Assembly (NCBI GenBank): GCA_016176415.1
Contig: JACOXH010000004.1
Coordinates: forward strand, 1-50,403
Source of the DNA: Candidatus Daviesbacteria bacterium
GTDB lineage: Bacteria > Patescibacteriota > Microgenomatia > Daviesbacterales > UBA10151
Direction of reading: 5' to 3'
Length of the DNA stretch: 50,403 bases
Below the pieces are notes generated by a model that saw only the letters and a list, made by a program, of their open reading frames with translations, made no database searches and was not told the DNA's origin. Below are positions 1 to 50,403 of this stretch, in pieces (the first letter of the stretch is position 1; every line of letters starts with the position of its first letter). The translations under genes were made by a program, and so were the position numbers.

Positions 1-224
1 CCAAGCGCCGGCAAAGAAAGAGTGCAGCACCAAAAAATAGAAGATGGCATGCCGTGCCCCTGAAAAGCAGCTTCATGGTGCTCGCCATTCTCGGATTTTT
101 AATCTCAGCATATCTCGTGTATCCGCAAAGTGCCAGTTACGGGCTCATTTTCATGGTTATCTTTGGAGCCATGCTCATCGCTTCCATCGTCAGCATGACC
201 AAAGCGCCCATCATGAAGCCGTGA
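1..224 (+). CDS. Small membrane protein, 5' end outside the window
   Basis: The reading frame is open from base 3 to a TGA at 222-224, giving 73 residues with the N-terminus missing. A basic, hydrophilic stretch (KRRQRKSAAPKNRRW) is followed by two hydrophobic segments (about residues 25-42 and 47-62), so this is probably a two-helix membrane protein. It lies 7 nt upstream of the next gene on the same strand and is probably co-transcribed with it. I know of no named family. The look of the protein (basic N-terminus, two helices, short polar tail) recalls small hypothetical proteins of DPANN archaea, but that is an impression and not a homology result. Base composition (33 of the first 60 bases are G or C) is higher than in the rest of the window. 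Confidence 0.6.
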   Translation, partial: KRRQRKSAAPKNRRWHAVPLKSSFMVLAILGFLISAYLVYPQSASYGLIFMVIFGAMLIASIVSMTKAPIMKP

Positions 225-231
225 GGAAGGC

Positions 232-675
232 ATGGCACGAAATACGTTACAGTGGAAATTCCCGGCCAGGGAAATACAATTCCTGCGCACCGAAGTGCTC
301 TTTGTGGCGTTCTTAACGGTGCTGATCTTTCTGGTTACTTTATTTCAGCTCGGCGATGGGAGGCTGGCGGCGCTCTATGCCGCACTCTTTCTCATCATCT
401 ATGGAGTGCTATCGGTTATTGTTCAGAAAATCGGCCGCGCCGAGGCGCATTACGCTGTCCGCGGAAAGCATTTGCACATCGTGAAGAAAACGCTCCGAAA
501 AACCGTCAAAGAAAAAATTCCGCTGCGGGAGGTTGTGCAGCATAAGGTCGACAAAGTCTTTCTCGGCGGCTCTGTGCTCACGAAGAAAGGCCGGAAGCAT
601 GCCCTGTTCTTTAATACGCGGAAAGAAGCGGAAGGGTTTGAAAGGATGGTGAAGCGGCAGGTACGACGGGCATAA
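232..675 (+). CDS. Hypothetical two-helix membrane protein, archaeal-looking
   Basis: 147 aa, starting at an ATG 7 nt after the previous stop. Two hydrophobic segments (about residues 20-42 and 47-64) precede a basic cytoplasmic domain rich in Lys and Arg (about 65-147). The arrangement of two transmembrane helices and then a compact basic domain recalls small PH-like membrane proteins, but no diagnostic motif is visible. It probably forms an operon with the partial gene before it. G+C is higher than in the bacterial genes after 1060 (32 of 60 bases at 541-600). Function unknown. Placement in a DPANN archaeon is an inference from composition, protein style and neighbours. Confidence 0.6.
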   Translation: MARNTLQWKFPAREIQFLRTEVLFVAFLTVLIFLVTLFQLGDGRLAALYAALFLIIYGVLSVIVQKIGRAEAHYAVRGKHLHIVKKTLRKTVKEKIPLREVVQHKVDKVFLGGSVLTKKGRKHALFFNTRKEAEGFERMVKRQVRRA

Positions 676-677
676 GT

Positions 678-989
678 TTACTGTTTGCTCTGCTGTCCAC
701 ACCAACGCTCAAACTTCTCTTTCGCCATCTTCTCTTTCCAGAAGACCTGATGCGAAGCCTTTTTCTCAAACAACGCAATCGCCATTCTGGTCACATTGGC
801 GCCGCTGTTTATCCCGTGCTTGATCGCCAGTGCCTTGGCTTCCTGCAAAGAGGCATCCAGCAGGCAAAAGTTTTCCCGCTGGCACTTCTCTTCTGCCTCT
901 TTCTCTTCCTCTTCGCTGAGCAGAACCTCTTCCCAAACCGGCGAAGAGCTGCCCGAAACCTGCCGGGGAAAGGCTTTGGAGAATGCCAT
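678..989 (-). CDS. Hypothetical small soluble protein, archaeal-looking
   Basis: 103 aa, charged and without membrane segments, convergent with the gene ending at 675 (2 nt apart). An acidic Glu run (EEEEKEAEEK, about residues 25-34) precedes a helical part ending in ALFEKKASHQVFWKEKMAKEKF, which resembles small hypothetical proteins I associate with Woesearchaeota-type genomes; this is recall, not a search. The ATG at 989 is preceded on its own strand by a TATAAAAA box centred about 25 nt upstream, the spacing expected for an archaeal leaderless promoter. A possible GGAGG-like complement is not seen at the usual distance. Function unknown. Confidence 0.6.
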   Translation of the reverse strand: MAFSKAFPRQVSGSSSPVWEEVLLSEEEEKEAEEKCQRENFCLLDASLQEAKALAIKHGINSGANVTRMAIALFEKKASHQVFWKEKMAKEKFERWCGQQSKQ

Positions 990-1010
990 GAGCAGTTTTC
1001 TGAAGGAGGA

Positions 1011-1018
1011 TTTTTATA
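1011..1018 (-). promoter_or_regulatory. Archaeal-type TATA box for the 678-989 gene
   Basis: TATAAAAA on the minus strand, centred about 25 nt before the ATG at 989. An archaeal TATA box lies about 26 nt before the transcription start, so this fits a leaderless archaeal transcript. It differs from the bacterial -10 boxes seen elsewhere in the window, which lie 6-7 nt before ATG. Confidence 0.4.
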
Positions 1019-1020
1019 GG

Positions 1021-2913
1021 TTAAGGAACTGAAGCTCTGCCATGACCTCCTGGAACCATGTGAATATCGTGCTCAGCAAGGCTGATATCATCATCAAAAG
1101 CTTCTTCATCCCGGAAATCAGTATTGGATATCACCAGTTCTTTGGGAATATCAGATAAAAATCTGGAACTTAAAGAATTAGAACGGGTTCCAAAATATAA
1201 TCTTTGTCTGGTATAGGTCAAATATAATTTTTCTTTGGCTCTGGTTATCCCTACATAGCAAAGTCTTCTTTCTTCCTCTAATTGGTGAACATCCAGCATT
1301 GAACGCGAATGGGGGAATAATCCTTCTTCCATCCCTACCATAAAAACTGTTGGAAACTCTAAACCCTTTGCAGCGTGCAGAGTCATTAAAGTGACAGCCT
1401 CGCCTCCTGTATTAGTCCTTCGGTGGGTGGGTGTATCAGAAGCCTCAACTAAAGCCACGTTTTCTAAAAAATCAGTTAAGTTGGGGAATTCTTCTGCTAC
1501 AGAACGGAGTTCTTTGACGTTTTCTACCCGCATCTTTCCTTCTTCAGTGCTGTCGTCCAGATATGCTAAGTAACCGGTTTTTGTAAGAACTTGATCCAGT
1601 AGATCTAAAGTTGTGTATTTTTCCGGCTGCGTTGATACTTCAGTAAACAACTCCATTAGTTTCGCCAGCCTTCCTTTACCAATTTTTTCTGCCCTTTTTA
1701 AAGAGACTGAATCTTTGGGGTTTTGCATTAAACGAAGGTATGCCAAGACATCTTTAATTTCCTTTCTTTGATAAAAGCTCACACCCCCGACTAATTTATA
1801 GGGAATGCCTGATTTTAGGAATTGTTCCTCCAAAGATCTGGATTGAGCATTTGTTCTGTAAAGTATGGCAAAATCCGATAAGCTTTTTACTCCTTTGAGT
1901 TGAGAAATAGCGCTTAAGATAAAAAGCGCCTCTTCTACCTCATTTCTGACTTCCACAATTTCTACCTTGTCTCCACCATTTTTCTCTGTCCACAGTTTTA
2001 AAATAGGGTGGGAGGTGTTTTTAGAAATAACTGCATGGGCTGCATCTAAAATAGTTTGGGTAGAACGGTAATTTTGCTCCAGGTTGAAAACTTTGGCTTG
2101 AGGGTAGTCCTTTTTAAAATTTACAATATTTCTAAAATCAGCTCCTCTAAATGAATAAATTGATTGACTCGCATCCCCCACAACACAAATGTTTTTATGT
2201 CTGTTGGCCAAAAATTTGCTTATTAAATATTGGGCAGGGTTAGTATCCTGATATTCATCTATTAAGATATAACGGAATTGGATTTGGTAGCGGACTAAAA
2301 TAGCAGGCTCAGATTTAAATAACTTGATGGTGTAAAGTAGCAAGTCATCAAAATCCAAAGCATGATTTCTCTCCAAAATTTTTTGATATTCTATATAAAT
2401 TTTAGCTACAGTTTCCTGAAAGTAGCCTCTGGCATATTGGGGATATTCCAATGAGGAGATAAGTTCGTTTTTAGCTTCAGATATAGTAGTCCTGACAGAG
2501 TAAGGAGAAGTTTTTTTGATGGCAATGTTTAATATGCCCATAGCTTCTTTAACTGCATCCAAAGCATCTCCCTCGTCATAAATGGCAAAACCAGAGGGGA
2601 GCCCTAAAACTTTTCCTTCGCGGCGCAAAAGCCTGGCGCAAAAAGAATGAAAAGTCCCCATGGTGGGTTGGATAGGAAGGTTGCCAATTAATTTTTTAAT
2701 CCGTTCAACCATTTCCTGGCTGGCTTTATTTGTGAAAGTGAGCACAAGGATGTTTTCAGGCGGAATTTTCTTTTCTGAAATTAAATGAGCTACTTTATAA
2801 GTTAATACCCTGGTTTTACCTGAACCTGCTCCTGCCAGTATTAAAACAGGTCCTTCTGTCGTTTTAACAGCTTCCTGTTGCTGGGGGTTTAAGTCATCTA
2901 AAAGGTTGGGCAT
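1021..2913 (-). CDS. uvrD: UvrD/PcrA-type superfamily 1 DNA helicase
   Basis: 630 aa. ATP-dependent 3'-5' DNA helicase of the UvrD/PcrA/Rep family, acting in nucleotide excision and mismatch repair and in clearing replication forks. In order: Q-motif LNPQQQEAV (8-16), Walker A AGAGSGKT (27-34), motif II DEYQDTN, motif III GDASQSIYSFRGAD, motif IV QNYRST, motif V TLHAAKGLEF and motif VI YVGITRAKEKLYL. The protein ends about 70 residues after motif VI and lacks the C-terminal Tudor-like tail usual in PcrA (family length about 720-750). The last dozen residues (GGHGRASVP end) lie in the suspected junction, so the true C-terminus may be missing. The ATG at 2913 directly precedes the conserved N-terminus. 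Confidence 0.93.
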   Translation of the reverse strand: MPNLLDDLNPQQQEAVKTTEGPVLILAGAGSGKTRVLTYKVAHLISEKKIPPENILVLTFTNKASQEMVERIKKLIGNLPIQPTMGTFHSFCARLLRREGKVLGLPSGFAIYDEGDALDAVKEAMGILNIAIKKTSPYSVRTTISEAKNELISSLEYPQYARGYFQETVAKIYIEYQKILERNHALDFDDLLLYTIKLFKSEPAILVRYQIQFRYILIDEYQDTNPAQYLISKFLANRHKNICVVGDASQSIYSFRGADFRNIVNFKKDYPQAKVFNLEQNYRSTQTILDAAHAVISKNTSHPILKLWTEKNGGDKVEIVEVRNEVEEALFILSAISQLKGVKSLSDFAILYRTNAQSRSLEEQFLKSGIPYKLVGGVSFYQRKEIKDVLAYLRLMQNPKDSVSLKRAEKIGKGRLAKLMELFTEVSTQPEKYTTLDLLDQVLTKTGYLAYLDDSTEEGKMRVENVKELRSVAEEFPNLTDFLENVALVEASDTPTHRRTNTGGEAVTLMTLHAAKGLEFPTVFMVGMEEGLFPHSRSMLDVHQLEEERRLCYVGITRAKEKLYLTYTRQRLYFGTRSNSLSSRFLSDIPKELVISNTDFRDEEAFDDDISLAEHDIHMVPGGHGRASVP

Positions 2914-2983
2914 AGCGCAGCATATATTAGCATAAAATACCTCTTTCCATCACTTTAAAATAGTGCTATTATTTTTTCCTCAT

Positions 2984-3238
2984 ATGATTAAACTTCTTGA
3001 TTTTTGGGCTCCTTGGTGTGGACCCTGTAAAATGATGAATCCTGTTATTGAAGAGCTGGAAAAAGAGCTCTCCGGTAAGGTGGAAGTGGTTAAAATCAAT
3101 GTTGATGAAAAGCCTGAAGAAGCTTCAAGGTATGGAGTTATGGGTATTCCTACCTATATTGTCTTAAAAAATGATCAGGAAGCAGGCAGAAAAATTGGTG
3201 TTACTTCAAAAGCAGATCTTCTTAAACTACTCCAATAG
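2984..3238 (+). CDS. Thioredoxin-family protein
   Basis: 84 aa from the ATG at 2984; a GTG at 2963 would add seven poorly conserved residues. Thiol-disulfide oxidoreductase of the thioredoxin fold. The active site WCGPC is at residues 11-15, close to the N-terminus, and the cis-proline loop is GIPTY. It is shorter than classical thioredoxin (about 105 aa): the first beta-alpha unit is missing, leaving the strand that leads into FWAPWCGPC. There is no signal peptide, so it is cytoplasmic. A TATTAT hexamer lies 11 nt before the ATG. tpiA follows 15 nt after its stop. Confidence 0.88.
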   Translation: MIKLLDFWAPWCGPCKMMNPVIEELEKELSGKVEVVKINVDEKPEEASRYGVMGIPTYIVLKNDQEAGRKIGVTSKADLLKLLQ

Positions 3239-3253
3239 AATATAATGGATGGT

Positions 3254-3931
3254 ATGGAAAAAACTATCTGGATAATAGCAAACTGGAAAAGTAACAAATC
3301 TATAGCTGAAGCGTTAGACTGGGTGACTGCAGTGGGTCCAAATATTCCAACATCAGATCACTTGAAAGTGGTAGTTTGTCCTTCTTTCAGCGCTTTGTCT
3401 GAAGTAAAAAAAGCAATCACTGTAGGTAATTTTCCTTTACTGGTAGGAGCGCAGGATTTATCTCCGTACGAAGAGGGGGCTTATACAGGAGAAGAAGCCG
3501 CTGAAAATTTAAATCAATTTGTTTCTCTTGCTATTTTGGGTCACTCAGAACGAAGAGAGAATTTTGGAGAGACTGATGAAATGGTAACCAAAAAAGTTGC
3601 TCAAGCTATTCAAAATAACGTCACTCCTTTAATGTGTGTTCAGGGTGCAGAAGCTGAAGTACCTGAAGGATGTAGGCTGGTAGCTTATGAACCTGTTTTT
3701 GCCATAGGTAACGGTAATGCAGATACGCCTGAAAATGCAAATCAGGCAACTAAAGCTTTAAAAGAAAGTAATGGATCTGATCTTAAAGTGCTGTATGGTG
3801 GTAGTGTTGATGCGGGCAATGTTGCTTCTTTTATTAAACAACCTGATATAAGTGGTGTTTTAATAGGTAAAGCTTCTTTAAGCGCACAGGAATTTACAAA
3901 GATTTGTCAGATTGTTTCGGAGAGCAAGTAA
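3254..3931 (+). CDS. tpiA: Triose-phosphate isomerase, short form
   Basis: About 225 aa. Interconverts dihydroxyacetone phosphate and glyceraldehyde 3-phosphate in glycolysis. Catalytic residues are present: Asn/Lys in IANWKSNK, His in LGHSERR and Glu in AYEPVFAIGNG, plus the phosphate-binding LYGGSV. Usual length is about 250. About 25 residues are missing between CVQG (normally CVGE) and AYEP, so the helix there is cut away and the conserved Glu of CVGE is not obvious. The start is set at 3254 because TATAAT (3241-3246) overlaps the earlier ATG at 3245 and lies 7 nt before 3254. The stop overlaps the next start (TAATG). Confidence 0.92.
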   Translation: MEKTIWIIANWKSNKSIAEALDWVTAVGPNIPTSDHLKVVVCPSFSALSEVKKAITVGNFPLLVGAQDLSPYEEGAYTGEEAAENLNQFVSLAILGHSERRENFGETDEMVTKKVAQAIQNNVTPLMCVQGAEAEVPEGCRLVAYEPVFAIGNGNADTPENANQATKALKESNGSDLKVLYGGSVDAGNVASFIKQPDISGVLIGKASLSAQEFTKICQIVSESK

Positions 3932-5169
3932 TGAAGAATTTAGGAGCTTCGATAGGGAGAAAAAAGAGCGACCCCTTCAAAGTTAAAAGAGTGCAAAAAA
4001 TATTACAAAAGATATTCCCGCTGCTTTTAGTAGTGGGAATTTTAATGTCTATTGCCATATTTTTAGTGACCCGTTCAGGTACTACCACCTATGTAAATTA
4101 CATACTTTCCGGTACCTCTTTGCGTTCGACTAACGACAGAGTCAATATTTTACTTTTGGGGATTGCCGGGGGCACCCATGACGGTACAAATTTAACTGAT
4201 ACTATCATGGTGGCTTCGTATAATTTAAAGACCAATGAGATTTTTCTGTTTTCCCTGCCGCGTGATTTATGGCTGCCTGCTTTAAGAACTAAAGCAAATG
4301 TTGTCTATCAAAGCGGTCTTAATCAAAATAATGGTTTGGGTTTTGCCAAGACAGTTTTTGGAAACATTTTAGGGATACCAATTCATTATGCGCTGCGGGT
4401 AGATTTTAGGGGATTTGTATCAGCGGTAGATGCAATAGAAGGGATAGAAGTTTTGGTGGAAAATCCCTTTAATGACTATTTGTATCCGATACAGGGAAAA
4501 GAAAATGACCTTTGCGGTAACAATCAAAAAGAAATGGATTTTAATGAGGAAGAGGCAAAAAAGCTTAATATAGAACCAGGAAAAAGGCAGGTATTGGTTT
4601 TGGCTGACGGAGCTATTGCTACAGATTCAGCAGAGGAAGACAAAGGCGTAAAGTATTTTAGCTGCAGGTATGAACGTATAAGTTTTGATAAAGGCCCGAC
4701 CCAAATGAGCGGGGCAGTAGCTTTGGCATTTGTCCGCTCGCGTCATGGCACTAATGGTGAAGGGTCTGATTTTGCCAGATCCAAAAGGCAGCAAAAGGTA
4801 ATTGAGGCAGTAAGAAATAAAGTGTTATCTTTGGAAACTTTGGCAAGTCCTCAAAAATTGGCAGATTTAATAGGAGTATTGGGTAAAAGCATAGATACTG
4901 ATATTTCTGTCAAAGAGACAATAGATTTTTATAAATTATCAAAAAAACTTGAAAAAACTTATAATTTTGTTTTAGATGATTCTTACAGATTAGGCTTGCC
5001 TGATGACAGAAAATCCCTATTAGTTCACCCTTCAGCTGCAAATTATGGCGGAGCTTATGTGTTGATTGCTCAAGATGATGACTTTTCTATTGTGCAAGGA
5101 TATGTTAGAAAAGTACTGCTGGGAGAAATTTCAGAATATGATGCGACTGCTTCTGCACGGACCCGCTAA
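3931..5169 (+). CDS. LytR-CpsA-Psr (LCP) family protein
   Basis: 412 aa. LCP enzymes transfer undecaprenyl-linked glycopolymers onto peptidoglycan or other surface acceptors and act outside the membrane. A basic N-terminus and one membrane segment (about residues 28-50) are followed by the LCP domain (about 68-300). Family signatures are seen: NILLLGIAGG, TDTIMVASYN, the arginine-containing SLPRDLW, and RSRHG...SDFARSKRQQ, whose Arg and Asp residues bind the polyprenyl phosphate head. A loop of about 50 residues (around GKENDLCGNNQ to KYFSCRYER) is inserted in the domain and may carry a disulfide. The ATG at 3931 overlaps the tpiA stop by one base. Confidence 0.88.
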   Translation: MKNLGASIGRKKSDPFKVKRVQKILQKIFPLLLVVGILMSIAIFLVTRSGTTTYVNYILSGTSLRSTNDRVNILLLGIAGGTHDGTNLTDTIMVASYNLKTNEIFLFSLPRDLWLPALRTKANVVYQSGLNQNNGLGFAKTVFGNILGIPIHYALRVDFRGFVSAVDAIEGIEVLVENPFNDYLYPIQGKENDLCGNNQKEMDFNEEEAKKLNIEPGKRQVLVLADGAIATDSAEEDKGVKYFSCRYERISFDKGPTQMSGAVALAFVRSRHGTNGEGSDFARSKRQQKVIEAVRNKVLSLETLASPQKLADLIGVLGKSIDTDISVKETIDFYKLSKKLEKTYNFVLDDSYRLGLPDDRKSLLVHPSAANYGGAYVLIAQDDDFSIVQGYVRKVLLGEISEYDATASARTR

Positions 5170-5776
5170 ACAGGTTTCAAGAAAAAAACTGATTGATTTA
5201 AAAGGGAAATTTGACCCTAATAATATAGTGGTTTTTGAAGAAGGAGCAGATTTAAGAATTATTAAAGAGTCTTTATCCGCCCAATCCCTTTTTGAGCAAG
5301 AGCAGCTGATTATTTTAGAAAATCCTACCGACCTTAATTTTGACTCTTTGACTCTTAATGACTCTTTAACTCTTGCTCTTTGGTTTGATCACGAGATAGA
5401 CCCGAAAAAATTCAGCGGTTTTGAAATATCTTTTTTTCCTGAAAGCAAAGAGCTTTCTGTTTTTCCTTTTCTGGATCTGTTGGCAAACAAGGATAGGAGG
5501 GCATATTTAGAAATGGACAAGTTAAGAAAGAACAGCTTCGATATTCATTATTTACTGATAATGGTTTTTTATCTTTTAAGAAGTTTGGCAGTAACCCCTA
5601 ACAAGGCTCCGGATTTTGTCAGGAAAAAACTGGAAAGGCAAAGGGCAAATTTTCCTTTGGAAAAAGTTACGGAGCTGTATAAAGAAATAATAGAAATTGA
5701 TTTTAAAATCAAATCCGGTCTTTTGGAAAAGGAGCATGCAGAATTTTTATTGGTCAGTAGTTTATTGAGGGCCTAG
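5141..5776 (+). CDS. holA: Probable DNA polymerase III delta subunit, minimal form
   Basis: 211 aa from the ATG at 5141, overlapping the end of the LCP gene by 29 nt; upstream in-frame ATGs lie deeper in the LCP gene and have no family resemblance. The N-terminus (MRLLLHGPAKQ) and the C-terminal helical part (HYLLIMVFYLLRSL, FVRKKLERQRANF, EIDFKIKSGL) fit the delta clamp-loader subunit, in particular the C-terminal helical collar pattern in which an acidic residue precedes the KSG motif. HolA is usually about 330 aa, so the middle is much reduced. The assignment rests on pattern and position, not on a strict motif. It ends 15 nt inside the convergent FN3-dockerin gene. Confidence 0.6.
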   Translation: MRLLLHGPAKQVSRKKLIDLKGKFDPNNIVVFEEGADLRIIKESLSAQSLFEQEQLIILENPTDLNFDSLTLNDSLTLALWFDHEIDPKKFSGFEISFFPESKELSVFPFLDLLANKDRRAYLEMDKLRKNSFDIHYLLIMVFYLLRSLAVTPNKAPDFVRKKLERQRANFPLEKVTELYKEIIEIDFKIKSGLLEKEHAEFLLVSSLLRA

Positions 5777-6694
5777 CTCTTTGATTTTTACTGCCATCAG
5801 GTCTAAATCATCCTGATCAACTTTACCGTTTTTATCTAAATCCGCCCTCTTTTCTTTTGGGTTTCTGCCGAAATTTTGCAAAATAATGGCATTGTCTGCA
5901 GCATTTATTTTTCCGTCACTATTTAAATCGTATTCATTTAATTCCTTTGTACTGGGTTGGGGAGTTTCTTCAGGCAGAGTAGTCAGATCTATGTTTTGGC
6001 CGAGTTTTACAGAAGGCAGAGGGACAGAGTTTTTCTTTAAAGTTACCAGCATATTGGCAGTTCCATTATCCGAGACTATTGTTATTTTAGCAGTTACGTC
6101 TTCTTTTAAAAGGTAATCTGTCAAATCCTGCTTTTTGACATTAGATATAGAGATTAAAAAATTACCCCCCTTTATCAGAGCAGACTGAGTAATTGCGCCT
6201 GTAATGGACAGATAGGCAATACCTTCATTTAAGGGAGTATTATTGTGATCTGTTACCGAACCAATGACAGGGTTGAATCCGCTTTGATCAGAAGCAGGAG
6301 AAGATGTTTCAAATTTAAAAATTTCTGACTGTGTCTTACCTGTGGTAATTTTCAGTTGATAGGTAGTTTTAGCAGTGAGGTTTTTAAGTGTCACATAATG
6401 GATCCGGTGAGGTTGGGGAGTTTGATCTCTGTCATTAAGCACTGTTTGTTCTGCCGGATTATTTTGACCAAAGGTGATAAAAGATAACACTGCGCTGGCA
6501 GTTTCCCAGGATACTACTGCAGAGGTATCTGTAATGTTTGAAAAAGTAACGTTTTGAGCAGAAACATTTGGCGCAGCCTGTAAAAAATAAATTTGATCTT
6601 TTAAAACCAAATATACCCCGCTTGCTATTCCTAAAAAAATTATTGCCAGACCCAAAATTGTCGGTATTTTAAATTTGCTGAAGAAATCTTTCAT
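5762..6694 (-). CDS. Membrane-anchored FN3 / dockerin-like surface protein
   Basis: 310 aa. An N-terminal hydrophobic segment (about residues 12-32) acts as signal or anchor. A fibronectin type III-like domain follows (about 40-130: TSAVVSWET, YVTLKNLTAKTTYQLKI), then a beta-rich domain like carboxypeptidase regulatory modules (about 138-225), and a C-terminal dockerin-like pair of calcium loops (about 253-310: DLNSDGKINAADNAIIL and DLDKNGKVDQDDLDLM). It is probably displayed outside the cell. It is the last gene of the minus-strand pilus-like cluster; its ATG overlaps the stop of the 58-aa gene (ATGA). A partner cohesin domain is seen in the gene at 40290. Ligand unknown. Confidence 0.75.
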   Translation of the reverse strand: MKDFFSKFKIPTILGLAIIFLGIASGVYLVLKDQIYFLQAAPNVSAQNVTFSNITDTSAVVSWETASAVLSFITFGQNNPAEQTVLNDRDQTPQPHRIHYVTLKNLTAKTTYQLKITTGKTQSEIFKFETSSPASDQSGFNPVIGSVTDHNNTPLNEGIAYLSITGAITQSALIKGGNFLISISNVKKQDLTDYLLKEDVTAKITIVSDNGTANMLVTLKKNSVPLPSVKLGQNIDLTTLPEETPQPSTKELNEYDLNSDGKINAADNAIILQNFGRNPKEKRADLDKNGKVDQDDLDLMAVKIKELGPQ

Positions 6695-6867
6695 GGTTGG
6701 GTTTCAAGAACCTGGATATTAAAATTCGGGTTGATAGGTTCAATAACTTCCTGTACTTTTTGTGGTACTTCAACTTCAGCTCTGGTGTGCAGTACGTCAA
6801 ATATTACCCAGGCGACTATTAAAATAAAAGTAAATATTGCAGCAATTAACCATTCTTTGCGTGTCAT
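6691..6867 (-). CDS. Small single-pass membrane protein in the pilus cluster
   Basis: 58 aa: MTRKEWLIAAIFTFILIVAW at the start forms one membrane helix (about residues 6-24), followed by a periplasmic-type tail rich in Val, Glu and Pro. It lies 14 nt after the pilO stop and its TGA overlaps the ATG of the FN3-dockerin gene, so it is probably translated as part of that operon. The topology (short cytoplasmic N-terminus, one helix, about 34 outside residues) suits a small structural partner of PilN/PilO, but no family is recognised. Confidence 0.6.
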   Translation of the reverse strand: MTRKEWLIAAIFTFILIVAWVIFDVLHTRAEVEVPQKVQEVIEPINPNFNIQVLETQP

Positions 6868-6881
6868 TTTAAATAATTTTG

Positions 6882-7487
6882 CTACTTTAAGTAGTAAGCC
6901 TTTCCTTTTAGAGACATAATAATTGAATTATCTTCACTGGCTTTGGACATAGATAAGCTGTCAATGGAGATTAACCTACTACTTCTTTTCAGCTCCTGCA
7001 ATAGGGCAATTAAATTTTTATAATCACCTTCTGTATTAAAAATAAAAGAAGTTTCAGCTAAAGAGCCGGGATTTAGGTTTTTCTTAATATCTATCACAAT
7101 CGGTTCAATCTGCAGCGCTGATATTGATGCTTCATGTCTTTGAGCGCTTTCCTCAAGGTTTTGGGTAAGGGATTTTAAGCTGACAGCATCTGGAATAAAT
7201 GCTACTATAGCTTGTTTTATTGAAGGATCTAAGTCATCGTAATTCTTTTTACCTAAAGATAAATTGTTTACTTTGTCGGTAAGTTTTTGCAGGGTTTGCT
7301 CCTGATCTGCTAATTTTTTTTGTAAAACTAAAATTGTTTCTATTGTAGGTTTGATGGCAAAGAATATCAAAACAGAGGCGGTTATAAGAGTAAATATTGC
7401 AGGTCCGTAATTTTTGACTACAGGAAGTCTGGTAATAGGTCTGACATAGGTAAAATACCGGGAATAGATATTTGATTTATTGTTCAT
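6882..7487 (-). CDS. pilO: PilO-like type IV pilus inner-membrane alignment protein
   Basis: 201 aa. A cytoplasmic N-terminus of about 30 residues is followed by one membrane helix (about 31-50: IFTLITASVLIFFAIKPTIETI), a coiled coil (about 52-75: VLQKKLADQEQTLQKLTDKVNNL) and an alpha/beta domain ending in LISIDSLSMSK. This is the PilO plan; PilO pairs with PilN to link the cytoplasmic PilM ring to the outer parts of type IV pilus or related machines. Its ATG overlaps the pilN stop. Sequence conservation in this family is weak, so order and topology carry most of the weight. Confidence 0.7.
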   Translation of the reverse strand: MNNKSNIYSRYFTYVRPITRLPVVKNYGPAIFTLITASVLIFFAIKPTIETILVLQKKLADQEQTLQKLTDKVNNLSLGKKNYDDLDPSIKQAIVAFIPDAVSLKSLTQNLEESAQRHEASISALQIEPIVIDIKKNLNPGSLAETSFIFNTEGDYKNLIALLQELKRSSRLISIDSLSMSKASEDNSIIMSLKGKAYYLK

Positions 7488-8059
7488 AGGTTTTTACCTC
7501 CCCCGGGTGTAGTTGAAGCATCAATAGTAAATTTGATGAAGCCTTCTTCAAGACCGACGCTTGCTAAATTAACATTGGTGAAAAAGTTGTCTTCTTTGAG
7601 TCCGGTAATAAAACTGGTGATATCGCTGCTGGCAGGCGTCTGGCCAATTATATGAACAGTGGCAACCCCTAAAGTTTTGGAAATATTTATACTGGATATT
7701 TTAGCGGTAGCAGGTGTTTGGCCGGCAATTTTTGTTAATATCTTATCCCAATCCACAGAACTTTTTTTGACATTGTCGATGGTTGCCAGTTTCAGCTGTG
7801 TCTGTCTGATCAAAATCTCATATGGTTTAAGACTTTCAATATAGGGGATCTGCTCCTCAATTGCTTCTTTTTTTGCCGCCAAATCAGCATCCAGTTTAAA
7901 TCTGGCTCCGAATGCGATTAAGACTAGGGCCTCTACCAATACAAAAATATAACGGCCGGAAGAAAGCAGCCAACGGAATGCTTTTACCGGTAACTTTTCA
8001 GGATTGCTTTGAGGCTTAAGCAGATCGAGTTTGATCAAAAGAGATTTGGCTTTGGGCAT
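7484..8059 (-). CDS. pilN: PilN-like type IV pilus inner-membrane protein
   Basis: 191 aa. Basic N-terminus with a short amphipathic stretch (LLIKLDLLKP), one membrane helix (about residues 34-52), a coiled coil (about 53-85) and a ferredoxin-like domain (about 100-180: ISSINISKTLGVATVHIIGQTPASSDITSFITGL). This is the PilN plan. It is first in the minus-strand cluster pilN-pilO-small membrane protein-FN3/dockerin. The start is supported by TATAAT (8066-8071 on the minus strand) exactly 6 nt before ATG, predicting a leaderless mRNA. No pilM, pilC or pilin gene is adjacent. Confidence 0.7.
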   Translation of the reverse strand: MPKAKSLLIKLDLLKPQSNPEKLPVKAFRWLLSSGRYIFVLVEALVLIAFGARFKLDADLAAKKEAIEEQIPYIESLKPYEILIRQTQLKLATIDNVKKSSVDWDKILTKIAGQTPATAKISSINISKTLGVATVHIIGQTPASSDITSFITGLKEDNFFTNVNLASVGLEEGFIKFTIDASTTPGGGKNL

Positions 8060-8065
8060 GATTCC

Positions 8066-8071
8066 ATTATA
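8066..8071 (-). promoter_or_regulatory. -10 box of pilN, leaderless spacing
   Basis: TATAAT on the minus strand with exactly 6 nt to the pilN ATG at 8059, so the expected transcription start is the A of ATG. No clear -35 box is seen. Confidence 0.6.
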
Positions 8072-8072
8072 T

Positions 8073-8100
8073 AGGGTCTAGGGTACAGGGTCTAGAGTAT
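8073..8100. repeat. Period-7 short tandem repeat
   Basis: Four heptamers in a row: AGGGTCT, AGGGTAC, AGGGTCT, AGAGTAT. They fill most of the gap between pilN and rpsT, just upstream of the pilN -10 box. Immediately after, 8103-8113 forms GACC-GAA-GGTC, a small hairpin with a trinucleotide loop. Confidence 0.65.
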
Positions 8101-8122
8101 AAGACCGAAGGTCGCAAGGCTG

Positions 8123-8356
8123 TTATTTTACTAATTTAGAGAGATTTGACTTCAGTCTTGCAGCCTTATTTTTATGGATAAGATTTACTTTGGCGGCCTT
8201 ATCCAAGGCGGAAAAAACTGCCTGCAGATTTTTGGCAGTACTGGAACTTCTGGTTTTTTTAATTAAAGACCTTAAAGTATTCTCCCTCTTTTTGTTGAGG
8301 GTTGTTCTTGTTTTATCTTTTCTGACCTTTTTTATCGCTGAACGGATAATTGGCAT
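8123..8356 (-). CDS. rpsT: 30S ribosomal protein S20
   Basis: 77 aa, basic and helical, with the S20 pattern: SAIKKVRKDKTRTTLNKKRENTLRS near the start and LDKAAKVNLIHKNKAARLKSNLSKL at the end. Binds 16S rRNA early in 30S assembly. The family is about 85 aa. It is single and divergent from murJ. Its ATG is preceded by TAATAT (8363-8368 on the minus strand) at exactly 6 nt, with a TTGCAG 18 nt further upstream, so the mRNA is predicted to be leaderless. Confidence 0.93.
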   Translation of the reverse strand: MPIIRSAIKKVRKDKTRTTLNKKRENTLRSLIKKTRSSSTAKNLQAVFSALDKAAKVNLIHKNKAARLKSNLSKLVK

Positions 8357-8362
8357 TGCGAA

Positions 8363-8368
8363 ATATTA
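8363..8368 (-). promoter_or_regulatory. -10 box of rpsT, leaderless spacing
   Basis: TAATAT on the minus strand, 6 nt from the rpsT ATG; a TTGCAG lies 18 nt upstream as a plausible -35. Confidence 0.55.
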
Positions 8369-8402
8369 ACACAGACTATAGCTTTCCTGCAAGCTCCTCT
8401 GC

Positions 8403-8408
8403 TACAAT
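8403..8408 (+). promoter_or_regulatory. -10 box of murJ
   Basis: TACAAT with 7 nt to the ATG at 8416, so the leader would be 0-1 nt long. It supports 8416 as the murJ start over a TTG at 8350. Confidence 0.55.
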
Positions 8409-8415
8409 TTTGAAA

Positions 8416-10050
8416 ATGGTTAAAAATCTTTTTTCTCTTCTTTATTCCAGACAAACTTCAATTTTATCTGCAGCTTCAATTATTATGGCAACTTTAATGT
8501 TGTCCAAAATTTTAGGGTTAGTACGCGACCGCCTGCTTGCCCATGTATTTTCCCCTGACATAATAGATATTTTCTGGGCCGCATTCAGGTTGCCGGATTT
8601 TATCTTTCAAATAATAATACTGGGCGCTTTGTCTGTAGCTTTTATTCCCGTATTTACTGAACATTTGGAAAATAAAGGTAAAGAAGATGCTTTTGATATG
8701 GCCAGATCGGTTTTAAATATATCTTTGGTGGTATTCATCCTGATTACAGTTTCAATTTACATTTTTGCCCAGCCAATTATCAAAACTTTTATAGCGCCTG
8801 GGTTTGATGCCGGAAAGCAGCTTCAGGTGGTAGAGCTGACCAGGATAATTTTGGCAGGTCAGGTAGTTTTGGTTCTGGGGTCTTTCTTTATCGGTATTTC
8901 ACAATCCTTTCAGAGATTTATTATTCCCTCGCTTGCTCCGGTGTTTTATAACTTTGGGATGATTATAGGCATCGCGTTTTTATCAAAGAGCTTTGGCATC
9001 AGAGGCGCAGCCTATGGTGTTGTGTTGGGAGCATTTATGCATGCTTTGATACAGCTTCCTTTAATTTGGTCAATAGGGTTTAGGTTTAAATTTCCTCCTA
9101 AATTTTTCCACACAGGGGTAAAAGAGATTATGAGGCTTGTAAGCGTAAGGACCATTGGATTGGCAGCAGAACAAATTAACGAAACTATCGGCATAGCTTT
9201 GGCAACCCTTGCTTCCATAGGATCAGTAACCTATTTGACCTTTGCTCAGCATCTGCAGGTCGTGCCGATTGGTTTATTTGGGGCTACTTTGGCGCAAGCC
9301 GCCCTGCCTGTTTTGTCTGCAGAAAAAGCAAGAGGAAAAATTGACGAATTTAAAATTACAATTTTAACTACCATGCATCAAATTCTTTTTCTGACACTGC
9401 CTGCTGCAGCAATTTTAATTGTAATCAGAATTCCGGTGGTAAGACTTGTTTTTGGAGCCTCGCAGTTTGACTGGCCTTCAACAGTTTTAACCGGTGCCAC
9501 CGTAGCATATTTATCTGTTGGTTTGGCTGCTCAGGCTGTTTCTTTGCTTTTTGTACGGGGTTTTTATGCTTTAAAAGATACTAAAACGCCTGTTATGGTT
9601 TCTTTGTTTGTAGTGGTTGTAAATATTTTATTGAGCGTATATATGATTGTTGTTTTAAAACTTGATGTTTGGAGTATTGGTTTGGCTAATGCTGTTGCTG
9701 CTGTAATTTCTGCAATATTGCTTTTCTGGTCGCTCCATTTTAAGGTGGGGAAGTTTAATTTAAAAGCTGTATTTGGTCCTTTTATAAAAATGCTGATGGC
9801 TACTGTAATTATGGGAGTTTGTTTATATATCCCTATAAAGCTTTTGGACCAGGTGATTTTTGATACTACCAGAACCGTGAATTTACTGGCTTTAACAGGA
9901 CTCTCTTCAATTTTTGCTTTAACTATTTATGTAATTTTGGTGAGGTTTTTGAAAGTCAGAGAACTGGATACTTATGTAGAGCTGCTTAAAAGGATAGGCA
10001 AATTCCAGGATAAGTTAAAGTCCCAGGAAATTATTCCTGAAAACGTTTAA
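8416..10050 (+). CDS. murJ: MurJ/MviN lipid II flippase
   Basis: 544 aa from the ATG at 8416. Polytopic membrane protein of the MOP superfamily that flips lipid II for peptidoglycan synthesis. About 14 hydrophobic segments are seen along the length. The family signatures are KILGLVRDRLLAHVF near the N-terminus, DIFWAAFRLPDFIFQI, and SIGSVTYLTFAQHLQVVPIGLFGATLAQAALP in the middle. An upstream TTG at 8350 would add 22 residues overlapping the rpsT promoter and is less likely. Followed by lepA after 22 nt, which has its own -10 box. Confidence 0.92.
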   Translation: MVKNLFSLLYSRQTSILSAASIIMATLMLSKILGLVRDRLLAHVFSPDIIDIFWAAFRLPDFIFQIIILGALSVAFIPVFTEHLENKGKEDAFDMARSVLNISLVVFILITVSIYIFAQPIIKTFIAPGFDAGKQLQVVELTRIILAGQVVLVLGSFFIGISQSFQRFIIPSLAPVFYNFGMIIGIAFLSKSFGIRGAAYGVVLGAFMHALIQLPLIWSIGFRFKFPPKFFHTGVKEIMRLVSVRTIGLAAEQINETIGIALATLASIGSVTYLTFAQHLQVVPIGLFGATLAQAALPVLSAEKARGKIDEFKITILTTMHQILFLTLPAAAILIVIRIPVVRLVFGASQFDWPSTVLTGATVAYLSVGLAAQAVSLLFVRGFYALKDTKTPVMVSLFVVVVNILLSVYMIVVLKLDVWSIGLANAVAAVISAILLFWSLHFKVGKFNLKAVFGPFIKMLMATVIMGVCLYIPIKLLDQVIFDTTRTVNLLALTGLSSIFALTIYVILVRFLKVRELDTYVELLKRIGKFQDKLKSQEIIPENV

Positions 10051-10060
10051 AGCTTTTTGC

Positions 10061-10066
10061 TACAAT
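10061..10066 (+). promoter_or_regulatory. -10 box of lepA, leaderless spacing
   Basis: TACAAT exactly 6 nt before the lepA ATG at 10073. A CTGAAA 18 nt upstream (10037-10042) is a weak -35 candidate. Confidence 0.55.
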
Positions 10067-10072
10067 ACCCCA

Positions 10073-11917
10073 ATGAATATCAGGAATTTTTCTATCATTG
10101 CCCATGTGGATCATGGTAAGTCAACTCTGGCAGACAGGCTTTTGGAAATAACAGGAACTGTTACCGGAGATAAAATGCAGCCTCAATTGTTGGATTCTTT
10201 GGCGTTGGAGCGCGAACGCGGCATCACCATCAAACTTGCCCCTGTGCGTTTAAGCTATACCCAATACACCGGCCCTTCGGGCCAAAACGCTATACCCTTA
10301 GGCAACGAAGTTGCCGCAAGCTCCGCTTATACCCTAAATTTAATAGATACTCCTGGTCATGTAGATTTTTCCTATGAAGTATCCAGAGCTTTGGCAGCAG
10401 TTGAAGGAGCAGTGCTTTTGGTGGATGCTACTCAAGGAATACAGGCTCAGACTTTGGCCCATGGTCTGGCCGCGTTGGAACAGAACCTAACCCTGATCCC
10501 TGTTATCAATAAGGTAGATTTGCCAAATGCGGATATTGAAAATGCCAAAAAACAATTAGTTGATACTTTTGGATTTTCGTACGATGAAATACTTTTAGTG
10601 TCAGGTAAAACAGGGCAAGGAGTAGGAGAACTTTTAAGAGCCATAGTTGAGCGTATACCTGCCCCAAAATCCCGAGGTGTAGCTACACTTCCACCCCCGA
10701 TGTGGAAGTTCAGAGCATTGATATTTGATTCTTTTTATGACCCGTTTAAAGGTGTGGTAGCTCAAGTTAGGATTATGGAGGGTGAAACACCACCTATCAA
10801 TAGCACCCTTTGTTTTTTGCAAACTAAAGCGCAGGGTCATGTTCTGGAGACTGGTTTTTTTGCGCCTCAACTTACACTCAATAACGGTCTAAAAGCTGGG
10901 GAAATTGGCTATATTGCTACAGGGATTAAAGAACCGGATCTAGTCAGGGTTGGAGATACAATAGCCATTGATTTATCCACTGAACCCCTGCCAGGATACA
11001 AGGAAGTAAAACCAATGGTATTTGTGGGTCTTTTCCCGATTGATTCTGATGAATATTTTGAGCTGAAAGAAGCTTTGGGCAAGTTTCGGTTGACTGATCC
11101 TGCTTTTTCTTATCTTCCCGAACAGTCAGATGCGCTGGGTGCAGGATTCAGGTGCGGGTTTTTAGGATTGCTTCATGCAGAGGTGGTACAGGAAAGATTA
11201 TCAGGAGAATTCAATGTGGACCTTTTGGCAACAGCTCCTTCTGTGGAATATATGCTGGGTGATCAACCGATTACTTCTCCTGCAGAGCTCTCGCAGGGCG
11301 AAAACATTAAGGGGCTAAAAGAGCCCTGGGTAAGTTTGAGAATTTTTGTGCCTCAAAATTACATTGGACCGGTAATGGAGCTCGTGCAGGAGAAAAGGGG
11401 TAGATTTTTAAATATGCAGCATTTTGGAACACAGGTGGAAATGAGCTATGAAATGCCGCTGTCTGAGATGGTCACTAACTTTTATGACAGGTTAAAGTCT
11501 GTATCTTCAGGGTTTGCTTCGCTTGACTGGGAACTGTTGGACTTCCGTGAGGTAAATGCAGTGAGGGTTGATATCTTGGTGGGAGGGGAAAAAGTGGATG
11601 CCCTGTCAACCATAGTTTTCCGGCCGAAGGCAGAAAGTTTTGGCAGGAATATGGTGGAGAAATTAAAGGAAGTTTTACCCAGACAAAATTTTGTGATTGC
11701 CATTCAGGCAGCAATAGGTGGAACAATTATTGCCAGAGAAACAATCTCACCTTTCAGAAAAGATGTTTTGATGCATGGCAGTAAGGTTGTTGGCGGAGGG
11801 GACTTCACTCGCAAGAGAAAGCTTTTGGAAAAACAGAAAAAAGGAAAAAAGAAAATGAAGATGGTCGGCCGCGTCGAAATCCCCCAAGAAGCCTTTTTGA
11901 GTATATTGAAATCTTAA
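10073..11917 (+). CDS. lepA: Elongation factor 4 (LepA)
   Basis: 614 aa. Ribosome-binding GTPase that back-translocates or remodels stalled ribosomes. G1 AHVDHGKST (residues 10-18), effector loop RERGITIKL, G3 DTPGH, G4 NKVD, and the LepA-specific C-terminal domain (DALSTIVFRPKAESFGRNMVEKLKEVLPRQNF). The family is about 600 aa. Two extra stretches sit in surface loops: about 20 residues between SYTQYTG and YTLNLIDTPGH, and about 8 residues before KFRALIFDSFYDP. Both are encoded by palindromic DNA (separate entries). The hicA gene converges 5 nt downstream. Confidence 0.95.
   Translation: MNIRNFSIIAHVDHGKSTLADRLLEITGTVTGDKMQPQLLDSLALERERGITIKLAPVRLSYTQYTGPSGQNAIPLGNEVAASSAYTLNLIDTPGHVDFSYEVSRALAAVEGAVLLVDATQGIQAQTLAHGLAALEQNLTLIPVINKVDLPNADIENAKKQLVDTFGFSYDEILLVSGKTGQGVGELLRAIVERIPAPKSRGVATLPPPMWKFRALIFDSFYDPFKGVVAQVRIMEGETPPINSTLCFLQTKAQGHVLETGFFAPQLTLNNGLKAGEIGYIATGIKEPDLVRVGDTIAIDLSTEPLPGYKEVKPMVFVGLFPIDSDEYFELKEALGKFRLTDPAFSYLPEQSDALGAGFRCGFLGLLHAEVVQERLSGEFNVDLLATAPSVEYMLGDQPITSPAELSQGENIKGLKEPWVSLRIFVPQNYIGPVMELVQEKRGRFLNMQHFGTQVEMSYEMPLSEMVTNFYDRLKSVSSGFASLDWELLDFREVNAVRVDILVGGEKVDALSTIVFRPKAESFGRNMVEKLKEVLPRQNFVIAIQAAIGGTIIARETISPFRKDVLMHGSKVVGGGDFTRKRKLLEKQKKGKKKMKMVGRVEIPQEAFLSILKS
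10271..10337 (+). repeat. Palindromic element inserted in frame in lepA
   Basis: Three small hairpins in a row inside lepA: GGCCC-TTC-GGGCC (10271-10283), GGCAAC-GAA-GTTGCC (10301-10315) and AAGC-TCC-GCTT (10318-10328). The last two are bracketed by the direct repeat TATACCCT (10291-10298 and 10328-10335). The segment codes for residues that LepA proteins normally lack. The last two hairpins match the arrangement found at 35847 and 49825. Confidence 0.6.
10687..10709 (+). repeat. Second palindrome inside lepA
   Basis: ACTTCCAC (10687-10694) and GTGGAAGT (10702-10709) form a perfect 8-bp stem around CCCCGAT. It encodes the extra VATLPPPMW-like stretch just before KFRALIFD, where other LepA proteins are shorter. 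Confidence 0.5.
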
Positions 11918-11922
11918 TAATC

Positions 11923-12147
11923 TTATCTGATAAATTTTTCTAAACCTTTTCTGGTTAAGCCGGCTTGTTTGAGGATGCTGTTAAAGGTACTAATTGCAAT
12001 TTCTTTATGATTGGGAACAATTACAGTGAAATTTTTATCCTTATCTCTTTTATATAATTTAATATGACTGCCTCTTTGGCTGATCAGAGAAAATCCTGCT
12101 CGTTGTAAGGCTGCAAGTACAATGCGTGCAGAATATAATTTAGGCAT
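11923..12147 (-). CDS. hicA: HicA-type mRNA interferase toxin
   Basis: 74 aa from the ATG at 12147. HicA family (YcfA-like) double-stranded-RNA-binding fold that cleaves mRNA. Seen: SARIVLAALQRAGFSLISQRGSHIKLYK with the catalytic His in GSHIKL, VIVPNHKEIAISTFNSILKQAGL and the end of the fold. A longer frame starts upstream inside hicB but lacks the family start. hicB lies upstream and overlaps by 8 nt, so the antitoxin is made first. Convergent with lepA. Confidence 0.85.
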   Translation of the reverse strand: MPKLYSARIVLAALQRAGFSLISQRGSHIKLYKRDKDKNFTVIVPNHKEIAISTFNSILKQAGLTRKGLEKFIR

Positions 12148-12355
12148 GCACTTGGATAGATAAATCCTGCAGCTTAGGTTTACTGACAGGAGTAACCTCA
12201 ATTTTAGACGGATCTTCAAAGTAAAGCTCTAAGGCCTCTTTTAAGTTATCCAAAGCTTGTTTTTGAGTTTTGCCTTGGCTGGTTACTTCCACCTCAAGGG
12301 CTTTAGCCACATACCATTTATCTTCTTTCCAGACCACAGAATGTAATTTTTTCAT
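12140..12355 (-). CDS. hicB: HicB-type antitoxin, short form
   Basis: 71 aa. HicB antitoxins bind and neutralise HicA. The partial RNase H-like fold is seen (HSVVWKEDKWYVAKALEVEVTSQGKTQKQALDNLKEALELYF). The protein ends soon after, so the C-terminal helix-turn-helix or ribbon-helix-helix domain that lets many HicB proteins repress their own promoter is absent. TATAAT (12362-12367 on the minus strand) lies exactly 6 nt before the ATG. The divergent S66 peptidase gene starts 36 nt away, so the two promoters are back to back. Confidence 0.82.
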   Translation of the reverse strand: MKKLHSVVWKEDKWYVAKALEVEVTSQGKTQKQALDNLKEALELYFEDPSKIEVTPVSKPKLQDLSIQVHA

Positions 12356-12361
12356 AACTAC

Positions 12362-12367
12362 ATTATA
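12362..12367 (-). promoter_or_regulatory. -10 box of hicBA, leaderless spacing
   Basis: TATAAT on the minus strand, 6 nt before the hicB ATG. It lies 12 nt from the oppositely oriented TATAAT at 12380, so the two promoters must overlap. Confidence 0.6.
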
Positions 12368-12379
12368 CTTTATTTCTTG

Positions 12380-12385
12380 TATAAT
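12380..12385 (+). promoter_or_regulatory. -10 box of the S66 peptidase gene, leaderless spacing
   Basis: TATAAT exactly 6 nt before the ATG at 12392, divergent from the hicBA promoter. Confidence 0.6.
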
Positions 12386-12391
12386 TCGGGT

Positions 12392-13375
12392 ATGAAAATT
12401 GTGAAACCTCCTAAATTAAATCTTGGGGATACTGTTGGGGTTGTGGCGTCGTCGCTTCCTGTGCTTGATTCTCACAGGGAAAAGTTTCAAAGAGGCAGGA
12501 TTTTGGTTGAAGAGATGGGGTTTAAATTGAAAGAGGGCAAAACCATTTCAGGGAAAAAGTGGTGGATGGCAGGGGAGGCAAAAGAAGTGGCAGAAGATAT
12601 TAACTCCATGTTTGCTGATCCGGAGGTAAAAGCTATTATTGCTCACACCGGTGGTTATTCAGCAATTTCTGTAATTGAACATCTTGATTATGATTTGATT
12701 GCTAAAAACCCTAAACCATTTATTGGTATGTCTGATATGAGCATCTATCATCTGGCAATTTTTGCAAAAGTGGGCATGGTGGGATTTCATATGGATGATT
12801 TAAGTTATGGTTTTGGCAGGGATATTAAAGAAGGCATGGAAGACTGGCCCAAATTAAATCAGGAATTTTTCCTAAAGTTTTTAACCAAAAGCGAGGCTCC
12901 GGGAATTATTAAACCTGTCACAGAGTGGGAAGAGTGGAAAAAAGGAAAAGCAGAGGGGCATCTTTTGGGTGGAATTTTAGAAAGAATTTCAGTGCTGGCT
13001 GGTACAGAGTATTTTCCACCTCTCCAGAAGTTTGATGGAGCAATATTGTTTTGGGAAGAAATTGGCATGGATCTGTCGGAAATATACCAGTTTCTTTATC
13101 AGTTAAAGGGAATGGGGATATTTGAGAGAATAAACGGCATGTTAATCGGAAAAATTAAATTTTTAAAATCTTTAAAGCATGAAGCAAAAAGAGAAATTGA
13201 AGAGCCAACTTTAAAAGAAATGGTGTTGGATATTTTAAAAGATTACAATTTCCCGATTATGGCCAATATGGATTTTGGTCACTTAACTTTAAACATCCCC
13301 ATGCCAATTGGGTTAAAAGTTTCTTTTGATACTCCTAAAAAAGAACTGAACTTTTTAGAGGGAGCAGTGGTTTAG
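12392..13375 (+). CDS. S66-family peptidase (LD-carboxypeptidase / MccF-like)
   Basis: 327 aa from the ATG at 12392. S66 serine peptidases cut LD bonds in murein tetrapeptides or inactivate microcin C-type compounds. Features: GDTVGVVASS near the N-terminus, AIIAHTGGYSA (oxyanion region), the nucleophile Ser in GMSDMS, the acidic residue in LFWEEIGMD and the His in FGHLTLNIPMPIG. There is no signal peptide, so it is cytoplasmic. Sequence alone does not separate recycling LdcA from immunity-type MccF; the GMSD.S..H pattern and insertion-rich middle lean to MccF. Its stop overlaps the convergent NAD kinase by 4 nt. Confidence 0.85.
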   Translation: MKIVKPPKLNLGDTVGVVASSLPVLDSHREKFQRGRILVEEMGFKLKEGKTISGKKWWMAGEAKEVAEDINSMFADPEVKAIIAHTGGYSAISVIEHLDYDLIAKNPKPFIGMSDMSIYHLAIFAKVGMVGFHMDDLSYGFGRDIKEGMEDWPKLNQEFFLKFLTKSEAPGIIKPVTEWEEWKKGKAEGHLLGGILERISVLAGTEYFPPLQKFDGAILFWEEIGMDLSEIYQFLYQLKGMGIFERINGMLIGKIKFLKSLKHEAKREIEEPTLKEMVLDILKDYNFPIMANMDFGHLTLNIPMPIGLKVSFDTPKKELNFLEGAVV

Positions 13376-14109
13376 ATTCTGGTTACCTTGCAATCAGAAC
13401 ATCTTAAAGACTCCAGCTCGTAAATCTTTGCTACCCTGTCTGATAATTTAAATTGTAGCTCTGAACCTTCATCAATATTAAAAATATCAGGATTATTGTC
13501 AAAAGACAAAGTGGCAGTACCTCTGGCTAATTTAAAATTAATTGTTTCATTTTCTTTTAAATAAATGGGAGAAACTTCCTCTGTAGTGTTGTTAAAAGCT
13601 ACACCAAAACCCTTATCAAAAGTCTTTTGGGTAATACTTTTAAAATAACCTGTTGAGCCAAAAGGAGTAGAGACAACAATGCCGTCTCCAATAAGTAACT
13701 TATTATTTATGGATCCCCCAATTAAATCGGGGGATGACACAGAAGGTGTCACATAAAAACGGATAGCATGAATAGGGTTAATGTTTCTGACTACGAAATC
13801 ATTTAAAGCATAAAGAGTTTGATATAGGATTGTTGTTTCAAGTTTTCTGTATTCTTTTAGTTTAAGCTTGCCCTCAAGTAATTTTTTCAAAAGTAACTGC
13901 TCATCATGTTTTGGACATTTAACACAAATATCACTGTTTCTGACAGGAAGCTTTGGAACAGAAGGGTATTGTCTTTCTGAAGCCAGCAGGGTACCGTCTC
14001 CACCATAACTTATCACAACATCAGGGTTTGAGGTAACTATTTCAAAGCCCAAACTAACCACAAAGGGGGTGATATTTTTTGAGTTTTTACCTAATAGCAA
14101 GACTTTCAT
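13372..14109 (-). CDS. nadK: NAD kinase
   Basis: 245 aa. Phosphorylates NAD to NADP using ATP or polyphosphate. GGDGT (about residues 36-40) forms the nucleotide loop; LNDFVVRN and GDGIVVSTPFGSTGYF match the NAD-binding core. About 14 extra residues (VTPSVSSPDLIGGS) between IRFY and NNKLLIGDG are encoded by two adjacent palindromes (13713-13750), which suggests a repeat element inserted in frame. The family is about 270-300 aa. Upstream, a TAACAT lies 7 nt before the ATG as a weak -10 candidate. Convergent with the S66 peptidase. Confidence 0.88.
   Translation of the reverse strand: MKVLLLGKNSKNITPFVVSLGFEIVTSNPDVVISYGGDGTLLASERQYPSVPKLPVRNSDICVKCPKHDEQLLLKKLLEGKLKLKEYRKLETTILYQTLYALNDFVVRNINPIHAIRFYVTPSVSSPDLIGGSINNKLLIGDGIVVSTPFGSTGYFKSITQKTFDKGFGVAFNNTTEEVSPIYLKENETINFKLARGTATLSFDNNPDIFNIDEGSELQFKLSDRVAKIYELESLRCSDCKVTRI
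13713..13750. repeat. Tandem palindromes inserted in frame in nadK
   Basis: ATCCCCC (13713-13719) pairs with GGGGGAT (13729-13735), and directly after it GACAC-AGAAG-GTGTC (13736-13750) forms a second hairpin. The first resembles the CCCCGAT-GTA-ATCGGGG hairpin within the intergenic repeat at 49788-49804. Confidence 0.6.
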
Positions 14110-14165
14110 TTAACCAATGTTACTACTGAAAATTCCTCTTGACAATTACTAAGAACAACATAGCC

Positions 14166-14205
14166 ATTACACGACAACGATCAGTGTAATAGGCGAAGTT
14201 TTCGC
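14166..14205. other. Inverted repeats upstream of the hrcA promoter
   Basis: ATTACAC (14166-14172) and GTGTAAT (14184-14190) are perfect 7-bp arms 11 nt apart. GCGAA-GTT-TTCGC (14193-14205) is a second short hairpin. They lie between divergent nadK and hrcA. They could be an operator, a terminator for read-through or repeat remnants; nothing decides between these. Confidence 0.35.
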
Positions 14206-14215
14206 AAGAAATGTA

Positions 14216-14252
14216 TTGACATTTCTTAGCAGTCATGGTATCTTAGTGCTAG
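14216..14252 (+). promoter_or_regulatory. hrcA promoter with CIRCE operator
   Basis: TTGACA (14216-14221), 17-nt spacer and TATCTT (14239-14244). A CIRCE-like inverted repeat TTAGCAGTC - 9 nt - TAGTGCTAG (14226-14234 and 14244-14252) covers the spacer and the -10. The arms match the consensus TTAGCACTC-N9-GAGTGCTAA at 8 of 9 and 7 of 9 positions. HrcA bound here would block RNA polymerase directly. Confidence 0.85.
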
Positions 14253-14254
14253 TT

Positions 14255-14983
14255 ATGGCAGACTTAAGCGAACGGCAAAGAGCACTTTTAAAAGCAATTG
14301 TGGAAGAATATATCGAAGCTGCTGAACCGGTTGGTTCTGAAGTTATTGAAAGAAAACACAATTTAGGCGTCTCCCCTGCTACTATCAGAATAGAGATGAG
14401 CCGTTTAACAGATATGGGTTACTTAAGACAGCCTCACACCTCTGCAGGCCGTGCCCCTACCTCCATGGGTATGAAGTTTTATATAACTGAACTGATGAAA
14501 GAAAAATCACTGCCTGTGACTGCTGAAGTTTCTATTAAAGAAAAATTAATGTCCCAAAGATATAAACAGGAAAAACTGCTTAAGGAAGCAGTTACTGCTT
14601 TGGCCCAAAGGCTTGATGTATTAGGGCTGGCTATTGATGACGAGGGAGCGGTTTATTACGCCGGAGCTGCTAATATTTTAGACTGGCCTGAATTTTATGA
14701 TATTGATGTAGCCAGGTTTGTTTTATCCTTGTTTGATGAAAATCCAAGACTAAGGGAAATTATAGGCAGGGCAGCAGGAGCAGGACCTATGCATATTTTA
14801 TTTGGCGAAGACATGGAGTTTGAATACTTAAGACCTACAGGTTTTGTTTTTACCAAATATTACAGTAAGCCTGAAAAAACAGGAGTAATCGGGGTAATCG
14901 GACCTGCCAGGATGAATTTCCCTTTAGTTTTGCCTTATGTTAAATATGTAAGGGATTTATTAACTGAAGCAATGAGGGTTTAA
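14255..14983 (+). CDS. hrcA: HrcA heat-shock repressor, short form
   Basis: 242 aa from the ATG at 14255; a TTG at 14216 coincides with the -35 box and is rejected. HrcA represses chaperone operons by binding CIRCE and is kept active by GroEL. The winged helix is clear: LSERQRALLKAIVEEYIEAAEPVGSEVI then NLGVSPATIRIEMSRLTDMGYLRQPHTSAGRAPTSMGMKFY. Usual HrcA is about 340 aa; most of the middle inserted dimerising domain is reduced. The end VIGPARMNFPLVLPYVKYVRDLL matches the family C-terminus (IGP.RM.Y...I..V). First gene of hrcA-grpE-dnaK; grpE starts 2 nt after. Confidence 0.93.
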   Translation: MADLSERQRALLKAIVEEYIEAAEPVGSEVIERKHNLGVSPATIRIEMSRLTDMGYLRQPHTSAGRAPTSMGMKFYITELMKEKSLPVTAEVSIKEKLMSQRYKQEKLLKEAVTALAQRLDVLGLAIDDEGAVYYAGAANILDWPEFYDIDVARFVLSLFDENPRLREIIGRAAGAGPMHILFGEDMEFEYLRPTGFVFTKYYSKPEKTGVIGVIGPARMNFPLVLPYVKYVRDLLTEAMRV

Positions 14984-14985
14984 AT

Positions 14986-15537
14986 ATGGGAAAAAAGAAT
15001 GCAGATTTGGAAAAATTACAGCAAGAGTTAGAATCAGTAAAGGAATTAAGCCAACAGCTGGAGAATCAGTTAAAAAGAGCAGTGGCTGATTATCATAATT
15101 TAGAAAAAAGAGTGCAAGAGGGTAGGAGTGAGTTAACAAGATGGGGAACAGGGGAATTATTGGTTAAAATTCTGCCTGTATTGGATCATTTAGAGACAGT
15201 TATACGGTCAGGCCGGCAGGTCCTGAGCGAGCGGAGCGAGTCGAAGGAGTGGTTTAGAGGGGTGGAGTTAGCAGTAAAAGAGCTAAACCAGGTTTTGCAG
15301 TCAGAAGGTTTGGAAGAGGTAAAAGCTGAAGGTGAATTTAATCCTGCTTTGCAGGAGGCAGTTGACACAAGGCAGGGTGAGGATAATAAAATATTAGAAG
15401 TGGTAAGGAGTGGGTATACTCTAAATGGTAAGATATTGCGACCTGCTCAGGTAGTAGTAGGCAAGTCAGAGATAAGAGACAAGAGTCAAGAGTCAAGACA
15501 AGAACAAGAAAAACAGGAGGAAAACACTAGTCTCTAG
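14986..15537 (+). CDS. grpE: GrpE nucleotide exchange factor
   Basis: 183 aa. Releases ADP from DnaK. An N-terminal coiled coil (about residues 5-45), then the core ADYHNLEKRVQEGRSELTRWGTGELLVKILPVLDHLE and the C-terminal beta part EVVRSGYTLNGKILRPAQVVVGK. The stretch QVLSERSESKEW (about 78-89) is encoded by a short repeat (15222-15250). The C-terminal 20-25 residues (low complexity, rich in Gln, Glu, Ser and Arg) come from a heptamer tandem repeat (15471-15498). Both lie outside the conserved structure. Start is 2 nt after hrcA; stop is 18 nt before dnaK. Confidence 0.93.
   Translation: MGKKNADLEKLQQELESVKELSQQLENQLKRAVADYHNLEKRVQEGRSELTRWGTGELLVKILPVLDHLETVIRSGRQVLSERSESKEWFRGVELAVKELNQVLQSEGLEEVKAEGEFNPALQEAVDTRQGEDNKILEVVRSGYTLNGKILRPAQVVVGKSEIRDKSQESRQEQEKQEENTSL
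15222..15250. repeat. GAGCGAG-type short repeat inside grpE
   Basis: GC-rich segment containing GAGCGAGCGGAGCGAGTCG, in frame as LSERSESKE. It is out of character for the AT-richer gene around it. Sequences of this kind recur many times in unrelated bacterial and CPR genomes as short interspersed repeats; that is recall, not a search. No second copy is seen in this window. Confidence 0.5.
15471..15498. repeat. Period-7 tandem repeat in the grpE C-terminus
   Basis: Heptamers GATAAGA, GACAAGA, GTCAAGA, GTCAAGA in sequence. Translated in frame it gives a low-complexity tail. A further degenerate unit precedes it. Confidence 0.65.
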
Positions 15538-15554
15538 CGGCTAGTCACTAAATA
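15527..15554. repeat. Period-7 CTAG repeat between grpE and dnaK
   Basis: Heptamers CTAGTCT, CTAGCGG, CTAGTCA, CTAAATA. The first lies inside the grpE stop region and the last ends next to the dnaK ATG, so the repeat forms almost the whole spacer. Confidence 0.6.
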
Positions 15555-15555
15555 T

Positions 15556-17499
15556 ATGGCAAAAATAATCGGTATAGATTTAGGAACAACTAATTCGGCT
15601 GTTGCAGTAATGGAGGGCGGAAAGCCTAAAGTTATCCACTCGGCAGAAGGCGAAAATATTATTCCTTCTGTTGTTAATCCTATTAAAAACATAGTAGGCA
15701 GGGTGGCCAAGAGGCAGGCTATTGTTAACCCCAAAGAAACAATTTTTTCTATCAAAAGACTGATGGGCCGCAAATACAAAGATCCTGAAGTGCAAAGAGA
15801 TCTTAAATGGCTTCCGTACACCATTAAAGAAGGCAGGGAAGGTATGGCAGTTGTTGAGGTTGAAGGGCATGATTATACACCGCAGGAAATTTCTGCCCAG
15901 ATTTTACAAAAAATAAAAGCAGATGCTGAAAGTTATCTGGGTGAAAAAGTAACTGATGCTGTGATTACTGTACCTGCTTATTTTGATGATGCTCAAAGAC
16001 AGGCTACCAAACAGGCTGGAGAAATTGCAGGTCTCAATGTGCAAAGAATAATCAATGAACCTACTGCTGCAGCTTTAGCATATGGTTTGGATAAATCTCA
16101 CGCTCACACCATTGCTGTTTATGACCTTGGAGGTGGCACTTTTGATATTTCTATTTTGGAACTGGGCGACGGGGTGATTGAGGTTAAATCTACCAATGGC
16201 GACACTCATTTAGGGGGAGATGATTTTGATCAAGTAATTTTGGATTGGTTGGCAGAAGAATTTAAAAAAGAACAGGGAATTGATTTAAAAACTGACAGGC
16301 AAGCTCTGCAAAGATTGCGGGATGCTGCTGAAAAAGCCAAAATTGAACTGTCTTCTACTCAGGAGGCAGAAATTTCTATTCCTTTTGTGACTGCTGATTC
16401 TTCCGGGCCAAAACATCTTGAGATGAGGCTGTCCCGCGCCAAGCTTGAGGCTATGGTCAAGCCTTTAATTGATAAAAGCTTTGACGCTGTGAAAGCTGCT
16501 TTGTCTGACGCTAAACTGGAAGCATCAAAGATAGATGAGGTAGTTTTAGTGGGAGGCATGACTAGGATGCCTTCAGTGCAGAAAGCTGTACAGGATTTCT
16601 TTGGCAAAGAACCTCATAAAGGCATTAACCCCGATGAAGTGGTGGCAGTGGGTGCCGCAATTCAGGGTGGAGTGCTGGGCGGGGAAGTCAAAGACGTTTT
16701 ACTTTTGGATGTAACTCCCCTGACTTTGGGTATTGAAACTTTAGGTGGAGTCAGAACTCCTTTGATCCCCAGAAATACCACCATTCCTGCTTCCAAATCA
16801 GAAGTTTTCTCAACAGCAGCTGATAATCAAACTTCAGTGGAGATTAATGTCTTACAAGGAGAAAGGGAAATGGCTTCTGATAATAAATCTTTAGGCAGGT
16901 TTATCCTTGACGGGATTCCTCCTGCTCCAAGAGGCGTACCTCAGGTAGAGGTTACTTTTGATATTGATGCCAATGGTATTTTGAATGTAACTGCTCACGA
17001 TAAAGCCACAGGTAAAAAGCAAAATATCACCATTACCGGTTCCACAGGTTTGTCCAAGGATGAAGTGGAGAAGATGACCAAAGAGGCAGAAGCCCATGCA
17101 GAAGAGGACAAAAAGAAAAAAGAAGAAGTGGAGACAAGAAATCAGGCTGATAATTTGGTCTTTACAGCAGAAAGGTCACTTAAAGACGCCGGAGATAAAG
17201 TTTCTCCTGAAGTCAGAACTGATGTGGAGCAGAAATTAAATGATTTAAAAGGAATTATTCAAACTGCATCCCCTGAGGACTTAAAGCCCAAAATGGAAGC
17301 ATTATCAGAGGCTTTGCAAAAAGTCGGTGCCGCTATGTACCAACAGCAGGGGCAGGCAGGACAGGGCCAGCCTTCTGGAGAACAGCCGGCCGGGGAAGCT
17401 CGGGAAGAACCGAAAAAAGAAGACGGGTCCTCCGAAGCTTCAGCGAAGGAGGAAGCAGTTGAAGGTGAAGTGGTAGAAGAAGAGAAAAAAGAAGAGTAA
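15556..17499 (+). CDS. dnaK: DnaK (Hsp70) chaperone
   Basis: 647 aa. ATP-dependent folding chaperone. [10 protein letters not shown] at the N-terminus, [56 protein letters not shown], then the substrate-binding domain ([24 protein letters not shown]) and a helical lid. The acidic, disordered tail ends in EEEKKEE rather than the EEVD-like end of some family members. Within the tail a palindromic repeat (17428-17453) codes [10 protein letters not shown]. Third gene of the hrcA operon; dnaJ follows 168 nt later with its own -10 box. Confidence 0.97.
17428..17453. repeat. Palindromic repeat in the dnaK tail
   Basis: TCCTCC (17428-17433) and GGAGGA (17448-17453) are the arms; the inside holds the palindrome GAAGCTTC (17434-17441). 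It is in frame and codes Ser/Glu/Ala/Lys residues. Segments like this are, from memory, frequent short repeats in CPR genomes. Confidence 0.5.
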
Positions 17500-17524
17500 C
17501 TCGTCACGTCAAAAAGCACCGTTC

Positions 17525-17610
17525 GACTAGTAATTTCTGCAACATTTAAGTTTTACTCTAGTCTCACTATGTGACGATTTCATGACTGGCTTCTGCACAT
17601 AAAATCGTCA
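17525..17610. repeat. Nested inverted repeats between dnaK and dnaJ
   Basis: Two sets of arms: GACTAG (17525-17530) with CTAGTC (17558-17563), and TGACGATTT (17572-17580) with AAATCGTCA (17602-17610), the latter perfect over 9 bp around a 21-nt loop. There is no T-run after either, so they are not typical terminators. They may fold in a dnaK-dnaJ read-through RNA. Confidence 0.45.
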
Positions 17611-17650
17611 AATTGCTTTTATGACTTGTGACTTCACTGCTCTTTAATTG

Positions 17651-17656
17651 TATAAT
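17651..17656 (+). promoter_or_regulatory. -10 box of dnaJ
   Basis: TATAAT 11 nt before the dnaJ ATG at 17668; a TTGTGA at 17626 (19-nt spacer) is a weak -35. No CIRCE is seen here. Confidence 0.5.
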
Positions 17657-17667
17657 TTGGGAAAACT

Positions 17668-18594
17668 ATGGCAACTAAACGCGACTATTATGAAATATTA
17701 GGTGTAAATAAGTCTGTTTCAGCTGATGAAATTAAATCAGCTTACCGTAAGCTGGCCAGAAAACATCATCCTGATATAGATAAATCTGCAGGAGCCACCG
17801 AAAGATTTAAAGAATTGGGAGAAGCCTATCAGGTTTTATCAGATCCCCAAAAGAAACAAGCGTACGATCAATTTGGCCATGCTGCTTTTGACAGGTCTCA
17901 GGGTTTCCCTGGTGGAGGAGCAGGTGCAGGTGGCTTTAATCCTTTTGGTGGAGGCGGAGGCTGGCAAACCTATTCGTGGTCATCAGGTGGTGGAGGGTCC
18001 CCCTTTGGAGGAGATTTTGGTGGCTTTGAAGATCCCTTCGAACTCTTTGAGCAAATTTTTGGCGGAGGTTTTGGGGGCTTTGCCCGCAGAAAGCCTACTT
18101 ATCAGTTAAATATCAGTTTTGATGAGGCTATACATGGAGTAACTAAGGAAGTAGAGATTGAATCAAGGGATGCTCATGGCAAGATAAACAGAAAAAGAAT
18201 GAAAATTAAAGTGCCGGCAGGAGTAAACAACGGTACAAAAATGCGCTTTGGTGATATGGACATTGTTTTTAATGTTTCCAGAGACCCCAAATTTTTAAGA
18301 GAAGGAGCTGATATTTTTTCTGAAATTACAGTAACTATCCCACAACTGGTTTTGGGGGATGTATTTGAGGTGGAGACTACACAAGGTAAAGTTAAAGTTA
18401 AAGTGCCTCACGGAACTCAACCTGGATCATTGGTTAAACTTAAGGGCAAAGGCGCTCCAAGACTAGGGACAACCGGCCACGGTGATCATTATGTCAGAGT
18501 CAATTTAGAAGTACCCCAAAACCCGTCAAAACAGGAAAAGCAGCTCTATGAGGAGCTGAAAAATTTATCCTCTAAGAAAAAAGGCTGGTTTTAA
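17668..18594 (+). CDS. dnaJ: DnaJ-family co-chaperone without zinc fingers
   Basis: 308 aa. Stimulates DnaK ATPase. J domain at residues 5-70 with the HPD tripeptide (HHPDIDK), then a long Gly/Phe-rich linker (about 80-145) and two beta-barrel substrate domains ([56 protein letters not shown]). The four CxxCxGxG zinc repeats of classical DnaJ are absent, so this is the type B/CbpA layout although it stands in the dnaK operon. It ends in a 4-nt overlap with the convergent membrane protein gene. Confidence 0.92.
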
Positions 18595-19418
18595 GAGGCT
18601 TTTTTAGGAATAAAAAGGTTCATTGTTACTACTCCCAAACTGATAAGGGTAAACATAAAGGGGAAACCGTAAAATCCGGTATACCTGCCGGTTAAATTAA
18701 TTACTAACTCTGCTATCAGTCCTAAAGTTACGGCATATAAACCGATTTTGTAAGACTGGCCAAAGCTTAAAGCATATTTGAAGACTTTACTTAAAAGCCA
18801 GATTAAAGCTCCTAAAATCAGCAGATAAAGTAGTCTGAAAGCATAAGCAAGATAAATGCCTATAAAAGAAATTACCAATAAAGCTGGTCCTATAAATTTA
18901 AAGTAAGGTGAGGCAGATTTGTAAAATGAATCAACAGCCTCTTTGTTGAGCTTAAAATTTTGTACCTGTTTTAAACTATATGTCCTGGTCTCAAGATTAT
19001 TTTCTCTGTACACTATTGAATCTTTGGTTACCCATAAGCCTACCTTGTATTCTTCAAATTTTTCCGGAGAATAAGGAATTTTTGTATCAATTACTGCTAA
19101 ATTTTGATCATTTTCCATACCTAAATTTTTACAGGTAGGTATGAAATATGGTTCTTTCTGGTTTGAAGTGAGCTGACCTCCTGTGACATTCACTTCCAGC
19201 TCTTTTGGAAAACAGTCAACTAAATTTACAGCCAGGTTTTGGATTTGAGAAGGCATATCAAATAAAAGAGGTTTGATTAAAAAAATGATATTAATGATTG
19301 TAAGAAACAATATCAGCAGGAGAAAATAACCAAAACTGCTTTTAAAAGATCTTTTGATAATGCCTGAATAAAAGACAGGGGAATAAATGCTGTTTTTAAT
19401 GGTTTGGATAAAATTCAC
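18591..19418 (-). CDS. DUF1189-like polytopic membrane protein
   Basis: 275 aa if it starts at the GTG at 19418 ([21 protein letters not shown], matching the usual N-terminus of DUF1189 proteins). A first membrane helix (about residues 28-50), an outer domain of about 120 residues with two Cys (DCFPKE and PTCKNLG), then about four helices to the end. Function unknown. In-frame extension to a TTG at 19454 is possible. A TACAAT lies 6 nt before an ATG at 19429 that is out of frame: it opens a four-codon frame (MLKE) whose TGA overlaps this GTG. Convergent with dnaJ, divergent from nusA. Confidence 0.65.
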
Positions 19419-19444
19419 TCTTTTAACATACCACAATTGTAATC

Positions 19445-19473
19445 TTGACTTCAATTTTATAAAGGGTTAGAAT
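19445..19473 (+). promoter_or_regulatory. nusA promoter
   Basis: TTGACT (19445-19450), 17-nt spacer, TAGAAT (19468-19473). Predicted transcription start near 19480, giving a leader of about 55 nt before nusA. Confidence 0.7.
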
Positions 19474-19503
19474 GGTGCTGGTTAATAATCCTATTAACTT
19501 TGA

Positions 19504-19529
19504 GGGTGGGACTAGTGCCCGCCCTTTTT
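19504..19529 (+). terminator. Terminator-like hairpin in the nusA leader
   Basis: GGGTGGG (19504-19510) and CCCGCCC (19518-19524) form a 7-bp stem with one G-T pair around ACTAGTG, followed directly by TTTTT (19525-19529) and, 5 nt later, the nusA ATG. This is an intrinsic-terminator shape placed between promoter and gene, so it is probably an attenuator. NusA itself strengthens pausing and intrinsic termination, so autoregulation is a natural reading. Confidence 0.7.
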
Positions 19530-19534
19530 AAAAT

Positions 19535-20806
19535 ATGGCACAAGCGAGAACAGAATTTGCAGCAGCATTAAATCAAATAGCCTCTGAAAAAGGGGTAGAA
19601 GTTGAAGTGGTTTTGGATGCAATCAGGGTAGCAGCTCTGGCAGCGTACAAAAAAGACTTAATGCTTCGCAATGAGCTGGTTCCTGAAGATTTTGAAGAAT
19701 TCACCTCCAAAGTTGATGCCGTGACAGGTGAAATTTCTGTTTTTGACGGCGATAAAAATGTAACCCCTCCCGGATTTGCCCGGATTGCAGCTTCTATTGC
19801 TAAACAAGTCATCATGCAAAAGCTAAATGAGGCAGAAAGAAGCACAATTTTGGCAGAGTATGAAAGTAAAGTAGGAACTGTTATTTCCGGAGCTATCCAA
19901 AGGCAGGAAGGGAATACTTTTTTTGTGGATTTGGGCAGAGCTGAAGGTGTTCTCCCTCCCTCAGAACAGGTTCATACAGAAATATATCACCAAAACCAAA
20001 GACTTAAGCTTTTGGTAAAAGAAATAAGAGAAGGCAACAGAGGCTCTGAAGTGATTGTATCACGCTCTGATCCGAATTTAGTCAAAGCCCTTTTTGCTCT
20101 GGAAGTGCCTGAGATTCAATCGGGGGCGGTGGAAATTAAAGTGATTGCCAGAGAAGCAGGTTCCAGGACTAAGGTAGCTGCTGTATCTTCTCAAGAGGGC
20201 GTTGATCCGGTAGGCAGTCTGGTGGGACAAAAAGGTGTGAGAGTGCAGGCGGTAATCAGTGAGCTGGGAGAGGAAAAGATTGATATTATCAGCTATTCTG
20301 ATGATCCGGCCCGATTTATTGTGGCAGCCCTTTCTCCTGCTAAGGATATTCAGGTTCAATTAAATGAAAAAGATAAGATAGCTACAGTGACTGTGCCTCA
20401 AAATCAACTGTCTTTGGCTATTGGTAAAGGGGGCCAAAATGTGAGGTTAGCTGCAAAGCTTACCGGTTGGAAGATTGATATTGTGGGTTCAGGAGAACCA
20501 GAGGAAGAGGGTAAAGGGGAAAGCGTAAAGGGTGAAGGAAAAGAAGAAAAAATAGTAGAGCAACCAGCAGAACAAACTTCAGAAGAAGATGAGATGGCAG
20601 AAGCTACAGATCCTTCGAAAACTGTGGGTGAAGCAATGACAGAGGCTGCAGTAGAAAATATCACTCAAGCACAACAGGATGAATCAGTCGGAGGAGAGCT
20701 GGAAGAGGAAGAAGATCAGCCGGCCGATCCACAAGCAGCTGTCGATGCAGAAGCTGATATAGAGAAGGCAGATAAAAAAGAAGCAAGCGACAAGAATAAA
20801 GAATAA
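19535..20806 (+). CDS. nusA: Transcription factor NusA
   Basis: 423 aa. Binds RNA polymerase and RNA to modulate pausing, termination and antitermination. N-terminal polymerase-binding domain (about residues 1-105), S1 domain (about 112-180: GTVISGAIQRQEGNTFFVDLGRAEGVLP), KH1 (about 205-265: DPVGSLVGQKGVRVQAVISELGEEKIDI) and KH2 (about 275-325: LSLAIGKGGQNVRLAAKLTGWKIDI). The last 95 residues are a highly acidic, disordered tail. The usual rimP gene is not in front. A terminator-like hairpin ends 5 nt before the ATG, leaving no room for a normal ribosome-binding site. Confidence 0.95.
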   Translation: MAQARTEFAAALNQIASEKGVEVEVVLDAIRVAALAAYKKDLMLRNELVPEDFEEFTSKVDAVTGEISVFDGDKNVTPPGFARIAASIAKQVIMQKLNEAERSTILAEYESKVGTVISGAIQRQEGNTFFVDLGRAEGVLPPSEQVHTEIYHQNQRLKLLVKEIREGNRGSEVIVSRSDPNLVKALFALEVPEIQSGAVEIKVIAREAGSRTKVAAVSSQEGVDPVGSLVGQKGVRVQAVISELGEEKIDIISYSDDPARFIVAALSPAKDIQVQLNEKDKIATVTVPQNQLSLAIGKGGQNVRLAAKLTGWKIDIVGSGEPEEEGKGESVKGEGKEEKIVEQPAEQTSEEDEMAEATDPSKTVGEAMTEAAVENITQAQQDESVGGELEEEEDQPADPQAAVDAEADIEKADKKEASDKNKE

Positions 20807-20831
20807 AGCTATGAAGATTGTTGTTCAAAAC

Positions 20832-20866
20832 CTTAATTCTTAATTCTAACTGCTTAATTCTTCTTA
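20832..20866. repeat. Period-7 tandem repeat upstream of infB
   Basis: Five heptamers: CTTAATT, CTTAATT, CTAACTG, CTTAATT, CTTCTTA. It fills half of the nusA-infB gap and ends at the AAGGA ribosome-binding site. Confidence 0.65.
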
Positions 20867-20878
20867 AGGATAATTTTT

Positions 20879-22345
20879 ATGGCAGAACAATTTAGACCGC
20901 CTGTTGTTACAATTTTAGGCCATGTTGATCATGGTAAGACTACCTTACTGGATTTTATCCGTAAATCTTCCGTTGCGGTCAAAGAACACGGTGGAATTAC
21001 ACAGCATATCGGTGCCTATCAGGTATTGCATGACAATAAATTAATCACCTTCATTGATACTCCGGGTCATGCAGCTTTTGAAAAAATGCGCTCAAGAGGC
21101 GCTAATGTGGCAGATATTGCAGTGCTGGTGGTGGCTATTGATGATGGCATTATGCCTCAAACAGATGAGGCTATTAAGCATATTCAGAATGCAGGGGGCG
21201 CCTACGGCACTAAAGTACCGCTGATTGTAGCAGTTAATAAAATCGACCTCCCGGGAATTGATAAAAATGTTGCTCTTTTAAAAATAAAAAAGCAGCTTGC
21301 TGACCGTAAAATAAACCCGGAAGAGTATGGCGGAGATGTGCCTGTAATACCTCTTTCAGCCAAAACAGGCGAAGGGGTGGAAAAACTACTGGAAATGATT
21401 CTTTTGGTGGCAGAGATGAATGAGTTAAAAGGTGATCCCTCTTTGCCTGCTGCCGGAGTGGTAATTGAAGCCACACTAGATAAGTTTAAAGGTTCAGTGG
21501 CCACAATTTTGGTGAAAAACGGAACGCTCAAAAAGGGAGATCAAATAATGGTGGGTGGCGTGAAGGGGAAAATCAGAGGTATGTTCGATTACAATCACAA
21601 ACCTCTGGAAAGCGCCGGTCCCTCAACCCCTGTGGAGGTGCTGGGGTTAGAAGGGGTGCCTGCAGTAGGGGCAGTTTTGGGGGAATTGCCTGAAATAAAG
21701 AAGGCTGAAGCTGTGCAGTCTTTGGTTGATAAATTAAAGCAGGGTGATACGAAAACTCTTAAAGTAGTTATTAAAGCAGATAAACAGGGTTCTTTAGAGG
21801 CCATTGAGGAATCGCTGGGGAAGTTCAATGAGGAGCAAAAAGTAGTAGATTTTGTCCTTTCTGCGACAGGAGATATTGGTGAAGAAAATATCAAGCTGGC
21901 CGCTACTGTCGGAGCGATTGTAATTGGTTTCAATGTTAAAGTAGCCACTAATGCTCAAAAATTAGCTGAAAATGAACATGTATTAATCAGGACCTACAAT
22001 ATTATTTATGAATTGTTAGATGATGTAGAAGAAGTGGTCAATACCTTGTTGGAAGTAGGTCAGCTTGAGGAGGTTTTAGGTAAAGCCAATATAATTGCTG
22101 AATTTCCTCACGGGAAAACAGAAAAGATTGCAGGCTGCAGGATGACAGAAGGCACAATTGCCAAAGGTCAGAAAATTAGGATTGTCCGGGAGGGGGTAGT
22201 GGTTGGAGAAGTAAAGCTGAAATCTTTAAAGAAAGTCAAAGAAGAAGTAAATAAAGTGGAAAAAGGTAATGACTGCGGTATGTTATTTGATCCACCCGTT
22301 GATTTTGCCATCGGCGACACCGTCGAATCCTTCAGAGTGATCTAA
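20879..22345 (+). CDS. infB: Translation initiation factor IF-2, short form
   Basis: 488 aa. GTPase that brings initiator tRNA to the ribosome. G1 GHVDHGKTT (residues 14-22), switch GGITQHIGAY, G3 DTPGHAAF, G4 NKID, then domains II-IV (TILVKNGTLKKGDQIMVGG; GFNVKVATNAQKLAENEHV; AGCRMTEGTIAKGQKIRI). The N-terminal regions present in most bacteria are wholly absent, so it begins at the G domain. A Shine-Dalgarno-like AAGGA lies about 9 nt before the ATG at 20879. Follows nusA in the usual nusA-infB order; rbfA and truB do not follow. Confidence 0.96.
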   Translation: MAEQFRPPVVTILGHVDHGKTTLLDFIRKSSVAVKEHGGITQHIGAYQVLHDNKLITFIDTPGHAAFEKMRSRGANVADIAVLVVAIDDGIMPQTDEAIKHIQNAGGAYGTKVPLIVAVNKIDLPGIDKNVALLKIKKQLADRKINPEEYGGDVPVIPLSAKTGEGVEKLLEMILLVAEMNELKGDPSLPAAGVVIEATLDKFKGSVATILVKNGTLKKGDQIMVGGVKGKIRGMFDYNHKPLESAGPSTPVEVLGLEGVPAVGAVLGELPEIKKAEAVQSLVDKLKQGDTKTLKVVIKADKQGSLEAIEESLGKFNEEQKVVDFVLSATGDIGEENIKLAATVGAIVIGFNVKVATNAQKLAENEHVLIRTYNIIYELLDDVEEVVNTLLEVGQLEEVLGKANIIAEFPHGKTEKIAGCRMTEGTIAKGQKIRIVREGVVVGEVKLKSLKKVKEEVNKVEKGNDCGMLFDPPVDFAIGDTVESFRVI

Positions 22346-22348
22346 AAC

Positions 22349-22377
22349 TTGATTTTTATGGGGTTTAGGGGTAAAAT
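22349..22377 (+). promoter_or_regulatory. Promoter before the DHH-like gene
   Basis: TTGATT (22349-22354), 17-nt spacer and TAAAAT (22372-22377). It gives a short leader before the ATG at 22399. Confidence 0.5.
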
Positions 22378-22398
22378 TCGGGGCATAATCAATTTCTA

Positions 22399-23421
22399 AT
22401 GAAATACGATTCGCAAATTGCAGAGCTGAAAAATATTCTGCCTTCAGCTAAAAATGTCTTAATTGCTGTATCCTCCGGTGCTGACATAGATAAACTGGCA
22501 GCAGGGCTTGCGCTTTTTTTAACTTTAGAAGCTTCAGGCAAACAGGTCAGCATTGTTTCAGATGATGCCATGTTAGTTGGTCACACTCATCTTTTTGGAG
22601 TAGATCACGTTCAAAAAGCTCTTCCTTCTACAGAAGGAGGCAATCTGACTTTAACCATGGAGGGAGTAGCTGCTTCTGACGGGACTGTACCGGCTTTGGA
22701 AAAACTTGACTGGTTTGCTGAAAATGGACATCTTAATTTAGTCTTCCATGTTTTACCGGGGCAAACTTTTCAACCGGCCAGAATTGTTCCTCATTATCAG
22801 GGCGCTGGTTTTAATGTGATTTTTACCATTGGAGCATCTAACTTGAATGCTTTAGGTTCAATTTATTCTCAAAATTCATCTGTTTTTTCAGGAACCCATA
22901 TTGTAAACATTGATAACCAGTCTGCTAATTCTTCTTTTGGACAAACTAATGTAGCGGATACTAATGCTGCTGCAGTTTCTGAAGTAATGACTAACTTAAT
23001 AGCTGATTTAGGCTTTGTATTAGATACTGACTGTGCCAGCAATCTGCTCATAGGCATGTTTGACAGCACTAATAATTTACAAAACTCACAAGTGACAGCT
23101 GATACTTACATGGCTGTAGCAAATTGTTTAAGAGTAGGGGGGAAAAAGCCTGCAGAAATTAAAACTCAAGTTAATCCCGGACAGGATTTAAGCAGTTTAA
23201 TGCCAAAACAACAGCCTCCAGTTGAACCACAAACTCAATCAATTCCTGACTTCATGGTGCCGCCTGTAGTTACTTCTGAACCTCAAGTTCAAACTACTAA
23301 TAGCTCAGACAACAATCAGTCTTCTCCTGAAGAAAGACCTATGGAAGAAGGGGTAATTTCTGAAACAGTTGAGCCTGAATGGCTGACCCCAAAAATCTTC
23401 AAAGGCTCCTCATTAGGGTAA
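22399..23421 (+). CDS. Degenerate DHH-family (NrnA-like) protein
   Basis: 340 aa. Residues 1-245 follow the fold of DHH phosphoesterases such as NrnA (nanoRNase/pAp phosphatase), which in many bacteria sits near infB: KNVLIAVSSGADIDKLAAGLALFLTL replaces the usual His..Pro-Asp-Gly-Asp segment, and HIVNIDNQSANSSFGQTNVAD replaces the NIDHH..N segment. The DHH signature reads DNQ and the N-terminal metal-binding His/Asp set is mostly lost, so catalysis is unlikely. GMFDSTNNLQ corresponds to the family GI.TDTG.F. Residues 245-340 are a low-complexity Pro/Gln/Ser tail. Probably a binding or regulatory protein. Confidence 0.65.
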   Translation: MKYDSQIAELKNILPSAKNVLIAVSSGADIDKLAAGLALFLTLEASGKQVSIVSDDAMLVGHTHLFGVDHVQKALPSTEGGNLTLTMEGVAASDGTVPALEKLDWFAENGHLNLVFHVLPGQTFQPARIVPHYQGAGFNVIFTIGASNLNALGSIYSQNSSVFSGTHIVNIDNQSANSSFGQTNVADTNAAAVSEVMTNLIADLGFVLDTDCASNLLIGMFDSTNNLQNSQVTADTYMAVANCLRVGGKKPAEIKTQVNPGQDLSSLMPKQQPPVEPQTQSIPDFMVPPVVTSEPQVQTTNSSDNNQSSPEERPMEEGVISETVEPEWLTPKIFKGSSLG

Positions 23422-23428
23422 ATGCCCC

Positions 23429-23863
23429 ATGAAAATTCCCGAAATAGTTTTTCATGGAACTTTTAGACCTGATGGTATGGCAAAACCAGCAGATCGTTTA
23501 ACCTCAGATGTCGGTTATATATGTACCTCCGAATTGTATGAATGGGCACATTATTTTGCATGGTGCAAAAGAATACAATACGCAAAATCAGGAAACTTAT
23601 TTGTTTATGAGATAAATACAACTAAACTGGGTCAGGATGTTTTAGATCATTGTCTTCCTCCTGGCGCGGTGGATCCTAGAACTTTAAAAGATTCATGGTT
23701 AAAAAATTTAGAAGATAAAATGTTCCAAGAAAGAATTAGAATCAGAGAATGGCGTTTCCCGTATATACCTTTGAAAGCAGTTATTGTCTCAAACGAACAG
23801 TACTTGCAAGAACTTCCTTACATGAGCATTCTTAATACTCCGCCACCACCTGATAGAAGATAA
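23429..23863 (+). CDS. Uncharacterised protein, possible ADP-ribosyltransferase fold
   Basis: 144 aa, starting 7 nt after the DHH-like gene. The pattern FHGTF (residues 9-13), DVGYICTSELYEWAHYFAW (about 27-45), SGNLFVYEIN (about 54-63) and IREWRFPYIPLKAVIV (about 107-122) matches the order of His-Gly-Thr, Tyr..Thr...A...A, and the central strand and late Arg/Pro segment of Arr-type (rifampicin) and related ADP-ribosyltransferases. Length fits Arr (about 140). This is pattern reading without a profile search. It could also be an unrelated small enzyme. The pairing with a DHH-like protein may be a working unit. No close TA partner is seen. Confidence 0.45.
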   Translation: MKIPEIVFHGTFRPDGMAKPADRLTSDVGYICTSELYEWAHYFAWCKRIQYAKSGNLFVYEINTTKLGQDVLDHCLPPGAVDPRTLKDSWLKNLEDKMFQERIRIREWRFPYIPLKAVIVSNEQYLQELPYMSILNTPPPPDRR

Positions 23864-23876
23864 CTTAGGATAACTG

Positions 23877-23905
23877 TTGCATAATTTTTCCAGTTTTGTT
23901 ACAAT
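23877..23905 (+). promoter_or_regulatory. rpsO promoter
   Basis: TTGCAT (23877-23882), 17-nt spacer, TACAAT (23900-23905); the transcription start is expected near 23912, giving a leader of about 64 nt. Confidence 0.75.
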
Positions 23906-23919
23906 ACACCAAATTCAAA

Positions 23920-23950
23920 AGAGCAACGTCTTGGCACCGAGGTTGTCTCT
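23920..23950 (+). promoter_or_regulatory. Structured rpsO leader, likely S15 autoregulation site
   Basis: A stem of three 4-bp helices: AGAG/CTCT, CAAC/GTTG and CTTG/CGAG, with a GCAC loop, a GT bulge on one side and a T bulge on the other. It lies between the promoter and the strong Shine-Dalgarno AAAGGAGG (23958-23965). rpsO leaders in several bacteria bind S15 and block their own translation; that this one does is inferred. Confidence 0.55.
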
Positions 23951-23975
23951 GGAAAATAAAGGAGGATGCCATTAA

Positions 23976-24245
23976 ATGCCGTTAGATCCGAAAATTAAAC
24001 AACAAATAATTAAAGAGTTTGCCACCAAGTCCGGTGACACAGGTTCCCCTGAAGTTCAGGTTGCCCTTTTAACAGAACAGGTTAAAAACTTAACTGATCA
24101 CTTAAAAGAACACCCACACGATATTCACTCAAGAAGAGGTCTTTTGTCTATGGTCAACAAAAGAAGAAGACTTTTGCAGTATTTGTTTAAAAAAGACAAC
24201 GATAGGTACAAAGTAGTGATTGAGAAATTAGGATTGTCGAAGTAG
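23976..24245 (+). CDS. rpsO: 30S ribosomal protein S15
   Basis: 89 aa, the usual length. S15 binds the central domain of 16S rRNA and helps bridge to the 50S subunit. Clear family pattern: [51 protein letters not shown], including the rRNA-binding His/Asp/Arg residues. It has one of the few canonical Shine-Dalgarno sequences in this window (AAAGGAGG, 10 nt before ATG). Followed by pnp, the order seen in many bacteria. Confidence 0.97.
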
Positions 24246-24251
24246 TTGTGA

Positions 24252-24338
24252 TATAATTAAAAAGGTAAGAGAGGTTTGGGGATTGCAAAGAGAGAATTAG
24301 TTTTTACTAGTTACCTCTTCCACAGTTTCCAAGCTCTC
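24252..24338 (+). promoter_or_regulatory. pnp promoter and folded pnp leader
   Basis: TATAAT at 24252-24257 begins a leader of about 90 nt. GAGAG (24269-24273) pairs with CTCTC (24334-24338), TTGG (24276-24279) with CCAA (24329-24332), and inside them AATTAGT (24295-24301) pairs with ACTAGTT (24306-24312) around TTTT. The long stem ends just before the GTG start. pnp leaders in enterobacteria are processed at such a stem and then repressed by PNPase; the same logic here is inference. Confidence 0.45.
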
Positions 24339-24351
24339 CAAAATTTATATA

Positions 24352-26670
24352 GTGAAAGACGTAATTATCAAAGAAATGGACCTTAATGGTCGTAAACTTA
24401 AACTTGAAACAGGCAAGCTTGCATTGCAGGCTGACTCCAGCGTGGTTGCCAGTTGGGGAGAAACAGTGGTGTTGGCAACTGTAGCCAGCCAGCCTTTAAC
24501 CGAAGACAAAGGTTATTTTCCCTTATCAGTAGAGTTTGTAGAAAAACATTATGCCGGAGGCAGAATTTCTTCCTCCCGTTTTATCAAAAGAGAAGCCAGG
24601 CCTTCTGAAGAAGCAGTGCTTACAGGCAGACTGATCGACCGCTCAATCCGGCCCCTTTTCCCCAAAGAATTTCGCAGTGAAGTACAAGTTATTGTTACTG
24701 TTTTATCAATTGACCAATCAAATGACCCTGATATTTTAGGTTTGATTGCAGCTTCTGCTGCTTTATCTATTTCTTCTGTGCCCTGGCACGGTCCTTTGGG
24801 GGTAGCCAGGGTTGGTGCAGCCGACGGTAAACTGATGGTTAATCCAACCATAGAAGAGTTAGAAAATTCCAACCTTGATTTATTTGTAGCATCAACAGAA
24901 AAGACAGTGGCCATGATTGAAACCAAAGCCAGTCAGGTTTCAGATGATTTGGTTTTTACTGCTATCAAAGAAGCTCACACTCAGTCTCAGGGAATAATTG
25001 CTTTAATTTCCGAATTTACTAAAGAGGCGGGTAAAGAAAAGCAAGTTTATTCAACTTTGGCTGAAGAGGTAGAAGAAGCTCTTTTAAAAGAAGTAAAACA
25101 GGTTACCAAAGAGAGAATTGAGCAGGCTTTATTTGATGAAAAAACTGCATGGCATGATTCAATGGCCGATGCTATTAAAGCAGAACTGGTTACCAAATAT
25201 ACAGAAGTATTAACTCCTTTAATCATCAGTGGCGTGTTTGACAAGGTAGCTAAAGAAATCATGAATGATTTGGTGTTGAAACAGGGTAAAAGAGTAGATG
25301 GCAGGAAAATGGAAGAAGTCCGCCCGATCGAGATTGAAGTAGGAGTCTTGCCAAGAACTCATGGATCAGCTCTGTTTTCCAGAGGTGATTCACAAATTCT
25401 GTCTGTAGTTACTTTAGGTGCGCCCTCTTTAGGTCAAACCATTGAGGGTATGGAGGGGGAAAGAATAAAGCGGTTTATGCATTATTACAATATGGGTATT
25501 AATCCTTTTTCTACAGGCGAAGTAAAAAGGATTGGTCCTCCCTCAAGACGGGATATTGGTCACGGAGCTTTAGGGGAAAAAGCTTTGGAACCGGTTATCC
25601 CTAAAGAAGACCAATTCCCTTATGCTATCAGGATTGTTTCAGAAGTGTTGGGAGCTAATGCTTCTACCTCACAGGCAGCTATTTGTGCTTCATCTCTGGC
25701 TCTTTTTGATGCAGGGGTACCAATTGAACCTGTAGCAGGAATTGCTTTGGGGCTTTTATCAGATGGAGATAAAATTCAGGTGATTACTGACATGCGGGCG
25801 GTTGAGGATTTTTACGGGGAGATGGATTTTAAAGTAGCCGGTACCAAAAACGGTATCACAGCAATCCAGATGGATACAAAATTGGAAGGCATCAGTTTTG
25901 AAGTGATAGAAGAAGCATTAAAGCAGGGCAAAGCTGCCCGTGAGCTGATTTTGGCCCAAATGAGTAAAGCTATTGCTGCTCCGGGAGAAATGTCTCCTCA
26001 TGCACCGCGCGTAGAAATTATTCACATCAAGCCTGAAGATATTGGTGCTTTAATTGGGCCGGGAGGCAAAAACATCAATGGCATTATTGCCAAAACCGGT
26101 GCCCAGATTGACATTGAAGATGACGGAACTGTTATGGTTTCTGCCACAAATCCTGATGCCATCAAAGCAGCTTTGGAATCAATAGAAGGACAGTTTAAAC
26201 AAGTAACAGTGGGAGAAGAGTTTACAGGAAAAGTAGTCAGGCTGGCAGCTTTTGGAGCTTTTGTTAATATCCTGCCGGGCAAAGACGGTTTGGTTCATAT
26301 TTCTCAAATGGCTCCCGGACATGTGGAAAGAGCAGAAGATGTAGTTTCTGAAGGACAGGAAGTTAAAGTCAGGGTTACTGATGTGACGCCTGAAGGAAAG
26401 ATTGGTTTATCAATGTTATTTGGAGCAGATATAAAACCTGAATCAGAAGGCAGACCACAAGGAGGTTTCAGACCCAGAGGGGAAGGCGGATTTAGACCAA
26501 GACCTTCTTTTGGAGACAGACCAAGAAGCGGCGGGTATGGTGAAAGAAGGGGCTTTGGGGGAGGAGAAAGAAGAAGTAGTGGCTTTAACAGAGGCGGATC
26601 TTCAAGGTCTGGCGGATTTGACCGGGGTGGCAGCAGAGATCGCGGTGGCCGCGGCGGATTCAACAGATAA
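24352..26670 (+). CDS. pnp: Polynucleotide phosphorylase with RGG-rich tail
   Basis: 772 aa, GTG start at 24352. Phosphorolytic 3'-5' exoribonuclease and tailing enzyme. First RNase PH domain (1-140, with GRISSSRFIKREARPSEEA), helical linker, second RNase PH domain (about 310-530: FSRGDSQILSVVTLG and SDGDKIQVITDMRAVEDFYGEMDFKVAGT), KH domain (about 552-615, IGALIGPGGKNI) and S1 domain (about 622-690). Residues 696-772 are a Gly/Arg-rich, disordered tail with repeated GGFRP, RSGG and RGG units, unusual for PNPase. Directly downstream of rpsO, upstream of the Lon-like ATPase and RNase J. Confidence 0.96.
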   Translation: MKDVIIKEMDLNGRKLKLETGKLALQADSSVVASWGETVVLATVASQPLTEDKGYFPLSVEFVEKHYAGGRISSSRFIKREARPSEEAVLTGRLIDRSIRPLFPKEFRSEVQVIVTVLSIDQSNDPDILGLIAASAALSISSVPWHGPLGVARVGAADGKLMVNPTIEELENSNLDLFVASTEKTVAMIETKASQVSDDLVFTAIKEAHTQSQGIIALISEFTKEAGKEKQVYSTLAEEVEEALLKEVKQVTKERIEQALFDEKTAWHDSMADAIKAELVTKYTEVLTPLIISGVFDKVAKEIMNDLVLKQGKRVDGRKMEEVRPIEIEVGVLPRTHGSALFSRGDSQILSVVTLGAPSLGQTIEGMEGERIKRFMHYYNMGINPFSTGEVKRIGPPSRRDIGHGALGEKALEPVIPKEDQFPYAIRIVSEVLGANASTSQAAICASSLALFDAGVPIEPVAGIALGLLSDGDKIQVITDMRAVEDFYGEMDFKVAGTKNGITAIQMDTKLEGISFEVIEEALKQGKAARELILAQMSKAIAAPGEMSPHAPRVEIIHIKPEDIGALIGPGGKNINGIIAKTGAQIDIEDDGTVMVSATNPDAIKAALESIEGQFKQVTVGEEFTGKVVRLAAFGAFVNILPGKDGLVHISQMAPGHVERAEDVVSEGQEVKVRVTDVTPEGKIGLSMLFGADIKPESEGRPQGGFRPRGEGGFRPRPSFGDRPRSGGYGERRGFGGGERRSSGFNRGGSSRSGGFDRGGSRDRGGRGGFNR

Positions 26671-26734
26671 TTCCTCAGAAGGAATAAGATAACTCTTTCG
26701 TGACTATAGTATTTGAGGTAAAATAAGTACCAAC

Positions 26735-27757
26735 ATGGATTCTGCCCGAAGTGTTGTTGAAGAATTAAGAATTAAAGTTGAACAGGCCTCCTTACCACAA
26801 GAAGTTTCTGAAAAGCTTTTAAACCTGTTAAAATTTACTCCCTCAGGAGCAGAGTTGGAAAGTTTAGTCAGCTACATCAATTTTGCGCTGTCGTTACCTT
26901 TTGGTAAATCATCAGAGGATATTTTGGATATCCAAAGAACTAAACAGATTTTGGATAAAAACCACTATGGTCTGCAGTCTGTAAAAGACAGGATTTTAGA
27001 ATATTTGTCAGTGCTGATTTTGCACAAAAAAAGCGGCAGCGGAAATAATTTTCATGCCCCAATTTTAGCTTTTATTGGTTTGGTAGGTACGGGTAAAACC
27101 TCTCTGGCTTATTCTATTGCAGAATCTTTGGGCAGGCCTTTGGTCAGAATTCCATTCGGAGGTCTGGGTGAGCCTGCAACGCTGCGAGGCTCTTCAAGAG
27201 TGCGTCCTGACAGTGAGCCGGGGCAGATTATCAAAGCCATACAAACAGCTAAGGTTTCCAATCCTGTTATACTACTTGATGAAATAGACAGGGTAGCAGT
27301 GGAGCACAGGATAGATATCATGGGGGTTCTGGTAGAACTTTTGGACCCCGCTCAAAATCAGGCCTTTTTGGATCATTATCTTGATTTTTCTTATGATTTA
27401 TCACAAGTTTTATTTATTGCTACAGCTAATAACACAGGCAACATTGCCACAGCTGTACTGGACAGACTGGAGCCGATTATGATGCCGTCTTATTCTGATG
27501 AAGAAAAACTGGCTATTGGCAAAAACTATTTATTGCCTAAAGCTTTAGAGGAAGCAGGCATAAATAGCGGAGCGCTGACTGTTGATGAAGCAGTCTGGCC
27601 CCAAATTTTACGCCCTTTGGGTTTTGATTCGGGAATCAGGTCTTTATCAAGATCTTTGCAGACAATTTGCCGCAAAATCGCCAGAAAACAGGTGGAAGGA
27701 GGAGCAGGACCATTTAAGATAACAGGAGAAAATTTAGGAGAATACTTAGGAGGATGA
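26735..27757 (+). CDS. Lon-like AAA+ ATPase lacking the protease domain
   Basis: 340 aa. Residues 1-75 are helical and align with the coiled segment just before the Lon ATPase module (LPFGKSSEDILDIQRTKQILDKNHYGLQSVKDRILEYLSV). The AAA+ core follows: Walker A GLVGTGKTS (canonical Lon GPPGVGKTS), FGGLGEPATLRGSSR, Walker B ILLDEIDRV, VLFIATANN (sensor 1), and the helical lid (SGIRSLSRSLQTICRKIARK, with sensor 2 Arg). Both the N-terminal LON substrate domain and the Ser-Lys protease domain are absent. It lies between pnp and RNase J, so a role in RNA decay or in remodelling a decay complex is possible; true role unknown. Confidence 0.85.
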   Translation: MDSARSVVEELRIKVEQASLPQEVSEKLLNLLKFTPSGAELESLVSYINFALSLPFGKSSEDILDIQRTKQILDKNHYGLQSVKDRILEYLSVLILHKKSGSGNNFHAPILAFIGLVGTGKTSLAYSIAESLGRPLVRIPFGGLGEPATLRGSSRVRPDSEPGQIIKAIQTAKVSNPVILLDEIDRVAVEHRIDIMGVLVELLDPAQNQAFLDHYLDFSYDLSQVLFIATANNTGNIATAVLDRLEPIMMPSYSDEEKLAIGKNYLLPKALEEAGINSGALTVDEAVWPQILRPLGFDSGIRSLSRSLQTICRKIARKQVEGGAGPFKITGENLGEYLGG

Positions 27758-27828
27758 GATCAGGGATATTGGGATATAAAGATATTAAGAAATCACTTAA
27801 TATCCTAGTATCATAATATCTTAATCTC
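27756..27828. repeat. Large imperfect palindrome built of octamer repeats
   Basis: Two arms of about 33 nt around AAATCA. The inner 9 bp (27781-27789 and 27796-27804) are perfect. Each arm is a period-8 repeat: GGGATATT, GGGATATA, AAGATATT on one side, CTTAATAT, CCTAGTAT, CATAATAT, CTTAATCT on the other. It fills the gap between the Lon-like and RNase J genes and starts at the stop of the first. Confidence 0.65.
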
Positions 27829-27837
27829 GATTCATTT

Positions 27838-29535
27838 ATGAAATCATTTAAGCCAAAGTTTATACCACAATTAAATAGCAAACAAACCCTCAGGATTATC
27901 CCCCTGGGTGGTGTAGGTGATGTGACTAAAAACATGTATGTTTATGAATACGGGGACGATATTATTATTGTTGACTGTGGGGTAGGTTTTCCTGATGAGG
28001 GCATGCCCGGAGTAGATTTGGTAATTCCTGATATTTCCTACTTAAGGGATAAAGTTTATAAAATCAAAGGAATTATTATTACTCACGGTCACGAAGACCA
28101 CATAGGAGGACTTCCTTATATCTGGCCTGAACTTCAGGCGCCGATTTTTACCCAAAGACTGACGGCCGGTTTTATCAAAGCAAAATTTATAGAACACAAT
28201 TTACCAAAAAACAAAATTACTGAAGTTACCATTGATCAAAAATTGGATTTGGGAAATTTCAAAGTCTCTTTTTATCAAGTATCTCACTCGATACCTGACT
28301 CTACAGGTATAGTTATAGATACACCACAAGGCAGGATTATTCATCAGGCGGATTTTAAGATAGACTGGACGCCGGTATCAGGTCAGGTAACTGATGTCGG
28401 CAGGGTAGCTCAGCTTGGCAAAGAAGGGGTCCTGCTTTTATTAATTGACTGTTTAAGGGTGGAAAAACCTGGTTTTAATAAATCCGAAAAATCTATTGAA
28501 GAATCATTTGAAAAAGCAGCGCTTGAGACTCCGGGCAAGCTTTTGATTACCATGACCTCGTCTAATGTTTCCAGAATGCAGCAGGCTATTAATGTAGCTG
28601 CAAGACTGGGGAGAAAAGTTGCCGTAGTTGGCAGGTCTTTTGAGAGAAATTTTCAGGTAGCAAGGGATTTAGGATATTTGCAAGTTCCTCCCGGTATTAT
28701 TATTGTCTCTGACGCCGCTTCTTCTGTGGCTCCCAATAAACTTTTAATTTTAATTGCTGGAGCACAAGGTCAACCTGATTCATCTCTGGTCAGAGCTGCC
28801 AATGAGGAACACAAACAGGTTAAGCTTTTAAGCGGAGACAGTGTTATTTTTTCTGCAGACCCGATTCCTTCTACAGAATCAGCACAAAGCGCTCTGATTG
28901 ATACGCTTTCGAGACTCGGTTTGAATGTTTATTATTCTGCTATTACTTCTGACCTGCATGTTTCTGGCCATGCTGCCTTAGAAGAATTACGCCTTATGCT
29001 TAACTTAATTAAACCAAAGTTTCTTTTTCCAATTGGTGGTACCTACAGACATATGGAGGCTTTTTCCAAGATGGCTCAAGATATGGGTTATGATAAAAAA
29101 GAAATTTTAGATGCAATTGACGGCGATATTTTAGAAATAAAAGATCAAAACGCTGTGGTTAGCGGTAAGACAATAGATATACAGAATGTTTATGTTGACG
29201 GGTTGGGGATTGGGGATATCGGACATGTAGTGCTTCGTGACAGACAAAAAATGAGTGAAGAAGGAGTAGTTGTTGTGGTGGTATCAGTAGATCAACATAC
29301 TGGTCAGCCTGTGTCCGATGTGGATATAATCTCCAGGGGGTTTGTGTTTGAGGATATGGCTAAAGAATTATTGGAAGAGGCAAAACAGGTAGTCCAAAAT
29401 GCCCTAAAACAGCAAACACACAAAACAGGAGACTGGCGTTTTTTAAGAAAAATCATTGAGGATTCTTTGGAGAAGTTTTTATTCAGAGCAACGGAAAGGA
29501 GACCCTTAATTTTACCTGTTGTAGTGGAAACATAA
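27838..29535 (+). CDS. rnj: Ribonuclease J
   Basis: 565 aa. Metallo-beta-lactamase/beta-CASP nuclease with endonuclease and 5'-3' exonuclease activity on RNA. GGVGDVTKNMYVYEYG near the N-terminus, THGHEDHIGG (zinc ligands), HSIPDS, HQADFKID, the beta-CASP domain (SNVSRMQQAI, GRSFERN) and the late HVSGHA motif; the C-terminal domain ends in a partly conserved FLFRATERRPLILPVVVE. Length is typical. With pnp and the Lon-like ATPase upstream it completes an RNA-decay cluster. ftsK follows after 30 nt with its own -10 box. Confidence 0.95.
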   Translation: MKSFKPKFIPQLNSKQTLRIIPLGGVGDVTKNMYVYEYGDDIIIVDCGVGFPDEGMPGVDLVIPDISYLRDKVYKIKGIIITHGHEDHIGGLPYIWPELQAPIFTQRLTAGFIKAKFIEHNLPKNKITEVTIDQKLDLGNFKVSFYQVSHSIPDSTGIVIDTPQGRIIHQADFKIDWTPVSGQVTDVGRVAQLGKEGVLLLLIDCLRVEKPGFNKSEKSIEESFEKAALETPGKLLITMTSSNVSRMQQAINVAARLGRKVAVVGRSFERNFQVARDLGYLQVPPGIIIVSDAASSVAPNKLLILIAGAQGQPDSSLVRAANEEHKQVKLLSGDSVIFSADPIPSTESAQSALIDTLSRLGLNVYYSAITSDLHVSGHAALEELRLMLNLIKPKFLFPIGGTYRHMEAFSKMAQDMGYDKKEILDAIDGDILEIKDQNAVVSGKTIDIQNVYVDGLGIGDIGHVVLRDRQKMSEEGVVVVVVSVDQHTGQPVSDVDIISRGFVFEDMAKELLEEAKQVVQNALKQQTHKTGDWRFLRKIIEDSLEKFLFRATERRPLILPVVVET

Positions 29536-29553
29536 TCCCATAGTATAATATGG

Positions 29554-29559
29554 TATAAT
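29554..29559 (+). promoter_or_regulatory. -10 box of ftsK, leaderless spacing
   Basis: TATAAT exactly 6 nt before the ATG at 29566. Another TATAAT-like copy lies about 11 nt upstream. Confidence 0.6.
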
Positions 29560-29565
29560 ACTCTT

Positions 29566-31665
29566 ATGTCCCGCAGAAGATCAATCTACAAATTACCCAA
29601 ATTTAAACTAAAACAAAAAACTATTACTGCAGTAGGAACTTTAATTGCTTTTAGCTTAGCTGTGTTGTCTATTGTTGCTTTGGTCACTACGTCTGAAGTT
29701 TTAACATTTTGGAGAAATTTTTTAACCCAATATTTGGGGATAATGAAAATTACCGCGCCCTTTATTTTCCTTTTGTCAGGTTTGGTTTTGACCAAAGCTA
29801 AGTGGAGAGTGGCTCAAGCAAATGTATTGTTGGGGTTTATGCTGACAGTTTTGGCAGTAACATCTTTAATTGCTGCAGTTAAATTCGAAAAAGGAGGTCT
29901 TTTGGGACAAACCCTTTGGGCAGAGCTATCTTCTTTTGTTACTCCTTTAGGAGCTGCGCCTTTATTGATACTGGCCTTCTTAGTGGGCTTGGTGGTGCTT
30001 TTTAATACTTCTCTGCAGCAGATTTTTGGAATATTTGCTTTTATTTTTTCTGGTATACAAAAAATATTAAAATCTATTTTGAACCGTCCCAAAACCTTTG
30101 AAGCAAAACACATTCCTATTAAAGTTTCCGGGGTGGAAGAGAGGTCTGTTGCTATTAAGCCATCTCAACCTAAAGAACAAAAAGGAATTATTGCGGATGT
30201 TTTGGTGCAAAATGTAGCCGGACAGAGTAAGGTGTGGAAGCATCCTCATTTAAGTTTGCTGTCAGATAAAGTTGGATCAGCTGCAGAAAGAGGAGATGTT
30301 AAAAAGAACGCTGATATTATTGAAAAAACTCTGGACTCCTTCGGTATACAAGCCAATGTGGCAGAAGTTAACGGCGGTCCTGCTGTTACCCAATATGCTT
30401 TAAAAATTTCAGCAGGCACTAAAATTTCCAAAATCGCCAATTTACAACACGATATTGCTTTAGCTTTAGCTACTCCCACAGGCACTGTCAGAATTGAAGC
30501 GCCTATTCCGGGCAAATCTCTTGTGGGAATTGAAGTGCCAAACCGCAGTTTGGAAATTGTAGGATTAAAACATTTGCTGGGTTCTGATGAGATGGCAAAA
30601 CACAAATCAAAACTGGCTGTGGCTTTAGGCAGGGATACTTCTTCCAAACCAATGGTGGTGGATATAGACAGAATGCCTCACTGTTTAATAGCTGGAACTA
30701 CCGGTTCAGGAAAATCCATCTTACTTAATGCCTTTATTAACTCACTATTATTCAGAAATTCTCCTGATGAACTAAAGTTAATCTTGATAGATCCAAAAAG
30801 GGTAGAGCTTACAAACTATAATGGTATCCCCCATCTTCTAACTCCTGTGATTACAGAGCCTGAAAAGATTTTGTCATCTTTAAAGTGGGCCATGGCAGAA
30901 ATGGACAGAAGGTATAAGTTGTTCCAGTCAGTAGGGGTAAGAAATATTACCGGTTATAATGAGATGTCGGGTTTTCAGGCCTTGCCTTATATTGTAATTG
31001 TGATTGATGAGTTGGCAGATTTGATGATGTTTGCGCCGGTTGAGATTGAGGATGCCATCACCAGAATTGCTCAACTGGCAAGGGCAACAGGAATTCATTT
31101 GGTGGTGGCAACTCAAAGGCCATCAGTTGATGTTATTACCGGTTTAATTAAAGCCAATATTCCCTGCAGGATTGCTTTTAATGTTTCCTCTATGATTGAT
31201 TCCAGGGTTATTTTGGACGGGCCGGGGGCAGAGAAATTACTGGGCAGAGGAGATATGCTGTTCTTGCCCCCTGACGCTTCAAAACCAATGCGTATTCAGG
31301 GAGCATTTGTACAGGATGATGAGATAAACAATTTAATTAAATATCTAAAGTCCACAGGCATTGCTCCTCAATATACAGCAGAAGTAACAGAGATGCCGCT
31401 TGGTAAGTGGAATAGTAAAGGTGGCGACGGTGATAAAGATGAACTTTTTGAAGAAGCAGTAAGAACGATCTGTCAGTATGATCGTGCTTCTGCATCATTA
31501 CTACAAAGAAGGCTTAAGGTGGGTTATGCCAGAGCTGCCAGAATTATAGATGAGCTGGAAATGGCAGGAATTATCGGTCCGGGAGAAGGCAGTAAACCCA
31601 GAGATGTTTTAGTGAGAAATGCTGATGAATATTTTGCTAATCAACAAGCTGATTCTGTAAATTAG
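29566..31665 (+). CDS. ftsK: FtsK/SpoIIIE DNA translocase
   Basis: 699 aa. Septum-located motor that clears and sorts chromosome ends during division. Four or five hydrophobic segments in residues 20-165, a short linker, then the alpha/beta motor: IKVSGVEE..., DSFGIQANVAEVNGGPAVTQYALK (alpha domain), Walker A IAGTTGSGKSILLNAF, LILIDPKRVELTNYNGIPHLLTPV, Walker B IVIVIDELADLMM and ATQRPSVDVITGLIKANIP. The C-terminal gamma winged helix (about 635-690: AVRTICQYDRASASLLQRRLKVGYARAARIIDELEMAGIIGP) that reads KOPS-like sites is present. Shorter linker than in E. coli. Confidence 0.96.
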   Translation: MSRRRSIYKLPKFKLKQKTITAVGTLIAFSLAVLSIVALVTTSEVLTFWRNFLTQYLGIMKITAPFIFLLSGLVLTKAKWRVAQANVLLGFMLTVLAVTSLIAAVKFEKGGLLGQTLWAELSSFVTPLGAAPLLILAFLVGLVVLFNTSLQQIFGIFAFIFSGIQKILKSILNRPKTFEAKHIPIKVSGVEERSVAIKPSQPKEQKGIIADVLVQNVAGQSKVWKHPHLSLLSDKVGSAAERGDVKKNADIIEKTLDSFGIQANVAEVNGGPAVTQYALKISAGTKISKIANLQHDIALALATPTGTVRIEAPIPGKSLVGIEVPNRSLEIVGLKHLLGSDEMAKHKSKLAVALGRDTSSKPMVVDIDRMPHCLIAGTTGSGKSILLNAFINSLLFRNSPDELKLILIDPKRVELTNYNGIPHLLTPVITEPEKILSSLKWAMAEMDRRYKLFQSVGVRNITGYNEMSGFQALPYIVIVIDELADLMMFAPVEIEDAITRIAQLARATGIHLVVATQRPSVDVITGLIKANIPCRIAFNVSSMIDSRVILDGPGAEKLLGRGDMLFLPPDASKPMRIQGAFVQDDEINNLIKYLKSTGIAPQYTAEVTEMPLGKWNSKGGDGDKDELFEEAVRTICQYDRASASLLQRRLKVGYARAARIIDELEMAGIIGPGEGSKPRDVLVRNADEYFANQQADSVN

Positions 31666-31688
31666 CTACTCAATTTAATCGCTTCTGG

Positions 31689-31694
31689 TACAAT
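31689..31694 (+). promoter_or_regulatory. -10 box of tsaC, leaderless spacing
   Basis: TACAAT exactly 6 nt before the ATG at 31701. Confidence 0.55.
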
Positions 31695-31700
31695 GGGCAC

Positions 31701-32288
31701 ATGAGTGCTTTAGACTTAAACTTTGAAGATGCTGAACAAATTGTAAAACTTTTACAACAGGGCAAAGTTGGAGTAATGCCTACTGATACTATTTATGGAT
31801 TGGTGGGTTCTGCTTTAAATCCGCAAGCTGTAGAAGAAATATATCTTTTAAGAAAAAGGGACTCCTCAAAGCCCATGATAATTTTAATTTCTTCTTTAGA
31901 AGATTTACTGGATTTTGACATAGTTTTAACCAATCAGCAAAAAGAGTTTTTAAATAAAATCTGGCCTAACCCTGTCAGCGTAATTTTACCCTGTCCTTTT
32001 GATCGTTTTTTCTATCTTCACAGAGGCAAAAAAAGTCTGGCTTTCAGAATGCCTGATAATAAAAATCTTTTGAAGATTCTACAAAAAACAGGATCGTTGG
32101 TAGCGCCCAGTGCTAATATTGAAAAGCAAAAGCCTGCAGAAACTATAGAAGAGGCAAAAGGATATTTTAATGATCAGGTAGCTTTTTACGCAGATGAGGG
32201 CCAACTGAAATCAATACCCTCCACAATTATCAGATTGTATGAAGATGGTACTAAAATAGTTTTGAGAGAAGGCAGTTACAAGGTATAA
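31701..32288 (+). CDS. tsaC: Sua5/YciO/YrdC family threonylcarbamoyl-AMP synthase
   Basis: 195 aa. Makes threonylcarbamoyl-AMP from Thr, bicarbonate and ATP for the t6A37 tRNA modification. Signatures: GKVGVMPTDTIYGLVGSALNPQAVEEIYLLRKRDSSKPMIILI, IWPNPVSVILPC, AFRMPDN and LVAPSANIEKQKPA. It is a single-domain form without the Sua5 C-terminal domain. The rodZ gene begins 12 nt later. Confidence 0.9.
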   Translation: MSALDLNFEDAEQIVKLLQQGKVGVMPTDTIYGLVGSALNPQAVEEIYLLRKRDSSKPMIILISSLEDLLDFDIVLTNQQKEFLNKIWPNPVSVILPCPFDRFFYLHRGKKSLAFRMPDNKNLLKILQKTGSLVAPSANIEKQKPAETIEEAKGYFNDQVAFYADEGQLKSIPSTIIRLYEDGTKIVLREGSYKV

Positions 32289-32300
32289 TGTAGGGTAACA

Positions 32301-32939
32301 ATGAGAACTGTAGGACAAGTTTTAAGAGAAGAAAGAGAAAAGAAGTTTTATACCCTGGAAGAAATAGAAAAAGCCACCAAAATCAGAAAAGAGCTGCTTG
32401 AGGCTTTGGAAAAAGGGCAATATGCAAAACTTCCTCCACCAACTTTTATACAGGGATTTATCAAAAATTATGGTAAATTTTTAGGGTTAAATCAGGAAAA
32501 GCTTTTGGCTATTTTCAGAAGGGAATTTGCTGAAAGAACGCATCCTCCCAGAATTTTGGATTCTTTTGCTGACCCTTTGGATAAAAAAGGCTTCAGGATT
32601 ACCCCTGCCAGAGCATTGGGAGCAGTAATTTTGTTTTTGGTAATGATATTTTTTGTTTACCTCTGGATAGAATACAGATTCTTAGTGGGAGGGCCGTTTT
32701 TGGAAGTTGTTGAGCCAGTTAATCAGATTAGTGTTAGTTCTGAAATGATTGAAGTATCAGGCAGAACTGATCCGGAAGTAAAATTAAGTATAAATAATCA
32801 GGAAATTGGGGTAGATTATCAGGGGAAGTTTTCCCAGGAAATTAAATTATCAGATAATATAAATAATATAGAAATAATTGCCACTTCAAAGAGTGGCAAA
32901 ACAACCAAAATAGAAAGAACAGTGTTTTTAAAGAAGTAA
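32301..32939 (+). CDS. rodZ: RodZ-like helix-turn-helix membrane protein
   Basis: 212 aa. N-terminal HTH_25/RodZ-type domain (residues 1-75: VGQVLREEREKKFYTLEEIEKATKIRKELLEALEKGQYAKLPPPTFIQGFIKNYGKFLGL), a juxtamembrane basic linker, one membrane helix (about 105-125) and an outer Ig-like beta domain (about 135-212: VEVSGRTDPEVKLSINNQEI). RodZ links MreB filaments to the elongation machinery and shapes cells. The outer domain is of the type found in secreted bacterial Ig modules. A TATAAT lies 11 nt before the ATG. Confidence 0.78.
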   Translation: MRTVGQVLREEREKKFYTLEEIEKATKIRKELLEALEKGQYAKLPPPTFIQGFIKNYGKFLGLNQEKLLAIFRREFAERTHPPRILDSFADPLDKKGFRITPARALGAVILFLVMIFFVYLWIEYRFLVGGPFLEVVEPVNQISVSSEMIEVSGRTDPEVKLSINNQEIGVDYQGKFSQEIKLSDNINNIEIIATSKSGKTTKIERTVFLKK

Positions 32940-32959
32940 ATTGTGGTATATTTATCTTC

Positions 32960-33247
32960 ATGGATTTTTTGCAGGTAGCTTTAATTTTTTTAATTGTACT
33001 TTTGTCTATTTTTCTGGCTATCACCGGAATTCAGGTATTTTTAATTTTAAGGGATTTAAAAAAGGCTCTGGATAAATTTAATCAAATACTGCAAACAGGG
33101 GAAAATATAGCAGAGGATATCGAAAAACCGGTGGCAGCAGCCAGCAATTTAGTAACAGGAGGAGCTCAAGTAGCTTCAGATGCAGCTAAAGTATTGGGCA
33201 AAATCTTAAAACCAAAACCAAAAAGATTCTACAAAAAGGTTCTTTGA
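32960..33247 (+). CDS. Small membrane protein with amphipathic tail
   Basis: 95 aa: one N-terminal membrane helix (about residues 5-27), then amphipathic helices (LRDLKKALDKFNQILQTGENIAEDIEKPVAAASNLVTGG) and a basic end (KPKPKRFYKKVL). Resembles DUF948-like small coat or anchor proteins in layout, with no diagnostic motif. A TATATT lies 7 nt before the ATG. Its stop overlaps the promoter region of alaS. Function unknown. Confidence 0.6.
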   Translation: MDFLQVALIFLIVLLSIFLAITGIQVFLILRDLKKALDKFNQILQTGENIAEDIEKPVAAASNLVTGGAQVASDAAKVLGKILKPKPKRFYKKVL

Positions 33248-33249
33248 GC

Positions 33250-33255
33250 TATAAT
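33250..33255 (+). promoter_or_regulatory. -10 box of alaS, leaderless spacing
   Basis: TATAAT exactly 6 nt before the ATG at 33262, which supports that start over the upstream TTG at 33244. Confidence 0.6.
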
Positions 33256-33261
33256 AGCTTC

Positions 33262-35040
33262 ATGACATCCAGTGATATTAGGAAAAAGTATATAAAGTTC
33301 TTTATAGATAAAGGACATAAGGAGATTGCACCGGCCAAATTAGTGCCGGAAAATGATCCGAGTACACTTTTCACTTCATCCGGCATGCAGCCATTAGTTC
33401 CTTATCTCTTGGGCCGAACCCATCCGGCTGGCAAAAGATTGGTTGATTCCCAGCCCTGTTTTCGGGCTGAGGATATTGAAGAAGTGGGAGATAATCGGCA
33501 TACCACATTTTTTGAGATGTTGGGTAATTGGTCCTTGGGAGATTATTTTAAAAAAGAACAACTATCCTGGATTTGGGCATTCTTCAGAGAAGAATTAGGT
33601 TTACCCCAAGAGAGGTTGTATGTATCTGTATTTGAGGGTAGTAATGGGGTGCCTAAAGATACTGAAAGTTATGAAATCTGGAAAAGTCTGGGGCTGTCGG
33701 AGGATAATATTTATTTTTATGGTGTAGAAAAAAACTGGTGGTCAAGATTCGGTGCTCCTGACAAGATGTCTGTTGGTGAAATCGGCGGACCGGATAGTGA
33801 GATGTTTTTTGAATTTACTCAAGTTGAGCATGATCCAAAATATGGGAGTAGTTGTCACCCAAATTGTGATTGCGGCAGATTTTTAGAAATAGGCAACTCT
33901 GTTTTTATTCAGTATCAGAAACAGGGGGATGGCTCCCTAAAGGAGCTTTCGCAGAAGAATGTGGATTTTGGCGGAGGACTGGAAAGAATAACTGCAGCAA
34001 TGAACGATGCTCCTGATGTTTTTAAGACTGATTTATATGAGTCAATTATTCAAACAATTGAGACAGTTACAGGAACAAAATATGAAATGGAAAAAGAAAA
34101 AATGCAGGTAATTGCTGATCATGTTAGAGGTTCAGAGGCATTAATAAAAGATGGGGTAATTCCTTCAAATAAATTACAGGGGTATATATTAAGAAGGCTA
34201 CTAAGGCGTTCTGCTGTAAAACTTAGACAAATTAATAAAGATATTAAATTAAATGAACTGGCAACAGTAGTAAGTGATGAATCAGTTAAAGCAGTTATCA
34301 ATGAAGAAATGGACAGATTCTCCAGAACTTTGGATCAGGGTCTTAAAGAAATTACAAAGATCGAAAGCATAGATGGTAAAAAAGCTTTTGATCTACATCA
34401 AACTTTTGGCTTTCCTTATGAGGTGACTGAAGAGTTGTTCAGGTACAAAGGACAGGAGATTGATAGGGAACAATTTAAAGCAGAGTTTGAAAAACACAAA
34501 GAGTTGTCCAGAACTGCTTCAGCTGGAATGTTTAAGGGGGGATTGGCGGATAATTCAGAAATAGTTACAAAATATCACACTGCCACTCACCTGCTGCATC
34601 AGGCTTTAAGGGATGTGTTGGGGCCACAAGTTTTTCAAAAAGGTTCTAATATAACTTCTGAAAGACTCAGGTTTGATTTTTCCTTTGATAGAAAATTAAC
34701 TGATGAAGAAATTAGAAAAACAGAAGAAATTGTAAATAAAAGAATAGAGGAGGATTTAAAGGTAGACAGAAAAATTGTAAACCCTAGTGAGGCAAAAGAG
34801 ATTGGTGCCATTGGGTTGTTTGATGAAAAATATGGGTTAGAAGTCAGTATTTACGGAATCGGGCCGGGGTTTGCTCCGGATTCAAAAGCCAAAGACCAGC
34901 GTGACCGTGGAGGTTATTATTCTTTAGAATTTTGCGGAGGGCCCCATGTCGAACATACAGGAGCGATCGGAAAGATTAAAATTGTCAAAGAAGAAGCAAT
35001 CTCTGCCGGTATACGCAGAATTCGTGCACAACTTGCATGA
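33262..35040 (+). CDS. alaS: Alanyl-tRNA synthetase, C-terminally short
   Basis: 592 aa, against about 875 in most bacteria. Charges tRNA-Ala and edits mischarged Ser/Gly. Catalytic core: TSSGMQPLVPYLLG, QPCFRAEDIEEVGDNRHTTFFEMLGNWSLGDYFK, and GGGLERI; tRNA-recognition helices follow. The editing domain is present with HTATHLLH and CGGPHVEHTG zinc ligands. The C-Ala/DHHA1 dimerisation and tRNA-binding domain is missing altogether, so the enzyme is probably monomeric. A loop around CHPNCDCGRF carries a Cys/His cluster that may bind zinc. Stop TGA. Confidence 0.93.
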   Translation: MTSSDIRKKYIKFFIDKGHKEIAPAKLVPENDPSTLFTSSGMQPLVPYLLGRTHPAGKRLVDSQPCFRAEDIEEVGDNRHTTFFEMLGNWSLGDYFKKEQLSWIWAFFREELGLPQERLYVSVFEGSNGVPKDTESYEIWKSLGLSEDNIYFYGVEKNWWSRFGAPDKMSVGEIGGPDSEMFFEFTQVEHDPKYGSSCHPNCDCGRFLEIGNSVFIQYQKQGDGSLKELSQKNVDFGGGLERITAAMNDAPDVFKTDLYESIIQTIETVTGTKYEMEKEKMQVIADHVRGSEALIKDGVIPSNKLQGYILRRLLRRSAVKLRQINKDIKLNELATVVSDESVKAVINEEMDRFSRTLDQGLKEITKIESIDGKKAFDLHQTFGFPYEVTEELFRYKGQEIDREQFKAEFEKHKELSRTASAGMFKGGLADNSEIVTKYHTATHLLHQALRDVLGPQVFQKGSNITSERLRFDFSFDRKLTDEEIRKTEEIVNKRIEEDLKVDRKIVNPSEAKEIGAIGLFDEKYGLEVSIYGIGPGFAPDSKAKDQRDRGGYYSLEFCGGPHVEHTGAIGKIKIVKEEAISAGIRRIRAQLA

Positions 35041-35097
35041 CAAAAGAAGGTGTCTTGTGTTAAGATTAGCTAAGGCCTTTCTTCAGGTAAATTTCAT

Positions 35098-37395
35098 ATG
35101 AGCTTCCTTGATAAAGTTACTGCCTTTTTGCCCTTAGGAAAAAAGGAAGAACAAACAGAACATTTTTTTGCTTTAAGTATCGGGACAGAAAAACTGACAG
35201 CCGCCCTTTGGGCTATCGAAGGCAATCAGCTGAAAATTTTAAGTACCGCTTCAGAGCAATATTCCTCCACTGATGAGATTGTGACAGCTTCTGACAAGCT
35301 TTTGGATGCAGTTTTGGGACTTAAAGAAATTGAACCTCAAAAAATCCTTTTTGGAGTGCCCCATTCCTGGGTGACAGACGACAATCTAAAAGATGAACAT
35401 CTTAAAACTTTACGTGTTTTGGTAAAAGAATTGGAACTTTCGCCAATGGCTTATGTGACTACCAGTCAGGCTTTGGTGCACTTTTTAGAAAAGAAAGAAG
35501 GGGTTCCCACAACTGCAGTTTTAGTAGGTTTTGAGAAAAAATACTTAACAGTAACAGTGGTAAGGGCAGGGAAATTAGACGGGGTAAAAGTGGTGGCCAG
35601 AGGAGAAACGGCGGGGGCAGATATAGAAAAAGCGCTGCTTGCTTTCACAGATGTGGAAACTTTACCTTCAAAGATTTTAATTTACGGTGAAGGTTCCAGA
35701 GAGCTGAAGAGCCAGTTGTTATCTTTTTCCTGGATGTCAAAGCTGTCATTTTTGCATTTTCCCAAAATAGAAAGTCTGGAGGATGATCTGGAAATCAAAA
35801 GCGTTTGTCTGGCAGGGGGGTCGGAGATAAACGAAGGAATTGTCTACAACAACAAAGTTGTTGCAAGCTTCGCTTACAAAGATCAAAAAATTGCAGAATC
35901 AGAGAAATCAGAAAATTTGATTGAACCGGAAGAGCCGGAAAGTACAGAGGTCAGCAAACAAGAAGATTCTGACACACTGACAGAACTAAACACTGAAACA
36001 CAGGAAAAAGATGATTTTGGTTTTGTAGTAGGTGATGTGGCCAAACAAGATACCAGCGAATCAGAAAAGTCAGAAGAAACAGAAGATACTGAAACACCGA
36101 TACACCAATCCGTTGACGCGCCGGAAGAAAAAGAATTAGCAGTGCCGGATGAAAGCCCTTTAGAAATTGAGGATTTTGAAGAAGAAAGGGTAGCGCCGAC
36201 AGAAAGAGTTAAAGGAGAGCGTAAATTTAAAATTCCTTTCACCAAATTTATTCCCGGAAACTTTACAATGATGGTAGCGCTGATTGGTGTAGTTGGTGTT
36301 TTTGTTTTAACTTTAGGAGCTTATGCATTTTTACTTAAAGCAAATGTAAAAGTTTTTGTTGAACCTAAAGTCTTGGAAAGAGATGCCCAAGTCATTGCAG
36401 ACCCGAATCAAAAAAATATTGATGAAGAAAAGAAAGTAATTCCGGGGCAAATAGTTCAAACAGAAGTATCAGGTTCAGCTAAAGATAGTGCCACCGGTAA
36501 AAAGCAAATTGGTGATCCTGCTAAAGGAGCTGTTAAAGTTTATAATGCAACTGACCAACAAGTAACTTTAAAAGCTGGACAAGTGCTGACTACTGATAGT
36601 GGAATAAAATTTAAGTTAGATAAGGATGTTCCTATTGCTTCAAAATCTGCTAGTGCTGCTTCTCCACCGTCCGTTTCTGATTCAGTAGGAGCAACTGCAG
36701 TAGCGATTGGAGCAGATGGCAATATTCCTTCTGCTGTGGAGCTTAAAGTAGGTAATTATTCTAAGTCGGATGTTGTAGCTAAATCAGAAGGCAATTTTTC
36801 CGGAGGCACTTCTAAAGATGTGACTGTTGTATCGAGCGAAGATCAACAAAGGCTGCTGGCTAAGCTTTCATCAGATTTAAGGAAACAAGCCCAACAGAAA
36901 TTGCAGGAAAAACACCCTGATAAAAAGATTTTACAGGAGGCATTATCTGAATCAATTGCTTCAAAAAGCTTCAGTAAAAATATCAATGATCAGGCTGGTG
37001 AGTTTTCGCTCAATCTGACAGTCAGATACAAAGGCACTGCTTTTGACGATGCGGATTTAAGAACAATTGTTTCAAAGTTAGTTAATACTGATGTACCCGA
37101 AGGTTTTCTTTTGGATTTAAATCAAACTGAAACTCAGGCAGATGTGGCAAAGCTGGAAAAAGACGGTAAGGTAATATTTTTGGCCAGATTTAAAGCAAAA
37201 CTGATGCCAAAAATTGATACTGATACAATCAAAAATCAGATTAAGTTTAAAACTGCTACAGAGGTAGCTAATATGTTAAAGAGTATGGATAATATTTTAG
37301 GCTCTGAGATTAGCACAACCCCCTCTTTGCCCAAAATACTGGAGCGTATGCCTGTATTGGGTAAAAATATCACTGTTGAAGTTGGACTCAAATGA
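35098..37395 (+). CDS. Fusion of PilM/FtsA-like actin-fold domain and baseplate-J-like outer domain
   Basis: 765 aa. Residues 1-235 read as an actin-fold ATPase of the PilM/FtsA type (FFALSIGTEKLTAALWAI, KILFGVPHSWV, TAVLVGFEKKYLTVTVVRAGKL, RGETAGADIEKALLAF, VCLAGGSEI), although the phosphate-1 loop is weak. A very acidic Glu/Ser/Thr-rich linker follows (about 260-370), one membrane helix (about 389-412), then an outer region (about 440-765) of which VKVYNATDQQVTLKAGQVLTTDSGIKFKL and the Ser/Gly-rich repeats resemble baseplate J/gp47-like domains named in CPR genomes. Two palindromic hairpins lie in frame at 35847-35875. The stop overlaps the sortase ATG. Confidence 0.6.
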   Translation: MSFLDKVTAFLPLGKKEEQTEHFFALSIGTEKLTAALWAIEGNQLKILSTASEQYSSTDEIVTASDKLLDAVLGLKEIEPQKILFGVPHSWVTDDNLKDEHLKTLRVLVKELELSPMAYVTTSQALVHFLEKKEGVPTTAVLVGFEKKYLTVTVVRAGKLDGVKVVARGETAGADIEKALLAFTDVETLPSKILIYGEGSRELKSQLLSFSWMSKLSFLHFPKIESLEDDLEIKSVCLAGGSEINEGIVYNNKVVASFAYKDQKIAESEKSENLIEPEEPESTEVSKQEDSDTLTELNTETQEKDDFGFVVGDVAKQDTSESEKSEETEDTETPIHQSVDAPEEKELAVPDESPLEIEDFEEERVAPTERVKGERKFKIPFTKFIPGNFTMMVALIGVVGVFVLTLGAYAFLLKANVKVFVEPKVLERDAQVIADPNQKNIDEEKKVIPGQIVQTEVSGSAKDSATGKKQIGDPAKGAVKVYNATDQQVTLKAGQVLTTDSGIKFKLDKDVPIASKSASAASPPSVSDSVGATAVAIGADGNIPSAVELKVGNYSKSDVVAKSEGNFSGGTSKDVTVVSSEDQQRLLAKLSSDLRKQAQQKLQEKHPDKKILQEALSESIASKSFSKNINDQAGEFSLNLTVRYKGTAFDDADLRTIVSKLVNTDVPEGFLLDLNQTETQADVAKLEKDGKVIFLARFKAKLMPKIDTDTIKNQIKFKTATEVANMLKSMDNILGSEISTTPSLPKILERMPVLGKNITVEVGLK
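35847..35875. repeat. Tandem hairpins in the actin-fold gene
   Basis: CAACAAC-AAA-GTTGTTG (35847-35863) followed by AAGC-TTC-GCTT (35865-35875). Both have 3-nt loops. The arrangement and the AAGC..CGCTTA end match lepA (10301-10328) and the intergenic copy at 49825-49849. Confidence 0.6.
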
Positions 37396-38033
37396 AATAT
37401 GGGACAAAAGTAATATCTGTAGGCTTTCTGGCAGTGGGAGTTTTTGCGCTGATGCAGGTAATTCTACCCATTACTTCGTTTCAAATCTGGTCATTTGCCC
37501 AAAAATTTAATAATCAAATACTAATAAGTCCAATTAAATCCAGCGAGCAAATTTTGGGAGTTTCAGTTCAAAATACGGGGAATTTTCCCAGTATTGTTTC
37601 CACCCTAACCCGGGCTACAAAGCCAAACTATGATAGATTTCAAATTTCCATACCCAGACTTAAGATGGAAAGTAATTTGGTGTACGTAGATAGCAATGAT
37701 TTAGACCGGGGTTTGGCGCAGCTGCCAGGTTCAGCTTTGCCGGGAGAAAGAGGAAACTTATTTATTTCCGGCCATTCTGCCTTAAACCGTTTTTTACCCA
37801 GCCAGAATGCTCCTTTTGCAAAACTTACTGATATGAAAAAAGGGGATGAGATTATCATAAAAGCTTCCGGAACAACCTTTTTATATAAAGTGGTAGAAGT
37901 AAAAGTAGTTGATCCTTCTGATGTATCTGTAATTTTACCTCCGGATAAACAGGGTAGATATGTTACGCTGATGACTTGTGTGCCGCCGGGATTAAATTTT
38001 AAAAGACTAATCGTGATTGGGAAAATGGTATAA
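37392..38033 (+). CDS. Sortase
   Basis: 213 aa. Cysteine transpeptidase that cleaves a sorting signal and attaches proteins to the surface. N-terminal membrane helix (about residues 7-30) as signal anchor, then the sortase barrel with IPRLKMESNLVYVD, the catalytic His in FISGHSALNRF, the catalytic Cys in TLMTCVPPG and the Arg in FKRLIVIG. It is closest in outline to class D/E housekeeping sortases. Overlaps the fusion gene by 4 nt (ATGA), so they are co-translated. No clear LPxTG substrate is seen in this window. Confidence 0.88.
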   Translation: MKYGTKVISVGFLAVGVFALMQVILPITSFQIWSFAQKFNNQILISPIKSSEQILGVSVQNTGNFPSIVSTLTRATKPNYDRFQISIPRLKMESNLVYVDSNDLDRGLAQLPGSALPGERGNLFISGHSALNRFLPSQNAPFAKLTDMKKGDEIIIKASGTTFLYKVVEVKVVDPSDVSVILPPDKQGRYVTLMTCVPPGLNFKRLIVIGKMV

Positions 38034-38041
38034 CCCTTTCC

Positions 38042-38067
38042 TGTCATTCTTTGGCCTCAGAATGACA
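38042..38067. repeat. TGTCATTCT inverted repeat
   Basis: TGTCATTCT (38042-38050) and AGAATGACA (38059-38067) form a perfect 9-bp stem with an 8-nt loop, just downstream of the sortase. The TCATTCTGA-type end is shared with the larger repeat at 49775-49911. It may work as a bidirectional terminator, though there is no long T-run. Confidence 0.6.
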
Positions 38068-38074
38068 AATGTTG

Positions 38075-38080
38075 TATCAT
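38075..38080 (+). promoter_or_regulatory. -10 box of ruvX, leaderless spacing
   Basis: TATCAT exactly 6 nt before the ATG at 38087, supporting that start over a TTG at 38069. Confidence 0.5.
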
Positions 38081-38086
38081 GTTGTG

Positions 38087-38464
38087 ATGAAGTACTTAGG
38101 GGTTGATTTTGGACTGAAAAAAATAGGTCTGGCTGTTTCTGAAGGCGAGTTCGCTTCTCCCTGGCAGATAGTGAAAGTAAAAAATATACCTGATGCTGTA
38201 GGGAAAATTGGAAGTATTATAGAAAAAGGCAGTTTCCCAAAAGTTATAGTGGGGTTACCGGAAGGGAAAATGGAGAAAAATGTCATAGGTTTTGTGAAGG
38301 CTTTAAAAAAGAGGGGTTTTGAGGTGGAAACTGCCCCTGAAACACTGTCTTCTAAAAGGGCTTTGAAAAGTATGATTGAACAGGGGGTGAGGCAGAAAAA
38401 GCGCAGGGAAGAAGATGCTTATTCTGCAGCAGAAATCCTACAGCAGTTTTTGGACAATCAATGA
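38087..38464 (+). CDS. ruvX: YqgF/RuvX-type Holliday junction resolvase homologue
   Basis: 125 aa. RNase H-fold nuclease, involved in 16S rRNA 5' maturation in several bacteria and named a putative resolvase. YLGVDFGLKKIGLAVSE with the first catalytic Asp, KVIVGLPEGKM, the acidic ETLSSKRA region and the final acidic EEDAYSAAEILQQFL. Length is typical. The stop overlaps the mltG start by 4 nt (CAATGA). Confidence 0.9.
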   Translation: MKYLGVDFGLKKIGLAVSEGEFASPWQIVKVKNIPDAVGKIGSIIEKGSFPKVIVGLPEGKMEKNVIGFVKALKKRGFEVETAPETLSSKRALKSMIEQGVRQKKRREEDAYSAAEILQQFLDNQ

Positions 38465-39435
38465 AAAAACTTATAATTTTTATAGCACTTATAATACTTA
38501 TCTTTTTTCTGGCCAGAGGTTGGTGGAGCAGGCAATTAAATCCGGTTTCTCAAGACACATCAACTGGGGGCGCCTCCGGCACTAAAGTATTTGTAGTGGC
38601 AAAGGGAGCAGGGGTTTCTGAGATTGCCAAAAAATTAAAAGAAGATAATTTAATCAGGTCGGAGCTAGTTTTTAAACTTTATGTGAGACAAAATAATCTT
38701 ACTGATAAACTGCAGGCAGGTTCATATAAGTTATCCCCTGCTATGTCTACACAGGAAATTTTAAAAACCTTGCAATCCGGTAGTGAGGATGTTTGGGTTA
38801 CTTTAATAGAGGGTTGGAGAGTGGAGGAGATGGCAGAAGAGATAAGTTCAAAGTTCAAAGTTCAAAGTTCAAAGTTTTTGGAAAATGCAAAAGAGGGATA
38901 TATGTTTCCGGATACTTACTTATTTCCTAAAGAAGCCACAGTGGAATATATTACGGATACTTTAAAAAACACTTTTGATACCCGTTTAACAGATGATTTG
39001 AAAGCAAAAATTAAATCCAAAGGACTTACAGTAGAACAGGGAGTAATTTTGGCATCAATTGTGGAACGGGAGGGAAGGTCTGATAATGTCAGGAAAATGA
39101 TAGCATCAATACTTTTAAAAAGATTTAATATTGACATGGTTTTAAATGCTGATGCTACTATCCAATATGCTTTAGGGTATCAAAATGAGGAAAAAAGCTG
39201 GTGGAAAAGACACTTAAGTAGAGAAGATTTAAAAGTAGAATCCCCTTATAATACTTATTTGTATATTGGTTTACCTCCCAAACCGATTGCCAATCCCTCG
39301 CTATCTTCTCTTCAGGCAGTAGGGAATGCAGACCCTTCTACGCCTTACCTTTATTACTACCATGATTCAAAAGGGAATTCATATTATGGTAAAACCTTAG
39401 AAGAGCACAACAAAAACGTTGCCACTTACCCCTGA
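38461..39435 (+). CDS. mltG: MltG-type endolytic transglycosylase
   Basis: 324 aa. Cuts nascent glycan strands at the membrane. Membrane helix at residues 2-20, LysM-like domain (about 40-105: AGVSEIAKKLKEDNLIRSELVFKLYVRQ), then the YceG core with the catalytic Glu in LASIVEREGRSDNVRKMIASILLKRFN and ADATIQYALG, ESPYNTYLYIGLPPKPIANPSL. In between lies a perfect 4x TTCAAAG repeat (38847-38874) that codes SSKFKVQSSKF; loss or gain of one unit would shift the frame. Overlaps both neighbours (ruvX, 4 nt; Nudix gene, 1 nt). Confidence 0.92.
   Translation: MKKLIIFIALIILIFFLARGWWSRQLNPVSQDTSTGGASGTKVFVVAKGAGVSEIAKKLKEDNLIRSELVFKLYVRQNNLTDKLQAGSYKLSPAMSTQEILKTLQSGSEDVWVTLIEGWRVEEMAEEISSKFKVQSSKFLENAKEGYMFPDTYLFPKEATVEYITDTLKNTFDTRLTDDLKAKIKSKGLTVEQGVILASIVEREGRSDNVRKMIASILLKRFNIDMVLNADATIQYALGYQNEEKSWWKRHLSREDLKVESPYNTYLYIGLPPKPIANPSLSSLQAVGNADPSTPYLYYYHDSKGNSYYGKTLEEHNKNVATYP
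38847..38874 (+). repeat. Perfect 4x TTCAAAG tandem repeat inside mltG
   Basis: Four exact copies of the 7-mer TTCAAAG. The unit is not a multiple of 3, so gain or loss of one copy frameshifts mltG before its catalytic core. Confidence 0.85.
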
Positions 39436-39881
39436 TGAAGAAACATTTTACAGCAACTGCGTATATAGCTGCCAAAATTAACGGTGAGTTTAGAGTGTTG
39501 CTGCATAGACACAAAAAACTTAATCTTTGGCTGGGGATTGGCGGACACATAGAGAAAGATGAAAATCCTGTTGAAGCAGTAATCAGAGAAATAAAAGAGG
39601 AAACTTGTTTGGAGGTTGCCCTTATTGGGGATAAACTATTTAAAGTCGATGATGTGGAAGAGTTGATTAGGCCAGTTGCTTTACTGGAGGAGCACTTGCC
39701 TCCATACAAAAGTGAACCGGCTCACTATCATATAGATTTAATTTATTTTGCTATTTGCAAAAATCCCCAAAAAATAAAAATGGCAGAAGAATTTAATTGG
39801 TTTTCCAAAAAAGATTTACAAAAATTAAAACTTGAAAAAGAGGTGAGATATTTGATTGAAAAACTGTTTAAATATGTTTAA
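39435..39881 (+). CDS. Nudix hydrolase
   Basis: 148 aa. Nudix hydrolases cut nucleoside diphosphates linked to another group. The Nudix box GHIEKDENPVEAVIREIKEETCLEV (residues about 37-61) keeps the G-x5-E-x7-REUxEE pattern; the Gly usually found after EE(x) is Cys here. HRHKKLNLWLGIGG and DLIYFAICKNP complete the fold. Substrate is not predictable. The start overlaps the mltG stop (TGATG) and its end overlaps the riboflavin kinase start by 8 nt. Confidence 0.9.
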   Translation: MKKHFTATAYIAAKINGEFRVLLHRHKKLNLWLGIGGHIEKDENPVEAVIREIKEETCLEVALIGDKLFKVDDVEELIRPVALLEEHLPPYKSEPAHYHIDLIYFAICKNPQKIKMAEEFNWFSKKDLQKLKLEKEVRYLIEKLFKYV

Positions 39882-40242
39882 ATTCTGGGGTAAAGTCAGA
39901 AGTCATAATAAAAGGGGGAAAACTTTGGGGTTTCCTACAGCTAATGTTAATTTATACAAAAAAATTCCTGAAGGAGTATATATTTCCAAAACAAAAATTT
40001 CTGAAAAACTATACCCCTCGCTGACTTTTATAGGTACTGCAAAAACTTTTGGAGAGAAAAGATATCATGCTGAAACATATATTTTGGATTTTGATAAAAA
40101 TATCTACGATAAGTGGATTTCTGTAAAACTTTTAAAAAAAATCCGCAGCAATCAAAAATTTAATTCTGTAAATGATCTTATAAAACAGATGAAGAAAGAT
40201 GAAGTTAACGCGAGAAAATTTTTTAACAAAAAGACAACCTAG
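39874..40242 (+). CDS. Single-domain riboflavin kinase
   Basis: 122 aa from the ATG at 39874. Corresponds to the flavokinase half of RibF: FWGKVRSHNKRGKTLGFPTANVNLYKKIPEGVY holds the G-x-V and GFPTAN nucleotide-flavin loop, and AETYILDFDKNIYDKWISVKLLKKIR the strands before the end. It lacks the N-terminal FAD synthetase domain, so it would make FMN only. The family core Glu in the AE-x-hydrophobic strand (HAETYIL) is present. Last of the ruvX-mltG-Nudix run. Confidence 0.82.
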   Translation: MFKFWGKVRSHNKRGKTLGFPTANVNLYKKIPEGVYISKTKISEKLYPSLTFIGTAKTFGEKRYHAETYILDFDKNIYDKWISVKLLKKIRSNQKFNSVNDLIKQMKKDEVNARKFFNKKTT

Positions 40243-40252
40243 CCTCTAATTA

Positions 40253-40283
40253 TTGACACAATTGTAAGAATGTGTCTTACTGA
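40253..40283 (+). promoter_or_regulatory. Promoter with a palindromic operator, cohesin gene
   Basis: TTGACA (40253-40258) is followed at 19 nt by TACTGA (40278-40283), which is 6 nt before the ATG. GACACA (40255-40260) and TGTGTC (40271-40276) are perfect 6-bp arms 10 nt apart, overlapping the -35 and the spacer, so a regulator site is plausible. Confidence 0.45.
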
Positions 40284-40289
40284 TATTAC

Positions 40290-41600
40290 ATGCTCAAATT
40301 AGACCAGCGTGGCATTGTTGCCCAGGCTTTAATCTTAATCCTCCTTATTTTAGGAGCAGTAGTAGGAGTGTATTTGGTCCAAAACAGGACTAATTTATTT
40401 CCCAAAGCCGGTGGTTCTGCTCCTCTAGGCCCTGAAACAAGTTTTAGTTTGCTTGGTCCCAATGATTGTCCGGGATTTTTTGTTTGTACCATGCAGTACA
40501 TTTTCCCTCCCGATAAAGGAGAGGAATTTGAGGTTAAATTATTTGCCCGTTCAGATATAGAAGAAGCAAACCTTTTTACTGCCAAAATGGATTTCCCAAA
40601 AGACTTGGTAGAAGTAAAAGAGATTAAGACAAAGGATAGTTTTATTAAAAACTGGGTGGAAGAATACTATGATAATAGTACAGGAAAGATCAGTCTTTCC
40701 GGAGGAGTGCCTAATCCTGGATACAAAACCCAATTAGGGCAGCCTAGCAGTTTGGTGGCTGTTATAGTATTTGAAGCCAAAGCATTAGGAAAAGGAGCGC
40801 TATCTTTAACTGATGATTCAGCCATTTACTCCAATTTAAACAATATCAATATTTTAACCATTAAAAGAAATTATGGTATTTCTATAGAGATGGATCCTCA
40901 ACCCACACCAGTTGCCTCACCAAGTAGTTGTTCAGAGAATTTAGCTTTTAAAAAACCAGTAACCTCAAGTGGTTACTGGGAAGATGGAAAGCCAGAAAGA
41001 GCTGTTGATGGAGATTTGGGAACAGCATGGAGAACAAATAGGTCTACTGGAGCATGGCTTACGGTAGATTTGGCAAACAATACAAATAATGTATTAAACA
41101 TTGGTCGGGTTAAATTAATCTGGTTATGGGATGACCGTTTTGGTAGTCAAGCTACCAGTAAAATAGAGGTCAGTACAGACGGCAAAAACTGGACTGATGT
41201 AGCCACAACCACCTTAACTAAAGCTACTAATGAAAGAGAAATGCAAACTCTGGATTTTCCTTCCGTGTCTGCACGCTATGTCAGGTTTTATGGAGAGCAG
41301 TGGAATGGCGGTTGGGCTGATATGCAGACATTCGAAGTTTACAGTGCTGGGTGTCAGCAAAGCCCTTCCCCCACTCCCACATTAATCCCCAAACCTAAGG
41401 ATAAAGGTGATGGGAATAAAGATGGAAAAATAAACTTAATAGATATGTCTGTACTTCACACTGATTGGAATATAGATAAAGATATAAAGAAAACAATCAG
41501 GGAAGGAATAGATATGAATAATGATGGACTGATTAACACTGCAGACTTTGCAGCGTTAAGGCAACTGCTTCAAGATCTTAAAGTCATCAAAGTAAAATAA
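40290..41600 (+). CDS. Cohesin-discoidin-dockerin surface protein
   Basis: 436 aa. Hydrophobic N-terminal signal/anchor (about residues 8-30), a cohesin-like beta domain (about 60-200: EEFEVKLFARSD, TAKMDFPKDLVEV, LVAVIVFEAKALGKGALSL), a Ser/Pro break, an F5/8 type C (discoidin) carbohydrate-binding domain (about 213-352: NLAFKKPVTSSGYWEDGKPERAVDGDLGTAWRT, ARYVRFYGEQWNGG), a Pro-rich linker and a dockerin-like double calcium loop (about 373-430: DGNKDGKINLIDMSVL and DMNNDGLINTADFAAL). Cohesin and dockerin bind one another in cellulosomes, so this protein could polymerise with itself or take up dockerin proteins such as the one at 5762. Exported. Confidence 0.85.
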   Translation: MLKLDQRGIVAQALILILLILGAVVGVYLVQNRTNLFPKAGGSAPLGPETSFSLLGPNDCPGFFVCTMQYIFPPDKGEEFEVKLFARSDIEEANLFTAKMDFPKDLVEVKEIKTKDSFIKNWVEEYYDNSTGKISLSGGVPNPGYKTQLGQPSSLVAVIVFEAKALGKGALSLTDDSAIYSNLNNINILTIKRNYGISIEMDPQPTPVASPSSCSENLAFKKPVTSSGYWEDGKPERAVDGDLGTAWRTNRSTGAWLTVDLANNTNNVLNIGRVKLIWLWDDRFGSQATSKIEVSTDGKNWTDVATTTLTKATNEREMQTLDFPSVSARYVRFYGEQWNGGWADMQTFEVYSAGCQQSPSPTPTLIPKPKDKGDGNKDGKINLIDMSVLHTDWNIDKDIKKTIREGIDMNNDGLINTADFAALRQLLQDLKVIKVK

Positions 41601-41623
41601 TCTTTAAAAACCTGTTTGACCTC

Positions 41624-41652
41624 TTGACGAAACCGTATTTTTATGGTAAATT
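41624..41652 (+). promoter_or_regulatory. rpoBC promoter
   Basis: TTGACG (41624-41629), 17-nt spacer, TAAATT (41647-41652). Transcription would start near 41659, about 75 nt before rpoB. Confidence 0.75.
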
Positions 41653-41675
41653 AGGTTCAATTCAATAAAAAAAGC

Positions 41676-41705
41676 GGAGGCGTACGTTAACGTATGCTTC
41701 CTTTT
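41676..41705 (+). terminator. Terminator-like hairpin in the rpoB leader
   Basis: An 11-bp stem (41676-41686 with 41691-41701, two G-T pairs) around TTAA, followed by TTTT (41702-41705). It lies about 17 nt after the predicted transcription start and 28 nt before the rpoB ATG at 41734, so an attenuator for rpoBC-rpsLG is likely. The T-run is short, so strength is uncertain. Confidence 0.6.
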
Positions 41706-41733
41706 GTTGATTCTGTCCCAAGGCCATCTACAA

Positions 41734-44700
41734 ATGTCAGAAAATACTAGTTTAACTATACAAAATACACGTAAACACTGGTCTAAAGCGCCATCTTTAG
41801 TTCCTGAATTAAATTTAATCCAAATTCAGCTTGACTCATATAACTGGTTCCTTCAAACAGGAATTAAAGAAGTCCTCGAAGAGATTTCTCCTGTAGAAGA
41901 TTTCACAGGAAAAAACTGGACCCTTGAACTAGGGTCCTTTTATTTTGGCAAATCCAAATACACTTCAGAGCAAGCCAGAGAAAAGGGCGTCACATATGAC
42001 GCCCCTTTAAAAATTGAGGCAATTTTAACCAACAAGCAAACAGGTCAAAGATACAAGCAGGATGTCTTTTTGGGAGATATTCCTCAAATGACTGATAAAG
42101 GTACTTTTATTATCAACGGGGTGGAAAGAGTAATCATTAATCAGTTGGTCCGTTCCCCCGGAGTTTTCTTTCAGGCCAGTGATGATCCTATTACCGGAAA
42201 AAGATTGTATTCTGCAGAAATCCGTCCTTACAGGGGTTCATGGCTGGAATTTTCTGTCACCCGCGGCGGAGTCTTAACTGCCAAAATTGACCGCAGGAGA
42301 AAATTTGCTGCCACTACCCTGCTTAGGGCTTTAGGTTTTTCAGACAATGAACAAATTAAAGAATTATTTAAAGATGTGGACACTGGTGAAGAGAGGTTTA
42401 CCTCCGAAGGAGGGAATTCATTCATTGAAAACACTCTTTTAAAAGACCCCACAGCCAATACTGATGAAGCTTTGCTGGAGATTTTCAGAAAAATGAGACC
42501 GGGTGATCCGGTCGTTTTGGATAATGCCAAAGCTTTACTTGAGGGGATGTTTTTCAATGCCCGCCGCTACAACTTGATTAAAGTAGGCAGATACAAGATT
42601 AACAAAAGATTGGGTCTTGATATCCCCAACACTCCTGAAAATTGGATTTTGACAAAAGAAGATGTAGTTGCCACCTTGAAATATTTAATAAACTTAAGTT
42701 TGGGTGAAGGGAAATTAGATGATATTGACCATCTGGCAAACAGAAGAGTCAGATGCGCAGGAGAATTAGTTCAGCAGAATGCTTTCAGGATCGGAGTTTT
42801 GAGGCTGGAAAGAATTATTAAAGAAAGAATGTCCCTTACAGCTGCAGATCAGGAAGTGTCAGCAGGAGGTTTGATTAATGCTAAACCTGTGATTGCTGCA
42901 ATTAATGAATTCTTCCGTTCCTCACAACTGTCTTCTATTTTAGATCAGGTCAATCCTTTATCAGAATTGGATCATTTAAGAAGACTTTCTGTAATGGGTG
43001 CAGGCGGGATTACCCGCGATAGAGCCAGCTTTTCTGTCCGCGACATTAATCACTCTCAATACGGCAGAATTGATCCTATCAGAAGCCCGGAAGGTCAAAA
43101 TATTGGTCTTGTTACTTACCTTGCTTTATACGCCAAAATTAATGAATACGGCTTTTTGGAAACTCCATACAGAAAAGTGGTACTGGATAAGGGTAAGCCG
43201 CGGGTAACCGGGGAAATGGTTTATTTTACTGCTGATGATGAAGAAGATTTTCATATCACAGAAGCCACAGTCAGCGTTGATGAGAAAGGCTATATTTTAG
43301 ACGAGAGAGTTCCTACCCGTATCGCAGGTACTTTTTATGAAGGGCCTGCCAAGGATATTTCTCTAATTGATATATCTCCGCAACAGATTTTTGGAACTTC
43401 AGCTTCTCTGATTCCATTCCTGGCCAATGATGATGCCAACAGAGCTTTGATGGGAACTCAAATGCAGTGTCAGGCAGTGCCCCTTCTCCGTCCTTCTGCT
43501 CCAATAGTGGGAACAGGAATGGAAAGAGTAGTGGCGGATAATATGGGTAGGGTGGTCAGAGCTCCTGAAGACGGCGTTGTCAAAGAAGTAGACGGCAGAA
43601 AGTTGGTACTTAAAACCAAAAAAGATGAAATAAAATATGAAATCAAAAAGTTTGTTCATTCCCCTCAGGGAACTTGTTATTCTCAAAAACCGGTGGTTAC
43701 CAGCGGAACAAAGGTAAAAAAAGGTGACTTGTTAATTGACGGAGCAGCTTGTGAAAACGGAGAATTGGCTTTGGGACAAAACCTGCTGATTGCTTACATG
43801 AGCTTTGAAGGCTTGGGTTATGAAGACGCTATTGTTATTTCTGACCGTTTGGTAAAAGAAGATGTCTTAACTTCAGTTCATATTGAAGAATATGAAGTTG
43901 ATGTGGTGGAAACCAAGCTTGGTCCTGAAGAGTTAACCCGCGATATTCCCAATGTTTCTGAAGATGCTTTGGTAAATCTGGACGATACGGGTATTATCAG
44001 AATCGGAGCAGAGGTAGGACCAAATGATATTTTGGTAGGAAAAGTTCAGCCAAAAGGCGAAACAGAATTAACTGCTGAAGAAAGATTACTGAGAGCTATT
44101 TTTGGAGAAAAAGCCAAAGAAGTAAGAGATACGTCACTCCGGATTCCTCACGGAGAAAGAGGCACAGTTATTGGCATACAGATTTTATCAAGAGATGAAG
44201 GTGATGAGCTTGATACAGGAACTTTGATGAGAATCAAAGTCAAAGTAGCTCAGATGAGAAAAGTGACTGAAGGAGATAAATTGGCAGGAAGACACGGAAA
44301 CAAAGGAGTTATCTCCAGAATCGTGCCTGCCTCAGATATGCCTTATTTGGCAGACGGAACACCGGTCGATATTATTATTTCTCCTTTGTCAGTTTTGTCC
44401 AGAATGAATTTAGGGCAATTGCTGGAAACTCATTGGGGCTTTGCAGCGGCCAAATTAGGGTATAAAATAGCAGCACCTGTCTTTGAAAAAGTTCCTGAAG
44501 ATAGATTAATTGAGGAACTGAAAAAAGCAGGTTTGCCTGTTGAAGGAAAAGTTGCTCTGTTCGACGGTAGAACAGGAGAGTCTTTTGCCAATAATATTGT
44601 GGTCGGCAGAAACTATATCTTAAAGCTGATTCATATGGTGGAAGAGAAGATCCATGCCCGCTCCACAGGACCTTACTCTTTGGTTACCCAACAGCCTTTG

Positions 44701-45123
44701 GGAGGAAAAGCCCAAATGGGAGGACAAAGATTGGGAGAGATGGAAGTTTGGGCGCTGGAAGCATACGGGGCAGCTCATATCTTACAGGAAATGCTCACTA
44801 TCAAATCAGATGATGTGGTAGGACGCGCCAAAGCTTTTGAGGCAATTGTAAAAGGAATTGATATTCCTCAGGCTTTGATTCCTGAATCCTTTAAGGTATT
44901 GGTAAAAGAGCTTCAGGCTTTGGGGTTGTCAGTTGAGACATTGGGAGCCAAGGTAATTGAAGAGCAGGAAGCAGAAGAAAAACCTGAAGTAGCAACTGAA
45001 GTAGCCCAACTGGAAGAAGCTTTGGATATGAAAGAAACTGCAGGAGAGTCAGAATTAGAGGCTCCTGAAAGCTCTTTTGAAATAGTTGATGCAAGTGAAG
45101 AAATGGAAAAAGAACAAAAGTAA
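41734..45123 (+). CDS. rpoB: RNA polymerase beta subunit
   Basis: 1129 aa from the ATG at 41734; an upstream in-frame TTG at 41704 falls in the terminator-like hairpin. Protrusion, lobes and fork are recognisable: INGVERVIINQLVRSPGVFF, LSSILDQVNPLSELDHLRRLSVMGAGGI, the rifampicin region RISPIRSPEGQNIGLVTYLA-like stretch (SQYGRIDPIRSPEGQNIGL), GDKLAGRHGNKGVIS and GEMEVWALEAYGAA. Shorter than E. coli (1342 aa), without the large lineage insertions. The last 60 residues are an acidic disordered tail. rpoC follows after 12 nt. Confidence 0.98.
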   Translation: MSENTSLTIQNTRKHWSKAPSLVPELNLIQIQLDSYNWFLQTGIKEVLEEISPVEDFTGKNWTLELGSFYFGKSKYTSEQAREKGVTYDAPLKIEAILTNKQTGQRYKQDVFLGDIPQMTDKGTFIINGVERVIINQLVRSPGVFFQASDDPITGKRLYSAEIRPYRGSWLEFSVTRGGVLTAKIDRRRKFAATTLLRALGFSDNEQIKELFKDVDTGEERFTSEGGNSFIENTLLKDPTANTDEALLEIFRKMRPGDPVVLDNAKALLEGMFFNARRYNLIKVGRYKINKRLGLDIPNTPENWILTKEDVVATLKYLINLSLGEGKLDDIDHLANRRVRCAGELVQQNAFRIGVLRLERIIKERMSLTAADQEVSAGGLINAKPVIAAINEFFRSSQLSSILDQVNPLSELDHLRRLSVMGAGGITRDRASFSVRDINHSQYGRIDPIRSPEGQNIGLVTYLALYAKINEYGFLETPYRKVVLDKGKPRVTGEMVYFTADDEEDFHITEATVSVDEKGYILDERVPTRIAGTFYEGPAKDISLIDISPQQIFGTSASLIPFLANDDANRALMGTQMQCQAVPLLRPSAPIVGTGMERVVADNMGRVVRAPEDGVVKEVDGRKLVLKTKKDEIKYEIKKFVHSPQGTCYSQKPVVTSGTKVKKGDLLIDGAACENGELALGQNLLIAYMSFEGLGYEDAIVISDRLVKEDVLTSVHIEEYEVDVVETKLGPEELTRDIPNVSEDALVNLDDTGIIRIGAEVGPNDILVGKVQPKGETELTAEERLLRAIFGEKAKEVRDTSLRIPHGERGTVIGIQILSRDEGDELDTGTLMRIKVKVAQMRKVTEGDKLAGRHGNKGVISRIVPASDMPYLADGTPVDIIISPLSVLSRMNLGQLLETHWGFAAAKLGYKIAAPVFEKVPEDRLIEELKKAGLPVEGKVALFDGRTGESFANNIVVGRNYILKLIHMVEEKIHARSTGPYSLVTQQPLGGKAQMGGQRLGEMEVWALEAYGAAHILQEMLTIKSDDVVGRAKAFEAIVKGIDIPQALIPESFKVLVKELQALGLSVETLGAKVIEEQEAEEKPEVATEVAQLEEALDMKETAGESELEAPESSFEIVDASEEMEKEQK

Positions 45124-45135
45124 GAGTAAAAAATT

Positions 45136-48100
45136 ATGAACGACTTACTGGATTTTGAATCATTAAGACTTACAGTAGCCAGCGCGGAACAAATCCGCAG
45201 CTGGTCTTTTGGTGAGGTTACCAAGCCTGAAACTATTAATTACAGAACATTGAAGGCTGAAAAAGACGGGTTATTTTCTGAAAACATCTTTGGTCCAACC
45301 AAAGATTATGAATGTTACTGTGGTAAATACAAAAGAATAAGATTCAGAGGAGTGATTTGCGATAAGTGTGGCGTTGAGGTAACCCAATCCAAAGTCAGAA
45401 GGGAAAGAATGGGTCATATCAACCTGGCTTCGCCTGTGGCTCACAGCTGGTTTGTTAAAGGCGCTCCTTCAAAACTGTCTTTAATACTGGATATTTCTCC
45501 AAAAAATATGGAAGCTGTAATCTACTTTGCCTCATATTTGGCTATCAATATTGATCCTGCCGGCAAAACTGCAGCTTTAGAAAAGTTGGAGAAAGATTTG
45601 CAGGAAAAAATTGCTGCTTCAAAAGAGGCTTCAGAGAAAAACATTAAGGGTATGGAGGATATGCTTAAAAAAGACCTGGGAGGTTTGAAGAAAAAGATGG
45701 AAAAAGAAAAATTCGAACTGGAAGTACAGGAACAGGAGCTTAAAGCCAGAGCTGAAATTCAGAAACTAAGAGATGCTTTGGTAGGGGAAATGACTGCTTT
45801 GGAAGGGATTTATAAAGCAGTGTCTGATTTAGTTAAATCTGTTACACCTTTGAAACTTTTATCTGAAGAAGAATATTCAAAACTGGCAGAATACGGTGTT
45901 TCTGATTTTGTCACAGTGGGCATGGGGGCAGAGGCATTTTTGGAAGTTTTGGAAAAACTGGAACTGGATAAATTATCTGCTAATTTGCGCGACGAAGTGA
46001 GGAAGTCTACAGGTCAAAAACACATTAAAGCCACAAAGAGGCTGCGTGTGATCGAAGGTATGAGGTCTTCTGGTATATCTCCTGCCTGGTTAGTTTTGCG
46101 TGTTTTGCCGGTATTGCCTCCTGATTTACGTCCGATGGTTCAGCTTCCGGGAGGTAGATTTGCCACCTCTGACTTAAATGACCTTTACAGAAGAGTGATT
46201 AATAGAAACAACCGCTTGAACAGATTGATTAACCTGGGCGCTCCTGAAATCATTTTAAGAAATGAAAAAAGAATGCTGCAGGAAGCGGTTGATAGCTTGA
46301 TTGACGCTACCTCCAGAACCTCCAGAAGAGGCGGACCGGTTGCAACTCATGTTTTAAGGTCGCTTTCTGATATGTTAAGGGGTAAACAGGGAAGATTCAG
46401 ACAGAATTTGCTGGGTAAAAGAGTAGACTACTCAGGAAGATCTGTTATTGTGGTGGGTCCGAAATTAAAATTGGATCAGGTAGGTTTGCCAAAAGAAATG
46501 GCTCTGGAAATGTTTAAACCTTTTGTGCTGCGCGAAATGATTGCCAGAGGATTGGCTTCAAATGTCAAAGGCGCAAAAAATGTATTGGAACTCCGTCCTT
46601 CAGAAGTCTGGGATATTTTGGAAGAGATTATTACCGGTCACCCGATTTTGATCAACCGCGCGCCAACTTTGCACAGATTAGGTATTCAGGCTTTCTTCCC
46701 TGTATTGGTAGATGGCAATGCTATTCAGATTCACCCTTGTATTTGTGCCGGATTCAACGCTGATTTTGACGGAGATCAAATGGCTGTTCATGTGCCTTTG
46801 TCAGGTAAGGCGCAGGAAGAGGCTAAGAATTTGATGCGTGCCAAAGAAAACATTTTTGGACCCGCCAATGCGCAGCCGATTACTGTGCCTAATAGAGAGA
46901 TGGCTTTGGGTTGTTACTATATTACTTACATGGAAGAGCCGCAGGAGGGTGAGGAGCCTCACTTGTTTGTTGAACCGGAAGATGCAATAAGAGCTTATAA
47001 TTTCCGCCAGATTAGCGTGCAGGAGCCAATCAGAGTTAAGATAAAAGGGGAAATAATCAGAACTTCTGTAGGAAGAATTATCTTCAATAAAGTTGTACCT
47101 GCTCAGATGGGTTTCCTGAACACTGTTATTAAAGGCATAACCATCCGCGACATCATCTTAAAAGCCATGGAAACTTTAGGTAAAGATGAGGCAGCGAACT
47201 TGATAGACAATATTAAAGGTGTAGGTTTTTGGGGTGCAACCATTGCCGGTATTTCCATCTCCATCTTTGATGCCAAAGTAGTGCCTGATAAGCAAAAATA
47301 TCTTGATGAAGCAGAAAAGGAAATTGAAAAAATTGAAGCTAATACCGCCAAAGGTTTAATCACCCCACAGGAAAAATCACAACTTTCACAAATGGTCTGG
47401 ATCAAAACTACTGAAGAGCTGGCTAATGCCACCTGGGATTATTTGGGAATGAGAAACCCCATCAGAATGATGGTTGAGGCAGGGGCCCGTGGTTCAAGAG
47501 ATCAGGCCAAACAGCTTTCTGCCATGAGAGGTTTATCTACAGATCCGACAGGAAAGATTGTGGAGCTGCCGACAAAGTCAAATTACAGACAGGGGTTATC
47601 TGTGTTTGAGTACTTTACTTCAGCCAGAGGTGCCAGAAAAGGTGTGGCTGATAAGGCTTTGAAAACTGCAGATGCAGGGTATTTGACCAGAAGATTGGTA
47701 GATGTGGCTCATGATGTGATAATCAGAATGGAGGACTGCGGAACTAACGAGTCTTTGGAGTATGATTTATCTAAAAACAGTTTTACTACTGCCAGAGAGA
47801 AGCTGTTAGGCAGAGTAGTGGCAGAAAATGTAACTGAGCCAAAAAGCAGGAAATTAGTTGTTAAAAAAGGTACTGTTTTAACAGAAGAGTTAATTAGCCA
47901 GATACTCAAAGCCGGAGTAGTTGAAGTCAGCGCGCGTTCACCTTTGACTTGTGAGGCAAGATACGGAATTTGTTCTACCTGTTATGGTTTTGATTTAACT
48001 ACCAGGCGATTGGTGGCAATAGGTACCCCGGTGGGGGTGGTGGCTGCGCAGGCAATTGGAGAACCGGGGACACAGCTGACCATGCGTACTTTCCATACCG

Positions 48101-48828
48101 GAGGTATTGTGGGGCTTGATATTACTCAGGGTTTGCCGAGAGTGGAGGAGTTGTTTGAGGCCAGAATTCCCAAAGTGGTAGCTCCTATTTCTGAAATTGC
48201 CGGTAAAGTTTCTATTTTGGAAACGGAATTAGGTACCAGAGTCAGAGTCAGAACTACCTCAAAACCACACGAAGAAAGAGAATATATTATTCCTGCAACC
48301 TCGACTTTATTAGTAGAAGAAGGACAGTTGATTGATGCAGGTACAATTTTGGCATCAGGGCATGTTGACGTCAAAGAGACTTTAAGAATCCAGGGCTTGA
48401 GGGCTGCACAGCGCTATATTGTTGATGAGGTAAGAAGCGTTTACGAATCTCAGGGAGTGCCTATTAACGAAAAGCACTTTGAAGTGATTGTGAGGAAGAT
48501 GTCTGACAAGGTCAGGATTGAGTCTCAGGGAGATACCAATCTCTTGCCCGGGGAAATTGTGGATAAATTAAGATTTGAAGAAGAAAATAAAAGAGTGCTG
48601 GCAGGCGGCGGAGAACCGGCAACGGCAGAAGTTGTTATCCTCGGTATAACCAGAGCTTCGCTTCAGACTGAAAGCTTCCTGTCAGCAGCCTCATTCCAGG
48701 AGACCACTTCAATATTGTCTGATGCTGCAATCTCGGGTAAGGAAGATAAGCTGATAGGTTTGAAGGAAAATGTTATAATTGGCCGGCTCATCCCCACCAG
48801 CATGGAGAGAGCGAAAATTGAAGGTTAA
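45136..48828 (+). CDS. rpoC: RNA polymerase beta' subunit
   Basis: 1230 aa. The N-terminal zinc site [23 protein letters not shown] (about residues 55-78), clamp [16 protein letters not shown], catalytic [16 protein letters not shown], bridge and trigger helix region ([32 protein letters not shown]), second zinc site [16 protein letters not shown]. About 85 residues (roughly 140-225) form a charged coiled-coil insertion in the clamp region after [11 protein letters not shown], beyond the usual length there. The end [12 protein letters not shown] is typical. rpsL starts 2 nt after the stop. Confidence 0.98.
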
Positions 48829-48830
48829 CC

Positions 48831-49295
48831 ATGCCAACTATAAATCAACTGGTTAGAAAAGGCAGAAAAAAAACCGCGGGCAAGATCAAGGCTACAGCCT
48901 TAAGGCGTGGTTTTAATGCCAAAGACAGAAGATACACACGGGATTTCAGCCCCCAAAAACGGGGAGTGGTTACTTTGGTCAAAACAATGACCCCTAAAAA
49001 ACCAAATTCAGCTTTAAGAAAAGTAGCAAGAGTAAGGCTTTCTAACAGAACTGAAGTCACAGCCTACATTCAGGGAGAAGGTCACTCTTTAGCAGAGCAC
49101 GGTATAGTTTTGGTAAGAGGCGGGAGAGTAAAGGATTTACCGGGAGTTAAATATCACCTTGTAAGGGGAAAATATGATTTGGCAGGAGTAGTAGGCAGAA
49201 AGCAAGGCAGATCAAGATATGGTGCCAAAAAAGGCGGGGGAGGTCCTGCTCCAAGGGCAGCAGCCGCGGCACCAGTAGCAGGAGGAGAAGCATGA
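48831..49295 (+). CDS. rpsL: 30S ribosomal protein S12 with Ala/Gly/Pro tail
   Basis: 154 aa against about 124-137 usual. S12 sits at the decoding centre. Clear motifs: [41 protein letters not shown] (with the streptomycin-site Lys), [31 protein letters not shown] and RSRYGAKK. The last 20 residues ([20 protein letters not shown]) are low-complexity and not part of the fold. Its stop overlaps the rpsG ATG (GCATGA). Confidence 0.97.
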
Positions 49296-49768
49296 GAAGT
49301 AAAAAAGCCCCAAAAAAGTTATTGGCTCCAGACCCTATTTATAACTCAAGACTGGTAACCAGATTTATCAATAAAGTTATGTTTGATGGTAAAAAGACAA
49401 CAGCTCAACAGCTGGTTTATCAGGCTTTGGAAGAAATCAGGGAGAAAACAAAAAAAGAACCTTTATCGGTTTTTGAAACAGCACTGCAGAATGTTTCCCC
49501 CAAAATGGAAGTCAGACCCAGAAGGGTAGGAGGAGCTTCATATCAGGTACCTGTGGAAGTAAGAGGAGACAGAAGAGAGGCTTTGGCTATCAGGTGGCTG
49601 ATTGCAGGAGCAAAGGCAAAAGGAAATAAAGAGTTTCATTCGTTTGCCAAAAAACTGGCAGCAGAACTGATGGATGCAGCCAATAACGCAGGTTCAGCTA
49701 TTAAGAAAAAAGAAGACATGCAAAAATCAGCAAATGCTAACCGCGCCTTCTCCCACTTCCGCTGGTAA
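49292..49768 (+). CDS. rpsG: 30S ribosomal protein S7
   Basis: 158 aa, normal length. Nucleates the 30S head by binding 16S r[73 protein letters not shown] and the end RAFSHFRW are typical. Start overlaps rpsL by 4 nt. fusA and tuf do not follow; the operon ends here at a palindromic repeat. Confidence 0.97.
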
Positions 49769-49770
49769 AA

Positions 49771-49920
49771 CTACTTGTCATTCTGAACCCCGATGTAATC
49801 GGGGTGAAGAATCTCTTTACTTAAGAGCGAAGCTCGTAAGCTTTGCTTATTAAAGAATCTTTGAGGACTCATTAAGGAGATCCTTCGTCGCTTTACTCCT
49901 CAGGATGACAAAGGAAGTAG
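49771..49920. repeat. MITE-like palindromic element after rpsG
   Basis: TTGTCATTCTGA (49775-49786) and TCAGGATGACAA (49900-49911) are inverted ends with one mismatch; the flanks CTACTT (49771) and AAGTAG (49915) also pair. Inside are CCCCGAT-GTA-ATCGGGG (49788-49804), GAGC-GAA-GCTC and TAAGC-TTT-GCTTA (49825-49849), and repeated AAGAATCT segments. No open frame for a transposase is seen, so it would be a non-autonomous element. From memory, repeats of this general form (TCATTCTGA... with AAGAATCTC) are common in bacterial genomes. Confidence 0.65.
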
Positions 49921-49926
49921 TAAAAT
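49921..49926 (+). promoter_or_regulatory. -10 box of the histidine-phosphatase remnant
   Basis: TAAAAT exactly 6 nt before the ATG at 49933, overlapping the outer end of the repeat. Confidence 0.4.
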
Positions 49927-49932
49927 ATCTTC

Positions 49933-50052
49933 ATGATTACAATCATTTTTGAATCACATTCTACTACTTTTGATAATGAAGCTCATTTTTCTTCCGGACA
50001 TAATGATGTAGAGCTTTCCCCTTTAAGGATTAAACAGGTAATCTCCTTTTAA
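49933..50052 (+). pseudogene. Histidine-phosphatase (phosphoglycerate mutase family) remnant
   Basis: 39 aa, MITIIFESHSTTFDNEAHFS then SGHNDVELSPLRIKQVISF. This matches the N-terminus of CPR histidine-phosphatase proteins (the ESH or EAH box, DNE, SGxxDVELSPxGxxQA) but stops shortly after the LSPxGxxQA block. The usual catalytic core further on is missing and no continuation is seen in the other two frames up to 50140. So this is a truncated gene, possibly linked to the repeat beside it. Its own -10 box is intact. Confidence 0.55.
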
Positions 50053-50128
50053 ATGGCAGCCAGGATGGTTTTATCAATTTGACTTTTAGAAGGTAAAGTC
50101 TTAAGATCCTGTCCAACCATTGATGTGG

Positions 50129-50134
50129 TAATAT
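50129..50134 (+). promoter_or_regulatory. -10 box of the last gene, leaderless spacing
   Basis: TAATAT exactly 6 nt before the ATG at 50141. Confidence 0.45.
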
Positions 50135-50140
50135 AAAAAT

Positions 50141-50403
50141 ATGATTACACCAGAGATACCAGTGGAAGTTACAGAGAGGAATGATTCTGTAATTGCTCGT
50201 CTTAGGGGGTTAGTGGGAGGAAGTCTGACCGCAGGTGAAATTTATGTTGACCAAGTAAGCGATCCGGATGAAGATACTACAATAGGTCCGGAAAGAATCC
50301 CCGGACCAAAAGACAGGTTAGATGTATTAGGAAGATATTTAGATATGGATCCAACAATAGTAGGGCTTCTTACAGGACAATTGTTGCCGCAAGAGCTTCA
50401 TGA
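50141..50403 (+). CDS. Hypothetical protein, 3' end outside the window
   Basis: 87 codons read to the window edge: acidic, without membrane segments, starting MITPEIPVEVTERNDSVIAR. The part LTAGEIYVDQVSDPDEDTTI, then PKDRLDVLGRYLDMDPTIVGLLTGQLLPQELH resembles small proteins carrying a helix-turn-helix fragment (LDVLGRYLDMDPTIVGLLTG), but too little is seen to call it. Start chosen at the ATG 6 nt after a TAATAT box. Confidence 0.5.
   Translation, partial: MITPEIPVEVTERNDSVIARLRGLVGGSLTAGEIYVDQVSDPDEDTTIGPERIPGPKDRLDVLGRYLDMDPTIVGLLTGQLLPQELH

Follow-up and report, generated by a model that had tools for sequence, protein, structure and literature searches.

A fused actin-like and J-barrel membrane protein of the Microgenomatia, and the separately encoded pair to which it corresponds in other Patescibacteria

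We identified, in a 50,403-nt stretch of a Candidatus Daviesbacteria contig (JACOXH010000004.1; hereafter the window), a gene encoding a bitopic protein that consists of an actin-like domain, an acidic linker, a single membrane helix, a J-type barrel and an alpha/beta part. Outside the class Microgenomatia the outer half of this protein is encoded alone, mostly with an FtsA-like neighbour, and the window gene is therefore a fusion of two conserved neighbours. The architecture is well supported; the function proposed below is one that we infer. Two open reading frames, 35098-37395 (765 aa) and 37392-38033 (213 aa), were confirmed. They share the 4 nt ATGA, with the sortase start lying inside the fused-gene stop, an overlap already described in the first-pass annotation of this DNA. 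The features of the locus are:

32301..32936, plus strand: RodZ-like protein with HTH_25 and a Glucodextran_B-like outer domain (Pfam HTH_25 E 2e-22, Glucodextran_B E 2.9e-13)
33244..35040, plus strand: alaS, alanyl-tRNA synthetase, constant upstream neighbour (Pfam tRNA-synt_2c E 6.5e-105)
35098..37395, plus strand: fused putative pseudo-actin/J-barrel bitopic membrane protein, 765 aa (ORF, profile searches)
35155..35862, plus strand: residues 20-255, cytoplasmic degenerate actin-like domain of the FtsA/PilM superfamily, without ATP-site residues (hhalign, motif census, fold matches)
35863..36246, plus strand: residues 256-383, acidic linker (D/E 40/128, 31%; low-confidence part of the model)
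36016..36039, plus strand: residues 307-314 of the linker, FGFVVGDV, proposed docking motif (GF..D pattern)
36247..36348, plus strand: residues 384-417, membrane helix (sole stretch with mean hydropathy >1.6 in 19 residues)
36505..36807, plus strand: residues 470-570, extracytoplasmic J/GlxA-type beta-barrel (Pfam, class profile, VIA)
36808..37392, plus strand: residues 571-765, helix and alpha/beta C-terminal part (orthologous to split J proteins; low-confidence model)
37392..38033, plus strand: sortase with N-terminal membrane anchor, H128/C196/R205 present (PF04203 E 1.9e-23)
38069..38464, plus strand: ruvX, context gene (Pfam RuvX E 1.4e-22)
38461..39435, plus strand: mltG (YceG), peptidoglycan lytic transglycosylase, context gene (Pfam YceG E 1.4e-78)

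The survey covered Patescibacteria genomes. The fused protein was matched in every one of the family's 45 genomes, which represent 32 genera, and in 273 of 281 genomes of the class (233/236 of those of high quality), and many of the class matches span almost the entire 744-position model. In the phylum sample the fused-protein profile matches 227/286 genomes, and outside the class the coverage, among the matches listed, is mainly of the linker-membrane-barrel half. A separate profile of the outer protein matches 276/286 phylum genomes (249/253 of high quality); the ten misses include several incomplete genomes and complete-looking ones too. A scan of genome contigs with a single-sequence query returned three close relatives. 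Conservation of the locus is far above chance, and the gene counts as core rather than as the remnant of a phage. For gene order we used 40 split loci from other classes and 40 class loci from other families, picked non-randomly from the listed matches, each list holding roughly the best 150.

In 31 of the 40 other-class loci drawn from these matches, the J gene is directly preceded by an FtsA/PilM-superfamily gene, which is a separate ORF in 30 and is called as one ORF with alaS in L125. The remaining nine loci have no adjoining FtsA-like gene (L072, L073, L075, L118, L122, L123, L126, L129, L130), and three of these (L072, L073, L126) carry a phosphoglucose-isomerase-like gene in that upstream place; the outer protein may therefore act alone. 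The outer halves of the fused and split J proteins align by hhalign at E 3e-80 over 373 columns. In a tree of 28 locus proteins, 13 FtsA, 11 PilM and 4 MreB, all from this phylum, the actin-like proteins of the locus cluster together (100/99) and separately from the other three families. The PilM labels of L151-L157 were assigned by length and by grouping with L054-L057, and L064 and L070 belong to the split set by position; these two were left unlabelled by the N-domain profile, which labelled 15/20, and do match a subsequent profile that included them in its training set. Separate PilM genes above the Pfam cut-off are present in 43/45 family genomes. The locus protein was also considered as the genome's FtsA and rejected, since it falls in a distinct clade and a separate FtsA is matched at E 2e-22 or better in 29/30 genomes.

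The tail of the split J proteins bears an alpha/beta domain of its own, ~80 residues long. A profile of this domain, trained on 10 of the 31 loci with an FtsA-like neighbour, finds it at E <0.02 in 30 of those 31 loci and in six of the nine without the neighbour, and it is absent from the 48 fused rows (best E 0.034; P0001 counted twice). We considered this domain as the docking site for the actin-like protein; its link to the FtsA-like neighbour is loose, and we do not call it a docking domain.

Assignment of the inner domain to the actin superfamily rests on these split intermediates because direct searches gave no actin relative: a Pfam scan of the fused protein found no PilM or FtsA match, phmmer against the PDB returned no match, and the class-wide profile A3 matched no actin-family member in the PDB. 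When the fused N-domain was aligned by hhalign to the 17 split FtsA-like proteins, the match had a probability of 99.7 (E 8e-27), as compared to at most 0.48% probability for ten column-shuffled controls. The split proteins in turn match known structures, FtsA best (E 9e-28) and PilM at E 3e-17. The PilM/FtsA-like cytoplasmic domain proposed in the first-pass annotation is in this way upheld at the level of the superfamily. AlphaFold2 models, built from four sequences only, had pLDDT values of 42 for the N part and 48 for the other half. The low-confidence N model matched mainly actin/Hsp70-superfamily folds; VIA put FtsA first (Z 9.1) and Foldseek ranked Ppx/GppA above FtsA. The VIA Z values of the FtsA, NTPDase, ROK and Hsp70 rows lie very close together, so that the model speaks for the superfamily without singling out a family. 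Structure prediction of the two halves, suggested at the outset, returned mainly actin/Hsp70-superfamily folds for the inner half, at low confidence, and the J/GlxA barrel for the outer half.

The hhalign alignment reveals two deletions in the fused N-domain, the larger of which spans an FtsA-1C-like insert: the segment aligned to FtsA ~90-165, with the 1C subdomain boundaries as we take them to be, is deleted. An SHS2_FTSA match was found in one of the 17 split proteins. The Asp at the phosphate-1 position is present in 14/17 split proteins, in 2/29 fused proteins of the family and in 0/19 of the class; for the phosphate-2 Asp the counts are 16/17, 0/29 and 0/19, respectively (P0001 sits in both fused sets), and the glycine-rich adenosine motif is eroded likewise in the fused proteins. 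Owing to this loss of ATP-site residues we read the fused domain as a probable pseudo-actin. The idea that an ATP state inside the cell controls a surface structure is unlikely here, the phosphate-2 Asp being retained by none of the fused proteins, and this sequence evidence argues against nucleotide control for the window's protein but not for the split systems.

The sole hydrophobic stretch, at residues 384-417, agrees with the one membrane helix originally noted. In the linker before it, the GF..D pattern occurs in 28/29 family and 13/19 class rows, as compared to 0.20 and 0.12 expected from shuffled linkers, and is missing from one family row and six class rows; a similar pattern occurs in only 3/40 split tails. 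This motif may be a docking peptide.

The likeness of the outer domain to baseplate J was borne out by a Pfam Baseplate_J match at residues 473-571 (E 3.2e-5, above the curated cut-off), which spans only positions 21-110 of the 255 in the PF04865 profile, and by a match of the class profile to the diffocin TRI-2 baseplate protein (E 2.4e-5). The outer AlphaFold2 model is trustworthy in the barrel region only. VIA comparison of the barrel model gave Z 12.0 with Streptomyces GlxA (rmsd 2.2, 95 aligned) and Z 9.4-10.9 with baseplate proteins of P1, A-1(L), phiCD508, Mu and diffocin. Because both GlxA and baseplate proteins match, the barrel is a module shared by phage and cellular proteins; it is a genuine relative of J, and its fold is just as near to that of a domain in the cellular protein GlxA. 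The C-terminal part was modelled at low confidence, and no ferredoxin-like periplasmic domain was recognised in such data. Neither tblastn against phage records nor a scan of viral contigs found a relative of the whole outer part. The earlier suggestion of a phage-baseplate-like surface structure fared poorly: only the barrel of ~100 residues, found also in GlxA, is held in common, the surroundings are housekeeping genes, and these phage and viral searches found no relative.

The sortase retains the catalytic His, Cys and Arg, which are present in all 49 aligned sortases, and is active-looking as judged from its residues. It exceeds the cut-off of the general sortase model TIGR01076 and falls below that of each of the curated models for class C, D, E, F and GN. 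Among the class loci outside the family, drawn from the matches listed, a sortase gene lies within 120 nt behind the fused gene in 39/40, the exception being L080 where it is 3.7 kb off. Within the family the sortase is adjacent in 31/45 genomes and 1.8 kb distant in one (G019), while 13/45 have no downstream sortase on the contig, among them G002, which ends at the contig edge. Of the 23 family loci in the ORF table whose sortase is adjacent, 18 show the 4-nt overlap and two a 1-nt overlap, and in three the genes are separated by a gap. There was no sortase match in the 40 split loci of other classes, again from the matches listed. The pairing that the first-pass annotation proposed to survey over the CPR is conserved through the Microgenomatia and is not seen in those 40 split loci: the sortase was added at the level of the class. 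Its distribution fits that of sortase fam000526, which the accessible text of PMC6744442 describes as present in nearly all Microgenomates but only patchily elsewhere in the CPR, and which it mentions with no J or actin partner.

Canonical LPXTG anchors are scarce in the family. The PF00746 model found none in the genome of the window (84% complete), and its 11 weak-or-better matches fall in 10/45 family genomes, exceeding the cut-off in 5/45; five of the 11 have another sortase at most about 1.2 kb away, and the locus sortase has none next to it. The search for sortase substrates suggested at the outset, which covered the LPXTG signal type in this incomplete genome, gave no candidate. That the sortase anchors the fused protein is also disfavoured, given that the protein has no C-terminal sorting signal, that its single helix lies mid-protein, and that the fused gene lacks a neighbouring sortase in 13/45 family genomes.

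The gene order in the window is FtsK, Sua5, RodZ-like, a 95-aa ORF, alaS, fused protein, sortase, ruvX and mltG, with rpoB, rpoC, rpsL and rpsG further along, past mltG. The RodZ-like assignment uses HTH_25, which we take to be the N-terminal domain of RodZ. Among the matches listed for other families of the class, alaS lies on the same strand at most about 1.6 kb upstream in 38/40 loci and mltG lies downstream in 39/40. An mreB gene follows mltG in four of the 40 split loci (L069, L071, L136, L137; by Pfam, loci from the matches listed), with MreC behind MreB in L069 and L071, both loci where the next gene was scanned, and a PBP2-type transpeptidase at L069. These four genes had been candidates for PilM; Pfam gives MreB. 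The MltG, RodZ-like and FtsK neighbours together with MreB are suggestive of a cell-wall scaffold. This link to the wall is no more than suggestive, since the genes sit in a supercluster of housekeeping functions (PNPase, RNase J, alaS, rpoBC, rpsL/rpsG), where the neighbourhood may reflect shared expression alone.

The layout resembles known systems. In the accessible text of PMC3815138 and PMC4471445, the cytoplasmic domain is PilM-like in both BfpC and the type II secretion protein GspL, the latter being bitopic, which contradicts the earlier statement that known PilM-like proteins are fully cytoplasmic. Like GspL/EpsL, the fused protein has a PilM-like cytoplasmic domain, one membrane helix and an outer domain; in contrast to them its outer domain is a J/GlxA-type barrel with an alpha/beta part, the window proteins that were Pfam-scanned (a subset of the ORFs) hold no secretion genes, and the locus proteins form a clade apart from PilM. 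The split pair is similar to PilM-PilN in that an actin-like protein and a bitopic partner are encoded by adjoining genes, but the locus protein is a third paralogue next to genuine PilM and FtsA, and the split J proteins have the additional tail domain. With FtsA it shares the actin-superfamily fold and, in the split partner, its best structural match, while the fused form lacks both the 1C-like insert and the ATP residues. With Baseplate J/gp47 and the GlxA barrel (PF04865, PF21110) it shares a barrel of ~100 residues (VIA Z 9-12), whereas the PF04865 match is partial and the protein is a membrane-anchored cellular one in a housekeeping cluster, not in a phage or contractile-system context. 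By the features tested it is like GspL or PilM-PilN in layout and a member of neither. We found no description of this protein system in open-licence PMC papers, where an unnamed entry in supplementary tables is possible; a term search of the accessible text of PMC10633639 and PMC11665869 found no mention.

We consider it somewhat short of an even bet that the window protein represents, in fused form, an envelope scaffold of two proteins that is nearly universal in the sampled Patescibacteria (CPR) and positions wall-synthesis or remodelling factors. The bitopic J/GlxA-type barrel protein would work with the cytoplasmic FtsA/PilM-superfamily protein, presumably in physical contact, the actin-like half docking on the tail of the membrane protein and multimerising it. 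In the Microgenomatia the two are fused, and the alignment indicates that the actin-like part has lost the ATP-site residues and the FtsA-1C-like insert. Fusion would make the docking permanent, and with these losses the domain is probably a constitutive docking and oligomerisation platform; the conserved GFVVGDV motif of the linker may close it. The outer barrels may form a collar. To judge from the neighbourhood, the likeliest job of the scaffold would be to hold MltG and the RodZ/MreB machinery at one membrane site, where in the Microgenomatia the sortase might also be held, by a logic comparable to that of GspL or FtsA-FtsN.

The first-pass annotation had suggested that the pair could be a device across the envelope, with the ATP state in the cytoplasm governing a phage-baseplate-like surface structure anchored or built by the sortase. 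Its observation is confirmed and its interpretation partly supported: the J-type barrel, the actin-superfamily domain and the conserved adjacent sortase are real, but fused proteins without ATP-site residues, a housekeeping context without phage relatives, a protein without a sorting signal, and the lack of an adjacent sortase in 13/45 family genomes and all 40 split loci make such a device very improbable. It is unlikely, though clearly less so, that the protein is a GspL-type platform for pilus or secretion assembly, in which the actin-like part docks a traffic ATPase and the outer part guides subunits. The layout is that of GspL, whose split counterpart in type IV pili is the separate pair PilM-PilN (PMC3815138, PMC4471445, accessible text), and type IV pili are present in CPR according to the accessible text of PMC6744442; on the other side are the distinct clade, the separate PilM in 43/45 family genomes, and a window whose scanned proteins include no traffic ATPase, platform or pilin family by Pfam.

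Two further readings seem to us a little less probable again. The Microgenomatia protein could be mainly a sortase scaffold that brings the enzyme and its substrates together at a single place in the membrane, consistent with the intact catalytic triad and the adjacent, often overlapping sortase gene (39/40 loci outside and 31/45 genomes inside the family). The J protein is far wider than this pairing (276/286 in the phylum), the 40 split loci have no sortase, 13 family genomes keep the scaffold without an adjacent one, and PF00746 finds no LPXTG anchor in the genome of the window or beside the locus sortase, all of which argue against it. Equally doubtful is that the neighbourhood reflects nothing but operon inertia, the protein itself serving at the surface in some unconnected way, for instance in contact with a host or in keeping the envelope intact. 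The housekeeping supercluster and the persistence of the outer protein without an adjoining FtsA-like gene (9/40) are as expected from such inertia, but the fusion and the recurrent FtsA-like neighbour suggest a working pair.

The more interesting result lies beyond the coordinates first described: a membrane protein accompanied by an actin-family neighbour occurs across the phylum, and the window contains its fused version, in which the ATP-site residues are gone. Since other CPR classes mostly carry the halves as separate neighbouring genes, the pair looks like a widespread core envelope complex. We put at about even the chance that the phylum has a further actin-family system beyond FtsA, MreB and PilM: an FtsA-like protein and a bitopic J-barrel partner, which would be core and organise envelope growth, and which in the Microgenomatia would have been welded into one protein, its actin-like half become a pseudo-actin and a sortase recruited. 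Fusion with loss of the ATP site is a natural experiment on the role of the actin-like half. The envelope biology of the CPR is largely uncharted, and a membrane family found in 276 of 286 sampled genomes, together with its actin-family neighbour, is a strong candidate for a core part of it.

Most split J proteins, which form the separate outer half in other CPR classes, carry an N-terminal cytoplasmic alpha/beta domain of ~80 residues, and a Pfam scan of 20 split J proteins returned no family naming this domain. At split loci where the FtsA-like gene is absent, the interval between alaS and the J gene can be occupied by a phosphoglucose-isomerase-like gene, as in three of the loci below.

Split locus L069, 5873-7591: split J protein, example of the ~80-residue domain (residues 1-85)
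Split locus L072, 4313-5527: phosphoglucose-isomerase-like gene
Split locus L073, 7967-9130: phosphoglucose-isomerase-like gene
Split locus L126, 8063-9229: phosphoglucose-isomerase-like gene

A single open frame of 1004 aa spans alaS and the FtsA-like gene in split locus L125 (G366:C11:54500-68500), and this joint frame may be a true fusion or a sequence error. Genome G022 encodes, in addition to a normal fused copy, a 491-aa protein that matches the N-domain of the fused protein but lacks the J half (L113, G022:C10:7500-19000). Actin-family genes are also found near second sortases: in the window's own genome (L158, G000:C13:16000-32325) the neighbours are a PEGA-domain protein, an MreB and two glycosyltransferases (GT1-type and WecG/TagA), and in genomes G041 and G008, judged by coordinates, an actin-family gene of similar length lies ~2 kb from a second sortase.

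Among the Microgenomatia loci with the fused protein, L084 carries an additional gene between the sortase and mltG, and in several others this interval holds ORFs similar to it in length. Downstream of the fused protein, the window encodes a protein with two Pfam domain types, an uncommon combination for a small CPR genome.

Class locus L084, 9440-10723: pyrimidine-nucleoside-phosphorylase-like gene
Window, 40290-41600: protein with a galactose-binding F5/8 type C domain and a dockerin type I domain
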